Source: Pontibacter virosus
GTDB taxonomy: Bacteria; Bacteroidota; Bacteroidia; Cytophagales; Hymenobacteraceae
Direction: 5' to 3'
DNA length: 64,000 nt
Assembly: GCF_003096355.1 (NCBI RefSeq)
Contig: NZ_QEKI01000003.1
Coordinates: 1-64,000 of the forward strand
Each line of letters begins with the position of its first letter. The first letter of the stretch is position 1. The notes beneath the pieces are model-generated. The model was not told the DNA's origin, made no database searches, and worked only from the letters and a program-made list of their open reading frames with translations. Position numbers and translations under genes: made by a program. This document shows positions 1 to 64,000 of the stretch, one piece after another.

Positions 1-95
1 TTGCCCGCTTTAGTGGCCTTTGATGCCCTCCAGCCCTAAAAAAGCCTGAAAGACACGCCACTTTTAAAATCTGTAAATTTACAATCACGGTCAAC
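1..95. repeat. Direct repeat, copy 1
   Basis: This segment is almost identical to positions 590-684, which lie 589 bases further on. Both copies read TTGCYCGCTTTAGTGGCC at the left and end in CAATCACGGYCAAC. Each copy is followed at once by a different inverted repeat (101-164 after copy 1, 691-716 after copy 2). The layout suggests a modular array that continues to the left of the window. Confidence 0.85.
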
Positions 96-175
96 GATTA
101 GTCCAGATGGTGTCTCGTTGGAGGATCGCTGTGCTCAGCAAATTTCCTCCAATGGCATCTGGACAGTGTTGGTCG
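88..175. repeat. Nested hairpin with attC-like architecture
   Basis: Three paired blocks nest inside each other. CGGTCAAC (88-95) pairs with GTTGGTCG (168-175) using two G-T pairs. GTCCAGATG (101-109) pairs perfectly with CATCTGGAC (156-164). TTGGAGGA (118-125) pairs perfectly with TCCTCCAA (145-152). A short GCTG/CAGC pair sits in the loop. The outer arms each miss the integron core consensus (RYYYAAC / GTTRRRY) by one base. The 88-base length is within the range of attC sites. The structure is seen directly; the recombination role is inference. Confidence 0.5.
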
Positions 176-206
176 AGGTTGTTTTCCCCTTTTCTACCGA
201 TACTGT

Positions 207-437
207 GTGTGTTATTTATTTAAGGAAAACAACCTGAATGGTTGGGTTATTTTCTCCTCTTATATTCCATTATCAAGTGGCGCTTTAGCCGGCGGCAATA
301 CAGTTAATAGTGAAGTATTAGCAATGTTGCCAGAGGCGTCAGGCTCGGGGCTGGCCACAGTCCATAGAAAGACTAACTTATCACTGGCCTTTCTATCACC
401 GCAAGCAGCAGAAAAAGAGCCAATCAGCCGAAGCTAG
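207..437 (+). CDS. Possible small ORF (76 aa), doubtful
   Basis: An ATG-started reading frame of 76 codons lies between the hairpin at 88-175 and the inverted repeat at 401-593, where a cassette gene would sit if this were a cassette array. The product has one weakly hydrophobic stretch and no motif I recognise. Its last codons run into the left arm of the inverted repeat, which argues against a constrained protein. I list it only because the position fits; it may be chance. Confidence 0.15.
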   Translation: MCYLFKENNLNGWVIFSSYIPLSSGALAGGNTVNSEVLAMLPEASGSGLATVHRKTNLSLAFLSPQAAEKEPISRS

Positions 438-593
438 CCCCTTGACTTTGTCAATTCCCAACGCTAACTTCGCCCCACCAAAGTCTTGCCTGGACGCCCC
501 CGTCCGAAAGCGCTGGCTTTCTTCCGGCATCGCCGAGCAAGACTTCGGGTCAGAAACACCATTTCTTACTTTGGCTCTTTTTCTGCAGCTTGC
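401..593. repeat. Long nested inverted repeat
   Basis: The arms at 401-423 and 571-593 match at 22 of 23 positions as reverse complements (GCAAGCAGCAGAAAAAGAGC and onward). Inside them AAGTCTTGC (near 480-488) pairs with GCAAGACTT (near 537-545), and GAAAGC pairs with GCTTTC around a GCTG loop. The right arm runs straight into direct-repeat copy 2 at 590. It could be a structured RNA, a miniature transposable element or a recombination substrate. I see no clear target-site duplication. Confidence 0.7.
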
Positions 594-684
594 TCGCTTT
601 AGTGGCCTTTGATGCCCTCCAGCCATAAAAAGCCTGAAAGACACGCCACTTTAAAATCAGAAAATAATCCCAATCACGGCCAAC
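590..684. repeat. Direct repeat, copy 2
   Basis: Second copy of the module seen at 1-95, with a handful of substitutions and small gaps, ending in CACGGCCAAC. It lies about 140 bases from the 3' end of the tyrosine recombinase gene and is followed by the perfect palindrome at 691-716. Confidence 0.85.
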
Positions 685-690
685 TAGAGT

Positions 691-716
691 ATAGTAGGAG
701 TACCTACTCCTACTAT
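691..716. repeat. Perfect 12-bp palindrome with 2-bp centre
   Basis: ATAGTAGGAGTA (691-702), the spacer CC, then TACTCCTACTAT (705-716), an exact reverse complement. There is no T-run on either side, so it is not an ordinary terminator. The 12-bp arms resemble the geometry of a recombinase core or dimeric operator, but the 2-bp centre is shorter than the 6-8 bp usual for tyrosine recombinase crossover regions. Confidence 0.8.
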
Positions 717-822
717 CTGCACTATGTGTGGAGTACTGCTGATACCTTTTTTATTGGTTTCAAACCTCAGGCAGCTTTTCAGATCCACTACTTCCATAGC
801 GCAACACTAATATAGTTCTTTT

Positions 823-2277
823 CTACAGATTGTCAAGTGGGCTCACGATTTTATCCAGCGCGTAGGTGGTCACGTGCGCGTACACTTCCGTGGTCTTGCT
901 GCTTCTGTGCCCGAGCAAGGTCTGGATGTAGCGGAGATCCGTGCCCTGCTCCAGCAAATGCGTGGCAAAGGAGTGCCTGAGTGTATGCGGGGTGGCGCTC
1001 GTCTTTACACCGGCCTTTTTGCGGCAGGCCTGAAACACGTTGCGCAGGCTGTCTGCCGTGTACTGACCGCCAAACTGGCCCTCAAACAGCCATTCTTTCG
1101 GTTTGTATTCCTTATAGTATTGCCTTAGGCTTTCCAGCAGCTTCTGTGAGAGCACGGTGGTGCGGTCTTTTTTACCCTTGCCACCCCGAATCAACACAAG
1201 ATTGCGGTCAGACTTCACGTCGGTGAGCTTCAAGTTTATTACCTCGCCGATACGCAGGCCTCCCGCGTAGAGCAACTGAAGCATGCAGCGGTGCTTGAGG
1301 TTGTCGGTGGCCGAGAGTATCTTCTTCACCTCTTCCTTGCTGAGCACAGTGGGCAGCCTGTCGGGCTTCTCCGGGCGCTCCACATTGCGCAGCAGCACCT
1401 CGTGCCGGCCCAGCACCCGCTGGAAGTAGAACTTGACGGCGTTGATCGACTGGTTGATGAAAGAGCAGGAGTAGGCTCCGGCCTGCACCATCTGCCGGTG
1501 GTAGTGGTTGATTTCCTCCTCGGTGAAGGCGTTAATCTGTTCCATCTTCCTGTCTTTGTGGCTGTTAAGAAATCGCAGCAAAAGCGAGTGGTAGGTGCGA
1601 ATCGTGTTCATGGAGTAGTTGAGCAGGAAGAGCTTCTCCAGGTAGTCGATCGAGCAGGTGATATAGTCCGGGCCTTTGCTGTAGGTCTGCTCCCAGAGCC
1701 GGCGCAGCAGCACCACGTCGCGCACCACGAGCTCCTGGCTCAGCCACAGCCAGCCCACGCCCTCCAGCTCCTCGGCCAGTTGCTGAATGTGCTGCCCGCC
1801 CTCAGGTATGACGAAGCATTGCTGCTCCCGCTGCCAGGTGGCCAGACTGCTGTATCTAAGTGTCTCGTACACCTGCTGGCTGTAGCGGAAAGTGACGCTT
1901 ATCACCGTCTTGTTGTCATCCACCAGCATCGGCTGGAGTTTTACCACCGGCATGTCAGGCAGCTTCTCAAGCGGCTCTCCCTGCTGCCCTCCGGCCAGTA
2001 CAGGTACCAGCTTGCCGGGTTTCAGCCTTTTGGGCCGGTACAGGTACTGTGTGCTCACTTTCGCCAGTCCCTGAAAGTGCGTGAAGGTCATTTCCAGGCT
2101 CTGTGGCCGGTGGTGCATCACAAAGCACTTGTAGGTCTTGCTGTACTTGATCCAGCCGGCTTCCTTTAGCCGCTTGACAATAAAAGGATTGGGCTTGTGC
2201 CACAAACGGATGTATTTGACGCCTTCATGCTCCAGGGAGTTGAGGTAAATAACAGGCTGATTAGATGAATAGTGCAT
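823..2277 (-). CDS. Tyrosine recombinase / site-specific integrase
   Basis: A 484-residue integrase that would cut and rejoin DNA through a 3'-phosphotyrosine intermediate. The catalytic domain (about 310-484) has the full set of residues: R342 in GLRIGE, K367 in GKGKKDR, H431 and R434 in HTLRHSFATH, H457 in LLGHRSS and Y466 in EVYAHV. A SAM-like core-binding domain precedes it (about 203-292). The first 200 residues are an extra N-terminal region I cannot assign, making the protein longer than XerC/D (about 300). The extra loop typical of integron IntI between the catalytic Lys and the HxxR motif is absent. Its 3' end faces the repeat modules at 1-716, and its promoter side shares a 128-base gap with a divergent zinc-ribbon gene and an operator-like cluster. 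Confidence 0.9.
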   Translation of the reverse strand: MHYSSNQPVIYLNSLEHEGVKYIRLWHKPNPFIVKRLKEAGWIKYSKTYKCFVMHHRPQSLEMTFTHFQGLAKVSTQYLYRPKRLKPGKLVPVLAGGQQGEPLEKLPDMPVVKLQPMLVDDNKTVISVTFRYSQQVYETLRYSSLATWQREQQCFVIPEGGQHIQQLAEELEGVGWLWLSQELVVRDVVLLRRLWEQTYSKGPDYITCSIDYLEKLFLLNYSMNTIRTYHSLLLRFLNSHKDRKMEQINAFTEEEINHYHRQMVQAGAYSCSFINQSINAVKFYFQRVLGRHEVLLRNVERPEKPDRLPTVLSKEEVKKILSATDNLKHRCMLQLLYAGGLRIGEVINLKLTDVKSDRNLVLIRGGKGKKDRTTVLSQKLLESLRQYYKEYKPKEWLFEGQFGGQYTADSLRNVFQACRKKAGVKTSATPHTLRHSFATHLLEQGTDLRYIQTLLGHRSSKTTEVYAHVTTYALDKIVSPLDNL

Positions 2278-2331
2278 GATGGATAGAATTTACAACCGCA
2301 AATAAGCACCTAAATCAAAGACAGACGTAAA

Positions 2332-2391
2332 ATACCCGGGTAAGTCCGGCTATACTCGGGTATGCCGCACTTACCCGGGTATAGCCGGACT
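2332..2391. promoter_or_regulatory. Triple-repeat operator-like cluster between divergent genes
   Basis: Three near-identical 10-mers TACYCGGGTA start at 2333, 2353 and 2372, spaced 20 and 19 bases (about two helical turns). Overlapping perfect inverted repeats join them: a 14-bp pair (2332-2345 with 2369-2382) and a 12-bp pair (AGTCCGGCTATA 2343-2354 with 2380-2391). It lies between the divergent starts of the integrase and the zinc-ribbon gene, where a shared operator or accessory recombination site would be expected. Confidence 0.6.
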
Positions 2392-2405
2392 AAGAACGAT
2401 GAGAT

Positions 2406-2795
2406 ATGCTGGAGAGAACATGTGAAAACTGCCAGGTGAAGCTCACAGGCAGAATAGACAAGCGGTACTGCAGCGACCAGTGCAGGTCGATAGCCAAAAA
2501 CAGCCGAAAGACCCAGAACGCGGGCGAACGCCTGATGAAGGAGATCAACACCAAACTTCGCCACAACCGATTTGTGCTGCAACGCCACAGTCCTGAGGGC
2601 AAAACCACCCTCAGGCGGGAGGTGCTCCAAGCGGCCGGTTTCGAATTTCGGCACTTCACCCACCTCTATCGCACCCAGCAGGGTAACACCTATTATTTCT
2701 GCTACGACTACGGGTATTTACTACTCGAAGACGAAAAGGTGCTCATCGTAAACTGGCAGCCTTACATGGAGAAGGGGCAGGGCAAAATTCAATAA
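2406..2795 (+). CDS. Small zinc-ribbon protein, function unknown
   Basis: A 129-residue protein opening with a four-cysteine zinc-binding module (C6, C9, C22, C26; pattern CxxC-x12-CxxxC). A basic stretch rich in K, R and N follows (about 27-60), and the C-terminal half has several aromatic residues (HLYRTQQGNTYYFCYDYGYLL) suggesting a small beta-rich fold. I do not recognise a named family. It is divergent from the integrase and shares the operator cluster at 2332-2391, so it could be a DNA-binding regulator or a directionality factor for that recombinase. This is inference from position and the zinc motif. A hairpin at 2801-2821 follows the stop. Confidence 0.6.
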   Translation: MLERTCENCQVKLTGRIDKRYCSDQCRSIAKNSRKTQNAGERLMKEINTKLRHNRFVLQRHSPEGKTTLRREVLQAAGFEFRHFTHLYRTQQGNTYYFCYDYGYLLLEDEKVLIVNWQPYMEKGQGKIQ

Positions 2796-2800
2796 AAAAA

Positions 2801-2821
2801 GCCGCTCCATAACGGAGCGGC
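2801..2821 (-). terminator. Rho-independent terminator for menB
   Basis: GCCGCTCC (2801-2808) pairs with GGAGCGGC (2814-2821). On the minus strand the stem is followed by seven T residues, so it ends menB transcription. It may also slow plus-strand transcripts of the zinc-ribbon gene, though the T-run on that side is only three bases. Confidence 0.8.
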
Positions 2822-2851
2822 TTTGCTGATTTCATACCTGTAAGCTACACC

Positions 2852-3694
2852 TTACGGAATCCACTTAATGTCCTTGAAGTCCGGCTTGCGCTTCTCCAGG
2901 AAAGCATTACGGCCTTCTTTGGCTTCGTCGGTCATGTAGGCGAGGCGGGTGGCTTCGCCGGCGAACACCTGCTGGCCCACCATACCATCGTCGGTGAGGT
3001 TGAAGGCGAACTTAAGCATTTTGATGGAGGTTGGGGACTTGGCCAAAATTTCCTGCGCCCATTCGTATGCTGTGTCTTCTAACTCATCATGCGGAATCAC
3101 GGCGTTCACCATACCCATGTCGTAAGCATCCTGTGCAGAGTAGTTGCGGCCCAGGAAGAAGATCTCGCGGGCCCGTTTCTGACCCACCATTTTGGCCAGG
3201 TAAGCAGAACCGTAGCCACCGTCAAAGCTGGTCACGTCGGCATCCGTTTGCTTGAAGATCGCGTGTTCTTTGCTTGCCAATGTGAGGTCGCACACCACGT
3301 GCAGCGAGTGACCGCCACCCACGGCCCAGCCCGGCACTACGGCTATCACTACTTTCGGCATGAAGCGGATCAGGCGCTGCACCTCCAGGATGTTCAGGCG
3401 CGGCATACCGGCATCGTCCACATAACCCTGGTGGCCGCGGGCGTTCTGATCGCCGCCGCTGCAGAAGGAGTAAACCCCGTCTTTGGTCGAAGGTCCCTCT
3501 GCAGAGAATAGCACTACCCCAATGGAAGTGTCTTCGCGAGCATCCAGGAAAGCCTCAAAAAGTTCGCCCACTGTTTTCGGGCGGAAGGCGTTGCGCACGT
3601 TTGGCCGGTTAAAGGCGATGCGGGCCACGCCGTTGCATTTCTTGTAGGTGATGTCTTCGTATTCCTTTACGGTCACCCAATTCGCTTTGCTCAT
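2852..3694 (-). CDS. menB: 1,4-dihydroxy-2-naphthoyl-CoA synthase
   Basis: A 280-residue crotonase-fold enzyme that closes the ring of o-succinylbenzoyl-CoA to give dihydroxynaphthoyl-CoA in menaquinone synthesis, in the cytoplasm. Typical MenB features are FCSGGDQNARG (about 78-87), the glycine-rich PGWAVGGGHSL (121-131) that forms the oxyanion hole, SFDGGYGSAYLA (156-167) and the C-terminal KRKPDFKDIKWIP tail. I place the start at the Met of MSKANWV. A longer frame opens at 3745, but its extra 17 residues are not MenB-like, and a -7 element TATCTTTG (minus strand, 3741-3734) puts the transcription start near 3727, downstream of that longer start. No other men genes are present, so the pathway is scattered. 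Confidence 0.95.
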   Translation of the reverse strand: MSKANWVTVKEYEDITYKKCNGVARIAFNRPNVRNAFRPKTVGELFEAFLDAREDTSIGVVLFSAEGPSTKDGVYSFCSGGDQNARGHQGYVDDAGMPRLNILEVQRLIRFMPKVVIAVVPGWAVGGGHSLHVVCDLTLASKEHAIFKQTDADVTSFDGGYGSAYLAKMVGQKRAREIFFLGRNYSAQDAYDMGMVNAVIPHDELEDTAYEWAQEILAKSPTSIKMLKFAFNLTDDGMVGQQVFAGEATRLAYMTDEAKEGRNAFLEKRKPDFKDIKWIP

Positions 3695-3733
3695 ATCGAA
3701 TGTTTTTAGAAGCTGAGTATCTAATCGTACGGG

Positions 3734-3741
3734 CAAAGATA
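3734..3741 (-). promoter_or_regulatory. Bacteroidota-type -7 element for menB
   Basis: The minus strand reads TATCTTTG, an exact match to TAnnTTTG, 39 bases upstream of the chosen menB ATG. I found no convincing TTG at the -33 spacing. Confidence 0.5.
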
Positions 3742-3812
3742 GCAAAAGACGACATGTTTTGGCAGAAGCTTGCAGATGCCAGGAGACAGGTATATACCTG
3801 CCCTACGAAGAA

Positions 3813-3827
3813 CCGACAATTTGTCGG
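3813..3827. promoter_or_regulatory. 15-bp palindrome in the menB-hslV gap
   Basis: CCGACAATTTGTCGG is a perfect 7-bp inverted repeat around one base. It lies just upstream of TACCTTTG (3834-3841), a -7-like element on the plus strand that could serve hslV. A regulator bound here would overlap that promoter. Confidence 0.4.
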
Positions 3828-3924
3828 CTGCTATACCTTTGGCTTTTTGTTTGCAGATGCCCTAGCTTTAGCAAGTGCTTTTAAAGGTATAACCGTATAC
3901 CTTCACATAAACCAAAACACAGCA

Positions 3925-4467
3925 ATGGCAAAAATAAGATCGACTACAGTAGTAGGTATATACCACAACGGTGAAGTATGCGTGGGCGCTGACGGACAGG
4001 CCACCATGGACAAGCACATCGCCAAGAGCAACGTCAAAAAGATCCGCAAGCTGCTCGACGGCAAGATCGTGACGGGCTTTGCCGGCTCCACGGCCGATGC
4101 CTTCACGTTGCTCGAACGCTTCGAGGAGAAACTGAACGCCTACCAGAGCAACATGAAGCGCGCCGCCATCGAGCTGGCCAAAGACTGGCGCAAAGACCAG
4201 TACCTGCGCAAGCTCGAGGCCATGATGGTGGTGGCCAACAAAGAGGAGCTGCTGATCATCTCCGGAACCGGCGATGTGCTGGAGCCAGACAACCAGATTG
4301 CCGCTATTGGGTCGGGCAGCATGTTTGCCCATGCGGCGGCACTTGCACTCAAAAAGCACGCCCCGCACCTCACGGCAGAAGAAATGGTACGCGAAGCCCT
4401 TACCATTGCTGCCGACATCTGCATCTACACCAACCACAACCTGGTGCTGGAGAAACCAGCGAAATAA
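3925..4467 (+). CDS. hslV: HslV, ATP-dependent protease peptidase subunit
   Basis: A 180-residue threonine peptidase of the HslUV complex, a cytoplasmic two-component protease related to the proteasome beta subunit. It begins MAKIRSTTVVGI; alignment with the mature TTIVSV start of E. coli HslV makes T7 the catalytic Thr after a six-residue propeptide. GADGQATM (about 21-28), GFAGSTADAFTLLERFE (51-67) and GTGDVLEP (about 114-121) are conserved family segments. The open frame runs back to 3700, but the extra residues are not HslV-like and the ATG at 3925 gives the normal length. The ATPase partner hslU is not in this window. A Crp-family gene follows after 18 bases and is probably co-transcribed. 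Confidence 0.96.
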   Translation: MAKIRSTTVVGIYHNGEVCVGADGQATMDKHIAKSNVKKIRKLLDGKIVTGFAGSTADAFTLLERFEEKLNAYQSNMKRAAIELAKDWRKDQYLRKLEAMMVVANKEELLIISGTGDVLEPDNQIAAIGSGSMFAHAAALALKKHAPHLTAEEMVREALTIAADICIYTNHNLVLEKPAK

Positions 4468-4485
4468 CCACAGGGCAGCAACCAC

Positions 4486-5055
4486 ATGGTGCAGACCATC
4501 GAACAGGCCATCCGGCAACTATACCCTATTTCAGATAGAACCTTTGGACAGCTCACGGCGCTCATGCAGCGCCAGGAGTTGCCCAAAGGCCATATCCTTT
4601 TCCGGGAGGGGGAGGTGAGCAACAAAGTGTTCTTTATTGAACGGGGCATCGCGCGTGCCTTCTGCTATCGTAACGATCAGGAGGTGACCTTCTGGTTCGG
4701 TGCTGAGAACGATCTCATCTTCTCCTACTACAGCTATGTGGCTAACAAGCCAGGATACGAAACTGTGGAGCTGCTCGAAAACTCGATTGTGTATGCCATC
4801 GATCTGGCTCGTCTGCAGGACCTATACCTGACTAACATTGAGCTGGCTAACTGGGGTCGCAAGCTGGCTGAATACGAGCTCATCAAGACAGAGGAGCGGT
4901 TCATGGTCTTTCAGTTTCAGTCGGCCACCGAGCGCTACCAGGCTCTGCTCCAGCAGAACCCCGGCCTGATCCAGCGTGTGCCCCTTAATCAAATTGCCTC
5001 CTACCTGGGCGTGACGCAAGTTACCCTCAGCCGCATCCGGGCAGAGGTCCGGTGA
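4486..5055 (+). CDS. Crp/Fnr-family transcriptional regulator
   Basis: A 189-residue regulator with an N-terminal cyclic-nucleotide-binding-type cupin (about 20-115; ILFREGEVSNKVFFIERGIA) and a C-terminal winged helix (about 150-189; LNQIASYLGVTQVTLSRIRA). The arginine of the canonical cAMP-binding motif is not evident, which is common in Bacteroidota members of this family, so the ligand is unknown. It lies 18 bases after hslV and 64 bases before an SMR exporter. A 16-bp palindrome (5059-5074) sits directly after its stop codon, where the protein could control the exporter. That role is inferred from position. Confidence 0.88.
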   Translation: MVQTIEQAIRQLYPISDRTFGQLTALMQRQELPKGHILFREGEVSNKVFFIERGIARAFCYRNDQEVTFWFGAENDLIFSYYSYVANKPGYETVELLENSIVYAIDLARLQDLYLTNIELANWGRKLAEYELIKTEERFMVFQFQSATERYQALLQQNPGLIQRVPLNQIASYLGVTQVTLSRIRAEVR

Positions 5056-5058
5056 TTT

Positions 5059-5074
5059 TTTAACATTTGTTAAA
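5059..5074. promoter_or_regulatory. Candidate operator upstream of the SMR gene
   Basis: TTTAACATTTGTTAAA is a perfect 7-bp inverted repeat with a 2-base centre. It starts four bases after the regulator's stop codon and 46 bases before the SMR start. The sequence GACCTTTG (5095-5102) is a one-mismatch -7 element downstream of it. Confidence 0.5.
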
Positions 5075-5119
5075 TTTCTTCTGCTCCCGAGTCCCGACCT
5101 TTGTAAAAAAAGGAAAAAA

Positions 5120-5437
5120 ATGGGCTGGCTATACTTAATCATTGCGGGTATGTTTGAGATCGGGTTTACCACCTGCCTCAAGCTCTCAAACAACTTTAGT
5201 GTGCTAAAGTGGTCAATCGGCTTCTTTCTGTGCATCTCCCTGAGCTTTTTCCTGCTCAACAAAGCCATCCAAACCATTCCTATGGGCACCGCCTACGCCG
5301 TCTGGACAGGTATAGGCGCGGTAGGTACGGTGATCGTCGGCATGATCCTCTACAAGGAGCCGGCTGATTTCTGGCGCCTGTTCTTCATTTTCCTGCTCAT
5401 TGGCTCCATCATCGGCCTGAAGCTGGTGTCGAAGTAG
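5120..5437 (+). CDS. Small multidrug resistance (SMR) family exporter
   Basis: A 105-residue inner-membrane protein with four predicted helices, working as an antiparallel dimer that exchanges protons for a cationic substrate. The essential glutamate is E14 in AGMFEIGFT. GTAYAVWTGIGAVGT (about 57-71) is the conserved third-helix and loop motif. The subfamily could be a guanidinium exporter (Gdx/SugE) or a drug exporter (Qac); I cannot separate these by eye. Only one subunit is present, so a homodimer is likely. The adjacent Crp-family gene and the palindrome at 5059-5074 suggest local control. Confidence 0.93.
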   Translation: MGWLYLIIAGMFEIGFTTCLKLSNNFSVLKWSIGFFLCISLSFFLLNKAIQTIPMGTAYAVWTGIGAVGTVIVGMILYKEPADFWRLFFIFLLIGSIIGLKLVSK

Positions 5438-5463
5438 GCGGGCAGGGATGTCATTTTAAAGCT

Positions 5464-5471
5464 TATCTTTG
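5464..5471 (+). promoter_or_regulatory. -7 element for the deoxyhypusine-synthase-like gene
   Basis: TATCTTTG matches TAnnTTTG exactly and lies 79 bases upstream of the ATG at 5551, leaving a leader of about 70 bases. No clear -33 element. Confidence 0.4.
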
Positions 5472-5550
5472 CCGGAGTAGATCTTTTATTAACTCATACT
5501 GAGTTACAGGAGTATAAACACGAATCAGTAAAAAGCATAAACACAAGGAA

Positions 5551-6522
5551 ATGGAAGTATCTAATTTTTTAAAGAAGCACTACAAGCACTTCAACGCTGC
5601 TTCGCTTATCGACGCTGCCGAAGGATATAAGACGCACCTCAACAACGGGGGCAAAATGATGATCACGCTGGCAGGCGCTATGTCTACTGCTGAGCTGGGC
5701 ATTATCCTGGCCGAGATGATCCGTCAGGACAAGGTGCACGCGATCTCTTGTACCGGTGCTAACCTCGAAGAGGATATCTTCAACCTGGTGGCGCACGATT
5801 TCTATGAGCGCGTGCCGCATTACCGCGAGCTTTCAGCTGCCGACGAGGAAGAACTGCTGAGCCGCCACATGAACCGCGTGACAGATACCTGTATACCTGA
5901 AGAAGAGGCGATGCGCCGTATCGAGCATACCGTGCTGAAGTTCTGGGAAAAAGCAGACCAGGAAGGTAAGTCATACTTTCCGCACGAGTTCTTCTACCAG
6001 ATCCTGTTGTCAGGCGAACTGGAGCAGTACTACCAGATCGACCCGAAAAACAGCTGGATGCTGGAGGCTGCCAAGAAGAACCTGCCGATCATCTGCCCGG
6101 GCTGGGAAGACTCTACATTGGGTAACATCTATGCCGGCCACGTGATCAGCGGCGACATTAAAAATGTGCATACGATGCGCACAGGTATACAGTACATGAT
6201 GTTCCTGGCTGACTGGTATACCCAGAATGCACAGGAAGAATCGACAGTAGGTTTCTTCCAGATTGGCGGCGGTATAGCCGGCGACTTCCCGATCTGTGTG
6301 GTACCGATGCTGCACCAGGATCTGCAGCGCACAGGTGTTCCGCTTTGGGGCTACTTCGCACAGATCTCCGACTCTACAACCAGCTACGGTTCTTACTCGG
6401 GCGCTGTACCGAACGAGAAGATCACCTGGGGTAAGCTCGGCAAAGACACACCAAAGTACATGATCGAGTCTGACGCCACCATCGTGGCACCGCTCATCTT
6501 CGCGATTGTGCTGGATATGTAA
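5551..6522 (+). CDS. Deoxyhypusine-synthase-family protein
   Basis: A 323-residue protein with the fold and motifs of deoxyhypusine synthase, an NAD-dependent enzyme that moves an aminobutyl group from spermidine. Visible are the NAD-site segments TLAGAMSTAELG (about 39-50) and SCTGANLEEDIF (about 66-77), GGGIAGDF, and EKITWGKLG, where K295 matches the catalytic lysine that forms the enzyme-imine. Bacteria have no eIF5A, so the eukaryotic role cannot apply. The bacterial homologues I know of make homospermidine or are uncharacterised. A leader of about 80 bases with a TAnnTTTG element precedes it and a strong terminator follows, so it is transcribed alone. Confidence 0.9.
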   Translation: MEVSNFLKKHYKHFNAASLIDAAEGYKTHLNNGGKMMITLAGAMSTAELGIILAEMIRQDKVHAISCTGANLEEDIFNLVAHDFYERVPHYRELSAADEEELLSRHMNRVTDTCIPEEEAMRRIEHTVLKFWEKADQEGKSYFPHEFFYQILLSGELEQYYQIDPKNSWMLEAAKKNLPIICPGWEDSTLGNIYAGHVISGDIKNVHTMRTGIQYMMFLADWYTQNAQEESTVGFFQIGGGIAGDFPICVVPMLHQDLQRTGVPLWGYFAQISDSTTSYGSYSGAVPNEKITWGKLGKDTPKYMIESDATIVAPLIFAIVLDM

Positions 6523-6569
6523 TTTTTAGAATCAAGGAATTTTTGACAAAAGACCTTTGAAATAATGAA

Positions 6570-6605
6570 GAAGCCCGCTGCGTGAGCAGTGGGCTTCCTT
6601 TTTTT
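6570..6605 (+). terminator. Rho-independent terminator
   Basis: GAAGCCCGCTGC (6570-6581), a GTGA loop, then GCAGTGGGCTTC (6586-6597) with one G-T pair, followed by a seven-base T-run. It ends the deoxyhypusine-synthase-like gene. Confidence 0.9.
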
Positions 6606-6731
6606 GTCTGAATCAGGATTTACAGGATTTTATAATTTTCAGGATTTCCACATAGAGGATTTTATCTAAGTCATTTGATGACAAATTCCGAATCCTGTAA
6701 ATCCTTTAATTCTGTAAATCCTGATTCAGAC
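6606..6731. repeat. Inverted repeat element with 20-bp perfect arms
   Basis: GTCTGAATCAGGATTTACAG (6606-6625) is the exact reverse complement of 6712-6731. Inner partial copies of AGGATTTACAGG and AATCCTGTAAATCC continue the symmetry. It sits directly after a terminator and contains no ORF. A second sequence, 6750-6780 (GACAAGTCGCGACCGGTCCC), recurs in opposite orientation near 26326-26352, so the 6600-6800 region is a collection of dispersed repeats. Confidence 0.8.
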
Positions 6732-6833
6732 AATTTATTCCTGTGCACGATCCGGACAAGTCGCGACCGGTCCCTACAGTGGAAGGATAATGCTACGTAG
6801 CACCACGACGTTACACTGTAAAGCCGCTACGAG

Positions 6834-6886
6834 CTAACTCCCAAACTCTTAACTTTTCAACTCCTAAACTCCTAAACTTTCCAACC
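6834..6886 (-). repeat. Octad-phased tract after the aminopeptidase stop codon
   Basis: Read in the sense of the upstream gene, the bases from the stop codon on fall into about seven 8-base units of the type AGGAGTTT / GGAGTTAG. The period is eight throughout although the units are degenerate. Similar tracts lie at 25033, 25186, 25989, 40264 and 40407. Confidence 0.75.
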
Positions 6887-9472
6887 TTATTTCACCAGTT
6901 TCTCCGCCCTAAACACATGGTCCGCAGCCTGCAGGATCTTGCCTTTCAACTTTGGGTTGTAGTCTGGGTGCTCAGCCAGGAACGTGCGGACGGTGGCAGC
7001 TGCGGTAGGAGTCTGGTAGTAGCCGAAGGTGGATTGCAGCCAGTTGGTCGGGAAGAAGATGTCACCGGTTAGCTGGATTTCCTCTACCAGTTCCAGGCTC
7101 TCGCGCAGGTATTTTTCTGACGAGGCGGCACGCAACGGATGATGAAGATAGGAGAGGGCGGAGCCTACCCAAGCCTCCTTGTCGCGGTTGCTGCGGTCTT
7201 TAAGCGAGACGAAGAAAGCGTCACGCACCTGTTCATCGCCCGACAGGGCCGGCATCAGAAACTGCAGTCGCTTTTGCCGATCCGGATTTTTGATACGAGC
7301 TAGTTGCTGCTGCAATATACCTGTGGCATTCGGGTAGTCACGCACGGCCAGCGATTGGGCCAGCGAGGTATAGTCCTCCTCATTGAGATTAACGCCCGCC
7401 GGGGCCTTCTGGGTTTCCCATACCTGGTGTAGCCGATCCTGTGCCTCTTTGGTCATGGCAATGTTTTGGTAAGCTTTGAAGAAGAGTTTTTTATTGTTGC
7501 CAGACTTTTGCTTCTCCATCGCGTCCCACAGATTTTTTTCGAAGGCCGGTGCTATTTTAGTTCTTTGCTCCGGACTGGTAAATTTCCAAAAGGTGTCACT
7601 TAAGTAGCCCGTCAGTAGCTTCAGGTTAAGCTCTTCCTGCTCGTTAGCCGATTGCAGGAGTGCAACGTAGCGCATCATGTCGGGGGTAATATCTACTCCG
7701 TTGAGCATGTTTTCATACAGATTAATGTAGGTCGAGGCCCGCATCACAGGGTTCTGCAGTTTGTTGAGGTAGCTAATGCCGCGTGCATCAACAGGGAAAG
7801 TTCCATAGCCCTGCCCGGAGGAATTAAACAGAACATAGAGCGGCCACTGCTTACCAATCACCTCCTGAAATTCAATGGAAGGCTGGTTCATGTTCACGGT
7901 GTACTCTTCCACACGGTCGTCATAAACCAGGGCTACTTCAAAAAGCTGAGGCCACAAACGGTCGGATCCGTCTTCGCCTTTCTGCGAGATAGAAAAAACG
8001 CTGATTTTCCCATCTTCTACATCCAGCTTACAATCGAACACCGGACGGCCCGGCTCGTTCACCCATACCTGGTTCCAGGCCTGCAGGTCGGCAGGTGTTC
8101 GGGCGTCCAGAATTTCGATCAGCTGCGGCCAGGTGGCGTTGCCGTTGGCATAGGTTTTCAGGTATACCTGCAGGCCTTCTTGAAAAGCTTTTTCACCCAT
8201 CAGGCGCTCGAGCTGCCGCATCATGACAGGGGCCTTGTGGTAGATGATGTGCCCGTAGAGCGATCCTGCATCCTGCAAATTGGCCAGGTCCTGACGGATC
8301 GGGTTGGCACCAGCGGTACGGTCCACGCTGTATGCGGTCGGGAAGTGGTCGATCAGAAACTTGAGGTCGTAATTGCTGTTCTTTACCGTCGTTTTGGAAA
8401 TCTTGTCGGCCATGAAGTTGGCAAACACCTCTTTCATCCACACGTCATTAAACCAGCGCATTGTCACCAGGTCACCAAACCACATGTGTGCCGTTTCATG
8501 GGCGATCAGGTTGGACCGTGCCACCAACTGGTCTTTGGTTGCGCCCTCGTCCAGAAATAGCGTAGATGCCTTGTAATCGATGGCTCCCACGTGCTCCATG
8601 CCGCCGTACTGGAAGTCAGGTATAGCCACGAAGTCGAATTTCTGGAAGGGGTAGGGGATCTGGGTATAGTCTTCCATAAAGGCCAGCGCGTCGCGGTGTA
8701 TGCTGAAGATCGGGGCGATGCTCTTGAGCTTGTCCTGATCTGTTTCGCGGTGGTAGAAATGCATGGTGCGGCCCCGGTCGCTGTTGCTCACTTTGCTGAA
8801 GTCGCCGGCTACAAAAGAAAAGAGATAGGTCGGGATGGTATCAGAAGGCAGGTAGGTATAGGTCTTGGTAGCGCCCGTTATAACCGAGTCCTGCAGGGGG
8901 GCATTGGCCAGGGCTTTCCAATCCTGCGGGATGGTGAGCGTGAGCTTAAACACCGCCTTCATGTCCGGCTGGTCGAAGCAGGGGAACACGGTGCGGGCGC
9001 GATCCGGCACGAGTAAGGTATACAGGTAATCTTCGTTGCGGTTGAGCGAGAGGTTGCCGGCCGTGAAGTCGATCTGCACCTGGTTATGGCCTGTCTTCAG
9101 ATGCTTGGGAGAGATTACAATGTGCTCGTTCTCAAAGACCAGTGGAACCTCCCTGCCGTTCACCTTTACAAGCTGCACATGCTCCTGTTTTTCCTTGAAG
9201 TCGATCTGCAGTGCCTGGCTGAGGTCTTGTATGTCGAACGTGATCATTTCAGAGGCAGGTATAGGAGCGTTTTTGCCTTTCGGAATCTGCAGCCTGATGT
9301 CATATTGCACGTTGCGCAGCGTCTGGTTGCGGTGTTCCGCCAGTTCGCGCGACACGCCGGTATCAACGGGTAAGGTATAGGCGCTGGTCGCAGGTCCTTT
9401 GCTGCAACCGCTCAGTAAAGCCAGAGACAAAGCCAGGGAGGCGGCTTTAAAGGTATAGCTGTGTTTTGACAT
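6887..9472 (-). CDS. M1-family zinc aminopeptidase, lipoprotein
   Basis: An 861-residue metallopeptidase that removes N-terminal residues from peptides. The N-terminus has a lipoprotein signal ending LALLSGCS, so the protein is probably anchored in the envelope through Cys23. The exopeptidase motif is GGMEH (290-294) in place of the usual GAMEN, and the zinc site is HETAH (325-329) with the third ligand E348 in MKEVFANF. Both are standard for the family. The C-terminal 350 residues look like the helical ERAP1-like domain. It stands alone: a terminator and repeats lie downstream and a 765-base gap upstream. Confidence 0.95.
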   Translation of the reverse strand: MSKHSYTFKAASLALSLALLSGCSKGPATSAYTLPVDTGVSRELAEHRNQTLRNVQYDIRLQIPKGKNAPIPASEMITFDIQDLSQALQIDFKEKQEHVQLVKVNGREVPLVFENEHIVISPKHLKTGHNQVQIDFTAGNLSLNRNEDYLYTLLVPDRARTVFPCFDQPDMKAVFKLTLTIPQDWKALANAPLQDSVITGATKTYTYLPSDTIPTYLFSFVAGDFSKVSNSDRGRTMHFYHRETDQDKLKSIAPIFSIHRDALAFMEDYTQIPYPFQKFDFVAIPDFQYGGMEHVGAIDYKASTLFLDEGATKDQLVARSNLIAHETAHMWFGDLVTMRWFNDVWMKEVFANFMADKISKTTVKNSNYDLKFLIDHFPTAYSVDRTAGANPIRQDLANLQDAGSLYGHIIYHKAPVMMRQLERLMGEKAFQEGLQVYLKTYANGNATWPQLIEILDARTPADLQAWNQVWVNEPGRPVFDCKLDVEDGKISVFSISQKGEDGSDRLWPQLFEVALVYDDRVEEYTVNMNQPSIEFQEVIGKQWPLYVLFNSSGQGYGTFPVDARGISYLNKLQNPVMRASTYINLYENMLNGVDITPDMMRYVALLQSANEQEELNLKLLTGYLSDTFWKFTSPEQRTKIAPAFEKNLWDAMEKQKSGNNKKLFFKAYQNIAMTKEAQDRLHQVWETQKAPAGVNLNEEDYTSLAQSLAVRDYPNATGILQQQLARIKNPDRQKRLQFLMPALSGDEQVRDAFFVSLKDRSNRDKEAWVGSALSYLHHPLRAASSEKYLRESLELVEEIQLTGDIFFPTNWLQSTFGYYQTPTAAATVRTFLAEHPDYNPKLKGKILQAADHVFRAEKLVK

Positions 9473-10176
9473 GATTGGTGTTGAGGGTGTTTGTAAAGAT
9501 AATGGATTTTGGGAATTGGTGTAGTGAAGGAGGGGTGTTGAACCTGATGGCGCGAGCGTCCTCGCTCGTGTCTACTATCGTGAGGCCTCTGGCCTAGGTA
9601 TAGCTTGCTTTGTAGCGACTGCTGTTGCAGGTATAGTAACCACGTTGCTTTGTAGATTCGCCTGTGCGGCGGGCACCTACTTTTTTTCTTGACAAAAAAA
9701 GTAGGCAAAAAAGTCAAGACTATCCAAATCGAGGGCCCCTACCCCCACTCGCTGAACGCTCAAACAGTGGATAGTCGCAAAGTTGCACCTTGCCAAAGCG
9801 ATCTGTTCCATAGCTTCCGGGGCAAGTTAGCCTTGCTATACCTGCCAGCGGTGTGTGCTACAAAGCTTATAACTTCGAACTGGTAGTAGCAGAAGCTCCC
9901 CGCCTGGGGGTAGGGGCCCTCTTAAAGGACAAGGAGGGGCAGGGGTGGTTCGACACGGTGTTGTAAAGCAACTGCTACAGCTACGAAACTTATACCTCCA
10001 ATTGGTAGCGGCAGAAATTCCCCTCCGGGGGTAGGGGCCCTCTATTTCTACCAAGATCCTTCCAGGATGACAGTCAGGAAATCAGTAGCTCAAAGTCCCC
10101 CTTTGAAGGGGGCAGGGGGATGACAATCGTGCACCAGAATCCTGCTTCAGACAAACCTTACCACCCCATAAAAAGC
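9473..10176. repeat. Intergenic region made of dispersed repeats (no gene)
   Basis: I see no credible gene here. The arm GAGGGCCCCTACCCCC (9731-9746) faces two opposite copies, GGGGGTAGGGGCCCTC, at 9906-9921 and 10027-10042. ACCAAGATCCTTCCAGGATG (10050 onward) is the right end of the dispersed element described at 41687. CTACTTTTTTT (from about 9678) and its near-complement form a hairpin around TCTTGA. GCGAGCG/CTCGCTCG makes a small hairpin near 9552. Confidence 0.7.
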
Positions 10177-10201
10177 AAAAGCCGCGAAACTCGCGGCTTT
10201 T
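10177..10201 (-). terminator. Terminator after the catalase gene
   Basis: AAAAGCCGCGA (10177-10187), loop AAC, then TCGCGGCTTTT (10191-10201). On the minus strand the stem ends in a T-rich tail. It is 36 bases beyond the catalase stop codon. Confidence 0.8.
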
Positions 10202-10237
10202 GCCCAAACAAACAATCAATAACAAACATTTAAACTC

Positions 10238-12430
10238 TTAAGCTGGTGTCATGGACTTTTCGCGGTCCCAGTGGCGGTGCTTCTTAATGGCCTCTATAAA
10301 CTTATCGGCAAAATCACCCGCGTCCGCGTCGGCGCCTGCCGTTACCACACCGGAATGGGACAACACCTTGCCCGATTCCTTGTCAGCGAAGTTTACGCCT
10401 ACTACAAAGGCTTTCTCCAGCAAGTTAATGCCGAAGCCTGAGGTCGCGATCGCTTTGCAGTGCTTGAACGCCTCGCTCACAAAGTGAAGCGCATCACCCA
10501 TCCCCATCATCTTGCGCACACTCTTCTCGCCGTCCGGAATGTAAACGGCATCATACATAATGGAAGCAGTCGTTACATGGCTTTTGTCCACTTCAATCTC
10601 CTGACCGGTGCTGGACAGGCGCTTACCCTGAAACTTAGATACAATCTCGATTGTAACGCCGGCTGCCTCCAGTGCCTCTTTCACCTGCATCACTTCGTTG
10701 TAATCATAACCTTCCTCCAGCAGAATCGCGACTCTTCTGGACTTGGATACTTCCTTCTTGTTTCTGTCAATACTTACAGCCGGAGAGTCTTTCACAGATT
10801 GACCGTTCGCCATCTTTTTAGAAGCAGCATCTTCTACATAGTTTCCGGTTGAAATGGAGTCCTCGCCAATTGGCACCTCAACCCCAATACCTGCGGCTAC
10901 CATGGCGGCAAACTGTGGGTCTACTCTATGGAAGTTGGCCAGCTGTCTTGCACGTACGGCTTTGGTTTTCACCTTGCCTAGTTCAAATCGGGCAGCATCA
11001 ACCAAATGGGTTTTCTCATCTTCGGTGAGTGAGTTCCAGAACAAGGTTGACTGCGAATAATGATCATCAAAACTCTTGCTACGTGCTCTGATTTTATGAC
11101 CGTCTACTTTCTCGGCGTAATGCACATAGCCACCCATGTTTTCCGGAGCCATCATAGGGCAGCCACTGGCCAGGGAATTAGGCCAATAGTTTACCTTGCC
11201 TTTGTTGATGGTCTGACGCATAAAGCCGTCCTGCTGGAAATTATGCACCGGGCAAACCGGTCGGTTAATCGGAATCTCAGAGAAGTTGGTGCTGTTGAAA
11301 CGGTTCAGTTGAGTGTCGAGGTAAGAGAACAGACGCGCCTGCAAAAGCGGGTCGTTGGTCACATCGATGCCTGGTACTAAGTTGCCGGGGTGGAAGGCTA
11401 CCTGTTCGGTTTCTGCAAAGAAATTATCCGGGTTGCGGTTCAGCACCATCTTGCCGATAGGCTTTAAAGGAACCAGTTCTTCCGGAATAATTTTGGTAGC
11501 ATCAAGCAGATCGAAATCAAACTTGAACTCATCCGCTTCGTCTACCATTTGCACGCATAGCTCAAACTCCGGATAGTTGCCCTGCTCAATGGCGTCCCAA
11601 AGGTCGCGACGCAGCCAGTCCGGATCCTTGCCGGCTAATTTCTGCGCTTCGTCCCACACAAGTGAGTGCGTACCAAGCACCGGTCGCCAATGGAATTTGA
11701 CAAAGCGGGCCTTGCCAGCCTCGTTTATAAAGCGGAAGGTGTGCACACCAAAGCCTTCCATCATTCTAAAGCTTCGGGGAATAGCTCTGTCCGACAGCAG
11801 CCACATGATCATGTGTGTGGACTCAGGCATCAGGGAAATGAAGTCCCAGAAACTGTCCTGGGCGGCTGATGCCTGCGGTATTTCATTGTCCGGGTCTGGC
11901 TTCACGGCGTGTACCAGGTCCGGGAATTTGATGCCGTCGTGGATAAAGAACACAGGTATATTATTGCCAACCAGGTCGTAATTTCCTTCCTGGGTATAGA
12001 ATTTAGTGGCAAAACCTCTTGCATCGCGCACCGTGTCAGCCGATCCGCGAGAACCAGCCACCGTGGAGAAACGCACAAAAACCGGCGTTTTTATACTCGG
12101 GTCGCTCAGGAACTTTGCTTTGGTATAGGCTGCCATCGACTCGTAAGGCTGGAAGTAGCCGTGGGCGCCTGCTCCGCGAGCGTGCACAGCGCGTTCCGGC
12201 ATACGCTCATGGTCGAAGTGGGTCATCTTCTCCCGGAAGTGAAAGTCTTCCATTAACGTTGGTCCTCGTTGACCAGCTTTCAGAGAGTCATCCGTATGGT
12301 TCACCCTTACCCCCTGATCAGTTGTCATATATTGGTCTTTGCCGTCTTCCCGGAACTGTTCTAACTGTTTGTTTTTGCTGTTTTCGTCGACGTGGTTTGT
12401 TTGAGGTTTATTCTGATCTTTCTCTTCCAT
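10238..12430 (-). CDS. katE: Large-subunit catalase (HPII/KatE type)
   Basis: A 730-residue heme catalase that converts hydrogen peroxide to water and oxygen. The active-site His is in PERAVHARGAGAHG, the conserved Asn in VGNNIPVFFIHDGIKFPD, and the heme-ligand Tyr in RLFSYLDTQLNR. The last 150 or so residues (SRRVAILLEEGYDYNEV onward) form the DJ-1/PfpI-like domain that marks clade II large-subunit catalases. I chose the ATG of MEEKDQNKPQTNH at 12430; a longer frame opens at 12502, but the extra 24 residues are polar and unlike the family. It is transcribed alone and ends at the hairpin at 10177. Confidence 0.96.
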   Translation of the reverse strand: MEEKDQNKPQTNHVDENSKNKQLEQFREDGKDQYMTTDQGVRVNHTDDSLKAGQRGPTLMEDFHFREKMTHFDHERMPERAVHARGAGAHGYFQPYESMAAYTKAKFLSDPSIKTPVFVRFSTVAGSRGSADTVRDARGFATKFYTQEGNYDLVGNNIPVFFIHDGIKFPDLVHAVKPDPDNEIPQASAAQDSFWDFISLMPESTHMIMWLLSDRAIPRSFRMMEGFGVHTFRFINEAGKARFVKFHWRPVLGTHSLVWDEAQKLAGKDPDWLRRDLWDAIEQGNYPEFELCVQMVDEADEFKFDFDLLDATKIIPEELVPLKPIGKMVLNRNPDNFFAETEQVAFHPGNLVPGIDVTNDPLLQARLFSYLDTQLNRFNSTNFSEIPINRPVCPVHNFQQDGFMRQTINKGKVNYWPNSLASGCPMMAPENMGGYVHYAEKVDGHKIRARSKSFDDHYSQSTLFWNSLTEDEKTHLVDAARFELGKVKTKAVRARQLANFHRVDPQFAAMVAAGIGVEVPIGEDSISTGNYVEDAASKKMANGQSVKDSPAVSIDRNKKEVSKSRRVAILLEEGYDYNEVMQVKEALEAAGVTIEIVSKFQGKRLSSTGQEIEVDKSHVTTASIMYDAVYIPDGEKSVRKMMGMGDALHFVSEAFKHCKAIATSGFGINLLEKAFVVGVNFADKESGKVLSHSGVVTAGADADAGDFADKFIEAIKKHRHWDREKSMTPA

Positions 12431-12685
12431 GGTTTTGTTTGTTTTGTTGGATGTAGGTGAGGTATAACTTTTAAAAATCGTGTGCGGAATTCTCTCCAAC
12501 AATACGGTTTAGTATTTTAAGTGGTTAAGAAAAAGTGAAACAATACAAGATTAAAATGGAGTTAAAATAAGACTTTAGGTATAGCGCGAACAGGTATAAC
12601 CATGCTGCTGGGAAACAGCACAGGTATAGCGCAGGGGTAAGTAGGAAAATTCGAAGAAGTGGAATAGTTGCCTGAGATTGGGCTT

Positions 12686-13237
12686 TTACAAACTCAGCTC
12701 TTTACGCCCAAAGCTGTACTCGTCTTCCTTCAGGTAGTAGTCGCCGCATTTTTGCAGAATCGTCAGGTTGTCGATCGTGATCTCCCAGTTAAAGTTGTAA
12801 TTGAAAAGGAAAGTGAGCACCGGGCCCAGCAAGTCAGGGGAGGTATCGCCGAGTGCCAGCGAAATGTGAGGGAGCCACATGTTGGGGTTGTAGTAAATGC
12901 CCATTTCGCTGCTCATCTCTGAAATGTCGCGGTGCAGGCGGGCATGCAACTGGTTGAGAGGGGCTGTGCGCAAGACGGGTATGTAGATGACCGGCTTCTC
13001 GCCCGGGAACACACCCAGGCCCGTAGTGCGGATCGTAAAGGGCTCGGTCTCACGGCTGGTTTCCAGCAGGTATTGCTGCAGCTCTTCCATATCCGGGATT
13101 TCGGCCGTCAGCAGGGTCAGGTGCGGGTAGGGCGTCATCTTCACCTCATTTAGTCCAAATTGCGAGTCGAGTAACTCGGTCAGTTCAGACACACGTGCAG
13201 AATGGGAAGGGTCGAGCAGGGATGTAACTGCGATCAT
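12686..13237 (-). CDS. 2H phosphoesterase / 2'-5' RNA ligase-like protein
   Basis: A 183-residue protein with the two HxT/S motifs of the 2H phosphoesterase superfamily: HLTLL (H39, T41) and HISLAL (H124, S126). The members I know act on 2',3'-cyclic or 2'-5' RNA bonds, or on cyclic nucleotides. The spacing of the motifs (about 85 residues) and total length fit the bacterial LigT-like group. Neighbours give no clue to the substrate: catalase is downstream on the same strand after a 255-base gap, and a divergent ABC-F gene is upstream. Confidence 0.85.
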   Translation of the reverse strand: MIAVTSLLDPSHSARVSELTELLDSQFGLNEVKMTPYPHLTLLTAEIPDMEELQQYLLETSRETEPFTIRTTGLGVFPGEKPVIYIPVLRTAPLNQLHARLHRDISEMSSEMGIYYNPNMWLPHISLALGDTSPDLLGPVLTFLFNYNFNWEITIDNLTILQKCGDYYLKEDEYSFGRKELSL

Positions 13238-13428
13238 AAAAGGTTATTTTTTATTGCTGTTCTCAACGTCTCGCGCACACATTTTTCAAAAGCATAAAGC
13301 TATAGAACGAGGCACATGTGATAATGTTTACCAGTATAGGGCTTTTTGCAGTAGGCAACGTTTTATTCTACGTACGAGGCGACTTTTGGTCTGTGGGCCT
13401 TTACGCTGGGGATGTTTCCCAAAATAAG

Positions 13429-13436
13429 TACCTTTG
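13429..13436 (+). promoter_or_regulatory. -7 element that fixes the ABC-F start
   Basis: TACCTTTG matches TAnnTTTG exactly. It places transcription start near 13443, downstream of the longer possible ATG at 13412 and 14 bases upstream of the ATG at 13457, which favours the shorter protein. Confidence 0.6.
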
Positions 13437-13456
13437 TAGCTCAGCTTTCCGAATCT

Positions 13457-15388
13457 ATGATCTCAATTAATAACCTTAGCTTTCATTTTGGCAGCCGCCC
13501 CATGTACGAGGATGCCAACCTGCACATCAAACCCAAAGACAAGATAGCCCTGATCGGATTGAACGGTACGGGCAAGTCCACGCTGCTGCGCATCATCGTA
13601 GGTGAATATAAGCCCGACGGCGGAAGCATCCAAATGAGCCGGGACACCACCATCGGTTTCCTGAACCAGGACCTGCTCAGCTACGAAACGCACGAGAGCA
13701 TCCTGTCGGTGGCCATGCAGGCCTTTGACGAGGCCATCTCACTGCAGAAGGAGATCGACCAGGTGCTGGTAGAGTTTGAGCATAACTTCCACGACAAGCT
13801 GGTGGACAAGCTGGCATCGCTGCAGGAGCGTTTTGAGGCGCTTGGCGGCTATACCATGCAGGCCGAAGCCGAGTCGATCCTGGAGGGCCTTGGCTTCACA
13901 ACCGAGGAACTGAAACAGCCGCTGGCCTCTTTCTCGGGTGGCTGGCGCATGCGCGTGATGCTGGCCAAGATCCTTTTGCAGAAACCCTCGCTACTGCTGC
14001 TCGACGAACCAACCAACCACCTGGACCTGCCTTCTATTAAATGGCTCGAGTCTTACCTGGATCGCTTTGAGGGAGCCGTGGTGATTGTGTCGCACGACAG
14101 GGAGTTCCTGGACAAGACGACCAATATCACGGTGGAAGTGTCGGGCGCAAAACTGAACTTATACCCGGGCAACTACAGCTTCTATGTAGAAGAAAAAGCC
14201 CTGCGTAACGAGATACAGAAAGGCGCTTACGAAAACCAGCAGGCCCAGATCCGGCAGACAGAGCGCTTTATTGAGCGCTTTAAAGCCAAGGCGACGAAAG
14301 CCAAGCAGGCCCAAAGCCGCATGAAGCAGCTCGAGCGCATGGAGCGCATCGAGGAGGTGGCAGGGGAAGCGGCGAAGGTGAACTTCAGCTTCCGCTTCAA
14401 TGTGCAGCCGGGCCGTCACATCTTCCGGCTGGAGCACATGAGCAAAAGCTTCGGCAGCAAGCTGATTTTCCGCGACACCAACGTGCACATCGAGCGGGGC
14501 GACAAAATTGCGCTCATCGGTGCCAACGGCAAAGGTAAGTCCACGCTGCTGCGCATCATTGCCGGCACTGAGCCCATACAGGGCAAGCGCGAAATGGGGC
14601 ATAACGTGATCATGTCTTTTTATGCGCAGCACCAGCTCGAAGCCCTGAACGTGGAAAATGAAATTCTGCAGGAGTTGCAGCAGGCCGGCTCCGGTAAAAC
14701 AGAGGTAGAGCTGCGCACACTGCTGGGCTCTTTCCTGTTCACCGGCGATGATGTGTTTAAAAAGATCAAGGTGCTGTCGGGAGGGGAGAAGAGCCGGGTG
14801 GCGCTGGCCAAAACGCTGATCTCGGAGGCCAACTTCCTCATGCTCGACGAACCGACCAACCACCTGGACATGCAGTCGGTTAATATCCTGATTCAGGCGC
14901 TGGAGCAGTACGAGGGTACGTTCATCATCATCTCGCACGACCGCTATTTTGTGGAGAATGTGGCCACCAAGATCTGGTACATCGAAGACTACCAGCTCAA
15001 GGAGTACCCCGGCACTTACCACGAATTTGAGACGTTTCAGGAGAAGCGCGAGAAGGAGTCAAAACGTGAAGCCGCTGCTGCGCCAGCCCCAAAGAAGGAC
15101 GAACCAAAGCCGAAGCGTGACAACAGCGAATTCAACGTGCTGAACAACCAGCTGAAGCAGGTTAACCGCCAGATAAGCGAACTCGAAAAGCAGGTGCAAC
15201 AAATGGAACAAGAGCTCGCCAAATACGAAACCGAGCTGGCGGACCCGAAGGTATACGGCAACCCTAGCCTCTTGCAGGAAACCTCCCAGAAGTTTGAATC
15301 TGTGCAAAAAGAACTGGACACCGTTAACCAGAAATGGGAGAACCTGATGCTGGAGGCCGAGGAGTTAGAGGGACAGCTGGGAAGTTAG
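13457..15388 (+). CDS. ABC-F family ATPase (translation-factor type)
   Basis: A 643-residue protein with two ABC ATPase domains and no membrane segment. Walker A motifs are GLNGTGKST and GANGKGKST, signatures are SGGWRMRVMLAK and LSGGEKSRVALAK, and both Walker B motifs read LDEPTNHLD. A charged linker separates the domains, and a C-terminal coiled coil (about the last 90 residues, rich in Q, E and K) resembles Uup-type proteins. ABC-F proteins act on the ribosome, easing stalls or protecting against antibiotics; which applies here is unknown. The start follows the promoter at 13429. A terminator at 15606 comes after a copy of the dispersed repeat element. Confidence 0.94.
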   Translation: MISINNLSFHFGSRPMYEDANLHIKPKDKIALIGLNGTGKSTLLRIIVGEYKPDGGSIQMSRDTTIGFLNQDLLSYETHESILSVAMQAFDEAISLQKEIDQVLVEFEHNFHDKLVDKLASLQERFEALGGYTMQAEAESILEGLGFTTEELKQPLASFSGGWRMRVMLAKILLQKPSLLLLDEPTNHLDLPSIKWLESYLDRFEGAVVIVSHDREFLDKTTNITVEVSGAKLNLYPGNYSFYVEEKALRNEIQKGAYENQQAQIRQTERFIERFKAKATKAKQAQSRMKQLERMERIEEVAGEAAKVNFSFRFNVQPGRHIFRLEHMSKSFGSKLIFRDTNVHIERGDKIALIGANGKGKSTLLRIIAGTEPIQGKREMGHNVIMSFYAQHQLEALNVENEILQELQQAGSGKTEVELRTLLGSFLFTGDDVFKKIKVLSGGEKSRVALAKTLISEANFLMLDEPTNHLDMQSVNILIQALEQYEGTFIIISHDRYFVENVATKIWYIEDYQLKEYPGTYHEFETFQEKREKESKREAAAAPAPKKDEPKPKRDNSEFNVLNNQLKQVNRQISELEKQVQQMEQELAKYETELADPKVYGNPSLLQETSQKFESVQKELDTVNQKWENLMLEAEELEGQLGS

Positions 15389-15432
15389 AAAGGAAAGTAC
15401 GTGGGTAGTATTAGATTAAAATACAAAGGAGA

Positions 15433-15513
15433 GTTGTCATTCTGGAAGAAACCTGGCAGAAGGGAGGTTACGCCGATGCGGCTTGCCCACAAGATCCTTC
15501 CAGGATGACAAAA
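15433..15513. repeat. Dispersed inverted-repeat element, short copy
   Basis: Left end GTTGTCATTCTGGAAGAAAC (15433 onward) and right end ACAAGATCCTTCCAGGATGA (15489 onward) are imperfect reverse complements, about 80 bases in all. The ends match the elements at 41687, 55596 and 58905. It lies between the ABC-F stop codon and its terminator. Confidence 0.75.
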
Positions 15514-15605
15514 CAGGGTGAGCTAACACTGCTCTTCTGCTTATAAGTGTTACCATTCAAATTAGGGAAGTCTGGTTAGGGCCAGATGATGTGATTTATA
15601 ATTGA

Positions 15606-15637
15606 AGCAGCAAGCCATGGGTTTGCTGCTTTTTTTT
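15606..15637 (+). terminator. Rho-independent terminator
   Basis: AGCAGCAAGCC pairs with the GTTTGCTGCT arm across an ATGG loop, followed by seven or more T residues. It probably ends ABC-F transcription about 220 bases beyond the stop codon, after the dispersed element. Confidence 0.85.
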
Positions 15638-15785
15638 GTGCTACATGGGGTTTATTCAGCTGATTGCCAATGTGGAACCTGTGGAATTACCCTATACTTT
15701 AATGCAATAATATGCGTATATAAAAATTGTACTTTGAGATAAAGTGCTTTTTTGCTATTTTGTTCCTCATACGCACCTTATACCT

Positions 15786-16268
15786 ATGAAAGCTTCCTTA
15801 CTCCTGTTGCTGCTTGGTTTGAGCAGTGTACTGAATGTCTCCTTTGCGCAGCACGGCGGCGAAATTATTGTACAGAAAAAAGGCCTTGGTTTTGCCTACT
15901 ACCAGCAAGGCAGTCAAATCAGCAAAAAGCAGTTATTGCACATCCTGGATCAACATCCGGAAGCGCGCAAAGAGCTTCAGAAGGGCCATCGCAATACGCT
16001 TCCGGCTTCTGTGCTCACCTATGCGGGGGGCCTCCTGATCAGCTACCCGATGAGCAAACAGCTGGTAGGCACCCAACCCAACTGGCTGGTCTCAGGAGCA
16101 GGGGCAAGCATGCTGACCTTCAGCATCCCATTCGCCGGCGCCAAAATGAAACGGGAGCACCAGGCCATTCAGGTATACAACCAAGGACTGCAGTCAGCCA
16201 AACGCCAGCATACGGATCTTCGCGTTGGCTACGCCTATAACCGTGCTTCGTTCGTCTTTACCTTCTGA
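15786..16268 (+). CDS. Exported protein of unknown function
   Basis: A 160-residue protein beginning MKASLLLLLLGLSSVLNVSFAQ, a clear signal peptide with cleavage likely after FAQ or nearby. The mature part has a charged helix-prone stretch (ISKKQLLHILDQHPEARKEL), two hydrophobic glycine-rich stretches (TYAGGLLISYPMS and GAGASMLTFSIPFAG) that could be membrane-embedded, and an aromatic C-terminus ending FVFTF. The terminal F is common in Bacteroidota outer-membrane proteins, but the length is too short for a usual barrel. No family recognised. The ATG at 15786 is chosen over 15744 because the signal peptide starts there. Confidence 0.7.
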   Translation: MKASLLLLLLGLSSVLNVSFAQHGGEIIVQKKGLGFAYYQQGSQISKKQLLHILDQHPEARKELQKGHRNTLPASVLTYAGGLLISYPMSKQLVGTQPNWLVSGAGASMLTFSIPFAGAKMKREHQAIQVYNQGLQSAKRQHTDLRVGYAYNRASFVFTF

Positions 16269-16288
16269 TCAGTTAATCTCCCTGTACT

Positions 16289-17050
16289 TCAGGGCTGCAC
16301 TTCCCGCCGCCAGTCCAGGGTATGAAACAACCACACAACCAGGGTATGGTTGCTTGTAAATCGGCCAGGCGTCGCCGTCTGTACATAGCGGTTCATATAA
16401 CCTGTCTGCAGCATCAGTCCCCGGTAGCGGGCGGCAGCCATCAGCGAAATGCGGTTCTGGTCAAAAGGGGTCGCGGCTCGCTCTCCCAAGTTCATCAACA
16501 GTTCGTTGCCCAAGGCCAGACTGGGTAGTATACCTTTAAAGGTCAGGGTCGGGAAGTTGCGTCGCAGCACCGTTTGCAGGCGGGCCCGGTGGTTAAAGGT
16601 ATAGTCCTCCGACAGCTCGCCGGCCACTATGCGCTGGCGGTAGCGCAGGTCCCAGCGCAGGCGATGCTGTAGCTTAAAGTTTCCACCAATCGGGGTCGGT
16701 ATAACGACTTGTGCCCAGGGTCTGTGCTCCCGGCGCCGAAGTTGGCCGCCTACCGGCAGACGCGCATGCGCATAACCTGCTGTTAGGTCAATGCGGTGTG
16801 GAAGGTGCGTCGTAAGGCCGGTGCGTGCTATGCCAAAGCCCCCCGGAATGTAGTGGATATCATTCCAGATAGAAAATCCCTCCGAAATCCGAGCCGCTGT
16901 CATGTAACCGAACCAGAGCTGTTCATCGTGCTCTACCTCTTTCTGCTGAGCGGCTGTGTTTAGGGGCAAGAGCAACAACAGCATGAAGCTGCAGACCAGG
17001 CAGGGTGCTCCCCGCATCAGGTTGTTAGATAAATTTTTACGTCCTGGCAT
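16289..17050 (-). CDS. DUF2490-type outer-membrane protein
   Basis: About 253 residues: an N-terminal hydrophobic signal (CSFMLLLLLPLNTAAQQ), then alternating strands typical of a small beta-barrel (GEQLWFGYMTAARISEGFS-like opening, IARTGLTTHLPHRIDLTAGYAHAR, FKLQHRLRWDLRYRQR, NRISLMAAARYRGLMLQTGYMN). The opening WFGY, the RxGL segment and the final WLFHTLDWRR resemble DUF2490 proteins, which are porin-like barrels of unknown substrate. The start could also be 17101 or 17017; 17050 gives a normal signal-peptide length. It is convergent with the gene at 15786. Confidence 0.65.
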   Translation of the reverse strand: MPGRKNLSNNLMRGAPCLVCSFMLLLLLPLNTAAQQKEVEHDEQLWFGYMTAARISEGFSIWNDIHYIPGGFGIARTGLTTHLPHRIDLTAGYAHARLPVGGQLRRREHRPWAQVVIPTPIGGNFKLQHRLRWDLRYRQRIVAGELSEDYTFNHRARLQTVLRRNFPTLTFKGILPSLALGNELLMNLGERAATPFDQNRISLMAAARYRGLMLQTGYMNRYVQTATPGRFTSNHTLVVWLFHTLDWRREVQP

Positions 17051-17147
17051 AGCATACACGAAGATAGTGGAAAATACATAAGCACAGCGGGCTCTTAACA
17101 TCCCGCCCGCTGCCCCGTATTTACGAAGATGCTAACGCCCCCAATTT

Positions 17148-18224
17148 ATGAACAAACTAGACATACTTCACCAGATAGGAGAACAGAGCTCAAAAGTCTT
17201 ATTTCAATATAATCTCAGGCAACATAAATTCGACTATCTATCGCCAGCTGTGTACGACATCTGGGAGATAGCGGAATCGCAGTTGCAGGAGCTGCCCCAG
17301 CTACTGCTTGACTCCGTTATCGAAGAGGACCGCTCGGCCATTGAGCGCTGCTGGCACAAACTATTGAAGGGAGATCATGTGGACGAGATCGTACGTATCG
17401 AGCGGCACGGACGCAAACGTTATATACGCTACATCGCACACCCGATTCAGGATAGTGCCCGGCATGTGATCGCTTTGGCAGGTATGGCCGAGAACGTGAC
17501 CCGGCAGCAGGATTTTATCAATTACCTGACGGAGTTCGGACAACGAAAGAACAGCGCACTCGAAATGGTAGTGCACGACCTGCGTGGCCCTTTAGCCGTC
17601 GTTAAAAGTGTGGCCTCCCTGCTTCGTAGGGAGCATAATGATAAAAATCAGGAGATAATGCAGTTTACAGACATTATCGAAACTGCTTGCACCCAGTGCA
17701 CGGACCTGATCCAAGATCTGCTGAGCGAAGAGCACCTGCAGTCGCCGGAGGTATATGTGCACAAAACCCGCGTGGACATGAGCGAGCAGATCCGGAATGT
17801 GGTGGAATTTTACAAAAAAGGCCAGATGGTGCAGCAGCAGTTTGTGTTGCAGCTGCCGGAAGAGCCCCTGATGGTGTCACTGGATCAGATCAAGTTCTCA
17901 CAGATACTGAATAACCTGATCTCCAATTCCATCAAGTTCACGCCTCAGGATGGCACCATCACCATTCGTGCTTTCCAGGATGGGGGAGAGGCTGTTGTAG
18001 AGCACAGCGACACCGGTATCGGTATACCGGAGCACTTGCTCCCTGCCTTATTTGAGCGGCGGAGCAGCGCCTCCAGAACGGGCCTGAACGGAGAGGAATC
18101 GCGCGGGCTCGGGTTGTCCATCGTGTATGAACTGGTGAGGCTGCAGGGGGGTAGCATCAGCGTGCAGAGTAGGGAGCAGGCAGGAACACGCTTCACGGTC
18201 AGGTTGCCCATGTATGATGCCTAG
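17148..18224 (+). CDS. PAS-domain sensor histidine kinase
   Basis: A 358-residue cytoplasmic kinase without membrane segments. A PAS domain (about 10-120) is followed by the dimerisation and phosphorylation domain with H143 in EMVVHDLRGPLAVV, then the ATPase domain: N-box ILNNLISNSIKF, G1 HSDTGIGIP and G2 ESRGLGLSIV. Its stop codon TAG overlaps, in the palindrome CTAG at 18221-18224, the stop of the convergent response-regulator gene. There is no receiver domain in the protein, so its partner may be that regulator, although the opposite strand is unusual. Confidence 0.93.
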   Translation: MNKLDILHQIGEQSSKVLFQYNLRQHKFDYLSPAVYDIWEIAESQLQELPQLLLDSVIEEDRSAIERCWHKLLKGDHVDEIVRIERHGRKRYIRYIAHPIQDSARHVIALAGMAENVTRQQDFINYLTEFGQRKNSALEMVVHDLRGPLAVVKSVASLLRREHNDKNQEIMQFTDIIETACTQCTDLIQDLLSEEHLQSPEVYVHKTRVDMSEQIRNVVEFYKKGQMVQQQFVLQLPEEPLMVSLDQIKFSQILNNLISNSIKFTPQDGTITIRAFQDGGEAVVEHSDTGIGIPEHLLPALFERRSSASRTGLNGEESRGLGLSIVYELVRLQGGSISVQSREQAGTRFTVRLPMYDA

Positions 18225-18619
18225 GAGCGCCCCTTGCGTGAGCGTTTGATGTAATCCAGGCTTTCTTCGTTGAACGGTTTGTGCAGGAATCCGCGCACAA
18301 GCGGATAATCACGGGACTGATCCTTGTCGCTGGTAGCAATGGAGGAGGTCAGGATGAACACATCCAGCTTTCCCTGAAGCGCGCCTTCATAAGGGCGCAG
18401 GATGTCCAGAAAATCCCATCCGCTTTTAACCGGCATGTTCAGATCAATTAGGATGACGTCCGGCAGGGGGGCAGAAACAGGTAAACCTAAATCGGCCAGT
18501 GCATCATCTGCCGAGGTATACGTGCAGATCTCCCTGGCAAAGCCCGCTTGCTCCAGTACCAGAGAGGTTAGGTAAATACTGATGTCATCATCATCAATTA
18601 TGTATACCTTGCTGACCAT
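18221..18619 (-). CDS. Single-domain response regulator
   Basis: A 132-residue receiver domain with nothing attached. The acidic pocket is IIDDDD (7-12), the phosphoacceptor D59 in LIDLNMP, the switch Thr/Ser in ILTSS and the conserved Lys in LHKPF. The start at 18619 gives a standard receiver N-terminus and overlaps the 3' end of the upstream histidine kinase gene by 26 bases, which implies translational coupling and a kinase-regulator pair. With no output domain it would act through protein contact or phosphotransfer. Confidence 0.93.
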   Translation of the reverse strand: MVSKVYIIDDDDISIYLTSLVLEQAGFAREICTYTSADDALADLGLPVSAPLPDVILIDLNMPVKSGWDFLDILRPYEGALQGKLDVFILTSSIATSDKDQSRDYPLVRGFLHKPFNEESLDYIKRSRKGRS

Positions 18620-20831
18620 AGGCGGCGTGCTTAAAATGTAAAGTGAAGGTAGTTCCCAATTCCGGCTCACTGTCTACCTCGATTTCTCCCCCGATGGCGT
18701 TCATTTGCATTTTCACCAGGTAAAGCCCGATGCCTTTGCCCTCAGGCCCTGTGTGAAAGCGCTTATAAAGCTGAAACAGATGCGGCCTTACCAGTGCCAG
18801 GTCCATTCCTCTGCCATTATCCTTTACATGTAGTTGCAGACTGTCTTCTTCCCTTACGCTATTTAACGCAATAAGTAAGTCGCGTTGCGAAGATTTATAC
18901 TTGATCGCGTTGGATATGAGGTTGTGCAGGATGCTGTACACGTAGGCGCGGTTGGCCCAGAGCAGGTCATCTGCCTGCAGGTTGAGCACAATACGTCCTT
19001 CGGTCTGGCTGAGCAAATGCTGCAGGCTCTGCACCACTTCGCCCGCCACTTCGCTCAGGCTGACCATTTCGTGGGCCGCCTGCAGGTTAGAGGAGCGCAC
19101 GGCCAGTATCTTGTTCAGGTCGCTGATCACATCGTCGAGTCGGCGGGCGGATGTCTCCAGGTTCTGCAGGCCCTGCATAAAGCGGTTGCTGTTGCGGTCG
19201 AGCTTTTGCAGCACCGTTGAGAGGCCGACCAGGTTAGCAACTGGCGCGCGCAGGTTGTGCGACACAATGTAGTTGAACTGCTGCAGATCCTGATTCTGAT
19301 GGTACAGGTGCTCCGTGGTTTTGAGTAGCCGCTCCTGATCGAGCTTGCGCTCGGTGATATCGGTGTGGATGTAAACGTGCTTTTCGATCTGGCCCTGCTC
19401 ATTTGCGATCGGCGAAATGGTGACGTCGGCCCAGATCATCTCTCCGTTTTTCTTGTAGCTGCGCATTTCCTTCCGCATGGGCACACCCAGAGCCAACTGC
19501 TCCCTTACCCAGGCAATCTCACGCGGGTCTGCGTCAGTGGAGGTGAGGATGGTGCTGGGGCGCTTGCCGGCAACCTCCTCCAGCGTATAGCCGGTGACGT
19601 TGCAGAAAGCCTCGTTCACCCACTCTATTTCGAGGTTGCTGTTGGTGATGATGACGCCATTGGTGGTCTTGCTGGCCACCAACGAAAGTTTACGCCGCTC
19701 TTCCTGCGCAGCAACCTGCTCTGTTATGTCTACAAACGAGACCAGAATGCCGTCTGCAAACGGACTCAGCGTAAAGCGCAGCACGGCACTTATACTACTG
19801 AAATGCTCTTCGAACTGAACGGGTTTTCTGTTCTTGGCCACCTCTAAGCATTTCAGCTGAAACTGAGAACCCACCAGGAAAGGATATTCTTCCCAGATGT
19901 GGCGGTTCATCAGATCGTCGAGGGAGCGACCCAGAAAATTGGCGAAAACCGTATTACCAAAGCTGTAGCGCCATGCCGTATCCAGTGCAAAAAAGCCTTC
20001 TACCATCCCCTCCAGTATGTTGTGCAGTTTCTGTGCCTGCGCTTTTACAAGTAGGTTTGCTTCTTTTTCGTTTGTGCTGTCTTTGGCGATGCACTGTATG
20101 GCAAGCACACGACCCTCCAGCACTACCGGTAACAGGTTAGCAGACAGGTAACGTTTTGTACCATTGCGGTGCCTGATGCAGGTTTCGAAATTGAGGGACT
20201 GCCCGGCAAGCGCTTTGTAAAAAGCCTCAAATGCTTCCTGGCGGTATGCTGGCAATAGAAAGTCAGCAAAGTTACTTTCCGGGAAATCCTCACGGGTATA
20301 GCCGGTCAGGTTGACCACAGCATCGTTGCAGGCTTCCACACGACCGTTTGTGGCAATCGTGAACACCAGATCGGGGTTGTTGAAGAAGAGCGCTTTGTAG
20401 TAGGCCTGGCTTTCTTTTTTCTGCCGCAGCGCCTCCATTTTAGTTGTAATATCACGGGAGTTGGTGACAAGGCCCCGCACATGCGGGTTGTCCAGCATGT
20501 TGGTGGACACGCAGCTGAGCCAGCGCCAGTCCCCGTTTTTAGCCATGAAGCGGAAAGGAGAAAGCGCCACCTGTTTGACGCCACCGTACGTCAGATTGTA
20601 AAGCTCTTTACGGATGTCGTCGGCATCGTCGGGGTGGATGAGGTTGAGCACATTGGTGCCCAGTAGATCTTTAGAGGTATAGCCCAACTCAGTATGAATA
20701 GAGTCCGATACGTACTGGTAGTCACCTTCCCAGTTAAGCACCGTGATGAGCTCGGATCCGTGGCGTACAATAGAACTATAGAAATCTGGGGTTAGTACCA
20801 GTTCTTCAGGTGGCGTAAAATTTACCTTCAT
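18594..20831 (-). CDS. Multi-PAS sensor histidine kinase
   Basis: A 745-residue soluble kinase. Four PAS-type modules in a row can be seen (about 20-130, 140-255, 265-375 and 385-495), several followed by the DIT linker typical of PAS-PAC units. The phosphoacceptor region NYIVSHNLRAPVANLVG has its His near residue 525, and the ATPase domain has NLISNAIKYKS, VKDNGRGMDL and GKGIGLYLV. No transmembrane segment is visible, so it senses cytoplasmic signals. It leads a two-gene operon with the receiver protein encoded at 18221-18619. Confidence 0.95.
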   Translation of the reverse strand: MKVNFTPPEELVLTPDFYSSIVRHGSELITVLNWEGDYQYVSDSIHTELGYTSKDLLGTNVLNLIHPDDADDIRKELYNLTYGGVKQVALSPFRFMAKNGDWRWLSCVSTNMLDNPHVRGLVTNSRDITTKMEALRQKKESQAYYKALFFNNPDLVFTIATNGRVEACNDAVVNLTGYTREDFPESNFADFLLPAYRQEAFEAFYKALAGQSLNFETCIRHRNGTKRYLSANLLPVVLEGRVLAIQCIAKDSTNEKEANLLVKAQAQKLHNILEGMVEGFFALDTAWRYSFGNTVFANFLGRSLDDLMNRHIWEEYPFLVGSQFQLKCLEVAKNRKPVQFEEHFSSISAVLRFTLSPFADGILVSFVDITEQVAAQEERRKLSLVASKTTNGVIITNSNLEIEWVNEAFCNVTGYTLEEVAGKRPSTILTSTDADPREIAWVREQLALGVPMRKEMRSYKKNGEMIWADVTISPIANEQGQIEKHVYIHTDITERKLDQERLLKTTEHLYHQNQDLQQFNYIVSHNLRAPVANLVGLSTVLQKLDRNSNRFMQGLQNLETSARRLDDVISDLNKILAVRSSNLQAAHEMVSLSEVAGEVVQSLQHLLSQTEGRIVLNLQADDLLWANRAYVYSILHNLISNAIKYKSSQRDLLIALNSVREEDSLQLHVKDNGRGMDLALVRPHLFQLYKRFHTGPEGKGIGLYLVKMQMNAIGGEIEVDSEPELGTTFTLHFKHAAYGQQGIHN

Positions 20832-21080
20832 AGAGGTGCATTAGCTAAAAACTTCCTGAATGTAATTGTAATTAGGCAATATGGGTTCAAATGTTCGTCA
20901 ATATTTATCAGATTATTCTAAATGTAGAAAACTGGCTGTTTTATATCCTATATCTGGTATAAAAGCATGAAACCCGATACAGAACTGACTCTTGCTTAAG
21001 GTATAGGATTTAGGTTTGTATTTGGATAATTAGGTTAATGGGTTGTGACCATGGTTTACTGCCGCAGCGCCTGTATAAAA
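20832..21080. other. Intergenic region, no gene seen
   Basis: This AT-rich stretch upstream of the kinase gene holds no credible ORF and one GGTATAGG copy at 21000. It presumably carries the kinase promoter on the minus strand; I could not identify a clean TAnnTTTG there. Confidence 0.4.
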
Positions 21081-21120
21081 AACAACGGCCGGACAGTATT
21101 TCTACAGTCCGGCCGTTGTT
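21081..21120 (-). terminator. Strong terminator after the subtilase gene
   Basis: AACAACGGCCGGAC (21081-21094) and its exact reverse complement (21107-21120) make a 14-bp stem around a 12-base loop. On the minus strand it is followed by six T residues. Confidence 0.88.
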
Positions 21121-21136
21121 ATGAGCGTGTGTCTAC

Positions 21137-22675
21137 TTATTCTGTTACGGCACGGTGCGCATTCAGACGACCATAACCATAATAAGGATCGCGGCCTGGT
21201 TTGCCCAGATCGTCGGCAGTGGCGCGCATTTTGGCCAGCACACGGGCCGGGTCCATATCCCCACCGTTCTGACCAATGATGAGCGCCGCTACGCCTGCCG
21301 CATGCGGAGCCGCCATACTGGTGCCTACGGACCAGTAGTAAGAAGCAATTGACGGGTCCAGGTTGCTGCCTGAGCTAAATACATAGTCAAAAACATAGGC
21401 AGGCCGGGTTAGTGTTCCTATAGTAGCGGACTGTAGTCCCAACTGTTCATAATAAAATATAAAGTCACCACCTGGCGCTGCAAAATGGATGTCGTTTGTT
21501 CCGTAGTTAGAGTACGAAGCCAGGTTATCCATAAAGGTAGTGGAAGGGGCCAATGCCCATCCACGCGGCGCTGTGGCCGAAATGGAGATCACATTGGATG
21601 AAGCAGACGGTATGTGCATGAGCGACTTGTCCGCATTGCCATTGTTAGCGGCGTTGCCAGCCGAAGCGATGACGGTTACACCATTCCTGGTTGCATAGCG
21701 TGTTACCCGGTCTATGGCCAGCAGCAACTCCTGTACTGCCCTGGTGTCGTTCTCATAGAAATCGTCAGAAGGGTCATCCGGCGTGCCGTTGTCGTTGAGG
21801 AAGCGACCATTGCGAGGAAGAGAAGCCCCCAGGCTCATGTTGATCACATCAGCGCCCTGCTGCGTAGCATGCACAATGCCTTCCATCATCCAGCCAAAAG
21901 TACCGGATCCACCATCGCGCAGCACTTTTACTAGGATGAGTTCCACCTCTGGCGCCACACCTATGATGCCGAAGTCATTGTCTGCTGCGCCAATTGTGCC
22001 TGCTGTGTGAGTACCGTGGCTACCTACGCCCGGCAGGGCATAAGACAATTGTTCACCCACTACAAAATTTCTACTTGCGCTTAAATCTATGTTTGGGGCA
22101 AGATCGGGATGGTCCAGGTCAAAGCCACTGTCCAGAACAGCTACACGCACACCCTGGCCGCGGGCTCCGGCATTCCAGGCGGCGGGTGCGTGGATAGCCG
22201 CATGGCCCCATTGCAGATCAAAGTAGAGGTCCTTATCACCACTGGAAGGCGGGTTCCCATACGCTTCGAGTTCAATGACCTTCATGTCGTCCGGATTGTA
22301 CCATTGTATATGGAGGTCGCGCACCACGGAGCGCACACCGCTTATCCGGGACGCCTTTCTGATAAAATCAGGGTCTTCGGAATAGACGGCAGCTACACCA
22401 GCTCCACCCAACAGAGAAGTTACCCGGCCATTAGCAGCTGCCACATTACCCTCCAGGCCTGCAGGCAACTGGTCGGTTGTCGAGAGCACAAGATAGTGGT
22501 TGGTGCGAACGGACACCTTGTTGGGGTTGTCGGTGGACTGAGCCAGCATATCGCTCTGTGAGTTTAGCTCATTTGCCGGTCCCATGTCTTCTTCTGGGTT
22601 ACAGCCCGTTAAGCCTATAAAGGCAAAAGCCGCTGAGACGAGCAAGTTGTTGCGGGTAAAAAGTCTGTTAGTCAT
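21137..22675 (-). CDS. S8 (subtilisin-like) serine protease, lipoprotein
   Basis: A 512-residue protease. The signal AAFAFIGLTGC gives a lipobox with Cys25, so the protein is probably envelope-anchored. An inhibitor/propeptide-like region (about 55-125) precedes the catalytic domain. The triad is D182 in VAVLDSGFD, H220 in GSHGTHTAG and Ser in VGTSMAAPHAAG near the C-terminus; the oxyanion Asn lies in IASAGNAAN. I chose the Met at 22675 because the lipoprotein signal follows directly; a longer frame opens at 22747. It is transcribed alone, ending at the hairpin at 21081. Confidence 0.94.
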   Translation of the reverse strand: MTNRLFTRNNLLVSAAFAFIGLTGCNPEEDMGPANELNSQSDMLAQSTDNPNKVSVRTNHYLVLSTTDQLPAGLEGNVAAANGRVTSLLGGAGVAAVYSEDPDFIRKASRISGVRSVVRDLHIQWYNPDDMKVIELEAYGNPPSSGDKDLYFDLQWGHAAIHAPAAWNAGARGQGVRVAVLDSGFDLDHPDLAPNIDLSASRNFVVGEQLSYALPGVGSHGTHTAGTIGAADNDFGIIGVAPEVELILVKVLRDGGSGTFGWMMEGIVHATQQGADVINMSLGASLPRNGRFLNDNGTPDDPSDDFYENDTRAVQELLLAIDRVTRYATRNGVTVIASAGNAANNGNADKSLMHIPSASSNVISISATAPRGWALAPSTTFMDNLASYSNYGTNDIHFAAPGGDFIFYYEQLGLQSATIGTLTRPAYVFDYVFSSGSNLDPSIASYYWSVGTSMAAPHAAGVAALIIGQNGGDMDPARVLAKMRATADDLGKPGRDPYYGYGRLNAHRAVTE

Positions 22676-22986
22676 GTTAAAGGTTTTATAGTTAGTAATA
22701 GTTAAAAACACAATCTGATGACCTGTACAGACAGACCCGCTCTGCATGGCAGTAAATTCCCCTTCTCAGAACCGTGCCGAGCCCAGATAAGCAGTTGCGC
22801 GGTACGGAAGTAGCAATATGCCAATGATTTGTTAACTGTTATTGTAAACGAGATTTTAACAATACGCAGGCTGCTATACTATTGTTATATTAATTTTAAA
22901 TTTAATTATATTAATAATGATCTATATAGAATAATTGTATTTTACTGTAAGTCAGTATCCTTTTACGGTGGATATGAAATTAACAC
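22676..22986. other. AT-rich gap upstream of the subtilase gene
   Basis: No gene is credible here. Positions 22829-22960 are much richer in A and T than the surroundings. The boundary with the methyltransferase remnant that follows may mark an old insertion. Confidence 0.45.
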
Positions 22987-23397
22987 ATGGGCAAGAGCAG
23001 ATTGGTGGCGAACAGGTTGTACGAGAGTGCATTTAAGTGGCTGTTTGAGTTTGTGATATGCTCGGCGAAGCAGGCAATTACCTTGGCTTCGATGTTGTGA
23101 TCGGCAATCCGCCGTACGACCAGTAGAAAATGCTCTGCGACTTTAAGCTATATCTGAAAAAACTTTGCAACGTATACCTGGACCGCCGACTTGCGTGTAT
23201 ACTTTGTAAATTGCTTAATAGAGATGCTGGTAGAAGGCGGTCAGTTCAGTTGCATTGGGGGCATTAAATGGATTGGGTATAGACGGGAACTCTGTGTCTA
23301 TACCTGTTCTTTTGAAGAAGGTGGATCATTCAGACAAATGCGATTTAGGAAGACACTGTCAGTAATGGCCGGATCTGGAAGCACTCCCGAAAAATAA
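22987..23397 (+). pseudogene. Remnant of an Eco57I/type IIG-like N6-adenine methyltransferase
   Basis: Fragments of one protein are spread over different frames. Positions 22987-23052 read on to SAFKWLFEF; a two-base slip leads to MLGEAGNYLGFDVVIGNPPY (23058-23117), followed by an in-frame TAG at 23124. Further on, YTWTADLRVYFVNCLIEMLV and then EGGQFSCIGGIKW are read in another frame (about 23172-23290). The order (FEFP, GFDVVIGNPPY, then TADLYVYFFEKGL..LLKEGGQFSFI..NKW) is that of the methylase core of type IIG and related restriction enzymes; NPPY is the catalytic motif IV. With several frameshifts and stops it cannot be functional. The flanking protein parts are gone, so only about 400 bases remain. 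Confidence 0.85.
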
Positions 23398-23476
23398 TTT
23401 AAAAAAGATTACAACTTTTTAATATAGACGAGCGTATATATAGAAAGCTTAGCGAAAGCTCATTTTGTGAAAGTAT

Positions 23477-23516
23477 AAGCGGCTCCGGGGGTGAACGACC
23501 GGGGCCGCTTTTTTTT
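23477..23516 (+). terminator. Orphan plus-strand terminator
   Basis: AAGCGGCTCCGG (23477-23488) pairs with CCGGGGCCGCTT (23499-23510), followed by eight T residues. No intact plus-strand gene precedes it; the methyltransferase remnant ends about 80 bases upstream. The hairpin AGCTTAGCGAAAGCT (about 23447-23461) lies between them, so a small RNA is possible. Confidence 0.8.
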
Positions 23517-23525
23517 GTGCCTGTA

Positions 23526-23933
23526 TTATTCTTTTAACCAGTCGAGGGCCGCGGCAGGTGTCGTGAACGTTGCCACTTCGTAGGATAATGCGCCAGCCTT
23601 GCGTGCCGCTTCGATGTTGCGCTGGGCACGCGCCTCATGTTCCGGGTCAAACGGCTGCACGCGGGCTACCTTCACCAACCTCGTCTGCGACAGCATGGCT
23701 GCCAGGTCCAGGGTCAGCTGCCGGTTCTCTTCATCATCAATCTCTATGGAAGTCGTGCGGGCATCGAGCAACAACTTGCGCACATCGTAGTTTCGGATCG
23801 TCTGCACCATAACCTGCAGACTGTGTTTGATCTCTGACAGATGATAGCGCTGCAGGTCGGGGTAGCGCACCTGCAGGATATCGGTAGCAGGTTCGTACTC
23901 TAATCGCAGTATGCTGTTTTGCAAAAGAATCAT
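23526..23933 (-). CDS. STAS-like small protein, paralogue 1
   Basis: A 135-residue soluble protein. It opens with a strand-rich segment (ILRLEYEPATDILQVRYPDL), has a central helix and a core strand KLLLDARTTSIEI, and ends AAALDWLKE. The order of strands and helices, the buried LLLD strand and the C-terminal xxWL tail are shared with the proteins encoded at 24189, 24645 and 38940, and resemble SpoIIAA/STAS-like domains used for signalling by protein contact. The phosphorylatable Ser of SpoIIAA is not obvious. No operon partner; two paralogues lie directly beyond its 5' side on the opposite strand. Confidence 0.65.
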   Translation of the reverse strand: MILLQNSILRLEYEPATDILQVRYPDLQRYHLSEIKHSLQVMVQTIRNYDVRKLLLDARTTSIEIDDEENRQLTLDLAAMLSQTRLVKVARVQPFDPEHEARAQRNIEAARKAGALSYEVATFTTPAAALDWLKE

Positions 23934-24188
23934 GGGCTGAGACGCGTTCTGGAGAGTTTCGGAAATGAAACGGTGTAAGATACAAAGCAGCAGCTAAGCG
24001 GTCAAGCCAAAGTGCGACCTAGTCATTAATTTATGCTAAAATTACAAAGAGGTTTTGATTTTAAAACGGGAAACCCTTAATTGCAAACCCTTGTCGAAAT
24101 AGCTAGGTGGAGCACGCTGGCGATAAATTTGTGGAAACGATACTGTCGCTATGCAACAAGCTATACCTGCCCTACAGACCGTATTGCA

Positions 24189-24590
24189 ATGATAATATAC
24201 AAAAAGGACTATATAAGCATTGCCTACTACAAGCCGGAGCAACTGCTCGAGATCACCTGGCTGGCCTATGCTTCCAGCGCGGCGTACCGCGAGGCAATGC
24301 TACATTACATTGAAGCGCTGCAAAAGTACGAAGTAAAACGCTGGTTGGGAGATTACCGGCAGGCCCGGGTGGTGCGCCTGTCAGACCAGCAGTGGACAAT
24401 AGAAGAGTGGGCTCCCTTGTTCTTCGAGCAAGCGAATCAACTGGAGAAAATGGCCCGCGTCAGGTCAACTGACATCTCAGCCCGGATCAGTTCAGAAAAC
24501 ATGTACAAGTCCCTCGATTACACACAGCTCCCATACCCTTACATGGAGTTCGAGCTGTATGGCAATGCCCGCAACTGGCTGCTCGCCTAG
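24189..24590 (+). CDS. STAS-like small protein, paralogue 2
   Basis: A 133-residue protein starting MIIYKKDYISIAYYKPEQLL. The core strand is VKRWLGDYRQARVV and the protein ends ARNWLLA, matching the pattern of the paralogues. It also has the segment LSDQQWTIEEWAP, which is close to MSDQSWTIELLGH of the paralogue at 38940, so these two form a subgroup. A longer frame starting at 24081 is unlikely because the family N-terminus begins here. The gene at 24645 follows after 54 bases and is probably co-transcribed. Confidence 0.65.
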   Translation: MIIYKKDYISIAYYKPEQLLEITWLAYASSAAYREAMLHYIEALQKYEVKRWLGDYRQARVVRLSDQQWTIEEWAPLFFEQANQLEKMARVRSTDISARISSENMYKSLDYTQLPYPYMEFELYGNARNWLLA

Positions 24591-24644
24591 GTACCAAACA
24601 GTTGCACAGTACTTTCAAAAACGCACCACACCCTGTAAACCCAG

Positions 24645-25040
24645 ATGATCATTCCCAACAAATTCCTGAAGCTTGATTACAATCCCACCCACGATATCCT
24701 GTTTGTGGAATGGCCCAATATGCATGATTATACCATGCCAGAGGTAGCCTATATCATAGATGAGGTGGTAGGAGCTGTGCGCAGCTATGACATCAAGCGC
24801 ATCCTGACCGATACGACGCAGTCGAAGATTACGGTGCCGATGGAGGAGTACGCCAAAATTATAAACCAACTGGCGCTACAACTGGCTACCACACGGCTGA
24901 GCAAATTTGCCAAGTTAAACACTGCTGATGCTGACCGGGAAGCGATTTCCTCTAATGCAGCCGCCCTGGTGGTTGGATCCATCGCTTACCGCAGTTTTGC
25001 CAATACAGAAGAGGCCATCGCCTGGCTTGTTGAAAGTTAG
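24645..25040 (+). CDS. STAS-like small protein, paralogue 3
   Basis: A 131-residue protein, MIIPNKFLKLDYNPTHDILF at the start, with core strand IKRILTDTTQSKITV and tail EEAIAWLVES. It is closest to paralogue 1 (23526): both have the LxLxYxPxxDIL opening, a valine-rich second helix, and a T-rich strand after the L-D pair. The similarity suggests local duplication followed by inversion. Its last codons merge into the 8-base-period tract at 25033. Confidence 0.65.
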   Translation: MIIPNKFLKLDYNPTHDILFVEWPNMHDYTMPEVAYIIDEVVGAVRSYDIKRILTDTTQSKITVPMEEYAKIINQLALQLATTRLSKFAKLNTADADREAISSNAAALVVGSIAYRSFANTEEAIAWLVES

Positions 25041-25067
25041 AGAGTTTAGAAGTTTAGGAGTTTGAGG
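25033..25067 (+). repeat. Octad-phased tract at a stop codon
   Basis: The units AAAGTTAG, AGAGTTTA, GAAGTTTA and GGAGTTTG follow each other with a strict 8-base period. The tract includes the TAG stop (25038-25040) of the upstream STAS-like gene. Confidence 0.75.
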
Positions 25068-25185
25068 CTCAGGACTAATTTTAAAAAGTGAAGATATCTG
25101 GGATAAACAGATATTCACTATAAACTAACTCAACTACTTCGTATACGGTAGCCTTCCTAACTTCACTCGTTCCCAAATTCTATCT

Positions 25186-25228
25186 CACAAACTTTTTAAA
25201 TCACTAACTCTTAAACTCCCAAACTTAA
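25186..25228. repeat. Octad-phased tract, opposite orientation
   Basis: AAACTTTT, TAAATCAC, TAACTCTT, AAACTCCC and AAACTTAA run with an 8-base period just upstream of the start codon at 25232. It is complementary in character to the tract at 25033, so the two could pair across the 120 bases between them. Confidence 0.7.
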
Positions 25229-25231
25229 ATT

Positions 25232-25999
25232 ATGCGTCCCTACATCCTTGCCGAATCGAACTGGAAAGCCATTAAAGAACAGCAGGTTGAGGTGGCTATA
25301 CTGCCCTGGGGCGCCACCGAAGCCCACAACTACCACTTGCCCTACGGCACCGACAACTACGAAGCCGAAGCGGTGGCCGCAGAAGCAGCGCGACTGGCCT
25401 GGGAGGCAGGCGCAAAGGTAACCGTGCTTCCGGTTATCCCTTTTGGCGTGAACACCGGCCAGGCCGACATCACCCTCGACATCAACCTGAACCCCAGCAC
25501 GCAGCTGGCCATTCTGCGCGACATCGTAGAAGTGCTCGACCGGCAGGGCATCCGTAAGCTGCTGGTGCTCAACAGCCACGGCGGCAACGATTTTAAACCG
25601 ATGCTGCGCGAACTGGGCCTGAAGTTTCCGGAGATGTTCCTGCTCACCTGCAACTGGTTCCTGGCTGCCGACCGCAAAGCCTTTTTCGACAGCCCCGGCG
25701 ACCATGCCGATGAGATGGAAACCAGCATCATGCAGCACCTGCGCCCCGACCTGGTGCTACCACTCAGCGAAGCAGGAGAGGGCAAAGAGCACAAGTCCAG
25801 GCTGACAGGTATACGCGAAGGCTGGGCCTGGTCGGAGCGCCTGTGGTCGCAAGTTAGCGACGACACCGGCATTGGCAGCCCCGCCGCCGCCACACCTGCC
25901 AAAGGCAAAGCCTTTTTTGAAGCCACCACCCGAAACATAGCGCAGCTCCTGCAGGAACTGGCTGCGGTTGAACCGAAAGACAGGTATAAGAGAGTTTAG
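25232..25999 (+). CDS. Creatininase-family amidohydrolase
   Basis: A 255-residue metal-dependent hydrolase. The creatininase-family metal site is visible: E30 and H32 in GATEAHN, H35 and D41 in YHLPYGTD, then LNSHGGND and the ligand-bearing GDHADEMETS. Family members cleave creatinine or other cyclic amides, open formamide intermediates in deazaflavin/riboflavin routes, or trim mycofactocin peptide. None of the partner genes for those pathways lies here, so the substrate is unknown. Octad tracts lie on both sides, the downstream one overlapping the stop codon. Confidence 0.92.
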   Translation: MRPYILAESNWKAIKEQQVEVAILPWGATEAHNYHLPYGTDNYEAEAVAAEAARLAWEAGAKVTVLPVIPFGVNTGQADITLDINLNPSTQLAILRDIVEVLDRQGIRKLLVLNSHGGNDFKPMLRELGLKFPEMFLLTCNWFLAADRKAFFDSPGDHADEMETSIMQHLRPDLVLPLSEAGEGKEHKSRLTGIREGWAWSERLWSQVSDDTGIGSPAAATPAKGKAFFEATTRNIAQLLQELAAVEPKDRYKRV

Positions 26000-26030
26000 G
26001 AGTTTGAGAGGTTAGGAGTTAGAGAATTTG
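25989..26030 (+). repeat. Octad-phased tract over the creatininase stop
   Basis: AGAGTTTA, GGAGTTTG, AGAGGTTA, GGAGTTAG and AGAATTTG follow with an exact 8-base period. The first unit carries the stop codon TAG (25997-25999). Confidence 0.75.
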
Positions 26031-26381
26031 ATTGTAGCGACGTTACAATGTAACGTCGTTCGTGTGCAGAGATGTTGCACTGTTCCTCTTTCGCCTTCAC
26101 TCACGTCCCGCGAGTTTGGGTCATCAGGCAGACTCCGGCCGCTTTTTCAAATGCTCTTTTAGACACCAAATGCTCTTTCGGACATGGATGTCTGAAAGAG
26201 CGCTAAAACCTATACATGGGGATTAGGAAATCCCCGACAGTTGGGGGTAGGGGCTCTCTATAAAGCATCGGGATTGGTAAGTCCCGAAGAGCATTATAGT
26301 AGTACATTTTCAGAACGTGACCGACTGTAGGGACAGGTCGCGACCTGTCCGAATCATGCACCAACCATTCAACCATTCAAC
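26031..26381. repeat. Intergenic repeats, no gene
   Basis: The region is built of short inverted repeats: CGACGTTAC/GTAACGTCG (26038-26058), and GCTCTTTCGGACAT facing ATGTCTGAAAGAGC (about 26171-26200), preceded by another AAATGCTCTTTT copy. A GGGGGTAGGGGCTCTC arm lies at 26243, and GACAGGTCGCGACCTGTCC at about 26333 recurs near 6755. No ORF is credible. Confidence 0.65.
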
Positions 26382-26433
26382 AAAAAACCATGCTATACTC
26401 AGGCAGATCCGCCCTCGTACAGCATGGTTTTTT
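26382..26433 (-). terminator. Terminator downstream of mscL
   Basis: AAAAAACCATGCT (26382-26394) and its reverse complement AGCATGGTTTTTT (26421-26433) form a 13-bp stem ending in A/T runs on both strands, so it can act in either direction. Confidence 0.8.
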
Positions 26434-26450
26434 TATGTAAAAGAGTAAAG

Positions 26451-26885
26451 TTATTTCGAAGCGATGGTTCGCAGGGCGTCGCGCATTTCTGTGAGGAGCA
26501 CTTCTTCTTTGGTCGGAGCTGGCGGCACGGCAGGGGCAGCGGCTTTTTTGCGCATCATGCGGTTCATGGCTTTTACGATCATGAAAATGATGAAGGCCAG
26601 GATCAGGAAGTTAAGCAAGATCGTGATAAAGTTACCCCAGGCAAATACGGCGCCCAGTTTGCGTGCTTCTTCCAAAGCCAGACCTTCTGGTACGGCCTCA
26701 GAGAGCGGTACATAGAGATTCGAGAAGTCCATGTCGCCCAGGGCTGCACCCACCAACGGCATGATCAAGTCGTTTACGACGGAGTTTACTAATCCGCTGA
26801 ACGCCGCACCAATGATGATACCGATGGCCAGGTCCATTACGTTGCCACGCATGGCAAATTCTTTAAATTCTTTCATCATGCTCAT
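26451..26885 (-). CDS. mscL: Large-conductance mechanosensitive channel
   Basis: A 144-residue inner-membrane channel that opens under membrane tension to release solutes on osmotic downshock; it works as a pentamer. The N-terminus MSMMKEFKEFAMRGNVMDLAIGIIIGAAF and the pore helix AFSGLVNSVVNDLIMPLVG are the strongest family segments. The second helix is FAWGNFITILLNFLILAFIIFMIV. A short proline- and alanine-rich stretch leads to the C-terminal helix TKEEVLLTEMRDAL. Length is typical. Transcribed alone. Confidence 0.96.
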   Translation of the reverse strand: MSMMKEFKEFAMRGNVMDLAIGIIIGAAFSGLVNSVVNDLIMPLVGAALGDMDFSNLYVPLSEAVPEGLALEEARKLGAVFAWGNFITILLNFLILAFIIFMIVKAMNRMMRKKAAAPAVPPAPTKEEVLLTEMRDALRTIASK

Positions 26886-27113
26886 AAGCGCTGATTTTTA
26901 ATAAGTGAGTGGGTTAAATAGTTTTAGATATGTAAATATATTCATTTGAAAGTATAAAGCAAGTAGCTTATACCTAAATATTTGTTGAGCAAGCCTGCTC
27001 GGAAAAGCTATAAAGTAGACAGTGACAGCCTGAGTGATCAAACTCTCTTAGAAATTCAGGTACTTACAAAGAGATCAGGAGTGTTTGGCCGTAACTGGAG
27101 ACGAAAAAAATGA
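26886..27113. other. Intergenic region upstream of mscL
   Basis: AT-rich, with no credible ORF. It should contain the mscL promoter on the minus strand. The terminator of the next minus-strand gene bounds it at 27114. Confidence 0.35.
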
Positions 27114-27155
27114 GGCCATTGGCTGCGGTATGTGGTATACCAGCAGCCAATGGCC
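27114..27155 (-). terminator. Rho-independent terminator
   Basis: GGCCATTGGCTGC (27114-27126) and GCAGCCAATGGCC (27143-27155) form a perfect 13-bp stem. On the minus strand a T-run follows (A-run at 27104-27110). It supports the small gene at 27198 as real. Confidence 0.88.
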
Positions 27156-27197
27156 CTGCCAAATTAGGTGACTTGGGTTTTAATTAAGTTCAATGGC

Positions 27198-27392
27198 TCA
27201 CGCCTTCACTTTGTAGCCGCAGTTTTGATCTGTGCTATACTCTATTTTTTCATCCGACATAAGTCCTTCGATCAGCTCGTCAGTATACTCCTTGCTGAAG
27301 CCAAGGCTTTCGCCCAGGGCCCTTTCATCCAGCTTACCCTTATTCTGGCGCAGTGCTTCGAGGTATTTTTTTTTATCTTCTTCCATAGTCAT
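27198..27392 (-). CDS. Small acidic protein, unknown function
   Basis: A 64-residue soluble protein (start could be the second Met, two codons in). Two helices and a turn, KLDERALGESLGFSKEYTDELIEGLM, followed by a short strand pair IEYSTDQNCGYKVK, suggest a compact winged-helix-like fold. I do not recognise a named family. It has its own strong terminator and is 38 bases downstream of the glycosyltransferase stop on the same strand, so the two may share a transcript. Confidence 0.6.
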   Translation of the reverse strand: MTMEEDKKKYLEALRQNKGKLDERALGESLGFSKEYTDELIEGLMSDEKIEYSTDQNCGYKVKA

Positions 27393-27430
27393 CCGTTTTA
27401 ACTTAGCGGCGGTTTAGCATCACTGTTTTA

Positions 27431-28678
27431 TTAACTTACATTCAGCTTGCGTTGTTGTCCCTGTGCTGTTTGTTGCTTGCTTTTCTTCTCGGCCCGGATC
27501 AGGTCCACCAGTTCCGCGAGGTCTACTTTCAGGTTCTCATGCTGCCCTTGCATCGCATCTTTCACCAGGCTGTCGCTCTTACAGATAATGTAGCTGTAGT
27601 CCATCCCCATTTTAGTGGCGATGTCATAAAAGGGCTCAATCACAAAACCCTCGTGAAACAGCTCGATTACTTGTGTACCCGGCTTGCAGAACATCATGCT
27701 CACCAAACCGGCGCCCGTGGCTGATACCACCGAGCTGGCCCTGGAGAATAACTTGATACGCTCGAGCACAGACAGTTGGCTAAGTACCACCGATCGGTAA
27801 CCGTAGGGCTTGAGTGCCTCCACCAGTTCCGCCTCGTTCTCTACCTGCCGCAGCTTCGAGTCGCTTCGGCTGACGTATAGTTTCACGTTTTCCTGCTGGC
27901 CGTTTGAGTCCGGCCCGGCAAGTGGCACAAAGGATTGTTGGATGTAGTCGCAGAGCCAGTGCGGCACCAGGGTGTGGTTCCCGCGCGGTGCCGTAGAGGC
28001 GATAATGCAGTCGGCAGTCAGGTGCGGACACTTGTCGCTGGCGATTAGCCTTTCTTCAGGTATATTCAGCAGACGCAATGTTTCGCGCTGGTAGTCATAA
28101 CGCAGGCTCGGTACCAGAAACCAGTCCACTTTGTCGTACAACCCGCTTGCTTTGAGAAGATGAAGGCGCGGTAGCACATCCACAAACCAATGGCTGATGT
28201 TATTGAGCCCAGCGCCGCCAGTGAGGAGCGAAAACACAGTGCCATTAAACTTAGTGGGAGTTGTAAAGTAGCGCTGCTCAAATACAGTGCTATACCCCGC
28301 CTCGGTCACTTTCCCGTCCTTTAAACTCAACGACACATGCTCGATGAGATGGTTGTATTTGCTGATGATGGCCACGCAACTCTCATTGTCGGTATAGATT
28401 CTGCCATGCGGGGCTTCTACCACCACATAGTCAGTAGTGACTTCCCGCTGCGGCTTCCAGTAAGACGAACAGGCTTCAAACAGCTCTTCTGAAATATCCA
28501 AAGTGGTTCTGAGAGCCGGGTAAATTGGGTATAGAATTACCTCGTTCTGGCTCGTGGCCTTTGCAAGGTTATCGTTAAGCTTGTAGATACTCTGCGGCCT
28601 ATACCTGATTTTATGTGTTATAAATCTGCCTGCAATTTTCCCCAGGCGCTTTTTGATCTTTTGGTATATAAGCTTCAT
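27431..28678 (-). CDS. GT61 (DUF563) family glycosyltransferase
   Basis: A 415-residue protein resembling glycosyltransferase family 61. Visible features are the segment GGAGLNNISHWFVDVLPRL, with the WxxDxLPRL-type motif of the family, VKLYVSRSDSKLRQVENE (the YVSR motif before the catalytic region) and ATGAGLVSMMFCKPGTQVIEL (the HGAGL-like motif, here TGAGL). These enzymes add sugars to glycans or proteins; acceptor and sugar are unknown. I chose MKLIYQKIKKR at 28678; the longer frame from 28765 adds a sequence with no family look. No polysaccharide cluster surrounds it. Confidence 0.82.
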   Translation of the reverse strand: MKLIYQKIKKRLGKIAGRFITHKIRYRPQSIYKLNDNLAKATSQNEVILYPIYPALRTTLDISEELFEACSSYWKPQREVTTDYVVVEAPHGRIYTDNESCVAIISKYNHLIEHVSLSLKDGKVTEAGYSTVFEQRYFTTPTKFNGTVFSLLTGGAGLNNISHWFVDVLPRLHLLKASGLYDKVDWFLVPSLRYDYQRETLRLLNIPEERLIASDKCPHLTADCIIASTAPRGNHTLVPHWLCDYIQQSFVPLAGPDSNGQQENVKLYVSRSDSKLRQVENEAELVEALKPYGYRSVVLSQLSVLERIKLFSRASSVVSATGAGLVSMMFCKPGTQVIELFHEGFVIEPFYDIATKMGMDYSYIICKSDSLVKDAMQGQHENLKVDLAELVDLIRAEKKSKQQTAQGQQRKLNVS

Positions 28679-28845
28679 ACGGGTCTTAATTTGGGTGAGC
28701 AATAGGCAGCTGGTATAGCCATTAGGTATAGCTACTTCTCGAAGCGGCTTATTGCCTGTATACAATAGAGTAGGTAGTGAGTAAGCAGGGTGGCTTTCGC
28801 TCCAATGTTGCAGCCGGCCGATATGGAGATTGTAACAGGGATCAT
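28679..28845. other. Intergenic, no gene seen
   Basis: Between the glycosyltransferase start and the SulP terminator. It should hold the glycosyltransferase promoter. Two GGTATAG-type octamers occur (28711-28732). Confidence 0.35.
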
Positions 28846-28905
28846 AAAAAAAACTCCTACTCCCCCCTAACAGGTTATGCTGCCTGTTAGGGGGGAGTAG
28901 GAGTT
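28846..28905 (-). terminator. Very long terminator hairpin after the SulP gene
   Basis: Arms at 28852-28874 and 28883-28905 are perfect 23-bp reverse complements (arm begins AACTCCTACTCCCCCCTAAC), with an 8-base loop. On the minus strand eight T residues follow. The stem is about twice the usual length for a terminator. Confidence 0.9.
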
Positions 28906-29003
28906 GAAGGTATACAGGAGAAATCCATTTATCAGCACTTAAATCAATCTGATTCTATATACTGATTATTTTATAGGATTGTTCTCAAATAAATGGGTTA
29001 AAA

Positions 29004-30584
29004 TCAGGCTACTTTACGCTGTGCATAAAACTTGTCGAGCCCAAGTTGCTCTATCTGAATGTTCTTGTAAGCCGCTGTCGCCTTAAATTCTTCTAAAATC
29101 TCCAGCACATCGTCGTCAATATTCACCGAGCGGCTGGCATCAATCACCACCGTGGAGTTAGGGGCCACGTGGTCAAGCGTGAGCATAATGCTGGCCTTGT
29201 TGAGGAACGTAACCTCTTCTGACAGTACCAATTCAACGCGCTCACCTTCGTGGTGTGCTTGTTTGTCGATAAAGAATGGTGTGCGGTAGTTGTCACGCAG
29301 AATCATGAACACAGATACACCACCACCGATCATGATACCTGTGATCAGGTCGGTGAGCATCACAGCCACAATGGTCACGAAGAAAGGCACGAACTGGCGC
29401 TTGCCAGACTTCCACATGCGGCGGAAAAGCGAGATGGACGTCAGCTTATAACCTACCACAAACAGCACCGCAGAGAGAGAAGCCAGCGGGATCATGTTCA
29501 GGGTAAGCGGTATAGCCATTACGCAGATGAGCATTACCGTACCATGCGTAATGGTAGACAGCGGCGTGCGGCCACCTGATGTTACGTTGGCCGATGTACG
29601 CACGATGACAGCCGTCACCGGCAGACCGCCAATAAAACCTGACACGATGTTGCCTATACCTTGCGCCTTGAGCTCACGGTTGGTGGACGACTTGCGTTTG
29701 TAGGGGTCCAGTTTGTCACCGGCCTCTGTACTAAGCAAAGATTCCAGGGAGGCAATAAAGGCAATGCTCAGGGCGATGGTATACAATTCCGGATTGGTGA
29801 TATGGGAGAAATCCGGGAAGGTAAAGAAAGAGAAGAACTTACCCAGGTCATCGGCCACCGGCAACTGCACCAAGCGGTTTCCACTGAGGGCCAGATTCGG
29901 GAAATAGGCCACGAAAATCTGATTCAGAATTACGCTGACGATAACCGCAATCAGGGCAGAGGGCACAAACCTAAAAAAAGTATAGCGTTTGAGCGCAGGC
30001 TGGTCCCACGAGAATATGATGACGAGCGAAACCAGGGTAATAATAGTCGCACCCAGGCTGATCTGATCCAGTATACCAACAAAAAGGTTGGTGCTAAACC
30101 CATCTTCCATGCTACCGAACAACTCCTTGCCAGCATAGCCAAAAGCGTGCGGAATCTGGTTGATGATGAGGATGAGACCGATGGAGGCCAGAATCCCTTT
30201 GATCATGGAGTTGGGAAAGAAGTAAGCGATGGTGCCCGCACGCAGGTAGCCCAGTATAATTTGGAATACACCCGCTATAATGGTGGCGGCCAGTACTGCC
30301 TGAAAGGAGCCCAGCGTCTGAATTGCCGTAAATACGATGAGTGCCACAGAGGCGGCCGGTCCGCTTACGTTAATTTTGGAGCCACTTAAAAAGCCCACCA
30401 CGATACCGCCTACTATACCGGCGATGATGCCTGAGAAGAGCGGGGCACCGGAGGCAAGTGAAATACCCAGACAAAGCGGGAGCGCAATCAGGAATACCAC
30501 CAGACCGGCAGGTAAGTCGGTCTTTACATGAGAGATAAACCCGTCGTTGATTCTTTTCTGATCGGGTAATGTACTTTGGTTCAT
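29004..30584 (-). CDS. SulP-family anion transporter with STAS domain
   Basis: A 526-residue inner-membrane transporter. It has about 12-14 hydrophobic segments starting LPAGLVVFLIALPLCLGISLASGAP (the family's first signature), then SGPAASVALIVFTAIQTLGSF, SLESLLSTEAGDKLDPYKRK and GGLPVTAVIVRTSANVTSGGRT. The last 90 or so residues form the cytoplasmic STAS domain (LVLSEEVTFLNKASIMLTLD..VVIDASRSVNIDDDVLEIL). SulP proteins carry sulfate, bicarbonate or other anions; the substrate is not readable here. It is transcribed alone with a strong terminator. A second SulP-type gene in the window (33311) is a ruin. Confidence 0.94.
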   Translation of the reverse strand: MNQSTLPDQKRINDGFISHVKTDLPAGLVVFLIALPLCLGISLASGAPLFSGIIAGIVGGIVVGFLSGSKINVSGPAASVALIVFTAIQTLGSFQAVLAATIIAGVFQIILGYLRAGTIAYFFPNSMIKGILASIGLILIINQIPHAFGYAGKELFGSMEDGFSTNLFVGILDQISLGATIITLVSLVIIFSWDQPALKRYTFFRFVPSALIAVIVSVILNQIFVAYFPNLALSGNRLVQLPVADDLGKFFSFFTFPDFSHITNPELYTIALSIAFIASLESLLSTEAGDKLDPYKRKSSTNRELKAQGIGNIVSGFIGGLPVTAVIVRTSANVTSGGRTPLSTITHGTVMLICVMAIPLTLNMIPLASLSAVLFVVGYKLTSISLFRRMWKSGKRQFVPFFVTIVAVMLTDLITGIMIGGGVSVFMILRDNYRTPFFIDKQAHHEGERVELVLSEEVTFLNKASIMLTLDHVAPNSTVVIDASRSVNIDDDVLEILEEFKATAAYKNIQIEQLGLDKFYAQRKVA

Positions 30585-30679
30585 AATTGTTTTTTAGTGT
30601 TGTAAAAAAAGCTAAGCTGTATAAGGTTGTATTCTGTTTTTTTTAAATCAATTTTTCATCTGGCAGAGGCTACGCTGTT

Positions 30680-31318
30680 TTACTTGTCTTTTCTTATAAT
30701 GACTACTCTTTTGTTGTCTGTATACATGAGCTCAAAACCGCAATGCTGCGCAATCCAGTGGAAGGTACGGCTATGGTAAAAGACTACATGCGTTGGATCT
30801 TTGGCATAATACCACGTCGGGATCTTGTCAGTTTCCTGCCACTGCTCCGTCATAATGGTTAGCAGACCACCTGGTTTAAGCAGCTTATAAAGTAAGTGCA
30901 ACTCCCTAGCCGGGTAGAAAAAGTGCTCAAAACACTCCGTGGCAAAGACAAAATCATATACCTGCTCCGTCTTTAGTTCCGGGAAAAAGTAAGGGTCATA
31001 GTTGTCCATCCTGTAGCCTTCTCTTTCAAGGAGGAGCGAAAGGGTAGGAGTTGGGCCGCAACCGTAGTCCAGACCATGCATACCCCTTCCCAGCAAAGGC
31101 AGGGTAGGCTGTATCGCCCTGTTGAGAAAGTTGACGTAGCCCGCGTGCTCTATGCCGTTTTCGTGGGTCAGATAGTGTTTTTCCTCTACCTCTGGTAATG
31201 GTAGAAAACGCTGCTCCGTAAATACCAGCTGGCAGTTTTCGCAGTGTAGAAAAAGGCGACTGTCTGGTCCTTTTATTTCCTTAAAATCACCAGCATACAG
31301 GCAAAGCGGACACGTCAT
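30680..31318 (-). CDS. SAM-dependent methyltransferase with N-terminal zinc finger
   Basis: A 212-residue protein. The N-terminus carries two CxxC pairs (C3/C6 in MTCPLC and the pair in FLHCENCQLVF) that would bind zinc. The SAM-binding motif is GLDYGCGPTPTLSLLL; NYDPYFFPE is the acidic motif II and DFVFATECFEHFF motif III/IV. The layout resembles bacterial class I methyltransferases that act on 23S rRNA or on sugars, but the target cannot be read. A longer start at 31348 is possible; the start at 31318 is a Met directly before the first zinc pair. Confidence 0.85.
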   Translation of the reverse strand: MTCPLCLYAGDFKEIKGPDSRLFLHCENCQLVFTEQRFLPLPEVEEKHYLTHENGIEHAGYVNFLNRAIQPTLPLLGRGMHGLDYGCGPTPTLSLLLEREGYRMDNYDPYFFPELKTEQVYDFVFATECFEHFFYPARELHLLYKLLKPGGLLTIMTEQWQETDKIPTWYYAKDPTHVVFYHSRTFHWIAQHCGFELMYTDNKRVVIIRKDK

Positions 31319-31449
31319 ACGATTTGCGTTTAGGCACACTTGGTGCATTTGGTGCTATGCGGCATCAGCAGGATTCTTCCCCTAGGTATAGGCATGCGAT
31401 TATGTTTGTTGCCATAAGCTAATCGTTTTAAGGTATAGCATTCTGTTTA

Positions 31450-33051
31450 TTAAACCTGCCTGGCTGCTTCGAACTTAAAGTCGGAGGTAAAGTGGAACTT
31501 GATGGCCGGGTAATGTTCCTGCACCGAGCGCAGGACCCAGGTCGTGTCTGCAAAAAACACGGGGTTTTCGTCTTTGTCGTAGGCAATGTGGCTGCCTTTG
31601 ATCGAGATGAACCGTGCCAGCTCCGTCTTGTTATCCGATGTGATCCAGCAGGCTTTGTAGTAGTTCATGGGGTAAAGGTCGCAAGTGGCGCCGTACTCTT
31701 GTTTCAGGCGAAACTTGATCACATCGAACTGCAGCTCGCCCACCGTGCCGATGATCTTTCGGCTGCCCGGTTGTTGCACGAACAACTGCGCCACACCCTC
31801 ATCGGTGAGCTGCCGTATACCTTTCTCCAGTTGTTTTGTCTTGAACGGATCCTTGTTCACCACCTCTTTAAAGATCTCCGGAGAGAAGCTCGGTATACCT
31901 TTGTACTGCAGCAATTCGCCCTCTGTCAGCGTGTCGCCGATCTTAAAGGAACCCGTATCGTACAGGCCCACCACATCGCCGGGCCATGCCTCCTCGAGCA
32001 GGCTCTTTTCGTTGGCCATAAAGCTGGTGGGGCTTGAGAAGCGGATGCGCTTGTCGAGGCGGGTGTGGTAGTAGAGCTTGTTACGCTCAAACTTGCCCGA
32101 GCACACACGGCAAAAGGCAATGCGGTCGCGGTGGTTCGGGTCGAGGTTGGCGTGTATCTTAAAGATGAAACCGGTGAAGGCGTTCTCTTCGGGGCGCACT
32201 TCCCGCTGCGTAGCCTCCACAACCTGCGGCGAGGGGGCGATCTTAACGAACGTGTCGAGCAGTTCGCCTACCCCGAAATTGTAAATGGCACTGCCGAAAA
32301 ACACAGGAGCCAGGTAGCCTTCCTTGTAGAGGTCAAGGTCGAAATTTTCGTAAAACTCGTTCAGGAAATCGGTATCGGAGCGGAGTGTGTCAGCAGATTG
32401 CTTTCCGATGATCTCGTCCAGTTCCGTGCTCTTGATGTCCTCGATGGCGATAACGTCTTTGGTAAGCTGTTGTTTGTTGGCCGTGAAAAGGCGGAGGTCC
32501 TTGTCATACAAATTGTACACGCCTTTAAAGGTGGAGCCCATGCCAATTGGCCAGCTAAGTGGGCGCACGTGAATGTTCAGCTCCCGCTCCAGCTCGTCGA
32601 GCAGTTCATAAGGGTCGCGTCCCTCGCGGTCCATCTTGTTGATGAAAACGATCACGGGTGTGTTGCGCATGCGGCATACCTGCATCAGGTTGCGGGTCTG
32701 TTCCTCCACACCTTTCACGCAGTCCACCACCAGGATCACACTGTCCACGGCAGAAAGCGTACGGTAGGTGTCTTCGGCAAAATCCTTGTGACCGGGCGTA
32801 TCCAGGATGTTGATCTTGTGTCCGGCATAGTCAAAGCCCATCACCGAGGTGGCCACAGAGATACCACGCTGTTTCTCGATCTCGAGAAAGTCGGAGGTGG
32901 CGGATTTGGTGATTTTGTTGCTCTTGACAGCACCTGCCGTGTTGATCGCACCACCGAACAAAAGTAATTTCTCGGTAAGCGTTGTCTTACCGGCATCGGG
33001 GTGGCTGATAATTGCGAAGGTGCGCCTGCGCAGGATTTCTTCTGAAACCAT
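31450..33051 (-). CDS. prfC: Peptide chain release factor 3
   Basis: A 533-residue GTPase that recycles RF1/RF2 from the ribosome after peptide release. G1 is [15 protein letters not shown], the switch segment [16 protein letters not shown]3 DTPGHKDF, and G4 [10 protein letters not shown]. The C-terminal domains have the family segments [22 protein letters not shown]-like and [17 protein letters not shown]. Length matches RF3 (about 530). Upstream a good promoter (33190-33219) with a 130-base leader is present. No neighbouring translation genes, as is usual for prfC. Confidence 0.96.
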
Positions 33052-33189
33052 GAAGCTGAAAGTATGAGCGGTCCCTGCGGACCATTATTGAAAAAATGAT
33101 ATAGTATACCTGTTTACCCGGATTGGATAAACAACAATTCAGGGGGGAGTAGGGACGCTATGTAAGTTCGGGGCGTACATTTAAGGGTG

Positions 33190-33219
33190 CAAAAGTACAA
33201 ATATTACGTTGAAATGCAA
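33190..33219 (-). promoter_or_regulatory. Bacteroidota promoter for prfC
   Basis: On the minus strand TTTG (33219-33216) is followed after 18 bases by TACTTTTG (33197-33190), a full match to the TTTG / TAnnTTTG pattern. It puts the transcript start near 33183. Confidence 0.65.
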
Positions 33220-33310
33220 AAATTGACGCATAAATAGTGATTGTTAAAAGGATTTGTGCAGGGTAGGGTCTAAAAAGCAATTAAGGCGGCTTTAACGAAA
33301 AAACGCGGTA

Positions 33311-33491
33311 TTGTCATTGATGACACTTACCATTGTAGACGAGCTGACGGACACACGTGGTTGTGGTAATCAGGAATGTGTGGCGCAGGGAGCGGCCAAT
33401 ATGGTGAATGGATTCTTTGGAGGCATGGGCGGCTGCCGTAATGCTCCTGGTGTTCATTCTATCTCCAATATTTACCGTTTACATTTTTTAG
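33311..33491 (+). pseudogene. Fragment of a SulP-family transporter gene
   Basis: One frame reads [20 protein letters not shown] and continues [16 protein letters not shown] (33323-33436), a conserved SulP segment. After a frame change the next codons read [14 protein letters not shown] (about 33431-33470), the membrane helix that normally follows about 25 residues later; a stop TAG comes at 33489. The intervening AMIGQS-type segment is deleted and both gene ends are gone. It is a decayed piece, of a SulP subgroup different from the intact protein at 29004. Confidence 0.8.
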
Positions 33492-33543
33492 TGCACTACC
33501 CCAGGGGTTTTGGAGTATACTTATAGTATGACTGCCAAGCTAA

Positions 33544-34584
<1,041 letters not shown>

Positions 34585-34590
34585 CCTTCT

Positions 34591-34623
34591 CCGGTGCAGG
34601 AAGCCTTTAGCTACCTGCACCGG
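34591..34623 (+). terminator. Terminator after gap
   Basis: CCGGTGCAGG (34591-34600) and CCTGCACCGG (34614-34623) form a perfect 10-bp stem, followed by TTTATTT. Confidence 0.85.
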
Positions 34624-34710
34624 TTTATTTGCCTTCCATGGCTTTTCTATGAAAAGGCCTGGTAAATTGTCAAGGTATAGCGAGATGTATTTTGGAAAAC
34701 AAACTACTAC

Positions 34711-35460
34711 CTATACCTCATATAAGAAGAAAGGCTTTTCGTATTCGGACTTCTGCAGCACGGGTTTCGATACGTTGAATACCTTAACCCCCGTACTCGT
34801 CTCGCCTGCCAGTGTGCCTACGTGCGCGTGACCGTGAAAGGCAGCCTCCACGTTGCGTCGGTTCAGCGGCTCCTCGAGGCGGGAGCAGCCCAGAAAGGGG
34901 TGAATGGCATCCGGCTCGCCTTCTATCGTGGCTTGGATAGGAGAGTAATGCAGGATCGCGATTTTCTTCAGGTCACTTTGTTCGCTGTCGATCTGCGCAA
35001 GGGCCGCGTCCAGCTTCAGGGCTTCGGTTACAGCTTCCTGCACAAAGTCTTTGTTGAGTTGCTCGCCGAACATGCCCAGCATATACCTGTCGAAACCACC
35101 ACCAAAACCTTTTACGCCGGCAAAGCCCACATGCCCGATCACCGTAAAGTCGCCGTCGAGAAGTTTGAGGTTTGTCGGGGCAAAGATTTTGCGCAGCTTT
35201 TTCACCTGGTCATGGTCGTAGTCGTGATTGCCCAGCACAGCCAGCACAGGTATAGAGCAAGCCTTAAGTTCCTCGGCCAGCACCTCCGCTTCGCTTTCGC
35301 GGCCTGTGTCTGTCAGATCACCGCAAAGCAGCAGCACATCAGCCTCTTCCGACACCTGCTTGAAAAAGTCAACCCATTTGCCTGCATCCTGCTCACTCAC
35401 ATGTATGTCTCCTACGGCTGCTATGCGTAGTTTCTTAGGTTCAGTATTCGCTTCTTGCAT
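34711..35460 (-). CDS. Calcineurin-like metallophosphoesterase
   Basis: A 249-residue enzyme with all five metal-binding motifs of the family: GDIHVSE, GDLTDTG, GNHDYDHDQ, the single His in ILHYSP, and GHAHVGTLAG. Two divalent metals would sit between them and hydrolyse a phosphoester. No signal peptide, so it is cytoplasmic. The natural substrate is unknown. I chose MQEANTEPKKLRIAAVGD at 35460; a longer frame from 35505 adds 15 unlikely residues. It is convergent with gap. Confidence 0.9.
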   Translation of the reverse strand: MQEANTEPKKLRIAAVGDIHVSEQDAGKWVDFFKQVSEEADVLLLCGDLTDTGRESEAEVLAEELKACSIPVLAVLGNHDYDHDQVKKLRKIFAPTNLKLLDGDFTVIGHVGFAGVKGFGGGFDRYMLGMFGEQLNKDFVQEAVTEALKLDAALAQIDSEQSDLKKIAILHYSPIQATIEGEPDAIHPFLGCSRLEEPLNRRNVEAAFHGHAHVGTLAGETSTGVKVFNVSKPVLQKSEYEKPFFLYEV

Positions 35461-35545
35461 CGTGTTTCGTTTTATTGAATGTAATACTACGTGCCAAGTG
35501 CGCATCAGGATAGGGGAGGGCGGCTATACCTGTTTTAAAATAAAC

Positions 35546-35572
35546 AGCCCCCACACGTTGAGTGCGGGGGCT
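35546..35572 (-). terminator. Terminator after the outer-membrane barrel gene
   Basis: AGCCCCCACAC (35546-35556) pairs with GTGCGGGGGCT (35562-35572) with one G-T pair. The T-run on the minus strand is short. Confidence 0.7.
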
Positions 35573-35597
35573 GAGTAAGCTAACAAGTGTTACTATT

Positions 35598-38033
35598 CTA
35601 GTTTCCGGTTCTGTTGATCTCGTCGAGGTTGATGTTACGCTTCTTCGCTTCAAAGTCTTTGCCCTTGGCGAAGTTGTAGCGCAGGTTGATGCGGATACTC
35701 TGGCTGCCCTGGTACTGGTCGATGGCGTTGAGGTTGCCATCCAGCATGGTTTTCACTTTCAGCAAGCGCGTTTGGAAAATGTCGGTCGCGTTAAGAGCCA
35801 GTGTCAGGCGGTCGTCCATAAACGTGCGCTTCAGGCCGGCATCGAGCCACCACTGGCTTTTAATCTCGTACAGGCCATACACGGCTGGTCCCTGGAAACC
35901 GGCGTTCAGCTCCATCCGGATGTCCTTTGGCAACTGGATGCTCTGGTTAGACTGCAGATAGAACAGCACCTGGTCATTGATAACATCCTCAGCGTTCACT
36001 TCTTTGGTATAGCGCTGGTAGGCCAGGGTGGCTGTGTTGTTCATCTCCCATTTGCCTGAGATCTGCACGGGGGCTACCAGCGTGGAATACAGGTTCTTGT
36101 AGCTCTCGATGTTGCGCTGGCCGAACACGGTGGTATTGTCCTCGCTGTTGTAGGTTGGTATCTCACCTATAAAGTCTGTGGTGATAGAATAACCGGCCAT
36201 CAGGTTGTAGCGCTCTTTCAGGGTCTGTGTGATCTCAAACGAGTTGGTATACTGTGGCTTCAGGTTCGGGTAACCCTGTGACCAGGTATAAGGATCGAGG
36301 TAAAAGATGAACGGATTCAGCTGGCCGTAGTAAGGACGGTTGATGCGGCGGCTGTACTTGTAGCTCACCTGGTAGTCGTCACTCACTTTCTGCTGCAGGA
36401 ACAGGCTGGGGAACAGGTCCAGGTAGTTGCGCTTGGTGATATCCTGCAGGGTGATGGAGTTGCCCTCGGAAGAGGTATGCTCGGCACGAAGACCAGCCAT
36501 GATCTTCCAGGTATCGCTTAGTTTAGTAGAGTAGTTTGCATACCCTGCAAAAATGTTCTCGGTGTACACAAAGTGGCTGGTGCGGCGTGGGTCCAGTACC
36601 TGTCGGCCGTCGGTTATTTCATAGAAAAGAAGTTCGTTGTCTGATACCACATGGCTGGCCTTCGCGCCCAGTTCCAGTTTGCCATCCTTGCCCAGTTTCT
36701 TTCCGAAGTCCACTTTGCCAGCCAGAATGTCGTAGCCGGTTGGGTTAAAGCTGGTGAGGTGCTCCTGGCTGACCAGTTCGTCCGTGCCGAGCACATACTG
36801 TCTGTTTTTGAACACAAAGTTTGTCTCATCCGAAATGCGGGCATAGTCCACGTCAGCTGACAGGGTGGTGCCGACTGTGTCGAGCTTGCCGTTGTAGTGC
36901 AGGTTAAAAGTGCCGTTGCGGTAAGTGCTCTCATGCTCGTTGGTGGCAGATATCTGGCGGCTATTAGCGGCCACAGGCCGTTGCAGGTCAGACTCCGTGT
37001 TGAAGATGCCTTCGTTGCTGTTGTAGAACAGGTTGCTCATAAAGCCCACGCTGTGGCGATCGTTGATCTCGTAATCAGTGCCCAGGCGAAGGGTAGGGCT
37101 GATGCGCTCACGCTCTTCTATACCTACCTGGTCGAAAAAGCTGCGACCCGCCGGGTCATTGAAAATGCGCTCCATCTCCATGTCGCGGAAGTTTCTGCGG
37201 CGTGCAAAATCCAAACCCGCTGTGGTGTTCCACTTCCCGCTCTTGTGGTTCAGGTCGAAGCCAGTGTTGTACGAGCTCATGCGGTTGTACTGGTAGCCTG
37301 CATACACATTGCCGTTCATACCAAAGGCTTCGTTCTTTTTCAGGTTGATGTTGATGATGCCGGAAGCACCCTCGGCATCGTAACGGGCGGATGGGTTGGT
37401 GATAATCTCGAGGTCTTTCAGGTTTTCAGCCGACATGCCCTGCAGCAGGTTCTGCAACTGCTTACCCGAGAGGTAAGACTGCTTGCCATTGATCATGACC
37501 TGCACGCCGGGCTTGCCGTTAAGGGTGATGTTGCCATCCTGGTCAATCCACACGCCCGGTGATTTCTCCAGCACCTCGTAGGCCGTGCTGCCTTGTGCCA
37601 GTCCGGTTCCTTCCACGCTCACTACCATCTTCTCCGCATCATTCGTGATGGTAGGTCGCATGGTCTGAATGGTCACCTCCTTCAGGGTTTTCACATCCGG
37701 TTTCACCTGCAGTTTGCCGAAATCGCGGCTAAAGTCAGGGCCCGTTACCTCGAACAGCTCTGTTACCAGAGGCAGGTAGCCCAGGCCGCTTAACTTCAAT
37801 TTATAGCTTCCCTTTGCCGGCGATTTAATGCGGAAGGTACCATCCATCTCTGCAATGGCACCTGTCACTACTGCTTCAGTGGTAGAGGAAATTACGGCGA
37901 CATTCACAAATCCCAGGTCTTCCCCTTTTTCATCCAGTACTTTACCTGTCAGCCAGCCTTCGTTTTGGGCTAAACCCTTGTGTGACAGAATAGTTAGTGA
38001 GATAAGCGCAATTAAACAGAAGAGCTTTTTCAT
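35598..38033 (-). CDS. Outer-membrane beta-barrel protein (TonB-receptor-like)
   Basis: An 811-residue protein with a signal peptide ending SHKGLAQ. A carboxypeptidase-regulatory-like domain (about 25-115; GWLTGKVLDEKGEDLGFVNV) is followed by a plug-like domain (TAYEVLEKSPGVWIDQDGN and VQVMINGKQSYLSGKQLQNL) and a barrel of the OMP_b-brl_3 type, with many alternating strands such as YEINDRHSVGFMSNLF. No clear TonB box was seen. Such proteins are common in Bacteroidota; the ligand is unknown and no SusD partner is present, so it is not a polysaccharide-use locus. A good promoter lies at 38072-38102. Confidence 0.88.
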   Translation of the reverse strand: MKKLFCLIALISLTILSHKGLAQNEGWLTGKVLDEKGEDLGFVNVAVISSTTEAVVTGAIAEMDGTFRIKSPAKGSYKLKLSGLGYLPLVTELFEVTGPDFSRDFGKLQVKPDVKTLKEVTIQTMRPTITNDAEKMVVSVEGTGLAQGSTAYEVLEKSPGVWIDQDGNITLNGKPGVQVMINGKQSYLSGKQLQNLLQGMSAENLKDLEIITNPSARYDAEGASGIININLKKNEAFGMNGNVYAGYQYNRMSSYNTGFDLNHKSGKWNTTAGLDFARRRNFRDMEMERIFNDPAGRSFFDQVGIEERERISPTLRLGTDYEINDRHSVGFMSNLFYNSNEGIFNTESDLQRPVAANSRQISATNEHESTYRNGTFNLHYNGKLDTVGTTLSADVDYARISDETNFVFKNRQYVLGTDELVSQEHLTSFNPTGYDILAGKVDFGKKLGKDGKLELGAKASHVVSDNELLFYEITDGRQVLDPRRTSHFVYTENIFAGYANYSTKLSDTWKIMAGLRAEHTSSEGNSITLQDITKRNYLDLFPSLFLQQKVSDDYQVSYKYSRRINRPYYGQLNPFIFYLDPYTWSQGYPNLKPQYTNSFEITQTLKERYNLMAGYSITTDFIGEIPTYNSEDNTTVFGQRNIESYKNLYSTLVAPVQISGKWEMNNTATLAYQRYTKEVNAEDVINDQVLFYLQSNQSIQLPKDIRMELNAGFQGPAVYGLYEIKSQWWLDAGLKRTFMDDRLTLALNATDIFQTRLLKVKTMLDGNLNAIDQYQGSQSIRINLRYNFAKGKDFEAKKRNINLDEINRTGN

Positions 38034-38071
38034 AGTATTATTTTGTTAGCGTGTATTGTAATGTGATGATG

Positions 38072-38102
38072 CAAAGCTAGTCTATAGTACTTTGTAATGC
38101 AA
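38072..38102 (-). promoter_or_regulatory. Promoter for the outer-membrane barrel gene
   Basis: On the minus strand TTG (38102-38100) is followed after 20 bases by TAGCTTTG (38079-38072), matching TAnnTTTG. The transcript would start near 38065, 32 bases before the ATG. Confidence 0.6.
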
Positions 38103-38305
38103 GGTACTGTTTACTTTATTATATGAATCGCCTCAAATTATCCGTTAACTGCACCAGAATTCCGACGAACGGACATTTGAATTCAGATCATTCGATGAAA
38201 GCGGGGTGGGGTCTAACTGCTTCCGAATCCGTATTGGCTGAAAGATGAGTAGCAGTAAGCAAAGGTTGCTTGATCTCTTATTTATTTTAGCAATAACACA
38301 AAAAA

Positions 38306-38340
38306 AGCCTCGGATTTACCTGATAGGCAAATCCGAGGCT
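38306..38340 (-). terminator. Rho-independent terminator
   Basis: AGCCTCGGATTT (38306-38317) and AAATCCGAGGCT (38329-38340) form a perfect 12-bp stem; on the minus strand seven T residues follow. It supports the small gene at 38380. Confidence 0.88.
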
Positions 38341-38379
38341 TGTGCATTAAGCAGGCGTGAGTCTGTTTCCTGCTATACC

Positions 38380-38640
38380 TTAGCCGGGTAGCGGACAAAG
38401 ATGTTTATACTGTTTGGGGTGCTTGCTTTTAAGAAGACGGAGCATGTATCGGAAAACAAAATAGCGTTCGCGCTTACGTTCTTCCTGGTCCAGGGAGCTT
38501 CGGTAATCCAGGGTTTCAAACAGGCTGGCAGTATCCTGGTAAAGGAGGTAGCTGTATACCTTCCAGAAACATTTCCTGACAGTTCTCTTTTCTACTTTTT
38601 TTCCAGTCTCCTCGACAAAGGCACGTCTCAGATTTTTCAT
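38380..38640 (-). CDS. Small basic protein, unknown function
   Basis: An 86-residue, strongly basic, tyrosine-rich protein (KKVEKRTVRKCFWKVYSYLL, then RERYFVFRYMLRLLKSKHPK). It appears fully helical and has no motif I recognise. The charge would suit nucleic-acid or membrane binding, but that is a guess. A strong terminator follows 40 bases after the stop, the main argument that the gene is real. Upstream is a 299-base AT-rich gap shared with the divergent STAS-like gene at 38940. Confidence 0.5.
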   Translation of the reverse strand: MKNLRRAFVEETGKKVEKRTVRKCFWKVYSYLLYQDTASLFETLDYRSSLDQEERKRERYFVFRYMLRLLKSKHPKQYKHLCPLPG

Positions 38641-38939
38641 TCTCTCCCGCCTTTAAAGTGTGATAATGCTATTTTTTACTGCATATTTTTATGAAGGAAG
38701 CATAAAAGTAATACGGGGAAGCATTATATAAAATGATCTATATCACTTTGTACGCCAACGTATTATAAAAATTCGTGAGCATCTGCTATGTAAGATAAAA
38801 TATTTATTTCAAGTTCCGTTTGCATTCAAATCAGGTAGCTTGGGACATGAAAATCATGGATTTCACATAAAAGACACAACAGCCGTATAGTTTGAACGTT
38901 ATGTGATTATAACAGTAAATAATTGACTGTTATTAGGAT

Positions 38940-39371
38940 ATGAAATCACTACCTTACTTTCAGGTAAGCTATAACGCACAACAGGGACTCATTTCGAGTC
39001 AGTGGTTGCGGGTAGTAAACAGTTATGAGTACCGGCAGGCGCTCGTAAACGTATGTAAGCAGTTGCAAAACAGCAATGCCATGTGCTGGCTGGTGGACTT
39101 CAGCCGCGTAAGTACTCCCAACATGAGCGATCAAAGCTGGACAATAGAACTGCTGGGCCATAGTTTGCCGCATACCAAGCTTCGCAAATTAGCACTCGTA
39201 CTGCCCGACGACCTATTCCTGGAGGTTGTTGTAGAGAAAGTGAGTGACAGTTTACTCAGCATGACCAATAATAAAGTCCAGATTGCTCATTTTGCCGATT
39301 CGGGTGCTGCGCAACAGTGGCTCGTATCCTGCAGCGATCCTGATGAGGGTTTGTTCCGAAACGCCTCCTAA
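38940..39371 (+). CDS. STAS-like small protein, paralogue 4
   Basis: A 143-residue relative of the proteins encoded at 23526, 24189 and 24645. It has the core strand MCWLVDFSRVSTP, the segment MSDQSWTIELLGH (close to LSDQQWTIEEWAP of paralogue 2), and the tail AAQQWLVS with a short extension. It lies about 14 kb from the cluster of three, so the family is dispersed. No partner gene is adjacent; the next gene, 39581, is separated by 209 bases. Confidence 0.65.
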   Translation: MKSLPYFQVSYNAQQGLISSQWLRVVNSYEYRQALVNVCKQLQNSNAMCWLVDFSRVSTPNMSDQSWTIELLGHSLPHTKLRKLALVLPDDLFLEVVVEKVSDSLLSMTNNKVQIAHFADSGAAQQWLVSCSDPDEGLFRNAS

Positions 39372-39580
39372 AAACTATCTCAGTGTCTTCTCGCCAAAGC
39401 CAAAAATCTGTTTCCTGGTTATACAGCCACTTATGAGGCCTCCAAGACTTACTTCCTGCTTGATTTTCGTATTAAATTGAAAAAAATCACGATAAACCTG
39501 AAATATTCATGAACTTTTTGTGAATAGTTCATGTAATTAACTTGCTATTAAGTTATAATCTTTTGCACAAACACATGACT

Positions 39581-39850
39581 ATGAAAGAGCTAGAGAGAAT
39601 CCAGAAAGCGCTCCGGCACAGCAACACCCTTCTATTGAAAGACCGAGAGAAGAAGGTGGAATGTTCTTTTATAAAAGAAGGACTTGTTTACGATAACTTT
39701 CCGATTGAAAACAACGTGCTGGCAACTGCACTGCAGGAGGCAAGCGTGAATGGTATTGTAGAAGGACTGCACTTTGAGCGACTTAAAAATACATATGAAT
39801 GGTTTGCGCTGCGCGTTAAATCGAGGATGCTCCTGGACACATTGAAATAG
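39581..39850 (+). CDS. Small soluble protein, unknown function
   Basis: An 89-residue protein, MKELERIQKALRHSNTLLLK at the start. It looks helical at both ends with a short strand in the middle (FIKEGLVYDNFPIEN). An alternative Met lies two codons upstream (39575). No motif recognised. It is followed after about 20 bases by a clear terminator at 39871, so it forms its own transcript. Confidence 0.55.
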   Translation: MKELERIQKALRHSNTLLLKDREKKVECSFIKEGLVYDNFPIENNVLATALQEASVNGIVEGLHFERLKNTYEWFALRVKSRMLLDTLK

Positions 39851-39870
39851 TCTATTCCCATAGCTATAGA

Positions 39871-39905
39871 AAAAGCCCTCCGCTAAACAAAGCGAAGGGC
39901 TTTTT
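39871..39905 (+). terminator. Rho-independent terminator
   Basis: AAAAGCCCTCCGCT (39871-39884) pairs with AGCGAAGGGCTTTTT (39891-39905) with one imperfect pair, ending in T residues. Confidence 0.88.
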
Positions 39906-39955
39906 TATGTTCGGGGAGCCAGCAACCTATACCTTGCTGATGCAGTATCCTGCTT

Positions 39956-40264
39956 ATGACTTTATCTTTTGCGATCCATATCATACTGCACATGGCAGTG
40001 CCCGTACTGGTAGCGGCGCTGTTTTACAGAGATCAACTGCGCTATGCTTCGCTTATGATGTTGGCAGGCTGGCTGATTGATTTAGACCATTTGCTGGTAA
40101 CCCCCATCATCGATCAAGACCGATGCAGCGTCGGTTTTCACTTATTACACCGCTACTGGATCGTGCCACTTTATACCGTACTCGCGCTTATCCCTAAAAC
40201 CCGACTAATTGGTCTGGGCCTGCTCATACACATCGTACTGGATTGGACAGATTGTTATTTTTGA
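39956..40264 (+). CDS. DUF6122-like small membrane protein
   Basis: A 102-residue protein with about three hydrophobic helices. Conserved-looking polar residues sit inside or next to them: HIILHMAVP, GWLIDLDHLLVTPI, then DRCSVGFHLLHRYW and HIVLDWTDC. The His/Asp pattern resembles small membrane proteins of the YbcI/DUF457 type, thought to bind a metal. I believe this is the DUF6122 family, from memory of its DLDHLL...GFHxLH pattern. Function unknown. The stop codon is the first part of an 8-base-period tract. Confidence 0.6.
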   Translation: MTLSFAIHIILHMAVPVLVAALFYRDQLRYASLMMLAGWLIDLDHLLVTPIIDQDRCSVGFHLLHRYWIVPLYTVLALIPKTRLIGLGLLIHIVLDWTDCYF

Positions 40265-40313
40265 TTTAGTGAGTTGGTGATGGAGTGAAAGAGTGAGTCA
40301 GTGATTGAGTGGA
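40264..40313 (+). repeat. Octad-phased tract starting at the stop codon
   Basis: After TGA the sequence repeats GTGANNNN five times (GTGAGTTG, GTGATGGA, GTGAAAGA, GTGAGTCA, GTGATTGA), an exact 8-base period. Confidence 0.8.
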
Positions 40314-40355
40314 TGTAAATGAAAATGGGTAATGAACTTCGCCCAAATCAATAAT

Positions 40356-40393
40356 AAAAAAGAGCTGATCGAGGAATTGATCAGCTCTTTTTT
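40356..40393. terminator. Bidirectional terminator
   Basis: AAAAAAGAGCTGATC (40356-40370) and GATCAGCTCTTTTTT (40379-40393) form a perfect 15-bp stem with A/T runs at both ends, between two convergent genes and between two octad tracts. Confidence 0.9.
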
Positions 40394-40406
40394 ATTAGAG
40401 TATTGC

Positions 40407-40441
40407 AAAATCACTCAATCACTCATTCGCTAAATCACTTA
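40407..40441 (-). repeat. Octad-phased tract at the DUF3347 stop codon
   Basis: In the sense of the minus-strand gene the tract reads GTGATTTA, GCGAATGA, GTGATTGA, GTGATTTT, beginning right after the TAG stop at 40442-40444. It mirrors the tract at 40264 across the terminator. Confidence 0.78.
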
Positions 40442-41083
40442 CTAATTAAACACCTCTTCATTGCTGCCGCACTTCAGCATGCTGCTTCCAAAGTAAGGGT
40501 TACGGATTTCAGAGTTGGTGCTTACCCAGTAGGCGCCCTGGTTGTTGTTCACCATCGGGCAGTGCTGGTAATATACTTTCTGGTCGGTGGCGCCAAAAGC
40601 TTTTGTCAACGAAAACACGGCCTCTGACAGGTCTTCCAACTGGTTGCGCTGCTCGCCCAGGTCGTTGGTGGCGGCAATGGCAGCGGCTGATTTACGTACT
40701 TTTTCTACCTGCTCTTCGGCGAATGTCTTTTGCTCTGGTACCTGCAGGGTAGCTACCGGCATTGCGTTAGCCGAGTTGAGTACCGTACTGGCGGCCTCTT
40801 TTGCGGTTTCAGCGTCAGACTCCACCATGGCGTCTTTCAGGGCGATGTATTCGTCCAGTAGCTGCGACAGGTTTCGTTTCATGGGCTCTGCCACCGAATC
40901 AAAAGTTGGTGTTTCTACTACCACGGTGCCGGCAGCGGGCACGTTATCACCGTGCGCCATGCCATCGTGGTGCTCGTGGTCGTGCTCTTCTGTGGCATCA
41001 GCCTGCTGCTGGTTGCTATCTGATGAACAGGACGTGAAAGCAAACATCGCTACCAGGGCTGCAAAAAATGTTGTCTTTTTCAT
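40442..41083 (-). CDS. DUF3347 lipoprotein, probably metal-related
   Basis: A 213-residue lipoprotein: the signal FAALVAMFAFTSC gives a lipobox with Cys19. A His-rich stretch EEHDHEHHDGMAHGD follows, which could bind copper or zinc. The DUF3347 core has two long helices (MKRNLSQLLDEYIALKDAMV and onward), and the C-terminus carries YYQHCPMVNNNQGAYWVS and NPYFGSSMLKCG, the conserved HCPM/GxxW/ML-CG motif seen in copper-efflux adaptor proteins. Export or binding of copper is the likely job (inference from family and motifs). A -7 element lies at 41160-41167. Confidence 0.85.
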   Translation of the reverse strand: MKKTTFFAALVAMFAFTSCSSDSNQQQADATEEHDHEHHDGMAHGDNVPAAGTVVVETPTFDSVAEPMKRNLSQLLDEYIALKDAMVESDAETAKEAASTVLNSANAMPVATLQVPEQKTFAEEQVEKVRKSAAAIAATNDLGEQRNQLEDLSEAVFSLTKAFGATDQKVYYQHCPMVNNNQGAYWVSTNSEIRNPYFGSSMLKCGSNEEVFN

Positions 41084-41159
41084 AATGGTTTATTAGGAAA
41101 TAGAGGGTTTGTTACGATTTTTTTCTAAAAACAGATTCCCTTCCGGGCAATCACTTTTG

Positions 41160-41167
41160 CAAAGTTA
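41160..41167 (-). promoter_or_regulatory. -7 element for the DUF3347 gene
   Basis: The minus strand reads TAACTTTG, matching TAnnTTTG, 77 bases upstream of the start codon. Confidence 0.45.
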
Positions 41168-41225
41168 AGCTTTTTAACGAAATGGGCGGTATAGCGACAG
41201 CCATAGCCTATCGGCTGATTTTACG

Positions 41226-41233
41226 TATCTTTG
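41226..41233 (+). promoter_or_regulatory. -7 element for arsC
   Basis: TATCTTTG matches TAnnTTTG exactly, 19 bases upstream of the arsC ATG, which leaves a leader of about 14 bases, similar to that of the ABC-F gene at 13457. Confidence 0.55.
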
Positions 41234-41252
41234 GGTAAATCAAGTTTTAGCA

Positions 41253-41594
41253 ATGGTTACGATCTATCATAACAACAGATGCAGTAAAAGTCGGCAGACG
41301 CTGGAGTTGCTGCGTGAAAAAGGAGAGGAGCTACAGGTGGTGGAATACCTGAAAGACACGCCCTCTGCCGAAGAGCTAAAAGACGTGCTACACAAACTGG
41401 GCCTGAAACCGGAACAGGTGCTGCGAAAAGGCGAGCAGGTATACAAAGACACCTATGCAGACAAAGGCTACACCGACGAGGAGTGGCTGCAGATCATGGC
41501 CGAAAACCCTATCCTGATCGAGCGCCCCATTGTGGTAAAGGGCGACAAAGCCGTCATCGGAAGGCCACCAGAGAGGGTGCTCGATATCTTGTAA
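41253..41594 (+). CDS. arsC: Glutaredoxin-type arsenate reductase (ArsC/Spx superfamily)
   Basis: A 113-residue thioredoxin-fold protein. The catalytic cysteine is C10 in HNNRCSKSRQTL, the CxxxR pattern of arsenate reductases that use glutathione/glutaredoxin. The conserved arginine lies in AVIGRPPERV near the C-terminus, and ILIERPIVV precedes it. It would reduce arsenate to arsenite for export, but no ars exporter or ArsR regulator is near, so it may be a stand-alone relative with another thiol-reductase role. Confidence 0.9.
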   Translation: MVTIYHNNRCSKSRQTLELLREKGEELQVVEYLKDTPSAEELKDVLHKLGLKPEQVLRKGEQVYKDTYADKGYTDEEWLQIMAENPILIERPIVVKGDKAVIGRPPERVLDIL

Positions 41595-41686
41595 CCAGGT
41601 ATAGATGGGTATAAGGTATAGCCGTGTTATGCTAAAGGCTGTACCTTATACCTGTTTTAGAAGTAGGGCCGTTTCATTCTACTTTT

Positions 41687-41801
41687 TTTGTCATCCTGAA
41701 AGGATCTTGGTAAAGAGGGCCCCTACCCCCGCAAGTAGGATCGGCTTAACCTCCCGGGGGTAGGGGCCCTCTATTTCAACCAAGTTTCTTAACAGAATGA
41801 C
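41687..41801. repeat. Dispersed inverted-repeat element, best short copy
   Basis: Left end TTTGTCATCCTGAAAGGATC (41687 onward) and right end ACCAAGTTTCTTAACAGAAT (41779 onward) are near reverse complements. Inside them lies a second nested pair, GAGGGCCCCTACCCCC (41715-41730) and GGGGGTAGGGGCCCTC (41756-41771), which is perfect. The 115-base element therefore folds into one long hairpin. The stretch from GCTTAACCTCCCGGGGG through the right arm is identical to that in the nuclease-carrying element at 58905. Confidence 0.85.
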
Positions 41802-41843
41802 AATAAATTTGAGCGTGTTTTCTTAGAAAGAAACGACCTGGTA

Positions 41844-44222
41844 TTAAAAGGGGTAGCCGATGGCTATGTTCAGCACCATGCCGTGTTCCCCAGGTTTGGG
41901 GTTAAAGCCGAAGCGGAAATCATTAAGGACGAAGCGGTCGCCTTCGGGCAGGTAGGGTACACGCACAGGTATACCCAGATCGAATCGGATCACGAAGAAT
42001 TCAATGTCCACCCGCAGGCCAAAACCTGTGCCCACTGCCAGTTCCTGAAACAGATTGCCGGCTTTGAACTTGGGCTTCTCCAGGTTTCCGTTGCGGTCGT
42101 AGGTCTCGTTTATCAGCCAGATGTTACCGGCATCCACGAAAACAGCTCCCCTGAAAAATCCGAAAATCGGGAAACGGTACTCGGCGTTCGCCTCTAGCTT
42201 AATATCGCCTACCTGGTCAAAAAAGGAGAAGGCCAGGGTGTCCGGCACATTGTAGGTACCCGGCCCGATGCTGCGCGCCCGAAAGGCCCTGATGCTGTTT
42301 GGACCCCCAATCGAGAACTGCTTCACATAAGGCATGGTCATAGAGTTGCCATAAGGATATCCCACCCCCGCGATCAGGCGTGTTGCCAGCTGACTTGTTT
42401 TAGAAAAATTGAAATAATAGCGGAAGTCGTTTTCGAGGCGGGTGTACTGCGAGTAAGGCTGGTTAAAGATAGTGCGCGGCGGTACCGGCGGCTCCGAGGC
42501 ATCATCGCGTTTGTCATTGCCCATCAGCGACTGCACCGCACTCACCAGGTTACCCGACACGTCAAGCGTGGTGGCGTTGAAAAATTGGTGTGTTTTGTTC
42601 TCCAAACCCAGGGTGCTGAGAGTATGCTGGTAAATGGAACCGATAATGAACTGCTCTTCAAAACTGCTTCTCAAAAACGGGTTTGCAGCGAGCAGATTGC
42701 TAAACTCATCTGTCTGTTTTCCCAGGCGCACGTACTGCAGGTTGATCGGGGTGAAATCGTGCGTGATCGTTTGCTTCGGTCGCCAGTTATACCCGTAGGA
42801 GGCATTAAAGGAGTTCATCTGAAAGAACTGTACCCGGTTCAGGAAGTTGTAGCCCAGCGAAATGCGCGTCGTTGGCACAAAGGCGGACCGCAGATTGGGC
42901 AGGTTAAAGGGCGCCACCAGTCTCGGGAAGGTGAGACTAGTCTGCACGCCAAGCTCATAGGAGCTAAGCCCGACCGGGTTTTCAGATGCCGACTCTCCGC
43001 TGCTGACGACCCGCTGGCCGCCTACCTGGTTTTCAAAGCGCCCCGTAAAGTTCACCGTGAGCATCTCAGAACCCTTAAAAGCATTGCGGTTTCGGAACGA
43101 TACCGAGATGCCGGGCCCCGCCAGGTTATTGGACTTGCTCACCATCTGCGTTTCCGCCCGCAGCGATTTCTTTAAGTCGGGTGTCATATAAATGAAGGCA
43201 TCCAAACGATCTTCTTTCAGGGTATCGCGCTCGTACTGCAGGTTCACGAACTTATAGGCACTCAGCCCCGACAGCCTGCTGACTGTGAGGAGATGGTTGC
43301 GGCGGCTGTACACGCTGTCCTTTGCTACAAAAAGGCCGGGCACTATATGCTTTGCCCGTACATAGTTTTCGTTCGGAATGTAGTTGTAACCTTCAAAGCG
43401 CAACGTATCGCTTACAGACAGGCTATCGTTCAGAACAAAGTTTGCGTTGATGAAGATGTCGTCAATTTTATAGGAGCGCAGAGCGTGCGCTGGCATGTCT
43501 CTTTTCAGGCGCAGCAGCACATCTACTTCCTTGTTGCCCACGGTGGTGTCGGCACTGAAAATGAGCATAGCGGGCGCAAAGAAAAAATAGCCCCTGTTTT
43601 TGAGGGCCTGGTCTATGCGGGCTCTTTCCAGGATCATGTTGTCCAGATCGTATGGTTCTCCTTGCTTCAGAAGCGAGTTGGCCTCCAACTGCCTGATCTC
43701 GGCATGAATGGGCAGTGAGTCACTGAGAGTGTAGGAAATGTTGCGTATACGGTAAGGTTCATGCACCGTAGCGGTCCAGGCGATGGTGGCCATCTTTTTT
43801 TTGATAGTAGTATCGCTCTGCACGCTGTTGTAAAAGTACCCCCGGTTGTGCAGGCGGGCGTGCATCACTTCATTAATGCTGGAGGTATCCACTTCGGACA
43901 ATAGCACAGGGGGCTCACCCAGTTTATTCTGGATCCAGTTCTTCAGGCCCTTTTCCTTCTCCGTATAAAAAGTGTTGTAGATCCATAACTTGGGGCGCAT
44001 ACCAAGTATAGAGGCGTTGGGCTTCGGGCGAACTGTGTTGCTCAGTTCAGTTTCAAGCGCAGTGCCCCGCTTACTGCTGTCTTTTTCATCGTTTACCTTC
44101 ACGTCAAATCCTGCAAACAGGGCATCGCCCTCCGGCACAGTTTTCGTACTGCTGCAACCGGGCAGCACCCAGCTCAGCGCCAGACATAAAACAAACAGGG
44201 TATAGCGTAACGCTTTGGTCAT
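41844..44222 (-). CDS. tamL: TamL, BamA/TamA-family outer-membrane lipoprotein
   Basis: A 792-residue Omp85-superfamily protein. A lipoprotein signal ends WVLPGC (Cys23), a mark of the Bacteroidota TamL type. POTRA-like domains lie in about 30-300 (LNNRGYFYNSV-like repeats: ARLHNRGYFYNSVQSD and ALKNRGYFFFAP). The C-terminal barrel ends in GMVLNIAIGYPF with the terminal aromatic residue; SIGGPNSIRAFRARSIGPG is the family's L6 loop (RGF-like) motif. With TamB, encoded 7 bases upstream in the same operon, it would insert or transport outer-membrane components. Confidence 0.92.
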   Translation of the reverse strand: MTKALRYTLFVLCLALSWVLPGCSSTKTVPEGDALFAGFDVKVNDEKDSSKRGTALETELSNTVRPKPNASILGMRPKLWIYNTFYTEKEKGLKNWIQNKLGEPPVLLSEVDTSSINEVMHARLHNRGYFYNSVQSDTTIKKKMATIAWTATVHEPYRIRNISYTLSDSLPIHAEIRQLEANSLLKQGEPYDLDNMILERARIDQALKNRGYFFFAPAMLIFSADTTVGNKEVDVLLRLKRDMPAHALRSYKIDDIFINANFVLNDSLSVSDTLRFEGYNYIPNENYVRAKHIVPGLFVAKDSVYSRRNHLLTVSRLSGLSAYKFVNLQYERDTLKEDRLDAFIYMTPDLKKSLRAETQMVSKSNNLAGPGISVSFRNRNAFKGSEMLTVNFTGRFENQVGGQRVVSSGESASENPVGLSSYELGVQTSLTFPRLVAPFNLPNLRSAFVPTTRISLGYNFLNRVQFFQMNSFNASYGYNWRPKQTITHDFTPINLQYVRLGKQTDEFSNLLAANPFLRSSFEEQFIIGSIYQHTLSTLGLENKTHQFFNATTLDVSGNLVSAVQSLMGNDKRDDASEPPVPPRTIFNQPYSQYTRLENDFRYYFNFSKTSQLATRLIAGVGYPYGNSMTMPYVKQFSIGGPNSIRAFRARSIGPGTYNVPDTLAFSFFDQVGDIKLEANAEYRFPIFGFFRGAVFVDAGNIWLINETYDRNGNLEKPKFKAGNLFQELAVGTGFGLRVDIEFFVIRFDLGIPVRVPYLPEGDRFVLNDFRFGFNPKPGEHGMVLNIAIGYPF

Positions 44223-44229
44223 AGGGTAC

Positions 44230-47200
44230 TTATTCTTGATCTTCTTTTACGACTTCTTCTACTTTCTCTTCGGCTTCCTGCTCTTCCTTGCGCTTCTCCC
44301 GTTCGTTGAACTTAATGGCTTCCTCCAGGCGGCGCTCTTCTCTGCGGGCTTCACGACTCTCCAGGCTGCGGAACAGGTCAGAGAAATTGTCATAGTCGCG
44401 CACAAAGATCAGAGCAAGGCCGGTGGCCCGTACGTCACCTTCCAGAAAGCCCTCGTACTGGTTGCGCTGGAAACCACGCACGCGCAGTCTGCCGTCCTTT
44501 GTGAGCGAGTACTCTACCGACACGTCGCCGCCAAAGCCGCTCATGGCTCGCTGCTGTTCATTCTGACCTTCCAGGCCGATATCAGTACCAACCCGCACGG
44601 TCAGGCGATCATCCAGAAACTGCTGGCGCAACGCCACATTCAGGTCAGTTCGGCCCTCGGCTGAGCCAGTGGAGTAGTCTTCATAGGAACTCACGCCCAG
44701 CTCCAGTCCAAGCCCGCCGGCATAGCGGTTCGTCAACTGGTTGAGCTGGTCCGTCATCACCTGGCTTAAGCTGTTGCGGGCTGTGGAGCCCAGACCACCG
44801 CCACCTGAACTGGACAGTGGGTCCTGTGCCAGAAAGCGGCCCAGTACCAGCAGAGAAAACACCTGCTTGTTGAGCTCCGAATCATTCTGACGCAAGGCGG
44901 CCAGTCTACTTTCCACAGTGCCATCCAGGGCTCCGCGGCGCTGCTCTTCCAGCTGAATGTCAAACCCGATCTCAGGCTTGAGAAGCTCGCCATCCAGGTT
45001 CACGAATACTTCGAAAGGTAGTTGCGTGCGATAGCGGTTAAGTGCGGCCTGCTCCATGTCCACCTGGTCGACCACCAGCTCCATGGGGGCTGCCTGTAGC
45101 CTGTAGATGGCAGAAATTTGCATGTTGGCCTGCATCGGATCACCGGTCCAGTTAATGTAACTGCCTTTGGCAATATCAAGTTGCCGTGATACCAGGTCAT
45201 AGAAGTCCATGCTATACCTACCTTCTGTGATCTCATAGCGGCCGCTCATGCTGATCTGCCCGCTTGGCGTAATACCGATGTACAAGGGAGAGGCACTGCC
45301 GCGCACAACCAGGTTATCACCCGTGGTCGGGTCTATCACAATGGTGACGGTGGTGGCGTCCGTAACGATGATCTGCGCGTCGATGTTGGCGCCAATAAAT
45401 CCAGCAGTTGTGCTTTCTTCGACCGCCCTGGCAAGAATGGCATTGAGAGAATCGTTGAGCGTGACAAATTCTACCACTCCTTCGCGCTCCGCGGCTGCCA
45501 CACCATCGGCCGGGATCACGGTCGTGAAAGTGGAGCCATCCAGCACCGTCACAAATACTTCAATGTTCGGCTCCAGCATGCTGCCCGTTATACTGGCTTT
45601 CATGGCCATCTGAACGTTGCCATAGAACAGGTCGTTGTCGTTGGCAGTGGAGTTCATGGCCAGGAAACGGTCTGTACGGGCACGCAGGTCGAAGGTATAG
45701 TCCGTGTAGTTCTGGGTTAGAATGTTGCCGTTGATGTCAAGGGTGTTGCCCAGCGAGTCAGTCAGCGTGAATTCGCGCATGCTGATGCCCTGCTCCGTGA
45801 ATTCCAGGCGCTCGTTTTGTAAGGTATAGGGCGAGTTGAGCATGGTGAGGTTGAACTTTGCCTGATTGAAATCCAGCCCACCCCGGATCGCAGGCTGTGC
45901 CAGTGTTCCTGTGATGCGCAATTTCCCGTTGGCGCTGCCAGCCAGGTCGTCTACCATACCTTGGGTGAAGCCACCGAAAGAAGCCAGGTTCAGGTTGGCA
46001 ATGTTCGCATCGAGGTTGAGCAGGCTCGTTTCGGGTTGCATTTCGTAAGTCCCACTCAACAGCACCTCGTTGCCATTGCCAGTCAGTCCCAGGTTCAGGT
46101 TATAGCGGTTGGCGCCAGCTGTGTTGGCTTTCAATGCTATATCACCGATCGGTATACCTGTGTAGGCGAATTTTGACAAGGTAAGGTCTGCCGTAAAAGC
46201 CGGATTGCCGGTCAGCAGTTCTGTTAACGTAGCGGTTCCGTTCAGCACGCCCGTCATTACACTATCCTGCTGCTGAAACGACTCCATGATGTAGCCGATC
46301 TCGAAATTCCCGAACTCTACCTGTAATGGCGCATTCGGGCTCACGGGGCCGGTGCTGTTAAGCAGCACATAATTCCCGTTGCGTTCCAGCCGGATGTTCT
46401 GCGCATAGAGCAGGTTGGTGTCGAATTGCAGGTAGTTGTCCTGCGGCACCGACCAGGGCTCCCCATTGATCACGAGCTGTTCCGGGTTAAAGGCAAAACG
46501 GTATCCCGGCCCGAGGCTATTGAGCAAGCCACCGATCACAAACTGTTCCACGCTGTCCCTGTCAGCCATGGCCAGGCGCAAAGTCAGGTCGTTATCGCGG
46601 GCTGCCCCGTTCAGGCTTACATTGTTGACCAAAAGCGAAGGGGAACGAATTTCGCGCACGCCCAGATCGTAGCCCATTTGCTCCCGGTTGCCGCGCACCC
46701 GTAAGGCCACATCCTGAATGTTATACTCGGTATAGGTCAGCTTACGCACGTTCGCATCCATGGCGAACTCCTGCGTTTCCCCGTTGTAGGAAGCCGTAAT
46801 CGGACCATTTACCTCTAACTCTTCCAGGTCAGGCACAAAAGAGGCGATGATATCTGGACGGCGGACAAGCATCGTAGCCTCAAAGTCGCCCAGGTTGAGA
46901 TTGGCCGGGTATGGCGGATCAGGTTGCAGGTCGAAGTAAGCGGAGAAGTGCTTGGACAGAGCGGTAGGAAGTTCACCCAGGTCGTTGGCGAAATGCATAT
47001 CGGCGTTGAGAATGCTGGAGTTAAGAGCGATGGCCGTGCCTGGCATTTTCTGGTTCAGTGTCAGTTGCAGCGAGTCGATCGGGTAGGAGACACCCTCCAG
47101 CCGCACGCGTACATCGTCGCCCTCCAGTGTGCCGCTGATATCACTGGCATCCTTGCCGGCAAAGTGTCCGCGCAGCTGCCCTCTCACACCCAAATCCTCT

Positions 47201-49290
47201 TCGTAGAAGTTAAGGGCTTTCAGGTCTACGCCTTTCAGGTCCAGATCAAACACATACTCACCCCGTTCGGCATTACGCATATTGAAATCACCTTTCAGGT
47301 CGAAGTTCAGGTTCTCGTCGCGGGCCCGGGCAGCCACCTGGTATAGGTTGCGGTCGATGCGGGCGTCTACATCTACATTGTTGTAGGCGTAATTGTTGTA
47401 GTTGGCCTCTTTGATGCGGGCCTTCACATCCGCGCGCATGGTTTCGGGGCTTAGGCCCGTGCCCTGGGCGGTTGCCTCAAAAGCCACACGGCCCATTCCA
47501 TAGTCCTCTGTAAAGAGCTGTTTCAGATCAAAGCCCGATGTTCTAACCGTCGCCTTGAAAGGCTCGGCTCCGGCAGGTCCCTCGTCCATGTCCACTACGG
47601 CATTCAGGTTGCCAAATGAGCTGCTGATGGCTGCATTCAGATCGAAGTTGGTGAGGGTGCCGCTATACCTGCCGGTCATGCTCAGGTTGTTCGGGATCCG
47701 GATCTCCGGCGGTATGGTACCCGGAGGAGCCAAGGCCAGTATGTCGGTGCGGGTGGTGGCCAGGCGGTTGATGTTCAGGTTCATGGCCAGCCGGTCCGGG
47801 TCCATGGCGTTGCGCACGTTGCCTGTCACGTTTACGGTAGTGCCCTGCAGACCTGCTACCTGCAGCTGCTGTATGCTGATGTTGTCCAGCCGACCTTGCG
47901 CGCGTCCGTCGAGGCGAATGGTAGAGTTGGCAATTTTACGGAATGAAGGATTATCGGTGAGGTCAGGCGCGAACAGTAGCACATCCTGCATACCAATGCG
48001 GCTGTTGTCAATGTCGAGGTCCAGCTGCACGGCATCCAGGTTATCGGTCAGATCAGCCCATGAGGTATAGCGCAGCGCCAGGTCTTTGCTGATGCGGCTG
48101 TTGCCGGTCTGCAGATCGAGGTTGGCCAGCCTGGCATGCGTAGAGTCGAGGGTGATCTCAGATTGGAAATTGTTGACCTGAAAGCCACTTTGTTCTTTCA
48201 GCTTTAGTTGGTTGAGTTGCATGCCCATCTGGTTCAGGCTATACCTGACATCTTCGGCATCCAGTTCGATGTTAGTGAAGCGCAGGTGGTTGTAGTCCAT
48301 CCCGCGAGCCTGCCGGGGCGCATCGGCATTGTCCATACCTGCTTCCAGTCCGGTCACATTCAGCTTGCCCAGGTTCAAAACCCACTTCACAGGCTGGCCC
48401 TGCGTTTTCTCTACCGATTCGTCCAGCTTACGCACCGTTTCGGCCGGGTTCACAGCCAGAGAGTCGGCTGGTTTCATTTTCTCCTGCACATACAGCACTT
48501 TGGAGTCATGCAGGTCGAAGCTGCGCAAGTCGATGCGGGCATTGGGCAGGTCAATGTCTTCAACGGTCAGCTCCGATTTGCCCAGCTTCAGCTCAATGCG
48601 CTGATCGGCAGGTATACTGACGTAGTTTAGGGCAAAGTTCTCTACTTCCACACCGTTCATGTCAAATTCGAAGGTAATGGGCTGCGGCTCTTCGTCAGGG
48701 GGTAGTTTGGACTGCACATAGCGTATACCTGTGTTGCGCAGTTCTATTTCATCAAGCCGGTAGATTTCCTCTTCCAGGTTCAGTTCTTCCATGGTGGTGG
48801 TTAGCTGGCCCACCCGCGCCCTGATGTGGTTACCACCTGCCTCGTCGTTGAAGTTGACATACACGTTCTCAAGGTTGATCAGGCCCAGGTCCAACTGCAT
48901 GGCCCCGGTCGTGTCGGCAGGTTGGGCTGCGGTGGTATCGGTGGCGAAGGCCTCCATCAGAAAATCAAAATTCGAAGAAGAGTCGGGGAGGATGTGCAGG
49001 TTGAGCGTGGCCTGCTGCAGGTCTATTTTGCTGATATTGACTCCGCCACTCAGCAGCGACCATACCTTGAGGTCCAGCCCAAGGCGCTGGCTGTACCAGA
49101 GCGTATCCTGCTGCTGGTCCTCTATGTACACATCTTCCAGCACAATGGCATTGCGCCAGTCTGTTTTAAAGCGCCCTATTTCCACCCGGGTATCCAGCAT
49201 GCCAGCCAGGTATGAGGCTCCCTTCTGGGCTGCGAAATTTTGTACTTTCGGGATTTGGAGCGCGATAATAATGAGCAATAACAGACCCAC
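44230..49290 (-). CDS. tamB: TamB, inner-membrane translocation and assembly protein
   Basis: At least 1686 residues. After an N-terminal membrane segment comes a very long series of beta-strand repeats (AsmA/TamB-type), and the C-terminal TamB (DUF490) domain contains SGRYEITEGRYSMDFYDLVSRQ and VFSLLVLGRFLAQDP. The protein would span the periplasm and hand lipids or proteins to TamL. The 5' end is unclear: the only standard start is a GTG at 49290, which cuts the hydrophobic helix in half, while the open frame continues back to 49380 and encodes KHIGKTIAKVILWFLAIVVG, a good basic-plus-hydrophobic start. No ATG, GTG or TTG is found in that stretch. The downstream tamL gene is 7 bases away. 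Confidence 0.92.
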   Translation of the reverse strand: MGLLLLIIIALQIPKVQNFAAQKGASYLAGMLDTRVEIGRFKTDWRNAIVLEDVYIEDQQQDTLWYSQRLGLDLKVWSLLSGGVNISKIDLQQATLNLHILPDSSSNFDFLMEAFATDTTAAQPADTTGAMQLDLGLINLENVYVNFNDEAGGNHIRARVGQLTTTMEELNLEEEIYRLDEIELRNTGIRYVQSKLPPDEEPQPITFEFDMNGVEVENFALNYVSIPADQRIELKLGKSELTVEDIDLPNARIDLRSFDLHDSKVLYVQEKMKPADSLAVNPAETVRKLDESVEKTQGQPVKWVLNLGKLNVTGLEAGMDNADAPRQARGMDYNHLRFTNIELDAEDVRYSLNQMGMQLNQLKLKEQSGFQVNNFQSEITLDSTHARLANLDLQTGNSRISKDLALRYTSWADLTDNLDAVQLDLDIDNSRIGMQDVLLFAPDLTDNPSFRKIANSTIRLDGRAQGRLDNISIQQLQVAGLQGTTVNVTGNVRNAMDPDRLAMNLNINRLATTRTDILALAPPGTIPPEIRIPNNLSMTGRYSGTLTNFDLNAAISSSFGNLNAVVDMDEGPAGAEPFKATVRTSGFDLKQLFTEDYGMGRVAFEATAQGTGLSPETMRADVKARIKEANYNNYAYNNVDVDARIDRNLYQVAARARDENLNFDLKGDFNMRNAERGEYVFDLDLKGVDLKALNFYEEDLGVRGQLRGHFAGKDASDISGTLEGDDVRVRLEGVSYPIDSLQLTLNQKMPGTAIALNSSILNADMHFANDLGELPTALSKHFSAYFDLQPDPPYPANLNLGDFEATMLVRRPDIIASFVPDLEELEVNGPITASYNGETQEFAMDANVRKLTYTEYNIQDVALRVRGNREQMGYDLGVREIRSPSLLVNNVSLNGAARDNDLTLRLAMADRDSVEQFVIGGLLNSLGPGYRFAFNPEQLVINGEPWSVPQDNYLQFDTNLLYAQNIRLERNGNYVLLNSTGPVSPNAPLQVEFGNFEIGYIMESFQQQDSVMTGVLNGTATLTELLTGNPAFTADLTLSKFAYTGIPIGDIALKANTAGANRYNLNLGLTGNGNEVLLSGTYEMQPETSLLNLDANIANLNLASFGGFTQGMVDDLAGSANGKLRITGTLAQPAIRGGLDFNQAKFNLTMLNSPYTLQNERLEFTEQGISMREFTLTDSLGNTLDINGNILTQNYTDYTFDLRARTDRFLAMNSTANDNDLFYGNVQMAMKASITGSMLEPNIEVFVTVLDGSTFTTVIPADGVAAAEREGVVEFVTLNDSLNAILARAVEESTTAGFIGANIDAQIIVTDATTVTIVIDPTTGDNLVVRGSASPLYIGITPSGQISMSGRYEITEGRYSMDFYDLVSRQLDIAKGSYINWTGDPMQANMQISAIYRLQAAPMELVVDQVDMEQAALNRYRTQLPFEVFVNLDGELLKPEIGFDIQLEEQRRGALDGTVESRLAALRQNDSELNKQVFSLLVLGRFLAQDPLSSSGGGGLGSTARNSLSQVMTDQLNQLTNRYAGGLGLELGVSSYEDYSTGSAEGRTDLNVALRQQFLDDRLTVRVGTDIGLEGQNEQQRAMSGFGGDVSVEYSLTKDGRLRVRGFQRNQYEGFLEGDVRATGLALIFVRDYDNFSDLFRSLESREARREERRLEEAIKFNEREKRKEEQEAEEKVEEVVKEDQE

Positions 49291-49598
49291 TACAATGGCG
49301 AGGAACCACAGTATTACCTTGGCAATGGTTTTTCCGATATGTTTAGCTGATGCGATAGGTGTCGTGTTTACTGTTTGACTTTACGCAAGATTGCTAACAA
49401 GGATAGAATTTTTTACTAATGGTAATCGTATACCTATTTGTTCACTGCCTCTGGTTAACAGGGTCTCCTTTCTAATGTTATGAACCCTAATACCTTGAAA
49501 TTAAAGTTATTTAGTGAAGGGGAGGATGTAATTGATTAATAATCAAACAACTAGCACTGTGTGTAGTACACAAGATAGTTAGTTATTAATCTTTAATC
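49291..49598. promoter_or_regulatory. Divergent control region of tamB and the 49599 gene
   Basis: The first 90 bases are probably coding for tamB (see that entry). The rest is AT-rich and holds TGATTAATAATCA (about 49532-49544), a perfect 6-bp palindrome around one base. No other gene is credible. Confidence 0.4.
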
Positions 49599-50900
49599 AT
49601 GACACAGGAAACTATACCTCCCGGGTTTAGGGATATGTTAGGTTTTGGGTTGGTGGAGGCCTTGCTGGGGCGCCGGTCCCGTCGCTTTTTTAAAGGTGCT
49701 GAAATACCGGATGGTGTCTTCGCCTACAAATCTGCACATGCTTCCATGCCTCTTTCGGAACTGGAGAAGTTACTTATTGTGACAGCCTGTGCCGGCAATA
49801 CAGGTTGGCACAACATGATCTACCGCGCGCAGCGGTATGCACCACACCTTTCTAACTATGCAGCCGCAGCAGGAGGGCGCACTTTCCCTTCGGCAGCAGG
49901 CTTTCATACTTCTATGACCTTTTTCACAGATGACACTGGCGTGTATGTGGTCAACAACCGCGATGCTCCTGCCTCAGCTGATCGTAAAGAGGATGGTTCG
50001 CTGGAACTGGGTGATGTGCTGCAAGCCATGCAGAGCCATATCACCAAACTGCAGCACGGCCGGTTGAAGCTTCCTTCCGAAGTTCCGTTTGTGGAGGCGC
50101 ACAATACCTGGGTGAGTAACAAACCGGGCACACTGCTGGTGATCCCGGTGGCTGATTTGGCCCAACACCTGCTATTGGCGCTCTGTTACATGCTGCAAAA
50201 TGGCCTTGTGCTGTATGATGATATTAACAAACGTCCTATACCAGGTATAGCTCGTTTCAAGAACCTGGCAGATCCGGACAGTACCTGGCCGATCACTTTT
50301 GTAGAGCAACTGTGCATGGCTGAAGTTACCGTGGAAATGTCAACTTCCTGCTACGCGGGTTCGCTGATGCTGCAGGCCATGGGACTGGGAGGCTGGTTGT
50401 ACGATGGCATTGATCCTTTCAGTGTGCTGGGGGCGAGTGGGGTACCGGGAGTAGAAGGGCTCGGCTTCCGTTTCGATACCGATGATCGGTGGCCATACCC
50501 CAATCCGACCGGACTGGCAGGGGTGATGGAAGCGTACTGCCCGCCACACTATGCTGATATGCGTGCTGCTGTGGACGCGGTTTGTGATCGTAAATTCAAA
50601 AAAGGAGGGCCCTTTCACCCGGCAACCCCAGGTCCCTGGAAAGATTCAGCAGGGGTGAGGCAAGCCGCCCAGGTACATGATGAAGCGTTCAGGGAGTGTG
50701 TGGCACTTCAGGCGCAGTATGTTTACGATACTTTTGGTAAATTCCCCGGCACGGTGCCCTCGGTCTTCGTTTGTCCTTACTTACAGGCACATCACCTCGA
50801 TCTGGACTTTTATGATAAGTTTTACCAGCCGGGTGCCTATCTGCATACGCATGCTCACCATATGGAGCGGTGGCATCCGGATACCGCGCTAAAGGTATAG
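49599..50900 (+). CDS. Unassigned protein, nitroreductase-like pattern
   Basis: A 433-residue soluble protein I cannot name. Its N-terminus has LLGRRSRRFFKGAEI and the helix PLSELEKLLIVTACAGNTGW; nitroreductase-fold flavoenzymes start with an RRSxRxF-type motif and such a helix. Later segments LLVIPVADLAQHLLLALCYM and YAGSLMLQAMGLGGWLYDGI resemble the family's dimer helix and glycine-rich end motif. It is about twice the usual length (200 residues), so it may be a fused or duplicated version. The C-terminus is rich in His and aromatics (YLQAHHLDLDFYDKFYQPG, then YLHTHAHHMERWH), which could bind metal. The gene stands alone between divergent tamB and the convergent PEBP gene. Confidence 0.55.
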   Translation: MTQETIPPGFRDMLGFGLVEALLGRRSRRFFKGAEIPDGVFAYKSAHASMPLSELEKLLIVTACAGNTGWHNMIYRAQRYAPHLSNYAAAAGGRTFPSAAGFHTSMTFFTDDTGVYVVNNRDAPASADRKEDGSLELGDVLQAMQSHITKLQHGRLKLPSEVPFVEAHNTWVSNKPGTLLVIPVADLAQHLLLALCYMLQNGLVLYDDINKRPIPGIARFKNLADPDSTWPITFVEQLCMAEVTVEMSTSCYAGSLMLQAMGLGGWLYDGIDPFSVLGASGVPGVEGLGFRFDTDDRWPYPNPTGLAGVMEAYCPPHYADMRAAVDAVCDRKFKKGGPFHPATPGPWKDSAGVRQAAQVHDEAFRECVALQAQYVYDTFGKFPGTVPSVFVCPYLQAHHLDLDFYDKFYQPGAYLHTHAHHMERWHPDTALKV

Positions 50901-50914
50901 CACAATAGCTTCAA

Positions 50915-51385
50915 TCAGGCCATCATCACGTTGTAGCGACTGTACACGCCCATCAGTTCGCCCATAGCCAGCACATGCGGACCCAGCACACGGAGCAGGG
51001 CCTGTCGGCCTGTGCCTTCTTTGATATTCAGCATCACGTCCAGGGCGTATATTCTGAAATAGTAGTGATGCAGGCCCTCTGGCGGACAGGGCCCCCCATA
51101 GTGCATTTTTCCAAAATCGTTAGTACCCTGTATCCCAGGCACCACGCCTTCATCGATCAGGTTGGAAGGCGGCACGTTCCAGACGAGCCAATGTGTCCAG
51201 ATGCCACGCGGCGCATCAGGATCCTCCACAATCACCACCAGGCTCTCCGTATACTTGGGCAGGTTTCTGATTTCGAGCGGTGGACTGATGTTCTCGCCGT
51301 CACAGGTATAGCGGGTGGGAATCCGCTCGCCCTGCGAAAAGGCGGGACTTGTCAGGTATAGTTTTCCTTGTATTCTCGGCTGCAT
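50915..51385 (-). CDS. YbhB/YbcL-type Raf-kinase-inhibitor-like (PEBP) protein
   Basis: A 156-residue PEBP-fold protein. LTSPAFSQGERIPTRYTCDG, ENISPPLEI, the ligand-pocket DPDAPRGIWTHWLVWNVPP and GGPCPPEGLHHYYFRIYALD are the conserved segments. Bacterial members are small soluble proteins, often periplasmic or cytoplasmic, whose ligand is mostly unknown. No signal peptide is visible, so it should be cytoplasmic. Length is standard. Confidence 0.94.
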   Translation of the reverse strand: MQPRIQGKLYLTSPAFSQGERIPTRYTCDGENISPPLEIRNLPKYTESLVVIVEDPDAPRGIWTHWLVWNVPPSNLIDEGVVPGIQGTNDFGKMHYGGPCPPEGLHHYYFRIYALDVMLNIKEGTGRQALLRVLGPHVLAMGELMGVYSRYNVMMA

Positions 51386-51705
51386 AGCGTTTCTGTTCCA
51401 ATATGGTATAAGTGTGCCTGTTCGTCAGCAGGGTGTAAGGGAAAAGAGTTAAACCAGTTTCAGTTTCAATATTTATATTATAACTTCGATTTTTCATAAA
51501 GGTTGAGTTTTCAAATAAAAAAAGGTATATATTTACTAATAATTTTATCAATTATGGTGAATGATACGCTTAACCTGGCAGAATAATGCTGTAAAATCGT
51601 AGGCTGTTAAATTTTTCAGCAGTTATTTACTACAAATACTTGATATTTAGCCGGAAACTATTAAATTTCGTATATAAGGCAACTCGAATAAAAAAGCATG
51701 GGGTT
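51386..51705. other. AT-rich intergenic region
   Basis: No gene is credible. The stretch 51400-51640 is rich in A and T, carries no terminator with a T-run, and presumably holds the promoters of the PEBP gene (minus) and the small membrane protein (plus). Confidence 0.35.
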
Positions 51706-51840
51706 ATGGAGATTTTTATCATCTTAACAGTACTGGCGATTTATGCAGTAGGCTACCTGTTGTATTACATGTATGGCAAGGAAGACCGAAAAAACCGAAA
51801 GTACGACCGCTATCAAAAGTACGACCGTTACCAATTGTAG
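51706..51840 (+). CDS. Very small single-pass membrane protein
   Basis: A 44-residue protein, one hydrophobic helix MEIFIILTVLAIYAVGYLLY followed by a charged tail with a duplicated unit (KYDRYQ twice). The pattern suggests a membrane-anchored peptide with the basic tail in the cytoplasm. A frame start 66 bases upstream is possible but adds non-hydrophobic residues. A strong hairpin follows at 51903. Small single-helix proteins often modulate larger membrane complexes, but no partner is evident. Confidence 0.5.
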   Translation: MEIFIILTVLAIYAVGYLLYYMYGKEDRKNRKYDRYQKYDRYQL

Positions 51841-51902
51841 GGGGAATGATACTGTTTGTGTTTTAGATCGCTGGTTCTACCAGCAACTGTTACACCATGA
51901 AA

Positions 51903-51933
51903 AAAGGTGCAGGATAACCTCCTGCACCTTTTG
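51903..51933. terminator. Bidirectional terminator
   Basis: AAAAGGTGCAGG (51903-51914) and CCTGCACCTTTT (51922-51933) form a perfect 12-bp stem with A-run and T-run flanks, between convergent genes. Confidence 0.88.
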
Positions 51934-51962
51934 GGCTTAAAATCAAATGGGAAATTTTCAGC

Positions 51963-52205
51963 TTATCTGGCCGTGCTCAACTGCAGGTAGTTTACCAGGT
52001 CATCAATCGAGTAGACGGGTACTTCGTCTGGAATCACAACATTATACCTCTTCTCCACGGCCAGTATAATATCGACTACATCAACAATATCCATTCCATT
52101 CTCCCAAAGTCCTTTGGGGCCGGAAAGTTTATGGGGGGCGATTGCTTTTAATCTGCTTACCAGATTAATTACCTCTTTGTACAGGGTAGTTCTAGGATCT
52201 GCCAT
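51963..52205 (-). CDS. Acyl-carrier-like protein lacking the prosthetic-group serine
   Basis: An 80-residue four-helix protein of the acyl-carrier type: helix I TLYKEVINLVSRLKAIAP, helix II NGMDIVDVVDIILAVEKRYN and the loop VVIPDEVPVYSIDDLVNYLQ. In true ACPs the start of helix II reads DSL, the Ser carrying phosphopantetheine. Here the same position reads DIV, so the site is absent. It is therefore either a non-modified structural relative or a decayed copy. The gene follows its terminator and is upstream of nothing recognisable in fatty-acid synthesis; the RND operon ends just beyond it on the same strand. Confidence 0.75.
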   Translation of the reverse strand: MADPRTTLYKEVINLVSRLKAIAPHKLSGPKGLWENGMDIVDVVDIILAVEKRYNVVIPDEVPVYSIDDLVNYLQLSTAR

Positions 52206-52299
52206 ATGCATAATATTAAAGGGTAATATGTAACCTCGCTTTTTCCCGAGCCTCTCCTGCCTCGTTTATAAGACAGGAGAGGGGGATTAAAACAAGATC

Positions 52300-55200
52300 T
52301 TAGTGTGCGAACTCATGCGCCATTTTCTTTTCTTCGAGCTCTCTGGTTTCGTGCTCCAGTTCTTCCAGCGACTTCTCTTCCAGGTGAATCACCGTTTTCT
52401 TGTCCCAGCCAAATTTAGCCAGGATGCGGTCGAAGCCGTAGTAGATGATCGGCACCACGATCAGGGTCAGGAACATCGAAGAGCTCAGACCACCGATCAA
52501 AGCCCATGCCAGACCGTTCTTGGTTGCAGCCACCGAACCACCTGCCAGCGCGATCGGCAACATACCGATCACCATCGCCAGCGTCGTCATCAGGATCGGG
52601 CGGAAACGGATTCTCACCGCTTCGATCAGGGCTTCTTTCACTTCCACACCCTCGTCTTTCAGTTTGTTCGTAAAGTCCACCACCATAATGGCATTCTTGG
52701 CCACCAGACCGATCATCATGATGATACCCAGAATGGAGAAGATGCTCAGCGACTGCTGTGCCAGCGCCAGCGCGAGCAAGGCACCAATGATCGCCAAAGG
52801 TATGGAGAAGAGTACAACCAGCGGGTACACGTACGAGTCGTACAGCGCCACCATGATCAGGTACACGAAGATGATCGAAGCCAGCAAGGCAACACCCAGC
52901 GTACCGAAGCCTTCGCTCTGGTTTTTCAGGTTACCGCCGTACTCAATGCTCACACCTGCCGGCATGTTTACTTCTTCCATCAGCAACTGAATGTCGGCAC
53001 CCACGGTACCAGTCGGGCGACCGATTACCTGAGAGTTCACATTCACAGACGTCACGCGGTTGTAACGCTCGAGCTGCGACGGACCAGTAGACTGGCGTAT
53101 GTCGGCAAACTGACCCAGGCGCACGAGTTGCCCCGTGTTGTTCACGAAGGACAGGTTCGCAATGTCGGTCACGCTGCGGCGGTCGAACTCGTCGAGGCGG
53201 ATGTTGATGTCGTAGTCTTCGGTTCCGGAACGGAAGGTTACGTCGGAGTTACCGCTGAAGGCCAGCTGCATGCTCGCGCCCACGTTCTCCAGCGAGAGGC
53301 CTACGTTGGCCATCTTGTCGCGGTCCACCACTACTTCAATCTCCGGGTTACCACCTTCCACCGACATTTCCACGTCGGCAGTACCCGCCACGCCTTCCAC
53401 CACGCGCATTACCTGCTGAGAGAAAGCCATCACACTGTCCAGGTTAGAACCTGAGATAATGAGCTGGATAGGAGCCTGTGAGTTACCCACCAGGCCTACA
53501 GGCACCGGTGTCACTTCCACGTTCGGCAGTTTGCTTTCGATGTCAGCCTTGGCCTGGCGGCTGAACTGGTCCGTGCTGAACGTACGCTCCTTCACATCCA
53601 CCAACGTAACGGATACTTCCGCTTTGTAAGCCGTGTTCTGGCCCTGCTGCGCAGATGAAGTAGTGCCTACTGTGGTAAATACTTTTGAAACTTCGGGGAA
53701 AGCTTCTAAGTACTGCTCTACCTGGCGTGTGGCGAAGTTGGTCTGCTCCACGGTAGAGTTTTTAGGCAATTCCAGCTGTAAGCTAACTTCCCCACGGTCA
53801 CCGGCAGGTATAAAGTCCGAGCCGATAAAGCCGAGTGGCACCAGTGCAAACGAAGCAACCAATAGCAGGATCGTTACCCCCAGTGTGATGAACTTGTGGT
53901 TAAAGGCCCACTTCAGCGCGGCCGTAAAGCCATCGATGATGTTGTCCAGGAAGCGCTCGAATGCCAGGATAAAGCGTCCGAAGATGTTCTTGTCCGAAAT
54001 ATGTTCCAGGCGTGAGAAACGGCTGGCCAATAGCGGAATCAGGGTGAAGGCAACGAACAGTGAGATCATCGTTGACACAGCCACCACCACGGCAAACTGA
54101 CGCAGAATGTCTGATACCAGTCCCGATGAAAGGGCGATCGGTATGAACACCACCGTAATTACCAGGGTGATGGACGTTACGGTTGCCATGATCTCGCGGA
54201 TACCGTCGTATGCGGCCTGCGCCGGCTTCTTGCCCATCTCCATGTGGCGGTGAATGTTCTCGATTACCACAATGGCGTCGTCCACCAGGATACCCACCAC
54301 GAGAGAGAGCGCCAGCAGCGACATCAGGTTCAGCGAGTAGCCGAACAGGTACATGAAAATAAAGGTCGCCACCAAAGAGGCAGGTATAGAAACCATCACG
54401 ATCACCGCGTTTCGGAACGAGTGCAGGAACAGCAGCATCACAACCGCCACCAGGATCACCGCGATCATCAAGTCATGGAGCACCGAGTCGGCAGCCTCCA
54501 GCGTAAAGTCAGAGGAGTCGTTTGCAATGTTAAAGTTCAGGCCAACGTCAGCGTAAGTTTTCTCCAGGTCAGACAGGGCTTCCTTCGTCAAACGGCTCAC
54601 CTCTACGGCGTTGGCGTCCGACTGCTTCTGGATGGTGATACCTACAGATGGGTTGCTGTTCACACGGGTCAGTACTTCGATGTCTTTCTGTGTATCCTGT
54701 ACCTCGGCTACATCTGCCAGGCGCACAATGCCGCTCTGGTCTTCGCGTATGATCAAACCGCGCAGCTGGTCGAGCGACGCAAACTTACCTGCCAGACGGA
54801 TCTGTGTCTGTCCGCTTTCCTGCTTGATCTTTCCGGTAGGGAAGTCGAGGTTGGAGTTGCGTATCTTCTGCTGAATCTGCAGGATAGAGAGGTTGTAGGC
54901 CTCCAGTTTGTTAGCGTCGATGTTCACTTTGATCTCACGCTCCTGACCACCCAGAATTTTGATGGCAGCCATACCTGGTATGCGCGACAGTTCCGGCTTG
55001 ATCTTCTTATCGATCAGGTCATAGAACTCGGTCGGCGACATGTTGGCGGTCGCTCCCATCTTGATGATCGGGAGGTCGTCAAGGTCAAATTTGTTTAGCG
55101 TTGGTGACTCCGCATCATCCGGCAGGTTAGCCAGGATGGTGTTGATCTTACGCTGCGCATCCTGCAGGGCCAGGTCCACATCTGTGCCCTGGTTCAGTTC

Positions 55201-55479
55201 TACCACAATGATCGAGAAACTCTCCAGGGAGGTGCCACGCATCGTTTTCACGTTCTCGAGTGCCGACAAGGCTTCCTCAATTTCTTTGGTCACCGAGTTC
55301 TCTACCTCGTTAGGCGAGGCGCCCGGGTAAATGGTGGAGATGGTGAGTACCGGCGGGTTGAACTTCGGAAGAAGCTCGTAGTTAAGCGATTGGTAGCTCG
55401 CAACGCCCAGCAGTGTGAGGACCGTGAAGACCACGACGACCAGGGTTGAGCGCTGTATCGATATTTTGGTTATGTTCAT
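52300..55479 (-). CDS. RND efflux transporter permease (AcrB/MexB type)
   Basis: A 1059-residue inner-membrane proton antiporter, about 12 transmembrane helices with two large periplasmic loops. The proton-relay aspartates are in GILVDDAIVVIENIHRHME, and the matching lysine is in IGLVAKNAIMVVDFTNK. The first helix ITKISIQRSTLVVVVFTVLT and the FxFLxS-type ends fit the drug-efflux (HAE1) group rather than the metal-efflux group, though substrate cannot be assigned. It is the last gene of the regulator-TolC-adaptor-permease operon, separated from the adaptor by 252 bases that hold a dispersed repeat element. Confidence 0.96.
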   Translation of the reverse strand: MNITKISIQRSTLVVVVFTVLTLLGVASYQSLNYELLPKFNPPVLTISTIYPGASPNEVENSVTKEIEEALSALENVKTMRGTSLESFSIIVVELNQGTDVDLALQDAQRKINTILANLPDDAESPTLNKFDLDDLPIIKMGATANMSPTEFYDLIDKKIKPELSRIPGMAAIKILGGQEREIKVNIDANKLEAYNLSILQIQQKIRNSNLDFPTGKIKQESGQTQIRLAGKFASLDQLRGLIIREDQSGIVRLADVAEVQDTQKDIEVLTRVNSNPSVGITIQKQSDANAVEVSRLTKEALSDLEKTYADVGLNFNIANDSSDFTLEAADSVLHDLMIAVILVAVVMLLFLHSFRNAVIVMVSIPASLVATFIFMYLFGYSLNLMSLLALSLVVGILVDDAIVVIENIHRHMEMGKKPAQAAYDGIREIMATVTSITLVITVVFIPIALSSGLVSDILRQFAVVVAVSTMISLFVAFTLIPLLASRFSRLEHISDKNIFGRFILAFERFLDNIIDGFTAALKWAFNHKFITLGVTILLLVASFALVPLGFIGSDFIPAGDRGEVSLQLELPKNSTVEQTNFATRQVEQYLEAFPEVSKVFTTVGTTSSAQQGQNTAYKAEVSVTLVDVKERTFSTDQFSRQAKADIESKLPNVEVTPVPVGLVGNSQAPIQLIISGSNLDSVMAFSQQVMRVVEGVAGTADVEMSVEGGNPEIEVVVDRDKMANVGLSLENVGASMQLAFSGNSDVTFRSGTEDYDINIRLDEFDRRSVTDIANLSFVNNTGQLVRLGQFADIRQSTGPSQLERYNRVTSVNVNSQVIGRPTGTVGADIQLLMEEVNMPAGVSIEYGGNLKNQSEGFGTLGVALLASIIFVYLIMVALYDSYVYPLVVLFSIPLAIIGALLALALAQQSLSIFSILGIIMMIGLVAKNAIMVVDFTNKLKDEGVEVKEALIEAVRIRFRPILMTTLAMVIGMLPIALAGGSVAATKNGLAWALIGGLSSSMFLTLIVVPIIYYGFDRILAKFGWDKKTVIHLEEKSLEELEHETRELEEKKMAHEFAH

Positions 55480-55595
55480 TTCTAAATGTTCTTGAGAAAG
55501 AAGTTTATCTGTATCATTTTAAGGAGTTGAATTCTCCTGGAGTGTGTAATCCCGCTCCCCCAAAAAGAGAGGGGACTTCGATCTCTCCACTTCTC

Positions 55596-55672
55596 TTTGT
55601 CATCCTGAAAGGATCCTGGTTGAAGAGAGGTCAAGCCTTTGCTACGAGCCACCAAGATTCTTACAGAATGAC
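55596..55672. repeat. Dispersed inverted-repeat element inside the RND operon
   Basis: TTTGTCATCCTGAAAGGATC (55596 onward) and ACCAAGATTCTTACAGAATG (55651 onward) are the same ends as at 41687 and 58905. The copy is only 77 bases long and lies between the adaptor and permease genes. It may form a stable RNA hairpin in the operon transcript. Confidence 0.8.
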
Positions 55673-55731
55673 AAAAAAGTTAGAATTTAACTGCCCAACC
55701 CCTTTGAAGGAGCAGACAACATAGCCGAGTT

Positions 55732-56787
55732 TTACTTCAGCACCGTTACTTTCATGCCTTCGCGGAGGTTGATCTGGCCACTGCGAACCACTTGCTCACC
55801 TGGCTTTACGCCGTCCAGGATCTCTACCTGGTCCTGCGTTACCACACCCACACGTACCGGACGCTGGCTGGCCTGACCGTCTTTCACGACATACACAAGC
55901 GGGTTCTGAATGCTGCCTACGATCGCTTCACGCGGTAACAGCATGGCGTCGCGCTGATCGGCTACGTCGAAGAAGGCGGTGCCATACATACCGGCACGCA
56001 GGTTGTTGTTAGCAGCGTTCTTCACTTCCACTTCCACGTCAAACTTCAGGGTTGCATCAGCCTGGGCAGCGATGGCTGTCACAGTGCCTTCATACTCCTG
56101 ACCTGCACCGGCATCGGCTTTCACTTTCACTTTGTCGCCTTTGTTGATCAACAGGACTTCACTTTCGGAAGCCTTCACTTTCAGCTTCAGCTTGTCCACG
56201 TTCACGATGTCGTACAGCTTGGTGCCTGCGTTCAGGTATGAGCCTACTTCCACATAAATTTCGTTGATTTCGCCACTGATAGGGGCAGTGATGCGGGTCT
56301 TGGTCAGGCGCTGACGGGCAGCTACCAATTGTCCTTCCGTCGCTTTTGCATTCAGGCGGGCATCTTCCAGCTGGCGCTTGGTGATCGCGTCGCCGGCTGC
56401 CAGGTTCTCGAAACGCTCCAGGTCACGCTTGGCTTTCTCGGCGTTGGTCTGCGCGGTGGCCAGGTCAGCGGCCATGGTGTTGCTTTCTACCTGCACAAGC
56501 AGTTCACCCGCTTTCACTTTGTCGCCTTTGCGCTTCAGCACGCTTTTGATCTGACCCTGTGTTTCAGAAAGAAGTGTCAGGCTTTGGATCGGGGCGAAAT
56601 TGCCCTGCGCCGTAAAGGACTTGTCCAGCTTGGCGGAAGCCACTTCGGTAATGGTGACAGGTATAGCATCGCTCTTAATGGAAGCTACGGCAGCGTTTGC
56701 GGCCATTTGCTCTTTGTTGCTCATTAGCTTAAAGCCTATAGCGCCCAAAATCACGATAACGACTACGATATAAATCAGCTTTTTCAT
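55732..56787 (-). CDS. RND efflux periplasmic adaptor (membrane-fusion) subunit
   Basis: A 351-residue adaptor linking the permease to TolC. An N-terminal membrane anchor LIYIVVVIVILGAIGF is followed by a lipoyl/barrel-type domain (GNFAPIQSLTLLSETQGQIK and KGDKVKAGELLVQVE), a helical hairpin (LATAQTNAEKAKRDLERFENL) and the beta-barrel with the family segment ITAPISGEINEIYVEVGSYL. The C-terminus ends GQINLREGMKVTVLK. There are 18 bases between its start and the TolC stop. Confidence 0.95.
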   Translation of the reverse strand: MKKLIYIVVVIVILGAIGFKLMSNKEQMAANAAVASIKSDAIPVTITEVASAKLDKSFTAQGNFAPIQSLTLLSETQGQIKSVLKRKGDKVKAGELLVQVESNTMAADLATAQTNAEKAKRDLERFENLAAGDAITKRQLEDARLNAKATEGQLVAARQRLTKTRITAPISGEINEIYVEVGSYLNAGTKLYDIVNVDKLKLKVKASESEVLLINKGDKVKVKADAGAGQEYEGTVTAIAAQADATLKFDVEVEVKNAANNNLRAGMYGTAFFDVADQRDAMLLPREAIVGSIQNPLVYVVKDGQASQRPVRVGVVTQDQVEILDGVKPGEQVVRSGQINLREGMKVTVLK

Positions 56788-56805
56788 TTTGTGTTTGTGT
56801 GATGC

Positions 56806-58158
56806 TTATTTAATTAATGTGTTTAGGTCGCCGGTAGCTTTCAGGTAGCCGAGTTGGGCCAGCTGGTACTTCAGCATTTCGTTGTTCAAATTTGTTTTTG
56901 CTTCGCGCAGGCTTACTTCTGCCTCCAGCAGGTCAGTCAGCGGAGAGATGCCTTCCTTGTAGAGGTCGTTGGTGGTGTCGTATACCTCCTGGGCCAGGGC
57001 CACATTCTGCTCCTGTGCCGCAATGGACGACGAGCTGTTCTGCAGTTGACTGATGGAGTTTTCAAGCGCTACTTCCAGATTCTTGGTCAGCTTCTGGCGA
57101 TCCGCCTCCAGCGACTTCAGTGTGTACTCTGTCTGCTTGATCTGGGAGTGCTTGCGCATACCGTCGAAGATCGGAATGTTGAGCTGAACCCCTACAATGG
57201 CCGTTTTAAACCAGGGCATGTCCGTGTCGAGGAAGTTGAACTCCTTGCGCATGGCGTTGTATTGGTAGGTACCAGTGGCAGCCAGGGTAGGGTAGTAGCC
57301 GGCCTTAATGTTCTGCATCTGCAGATCAGTCAGTTCGGTCTGTTTGTTCAATAACTCCAGTTGCGTCTGCCCCTGCACCAGGTCTTTGCTGCTGTTAAAA
57401 GCCGCTGCGCCTGTATCGAGTGTGATGGCGGCGTCAGTCAAAGCAATACCTTCCTCCAGTGGCATACCCATGAAGAACTTCAGGACATTCATTTGCTGGT
57501 CAAGCGCACTGGTCAGTGTCTGGAGTTGCGTCTCGAGGTTGGTTTTGTTTACCTTGATGCGGTTCACATCCACCTTGCGGGCCAGGTCGTTTTCGTACTG
57601 CAGCTGCAGGATCTTGTTTAGCTGGTCCAGGCGGGCCAGGTTGGCGTTGATGATCTCGAACTGCTCTTTCGTCTGCAGGATCTGAAAGTAAGAGGAGCTG
57701 ACGTTATACATCACCTCTTCTTCGGTCATGGTCTTGCGCAGGCGGTAAAGGTCTTCGCTGCTCTTGGCTGCTTTCAGGCCTACAAAGTAAGACTGGTTGA
57801 ACAGCAGCTGCGACAGCTGTATGCCGCCGTTTGCATTGTATTTGGTACCAAACTGCACCGGGATCATCTCGTCTGGCTTGCCCTCGAACACGTTCGGGAT
57901 CACCTGCACCGGGATGGCCGGATACATATTGAAGTTACCGAAGGCATTCACCTGCGGCAAACCACTGCTTTTCGCCTCTTTCACCATGTATTTGGCGCTC
58001 AGTTGGTCATACGAAGCCTTTTGCATGTCCTCATTATGCTCCAGCGCATAGGTAATGGCCTCCTGCAGACTCAGCGTCCGCACGTCAGGCTTTTCCTGCG
58101 CCACAACCGGCTTCACGAAAAGCATGGCCAATCCGACTACTAAATATTTGATTTTCAC
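56806..58158 (-). CDS. TolC-family outer-membrane efflux channel
   Basis: A 450-residue protein with a signal peptide ending FVKPVVAQ. Two halves of a TolC repeat can be seen: QEAITYALEHNEDMQKASYD with KYMVKEAKSSGLPQVNAFGN, and DLQMQNIKAGYYPTLAATGT with long coiled-coil helices between. The C-terminal AEVSLREAKTNLNNEMLKY helix is typical. It forms the outer-membrane tunnel of the adjacent RND pump. The regulator gene lies 69 bases upstream. Confidence 0.95.
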   Translation of the reverse strand: MKIKYLVVGLAMLFVKPVVAQEKPDVRTLSLQEAITYALEHNEDMQKASYDQLSAKYMVKEAKSSGLPQVNAFGNFNMYPAIPVQVIPNVFEGKPDEMIPVQFGTKYNANGGIQLSQLLFNQSYFVGLKAAKSSEDLYRLRKTMTEEEVMYNVSSSYFQILQTKEQFEIINANLARLDQLNKILQLQYENDLARKVDVNRIKVNKTNLETQLQTLTSALDQQMNVLKFFMGMPLEEGIALTDAAITLDTGAAAFNSSKDLVQGQTQLELLNKQTELTDLQMQNIKAGYYPTLAATGTYQYNAMRKEFNFLDTDMPWFKTAIVGVQLNIPIFDGMRKHSQIKQTEYTLKSLEADRQKLTKNLEVALENSISQLQNSSSSIAAQEQNVALAQEVYDTTNDLYKEGISPLTDLLEAEVSLREAKTNLNNEMLKYQLAQLGYLKATGDLNTLIK

Positions 58159-58227
58159 GTTATTGGTTTATTATGTTTAGATATAAGTAGTTAGTTCTGA
58201 AAAATATGAACCTGTTGAATAAAAAAA

Positions 58228-58689
58228 TTATGTTTTACTTTTCTCCCACTCGTCAATCAGAGAAGGCATTCTGTTTTTCACGAAATCAAGAAAGCTGATG
58301 AAATCGTTCAATTTAGCGTCATAAACAGGATTCTCGCGCTTTCTTACTTCCAGCACACGTTTCAGCAATCCGTTAAGGTGGCTGAGGTCTTCCATTTTCT
58401 TGCCAAACAGATCGCGCCAGTTAGAGGACTTGATGCGGAAATAACGCTTACGGTCGCCTGGGAAAGTGGTATACTCGATGTGACCTGTGTTAAGCAGCAT
58501 ATTCAGCGCATTGCTGGTAGCACTTTTGCTGATGTTGAGCGTTTCACTGATCTCATCGAAGGTGAGTTCCGCACGGTCAGAAACCAGCAGCAGCCCCATC
58601 ACCCGCGCCACAGCAGGCTGAAAGCCGTTGTTCTCCTGATAAATGCCAAATTCCTCGATCAGGCTGAGTTGTTGTTCGCTAAGAGTCAT
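58228..58689 (-). CDS. GbsR/MarR-type transcriptional regulator of the efflux operon
   Basis: A 153-residue winged-helix protein. The N-terminal region has ISETLNISKSATSNALNMLL, the recognition helix, then the wing TTFPGDRKRYFRIKS and a C-terminal helical part. The ISKSATSNALN pattern is close to the GbsR-like group of MarR regulators. It is the first gene of the RND operon, so it probably controls its own operon. A palindrome with 7-bp arms (58742-58748 / 58759-58765) lies upstream of its -7 element. Confidence 0.9.
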   Translation of the reverse strand: MTLSEQQLSLIEEFGIYQENNGFQPAVARVMGLLLVSDRAELTFDEISETLNISKSATSNALNMLLNTGHIEYTTFPGDRKRYFRIKSSNWRDLFGKKMEDLSHLNGLLKRVLEVRKRENPVYDAKLNDFISFLDFVKNRMPSLIDEWEKSKT

Positions 58690-58720
58690 AGTATACCTCC
58701 CTTTTAGATCATTAACGTCA

Positions 58721-58765
58721 CAAAGGTAATAGTTGGTTTCATTAGTTCATAATTTACAGAACTAA
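58721..58765 (-). promoter_or_regulatory. Promoter and operator of the RND operon
   Basis: On the minus strand TACCTTTG (58728-58721) matches TAnnTTTG, with the transcript starting about 25 bases before the regulator ATG. TTAGTTC (58742-58748) and GAACTAA (58759-58765) form a perfect inverted repeat with a 10-base spacer over the -33 region, a likely site for a dimeric regulator. Confidence 0.55.
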
Positions 58766-58904
58766 AATTTTACTATTATCGCCAAATTCGTCTTTAGCGG
58801 TTATTGTAGCATGCGCCGCAGGTAATTAATCTGTCCGAGGTGGTAGTTTTAAATGGACGTAGAGATGTATTAGTATTTCCACTAATCAGCCAACGAATGT
58901 ACTT

Positions 58905-59313
58905 ATTGTCATCCTGTAAGGATCTTGTTAGCTAGCCTTAGAAGCTGTAATTCAAGGATCTGCCTTCAGAAATCGCAGGTATGGATTCTCACTTTTAATC
59001 AACTCCATTTTCTTATCGCGGCTCCAGCTCTTTAGCACCTTTTCTCTGTCTATGGCATGCTGTACATAGGTATAGCGCTCATAGTAGAGAAGTTTATAAC
59101 AGAAGTAGCGACCTGCAAACGTTTCAGGCTTGCCCCTGTTTGCTTTATGCTGTTCGAGCCGATACACCAAGTCATTTGTCATCCCCACATATAGCACCGT
59201 CTTGTTTGGGTTCGTAGTGATGTAGACAAAGTAGTTATGGCTTTTCATAGCTGGGGCTTAACCTCCCGGGGGTAGGGGCCCTCTATAGCTACTAAGTTTC
59301 TTTCAGAATGACA
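58905..59313. mobile_element. Repeat element carrying a GIY-YIG nuclease gene
   Basis: The left end ATTGTCATCCTGTAAGGATC (58905 onward) and right end ACTAAGTTTCTTTCAGAATG (59291 onward) are the same ends as in the short elements at 41687, 55596 and 15433. The inner arm GGGGGTAGGGGCCCTC (59268-59283) and about 30 bases on its 5' side are identical to those of the 41687 element. The nuclease gene (58952-59248) occupies the space where the short element has its left inner arm. This looks like a full-length version of the short elements; whether it moves is not known. Confidence 0.6.
58952..59248 (-). CDS. GIY-YIG nuclease family protein (small, URI type)
   Basis: A 98-residue protein with a single GIY-YIG domain. 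The opening strand pair is YFVYITTNPNKTVLYVGMTN (VYI and YVG are the variant GIY and YIG), followed by the arginine in DLVYRLEQHK, the conserved helix RYFCYKLLYYERY, and the metal-binding glutamate in AIDREKVLKSWSRDKK. Such proteins cut DNA in a single-metal mechanism; the small stand-alone type is abundant in Bacteroidota, in many copies per genome. The gene lies between the ends of the dispersed repeat element (58905-59313), so it could act on that element's hairpin. This is inference. Confidence 0.92.
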   Translation of the reverse strand: MKSHNYFVYITTNPNKTVLYVGMTNDLVYRLEQHKANRGKPETFAGRYFCYKLLYYERYTYVQHAIDREKVLKSWSRDKKMELIKSENPYLRFLKADP

Positions 59314-59425
59314 AAAAGGAGTCATAATTCTATAATACAATAAAATAACTTAAAGTGGAATAGGGATGACTTGAATTCTTATTTAGAAAATGCAAAAATT
59401 ACAACATATTCAAGAGCCATTTTCC

Positions 59426-61276
59426 TCACAGCTCCATCCTTCCCTCATAAACCAGCACACTTAACGGAGGCAGTTGCAACGGAGCAGTTGCCTTCGCTTT
59501 GTCAGGTATAGACTCAGTGATGTTCTTTTTCCTGACCTGCCACTCGTTTGCTGAAGAATCAAGGACGACTTGCCATGTTTTTGACCAGTCTGGTAGTGAA
59601 CAGGGTAGGAGATTTTCCGAAAAATTGAACAGGCAGACAAGATGCAGCAGTCCATCCTGGGTTTGACGGTGCAGTAGCAGTCCTTGCGAACCGATCACAT
59701 GTGCTCTTACGCAGCTTTTGCTGAATTCCTGCAGTACCGGATGGGTGCGGCGCATGCTGATCAGGGTGCGGTGCCATTCCAGCAGCAGGCGGTGCTTGCC
59801 TTCCCGCCGCTTTTCCCAGTTAAGCTTCGATTGGGCAAACGTTTCCTCCGCCTGCGGGTCAGGTGGTTCTGCTTCCCACTTGTAATTAGAGAATTCTCTT
59901 TTCCGGCCCTCACGCACGGCTTGTATGAGGTCTTTGTCTGAGTGGCTCACGAAATAAAAGAAAGGGCCTTCCTCCCCATATTCCTCCCCCATAAAGAGCA
60001 GGGGCACATAAGGCGAAAGCATCAGGGCGGCTGCCGCCAGTTTCAGCCTGTCTGTATTTACCAGCACCGAAAGCCGTTCGCCTTTGGCCCGATTTCCTGC
60101 CTGGTCGTGATTGAGGTTAAAGGCAATGAACTGGTCGCCGGGTATACCTGCAGAGGAGGCGCCGTGGCGTCTTTTCCGGAAACTGACATACTCACCGCTG
60201 TGCACGAAACCATCATTATAGGCCTTTGCCAATTGTTCCATCTTGCCGAAATCAACGTAGCGCACCTGTCCTTTTTTGTCGAGCAGCACATATAGGGCGT
60301 GGTGGAAATCATCGAGCCATTGGGCGTCGAAACCGTAGCCGCCCATTTCCGGACTCTTGACCACACGGGGACTGTTGTAATCGCTCTCCGCCGTCAGGTA
60401 TAGCCGGCGGCCCAGGCGCTGCTCCAGCTTCTTTACTTTCTGGTGGATTAGCTCCCAGATGTGCACCGCGCCATTGTCGATCACAGCATGGATGGCGTCA
60501 AAACGCAGTCCATCCAGGTGATAGTGCTCAAACCAATAGAGCGGATTTTCTGAAATATAATCCCGCACCCCATCGGACCAGGCACCGTCAAAATTAATGG
60601 CATCGCCCCAGGGCGACTTGTACTGGTCCGTGAAATAAGGCCCGAACTGTGACAGGTAATTTCCCTCCGGCCCGAGGTGATTGTACACGACATCCAGGAA
60701 AACAGCTATACCTCTGGCGTGGCAGGCGTCGACCAACAACTTCAGGCCCTCTGGTCCGCCATAGGAATTTTGCACGGCGTAAGGGTATACGCCGTCATAA
60801 CCCCAGTTTCGGGTACCGGGAAATTGCGCCACCGGCATCAACTCGATGGCATTTATACCTGTCTCCACCAGTTCCTCCAGACGCGGGATGATGGCTGCGA
60901 AAGTGCCCTCGGAGGTAAAGGTGCCAACATGCAGCTCGTAAAGCACGAGCTCCTGAAAGGGGAGGCCGCGCCAGTTGCTGTCCTGCCAGGTATAGGCGGT
61001 GTGGTCGATGACCGCCGAGGCTTCGTGCACACCGTCTGGCTGGTGAAACGAGGCCGGGTCGGAGTAGTCCTGTTCGTCGTCCGGCATGAAGAAGTAGCGG
61101 GTACCGGGGTATACGGCCTCTACTTCCAGGGTATAGTAACCTTCGCGATCCGGCAGCATATCGAGTTTTCGCTCCTCGGGCTGCACCAGGTGCAGCACCA
61201 TGCGCTCCTTTTCAGGGGCCCACACCGTAAACCGACACCTGCCTTGGCCCAGATAATAGGCACCCGCTTTTTTCAT
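59426..61276 (-). CDS. treZ: Malto-oligosyltrehalose trehalohydrolase
   Basis: A 616-residue GH13 enzyme that releases trehalose from maltooligosyl trehalose. The N-terminal domain starts RCRFTVWAPEKERM. Catalytic signs are DVVYNHLGPEGNY, the nucleophile Asp in DGLRFDAIHAV, the acid/base Glu in YLTAESDYN and the stabilising Asp in WLDDFHH. The family's FPGTRNWGYDGVYPYAVQNS is also present. The partner TreY, which makes the substrate, is not in this window. It is 73 bases downstream of the glucosidase gene at 61350 and probably co-transcribed. Confidence 0.95.
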   Translation of the reverse strand: MKKAGAYYLGQGRCRFTVWAPEKERMVLHLVQPEERKLDMLPDREGYYTLEVEAVYPGTRYFFMPDDEQDYSDPASFHQPDGVHEASAVIDHTAYTWQDSNWRGLPFQELVLYELHVGTFTSEGTFAAIIPRLEELVETGINAIELMPVAQFPGTRNWGYDGVYPYAVQNSYGGPEGLKLLVDACHARGIAVFLDVVYNHLGPEGNYLSQFGPYFTDQYKSPWGDAINFDGAWSDGVRDYISENPLYWFEHYHLDGLRFDAIHAVIDNGAVHIWELIHQKVKKLEQRLGRRLYLTAESDYNSPRVVKSPEMGGYGFDAQWLDDFHHALYVLLDKKGQVRYVDFGKMEQLAKAYNDGFVHSGEYVSFRKRRHGASSAGIPGDQFIAFNLNHDQAGNRAKGERLSVLVNTDRLKLAAAALMLSPYVPLLFMGEEYGEEGPFFYFVSHSDKDLIQAVREGRKREFSNYKWEAEPPDPQAEETFAQSKLNWEKRREGKHRLLLEWHRTLISMRRTHPVLQEFSKSCVRAHVIGSQGLLLHRQTQDGLLHLVCLFNFSENLLPCSLPDWSKTWQVVLDSSANEWQVRKKNITESIPDKAKATAPLQLPPLSVLVYEGRMEL

Positions 61277-61349
61277 AGCTCTGTTTATAGGTATAAGATT
61301 TCATTGCAAGGCATCTTGCTGTGTGATTTGGTAGGGTGCTATACCTTGT

Positions 61350-62960
61350 TTAGGATTGCTTCAGGCGGATGATCATCCCTTCATCCCCACTCAGACTAAC
61401 GTGCTTGCTAACCGTTCCACCTTCACGCTCCGGGAGTGTATCTATCACGATGGTGCCTTCGAAATTGAAGTGCTCCGGCGCAAAATGACAGGGCTTGTGG
61501 CTCAGGTTGAGCAAAATCAGGAAGCGTTCATCCGGGGTATAGCGTAGGTAGGCCAGGAGCGGACCGCTGGCTACCACCGGCCGGTAATCCCCGACGTGCA
61601 GGGCAGGCTCATCCTGACGCAGTTTGATCAGCCTTTTGTAAAGCGCGTAGATCGAGAATTCATCTTCCAACTGTGCCTTTACATTCACGCGGCGGTAGTC
61701 TTCTGGCAGTCGCAGCCAGGGTTTGCTTTTGCTGAAACCGGCGTTCTCGCTGTTGTCCCACTGCATCGGGGTGCGCTGCGGGTCGCGGCTCAGGTTGAGC
61801 CCGGGCATGTTGAGCCCCTGCGGATCCTGCACCTCGTCTGGCGGAATGGGCACGTCGCGCATTCCGATCTCATCACCATAATAGATGGTAGGCGTTCCGC
61901 GCAGCGTGAGCAAAAGCATGGCCGCCACCCGGGCCTGCGCCTTGCCCACCCGGCTCGTGATGCGGGGCTGATCGTGGTTGCCCAGCACCCAGTTTGGCCA
62001 GCCCCCGTCGGGCAAGGCACCTTCGTATTGGTTGATGTTAGAGGAGATTTCCGTGGCATCCCAGTCGATGGAGAGCAGCAGGAAATTGAAAGGCAGGTGC
62101 GCCCCGTTCTTATCGGTGCCGTAATAGGTCATCAGTTTATGGATAGGCAGGTAGATCTCACCGATCATCATGCGCTCATCGTAACCATCTAGCACCTTAC
62201 GCATCTTGTGCACAATGTCGTGCACTTCGGGCTGGTCGGTGGAATAGGCTGGAATCAGTTTTTCGTAGGTGGCCTGGTGCGCCTTGTAGTTCGGATTCAC
62301 GGGATTATCGCGCAGCTGATCATCCTTGATCATATGCCACATCACATCCACCCGGAAGCCGTCCACGCCCTTGTCGAGCCAGAAGCGCATCACATCCATC
62401 ATGGCCTCCTGCACCTCGGGGTTACGCCAGTTCAGGTCGGGCTGCTCTTTCAGAAAAGCGTGGTAATAGTATTGCCCGGTGTGCTCGTCCCATTCCCAGG
62501 CGCTGCCGCCGAACACGCTGAGCCAGTTGTTCGGTTCGGAGCCGTCTTCGTTGGCATCTTTCCAGATATACCAGTCGCGCTTCGGGTTGTCCTTGGAAGA
62601 GCGCGATTCTTTGAACCAGGGGTGTTCGTCGGAGGTATGGTTGGGCACCAGGTCGAGGATCAGCTTCATGCCCCGGTCATGGACGGCCTGCAGAAGTTCA
62701 TCAAAGTCGTCCATGGTGCCGAACAGCGGGTGAATGCCACAGTAGTCAGAAATATCGTAGCCAAAATCGGCCATGGGAGAGGAGAAGATAGGGGAGATCC
62801 AGATGGCTTTGATACCCAGTGACTGGATGTGGTCGAGCCGGTGGATGATGCCCTGCAGGTCGCCTACGCCATCTCCATCACTGTCTTGATAGGAGCGTGG
62901 GTAGATCTGGTAAATGACTCCTTCCTGCCACCACAGGTGTTTTTGCTGCGTGTCTTTCAT
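61350..62960 (-). CDS. GH13 alpha-glucosidase / oligo-1,6-glucosidase type
   Basis: A 536-residue cytoplasmic glycoside hydrolase. The first part VIYQIYPRSYQDSDGDGVGD is typical of GH13 alpha-glucosidases, and conserved regions are LVPNHTSDEHPWF, GFRVDVMWHMI (nucleophile Asp), MIGEIYLPIHK (acid/base Glu) and LGNHDQPR. It should split small alpha-glucosides such as isomaltose or maltose; linkage cannot be read. I chose MKDTQQKHLWW at 62960; the frame from 63089 adds 43 residues unlike the family. The two genes (this and treZ) may handle glycogen-derived oligosaccharides and trehalose. Confidence 0.92.
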   Translation of the reverse strand: MKDTQQKHLWWQEGVIYQIYPRSYQDSDGDGVGDLQGIIHRLDHIQSLGIKAIWISPIFSSPMADFGYDISDYCGIHPLFGTMDDFDELLQAVHDRGMKLILDLVPNHTSDEHPWFKESRSSKDNPKRDWYIWKDANEDGSEPNNWLSVFGGSAWEWDEHTGQYYYHAFLKEQPDLNWRNPEVQEAMMDVMRFWLDKGVDGFRVDVMWHMIKDDQLRDNPVNPNYKAHQATYEKLIPAYSTDQPEVHDIVHKMRKVLDGYDERMMIGEIYLPIHKLMTYYGTDKNGAHLPFNFLLLSIDWDATEISSNINQYEGALPDGGWPNWVLGNHDQPRITSRVGKAQARVAAMLLLTLRGTPTIYYGDEIGMRDVPIPPDEVQDPQGLNMPGLNLSRDPQRTPMQWDNSENAGFSKSKPWLRLPEDYRRVNVKAQLEDEFSIYALYKRLIKLRQDEPALHVGDYRPVVASGPLLAYLRYTPDERFLILLNLSHKPCHFAPEHFNFEGTIVIDTLPEREGGTVSKHVSLSGDEGMIIRLKQS

Positions 62961-63540
62961 AGTATTTGGTTTGCGAATTGGCCTCAGGCCGGTGCTACAT
63001 GAAATTAATGTCTCATGTACGGGAAACGCAATGGAAGGTATGGTGAGTTGGGTAACTGATGAGTGATATGATCCTATCCCGATGCGCAAGAATCGCGCAG
63101 GTTTTACCTTCGCTGGGAGCGTTGTTGGCCCTGCTCAAGGCATGGCCGGTGGGCCAACTTATCTGCCTGGTGCTACGGTGCAGTGAGCTGATAATTAGTT
63201 ATAGCTTATCCTTTTAATTAATCTTTTTTAATTCATAAATTTAAATATTTAATATGTATAATTGTTCTAAGTTATTCAACTTAAAAGAGTATACCCATTA
63301 CTGTTCATGACATAATGAAATAAAATTATTCGTATTAGGAGCCATCCTTTGCTTTTTTGTCAGTAGGGACAAAAAGGTGATGGCGCAACGTATGCAACCT
63401 GAAAGGAGAAAAGCTAATGCTGAGCGTTTATTTAAACGTTATGATAAGTTTTCGTTGCTTGCAGTGACTTGATCGTGATGAACAGTGCTTTCATTTAATT
63501 GGACATTAAATAGATTTTACCAATTTATCCCAAAACCTGC
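62961..63540. other. Long intergenic region before the epimerase gene
   Basis: No gene seen. It contains the inverted repeat GTTGGCCC/GGGCCAAC (about 63123-63158), and a distinctly AT-rich segment (63185-63300) that may mark the beginning of a low-GC accessory locus. Divergent promoters for the glucosidase and the epimerase genes should lie here. Confidence 0.4.
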
Positions 63541-64000
63541 ATGAAGATTACCATTATTGCTGGAGCCCGGCCTAACTTTATGAAGATTGCACCAATAATT
63601 GAGGCTATTGAAGTAGCGTCAGCAAAAGGAGCAGCTATATCTTATCGGCTTGTGCATACAGGTCAGCATTATGATAAAAAGATGAGTCATGATTTTTTCA
63701 TGCAGCTAGGTATACCTGAACCTCACGCCAACCTGGAGGCAGGTGGCGGCACGCAAGCAGAACAGACTGCTGTTATAATGGTCCGCTTTGAAAAGGAGTT
63801 GTTGGAAAATCCAGCTGATCTGGTTTTAGTAGTAGGTGACGTTACCTCTACAATGGCTTGTGCTATAGTTGCTAAGAAATTACATACCAAAGTAGCTCAT
63901 GTTGAGGCGGGCATACGCTCTGGTGATCTTACTATGCCGGAAGAAATCAACAGGCTTGTAACAGACTCGATTACAGATTACTTCTTTACAACTTCTGATA
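63541..64000 (+). CDS. wecB: UDP-N-acetylglucosamine 2-epimerase, partial (runs off the window)
   Basis: The first 153 codons of a non-hydrolysing UDP-GlcNAc 2-epimerase, which makes UDP-ManNAc for surface polysaccharides. It starts MKITIIAGARPNFMKIAPII, the nucleotide-binding start of the family, then HTGQHYDKKMSHDFF, LVLVVGDVTSTMACAIVA and HVEAGIRSGDLTMPEEINR; the last three are strongly conserved. The frame is open to the last base. Base composition is richer in A and T than in the upstream genes, suggesting the edge of a polysaccharide locus of different origin. Confidence 0.93.
   Translation, partial: MKITIIAGARPNFMKIAPIIEAIEVASAKGAAISYRLVHTGQHYDKKMSHDFFMQLGIPEPHANLEAGGGTQAEQTAVIMVRFEKELLENPADLVLVVGDVTSTMACAIVAKKLHTKVAHVEAGIRSGDLTMPEEINRLVTDSITDYFFTTSD

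Follow-up and report, generated by a model that had tools for sequence, protein, structure and literature searches.

A helically phased box array between divergent integrase and zinc-finger genes in Pontibacter virosus is a probable operator of the zinc-finger protein

The window analysed here, a 64-kb stretch (64,000 nucleotides) of the Pontibacter virosus genome, starts at a contig end and carries near that end two divergent genes, one for a tyrosine recombinase and one for a small zinc-finger protein (hereafter the integrase and the zinc protein), separated by a gap of 128 bases (2278-2405). Transcription of the integrase runs toward an array of small ORFs between which lie repeats with AAC...GTT ends, and a conserved element ending in GTT is located between the integrase and the first cassette (Table 1). 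Contigs C13 and C28 begin with the sequence of positions 1-95, and contig C18 begins with the sequence of positions 590-684, a copy of the former that is 89% identical.

Table 1. Features of the locus and their positions in the window
Feature	Position	Strand	Remarks
Integrase-proximal end of the cassette array	1-684	-	Repeats end the contig
attC-like site of the first cassette, near its left end	90-173	-	Covariance model R1, E 0.0056
attI-like element by the integrase 3' end	680-733	-	Hairpin, then GTTGGCC
XerA-like tyrosine recombinase, 484 aa, N-terminal extension of ~210 aa	823-2277	-	Proposed regulated gene
Outer weak box CAGACGTAAA, integrase side	2322-2331		First of the CpG chain
Box TACCCGGGTA	2333-2342		
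Box AGTCCGGCTA	2343-2352		Missed in the first-pass annotation; same register in close relatives L001-L005
Box TACTCGGGTA	2353-2362		
Degenerate box ATGCCGCACT	2362-2371		
Box TACCCGGGTA	2372-2381		
Box TAGCCGGACT	2382-2391		Missed in the first-pass annotation
Outer weak box AGAACGATGA, zinc-gene side	2393-2402		Last of the CpG chain
Zinc-finger protein, 129 aa	2406-2795	+	Proposed array-binding regulator (homologues, AlphaFold2, covariation)

The first-pass annotation had described three 10-mers spaced 19-20 bases apart in this gap, tied by inverted repeats of 14 and 12 perfect bases. The three 10-mers (TACCCGGGTA, TACTCGGGTA and a second TACCCGGGTA) are indeed there, with start-to-start distances of 20 and 19 bases, and their recurrence is not a matter of chance, since 17 matches with at most one mismatch were found in the window against 4.25 expected, a number reached in none of 100 shuffles. 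The inverted repeat that pairs 2332-2350 with 2364-2382 (19 nt, one mismatch) has the 14 perfect bases described, whereas the one that pairs 2343-2362 with 2372-2391 (20 nt, one mismatch) has 13 rather than 12. Across the 4.88 Mb of the genome 13 places carry the exact 10-mer, of which 3 are in the gap, and it clusters nowhere else; counted by strand, there were 21 occurrences compared with 10 for the reversed control pattern. This distribution led us to reject a regulon of the exact 10-mer across the genome. The count of three boxes had to be extended, since the boxes lying between them had been missed: chaining every CpG-centred 10-mer at spacings of 9-12 bp gave a run of eight boxes with spacings of 11, 10, 10, 9, 10, 10 and 11 bp, and no run as long arose in 500 dinucleotide shuffles. 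The conserved row comprises six to eight such sites; the two outermost boxes are weak, and under a stricter rule for the outer bases only the first four remain one chain.

Relatives of the zinc protein were encoded at 32 loci in a search of named genomes, mostly of Pontibacter, and a profile search recovered the protein in 62 of 296 genomes of the phylum and in 38 of 59 relatives. The 92 profile hits yielded 89 upstream regions after removal of three loci whose zinc gene starts within the profile (L018, L024 and L031); these 89 include identical pairs from two collections (e.g. L004 and L102). A divergent integrase was present at 50 of them (the pair loci), and none was detected in the examined stretch of the other 39. 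The chain test (p<0.05) was run on loci free of exact duplicates (40 and 39, respectively), while dereplicated subsets were used for CpG spacing, the -7 element, both covariation analyses and RNA folding, the last four of these requiring at least four chained CpGs. Some pairs were found in decay: at L018 and L068 the zinc gene has lost its 5' part and directly adjoins the integrase at its 3' end, the integrase is internally deleted and the zinc gene frameshifted at L031, and only fragments of the zinc gene are left at L024 and L067.

The period of the array is conserved more strictly than its letters. CpG pairs exactly 10 bp apart numbered 119 against 17.0 expected (z 27) upstream of 37 non-redundant zinc genes with an integrase, and 35 against 6.6 (z 11.5) upstream of 36 zinc genes without one, and further peaks were seen near 20-21 and 30-31 bp, the pattern to be expected if the sites share one face of B-DNA. 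The 41 non-redundant arrays have between 4 and 11 boxes each, where the minimum of 4 is set by the filter, and spacings of 10 bp (128 cases), 11 bp (29), 12 bp (24) and 9 bp (23), where the range is likewise set by the filter. Their boxes stand in tandem and have the roughly palindromic consensus TANNCGNNTA; the letters vary by clade (TACCCGGGTA, TAAACGTTTA, TACTCGAGTA and others) while the period is constant.

The array was detected at p<0.05 at 36 of the 40 distinct loci with both genes, so that it is conserved where the gene pair occurs, contrary to the refuting condition named in the first-pass annotation, and at 7 of the 39 loci with a zinc gene and no integrase found. Among 29 loci with independently found integrases, 3 of the 7 with a divergent zinc gene but only 1 of the 22 without one reached this level. 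A box rule that additionally demands an outer T and A gave chains of at least three boxes within 200 bp of the zinc start at 37 of the 50 pair loci and 11 of the 39 others, with no such chain near the zinc start at the remaining 13 and 28; in 4 of the 89 regions a chain lies elsewhere in the locus (L007/L118 at +739, L101 at -327 and L096 at -497). When 350,774 bases in 25 stretches were scanned, ten chains of at least four boxes were found, each in the gap before a zinc gene, and none in the pair-bearing stretches L162 and L165. The same held out of sample, with all five plasmid-borne zinc genes carrying chains of 3-5 boxes just upstream, the sole such chains in each stretch of 6-12 kb. Four of these five copies have a divergent integrase and one (L175) does not; the four include both Persicobacter records, with an integrase of 37% identity (L174) and part of one of 26% identity (L173). 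No array lay within 200 bp of the zinc start at any of the examined loci of families f7 (16) and f8 (4), and two f7 loci carry a 3-box chain farther out (-327 and -497). Six f7 loci (L081, L091, L092, L095, L100 and L101) have, by eye, similar sequence immediately upstream of the zinc gene. Given this common upstream sequence and the lack of a nearby array, the zinc protein may be differently controlled or used in f7.

The integrase-free loci point to a second partner. An ORF with the sequence signature of a single-stranded DNA-binding protein (SSB), divergent from the zinc gene and at most 500 bp away, was present at 12 of these 39 loci and at none of the 50 pair loci; reading the divergent ORFs added L023 and L089, for a total of 14. 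All ten of the 14 SSB-like ORFs that were scanned were confirmed by the Pfam SSB family (E 6.8e-21 or better). An array lies near the zinc start at nine of the 14 (L023, L026, L032, L073, L074, L076, L079, L086 and L089), and under the box rule with an outer T and A it is missing from the other five (L027, L029, L030, L082 and L093). Only two of the other 25 integrase-free loci have one, L028 and L124 (in the genus of the window), so that nine of the 11 integrase-free loci with a 3-box chain face an SSB or SSB-like gene. The array thus accompanies zinc genes whose divergent partner is an integrase or SSB. Both partners would act on folded or single-stranded DNA, which may be the reason for a common regulator. 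The SSB partner is suggestive in this respect because SSB, as described in PMC8946536, melts attC sites that have folded in the absence of integrase.

The zinc protein contains the motif C6-x2-C9-x12-C22-x3-C26, in which all four cysteines are invariant among 24 homologues, and its AlphaFold2 model (pLDDT 89.5, pTM 0.67) places a helix at residues 24-37, directly after the second cysteine pair. It has, that is, the invariant C-x2-C and C-x3-C pairs and the following helix of a treble clef, and by these features it would hold a structural metal site; the C-terminus forms a conserved alpha/beta domain. The protein did not reach the cut-off of the Pfam family DUF2116 (PF09889; E 0.87, 10 versus 26.8 bits), of which one homologue is annotated as a Zn-ribbon member. 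In structural comparisons by VIA-align, the N-terminal part matched YacG weakly (Z 4.0), a further weak match was to TRASH (Z 2.7), and the C-terminal domain gave weak winged-helix-like matches to RctB, CodY, AntR, OhrR and PagR (Z 2.2-4.7), the top one being domains 2-3 of RctB (Z 4.7, 3.7 A over 72 residues). Since nothing exceeded Z 4.7 among the VIA-align matches listed, and Foldseek with the model gave no match at E<=0.001 (best E 0.38), the fold is no independent proof of DNA binding. The protein had no sequence relative among solved structures (best E 1.3), and phage records gave zero matches.

We compared the distances between loci at the inner bases of the boxes with protein distances in windows of 12 residues, using 34 non-redundant pairs with at least 300 aligned integrase residues and controlling for the whole-protein distances of both the zinc protein and the integrase. 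The strongest windows were CSDQCRSIAKNS, QCRSIAKNSRKT and SIAKNSRKTQNA of the zinc protein, with partial correlations of 0.50, 0.46 and 0.45, not attained in any of 500 permutations for each, values that are correlational and come from related sequences. Windows nearer the N-terminus gave 0.09-0.32 and those from about residue 37 on gave at most 0.07, while the best window of the integrase (residues 58-69) yielded a partial r of 0.30 (p 0.005). An extended analysis, to which plasmid and integrase-free loci were added with the whole zinc protein as control, kept its peak at residues 25-39 at identity cuts of 0.98, 0.85, 0.75 and 0.65 (n 47, 34, 23 and 16; r 0.48, 0.48, 0.50 and 0.45; 0 of 1000 permutations each). 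This peak overlaps the helix of the model, and in treble-clef fingers such as GATA the helix after the second cysteine pair is placed in the major groove. Control dinucleotides shifted off the core of the box gave lower correlations (0.27 and 0.22) that were still significant (0 and 4 of 1000) with the same helix region on top, which is partly expected because the shifted dinucleotides land in neighbouring boxes. We do not claim a one-residue rule linking C at box position 3 to a K or N that precedes the helix's conserved N; by eye it separated the 34 pair loci with one exception (L113), but it fails for distant homologues such as L026, which has NN and A-rich boxes.

On the integrase side of the array, the start of a TAnnTTTG-like -7 element is found 16 bp from the array edge, with a mean score of 3.63 out of 6 against 1.78 over all offsets (35 loci). 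Of 44 arrays, 5 have the exact TAnnTTTG at +16 and none has it on the zinc side, downstream of the boxes; in the clade of the window the element is degenerate. In Bacteroidota the -7 consensus is TAnnTTTG and the spacer to the -33 element is about 20 bp, which would place the -33 element of the integrase inside the edge box, so that occlusion and hence repression would be the likeliest sign of regulation.

The first-pass annotation had suggested cooperative binding of one protein, perhaps the zinc-ribbon product, and the comparisons support this part: the array precedes the zinc gene whether its partner is an integrase or SSB, is absent from integrases without a zinc gene, and covaries with the treble-clef helix. 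An operator array of the zinc protein is in our view well supported by these comparisons, and the boxes quite probably form a cooperative operator through which the protein controls its own gene and the divergent integrase. Several copies of the zinc protein would bind the 10-bp boxes cooperatively, one per turn and on one face of the DNA, each reading two bases on either side of the central CpG mainly with the helix after the second cysteine pair. Since the array extends to the expected -33 region of the integrase promoter and adjoins the zinc gene upstream, filling it would repress both genes, likely so for the integrase and by autorepression for the zinc gene, whose promoter is presumed to lie on the other side of the array. 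Cassette recombination would then stay low until the zinc protein is titrated or inactivated, and the same module would face the SSB gene at loci without an integrase.

A variant that keeps the same operator and protein has the zinc protein activate the integrase, or serve mainly as a sensor of zinc or DNA damage. The array also runs upstream of the expected -33 element, in a manner compatible with activation, and the metal site predicted in the protein would fit a sensor; the overlap of the edge box with the -33 element, as expected from the promoter consensus, favours occlusion, and we consider this variant rather unlikely.

It is improbable that a host regulator, such as a nucleoid protein or the SOS repressor, binds the array in place of the zinc protein. 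There is precedent in the proteobacteria, where integron integrases are described in a section of PMC8876359 as controlled by LexA and nucleoid proteins. The two LexA motifs given for Bacteroidetes in the part of PMC8565304 that treats them, CTAA-N5-TTAG and GGA-N5-TCC, are however absent as exact copies from all 50 pair loci, including positions 2278-2405 of the window, and LexA/SOS control was rejected for this reason. Furthermore, the box sequence shifts between loci in step with the adjacent zinc protein, even between the paralogues on contigs C3 and C8 of the same genome (G000), a pattern that one host factor alone would leave unexplained.

The integrase and its surroundings bear on the question whether the boxes serve recombination itself. 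The protein is a tyrosine recombinase (Phage_integrase, E 5.9e-43) that scored 213.7 bits with the XerA-type equivalog, just below the cut-off of 220. It aligns to XerA through the IntI-specific region with a gap of only four residues, and residues 209-249 of IntI4 (2a3v) are unmatched by it. No gene in eight genomes passed the cut-off of the IntI model TIGR02249; among the matches listed, those of the pair integrases break off at model positions 177-180 and start again at 241-244, while a different ORF, in G317, covered positions 206-315. By these alignments the integrase is without the IntI-specific segment, a domain named as defining in the relevant passage of PMC9668308, and the system is not an integron by an IntI-based definition. 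Residues 1-210 (1648-2277, minus strand) form a long N-terminal extension that reached the cut-off of no Pfam family and that holds residues 58-69, the part of the integrase that covaries most with the boxes.

A first detector of attC sites was weak, since in five of nine arrays its candidates did not outnumber those of the reversed control (L169, 4 versus 4; L166, 4 versus 5; L167, 7 versus 7; L163, 3 versus 3; L165, 0 versus 2), and a covariance model (R1) built from 24 sites of the AAC...GTT repeat was therefore used instead. At E<=0.1 the model matched no site in the 64-kb window other than the one in Table 1. Outside its training set it recovered 10 sites on one strand of L069 (the 5.8-kb contig C28; E<=0.1), 6 sites in the plasmid locus L171, 5 in L172 and none in L173; apart from mirror images on the opposite strand, all sites in L171 and L172 fall within the cassette zone, on the same strand as the integrase. 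Cassettes separated by attC-like sites are a hallmark of integrons, and on comparison of the loci the array is integron-like; the integrase, judged from its position, would be the enzyme that moves these cassettes. Nearly all ORFs are codirectional in the paralogous array L058 on contig C8 of the same genome (21 of 22) and in those of related genomes, L167 (24 of 24) and L164 (18 of 18), and strands are mixed in the other six of nine long stretches. Integrons are known from Bacteroidota in general (a statement in PMC8618304) and intI genes from the Bacteroidetes/Chlorobi group (likewise in PMC2426708), and in the IntegronFinder 2.0 results, as excerpted from PMC9024848, one complete integron is assigned to the Bacteroidetes proper, in Salinibacter.

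Several further features of the cassettes were observed. The attI-like element stands alone at five other places in the genome (L059, 489-549; L062, 2512-2567; L063, 2399-2439; L064, 2501-2553; L065, 812-845), each time followed by a small ORF and in L063, L064 and L065 by an attC-like site as well, which looks as though individual cassettes had been taken up at solitary attI copies. Two identical cassette ORFs of 193 aa in the L058 array (5542-6123 and 9622-10203) are consistent with a recent duplication or re-insertion. The gene pair and its cassette array are also found on plasmids typed as mobilizable, in Rufibacter tibetensis (L171) and Pontibacter kalidii (L172).

The first-pass annotation had offered an accessory site for recombination as the other reading, and this part was not upheld. 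That the boxes are binding sites of the integrase, of the arm type or as attI, for recombination or for autoregulation of the integrase, would fit their position next to its gene, the weak covariation of residues 58-69 and the presence of a divergent integrase in the Persicobacter plasmid copies; yet integrases without a zinc gene lack the array at all but one of 22 loci, zinc genes that face SSB still carry it, and the attC-like sites and the attI-like element sit at the opposite, 3' end of the integrase, which together leave this reading with a small chance of being correct. That the symmetry reflects an RNA hairpin, an attenuator or terminator in the leader of the zinc or integrase gene, is very improbable as a conserved feature: the array of the window does fold to -39.2 kcal/mol (z -4.8) and z is below -3 in 22 of 41 arrays (median -3.6), but it is -2 or higher in 11 of the 41 and above zero in two (L109 and L111) although the spacing is kept, and tandem palindromic boxes yield hairpin potential as a by-product.

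If the zinc protein does act on the boxes as proposed, an integron-like system in Bacteroidota would have a local switch dedicated to it. Host-wide regulators are generally regarded as keeping integron integrases in check, and those reported in a section of PMC8876359 include LexA, CRP, Fis, H-NS, IHF and RpoS/PsrA; single-strand recombination is thought, as put in a passage of PMC7790495, to have been gained through the I2 helix. Both views would have to change if a dedicated, co-inherited regulator whose specificity code diverges were at work next to an integrase devoid of the IntI-specific segment. Searches of open-licence PMC papers other than preprints yielded neither a description of this gene pair nor one of a dedicated local regulator. 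The loci moreover provide a natural set (34 pairs, or 47 loci in the extended covariation) for reading the recognition code of a zinc finger. We advance a broader picture tentatively, as one that may well prove wrong: a cassette-capture system in Bacteroidota would recombine attC-like hairpin sites through a XerA-like integrase devoid of the IntI-specific segment, its own switch in place of LexA would be a treble-clef zinc-finger protein assembling along the helically phased array, helix and boxes would diverge together so that several systems coexist without cross-talk, and the switch would be an older SSB-facing module that was recruited by the integron and may govern the handling of single-stranded DNA more generally.

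Among known systems, the treble clefs of YacG, TRASH-MYM and DUF2116 share the C-x2-C...C-x3-C knuckle followed by a helix, but the zinc protein falls below the DUF2116 cut-off and has an additional conserved C-terminal domain. The proposed control resembles that of proteobacterial integron integrases by LexA, in which a repressor site in the promoter holds recombination low (described in part of PMC8876359); it differs in having no exact LexA motif at any of the 50 pair loci and in placing a tandem, helically phased array next to a divergent regulator gene of its own, where LexA control has a single SOS box.

Iterons are short sites repeated in tandem with a period of roughly one helical turn, and the protein that binds them is encoded nearby. 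The array has the helical spacing of such sites, as in those of RctB and plasmid Rep proteins, and domains 2-3 of RctB were the weak top structural match of the zinc protein. Unlike iterons, its 10-bp boxes are centred on CpG and lie in the promoter gap of a recombinase or SSB gene, and nothing examined suggests a role in replication. The locus is like a chromosomal integron in its small ORFs, split by attC-like hairpins with AAC...GTT ends beside a tyrosine recombinase and oriented in one direction in three of nine stretches. The usual integron integrase reads away from its array, whereas the one described here reads toward it, is XerA-like and without the IntI-specific segment, and has an extra N-terminus of ~210 aa and a divergent zinc-finger partner. 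On these comparisons the system would function in the manner of an integron with an iteron-like operator, and by the IntI test it stands outside the integron family as now defined.
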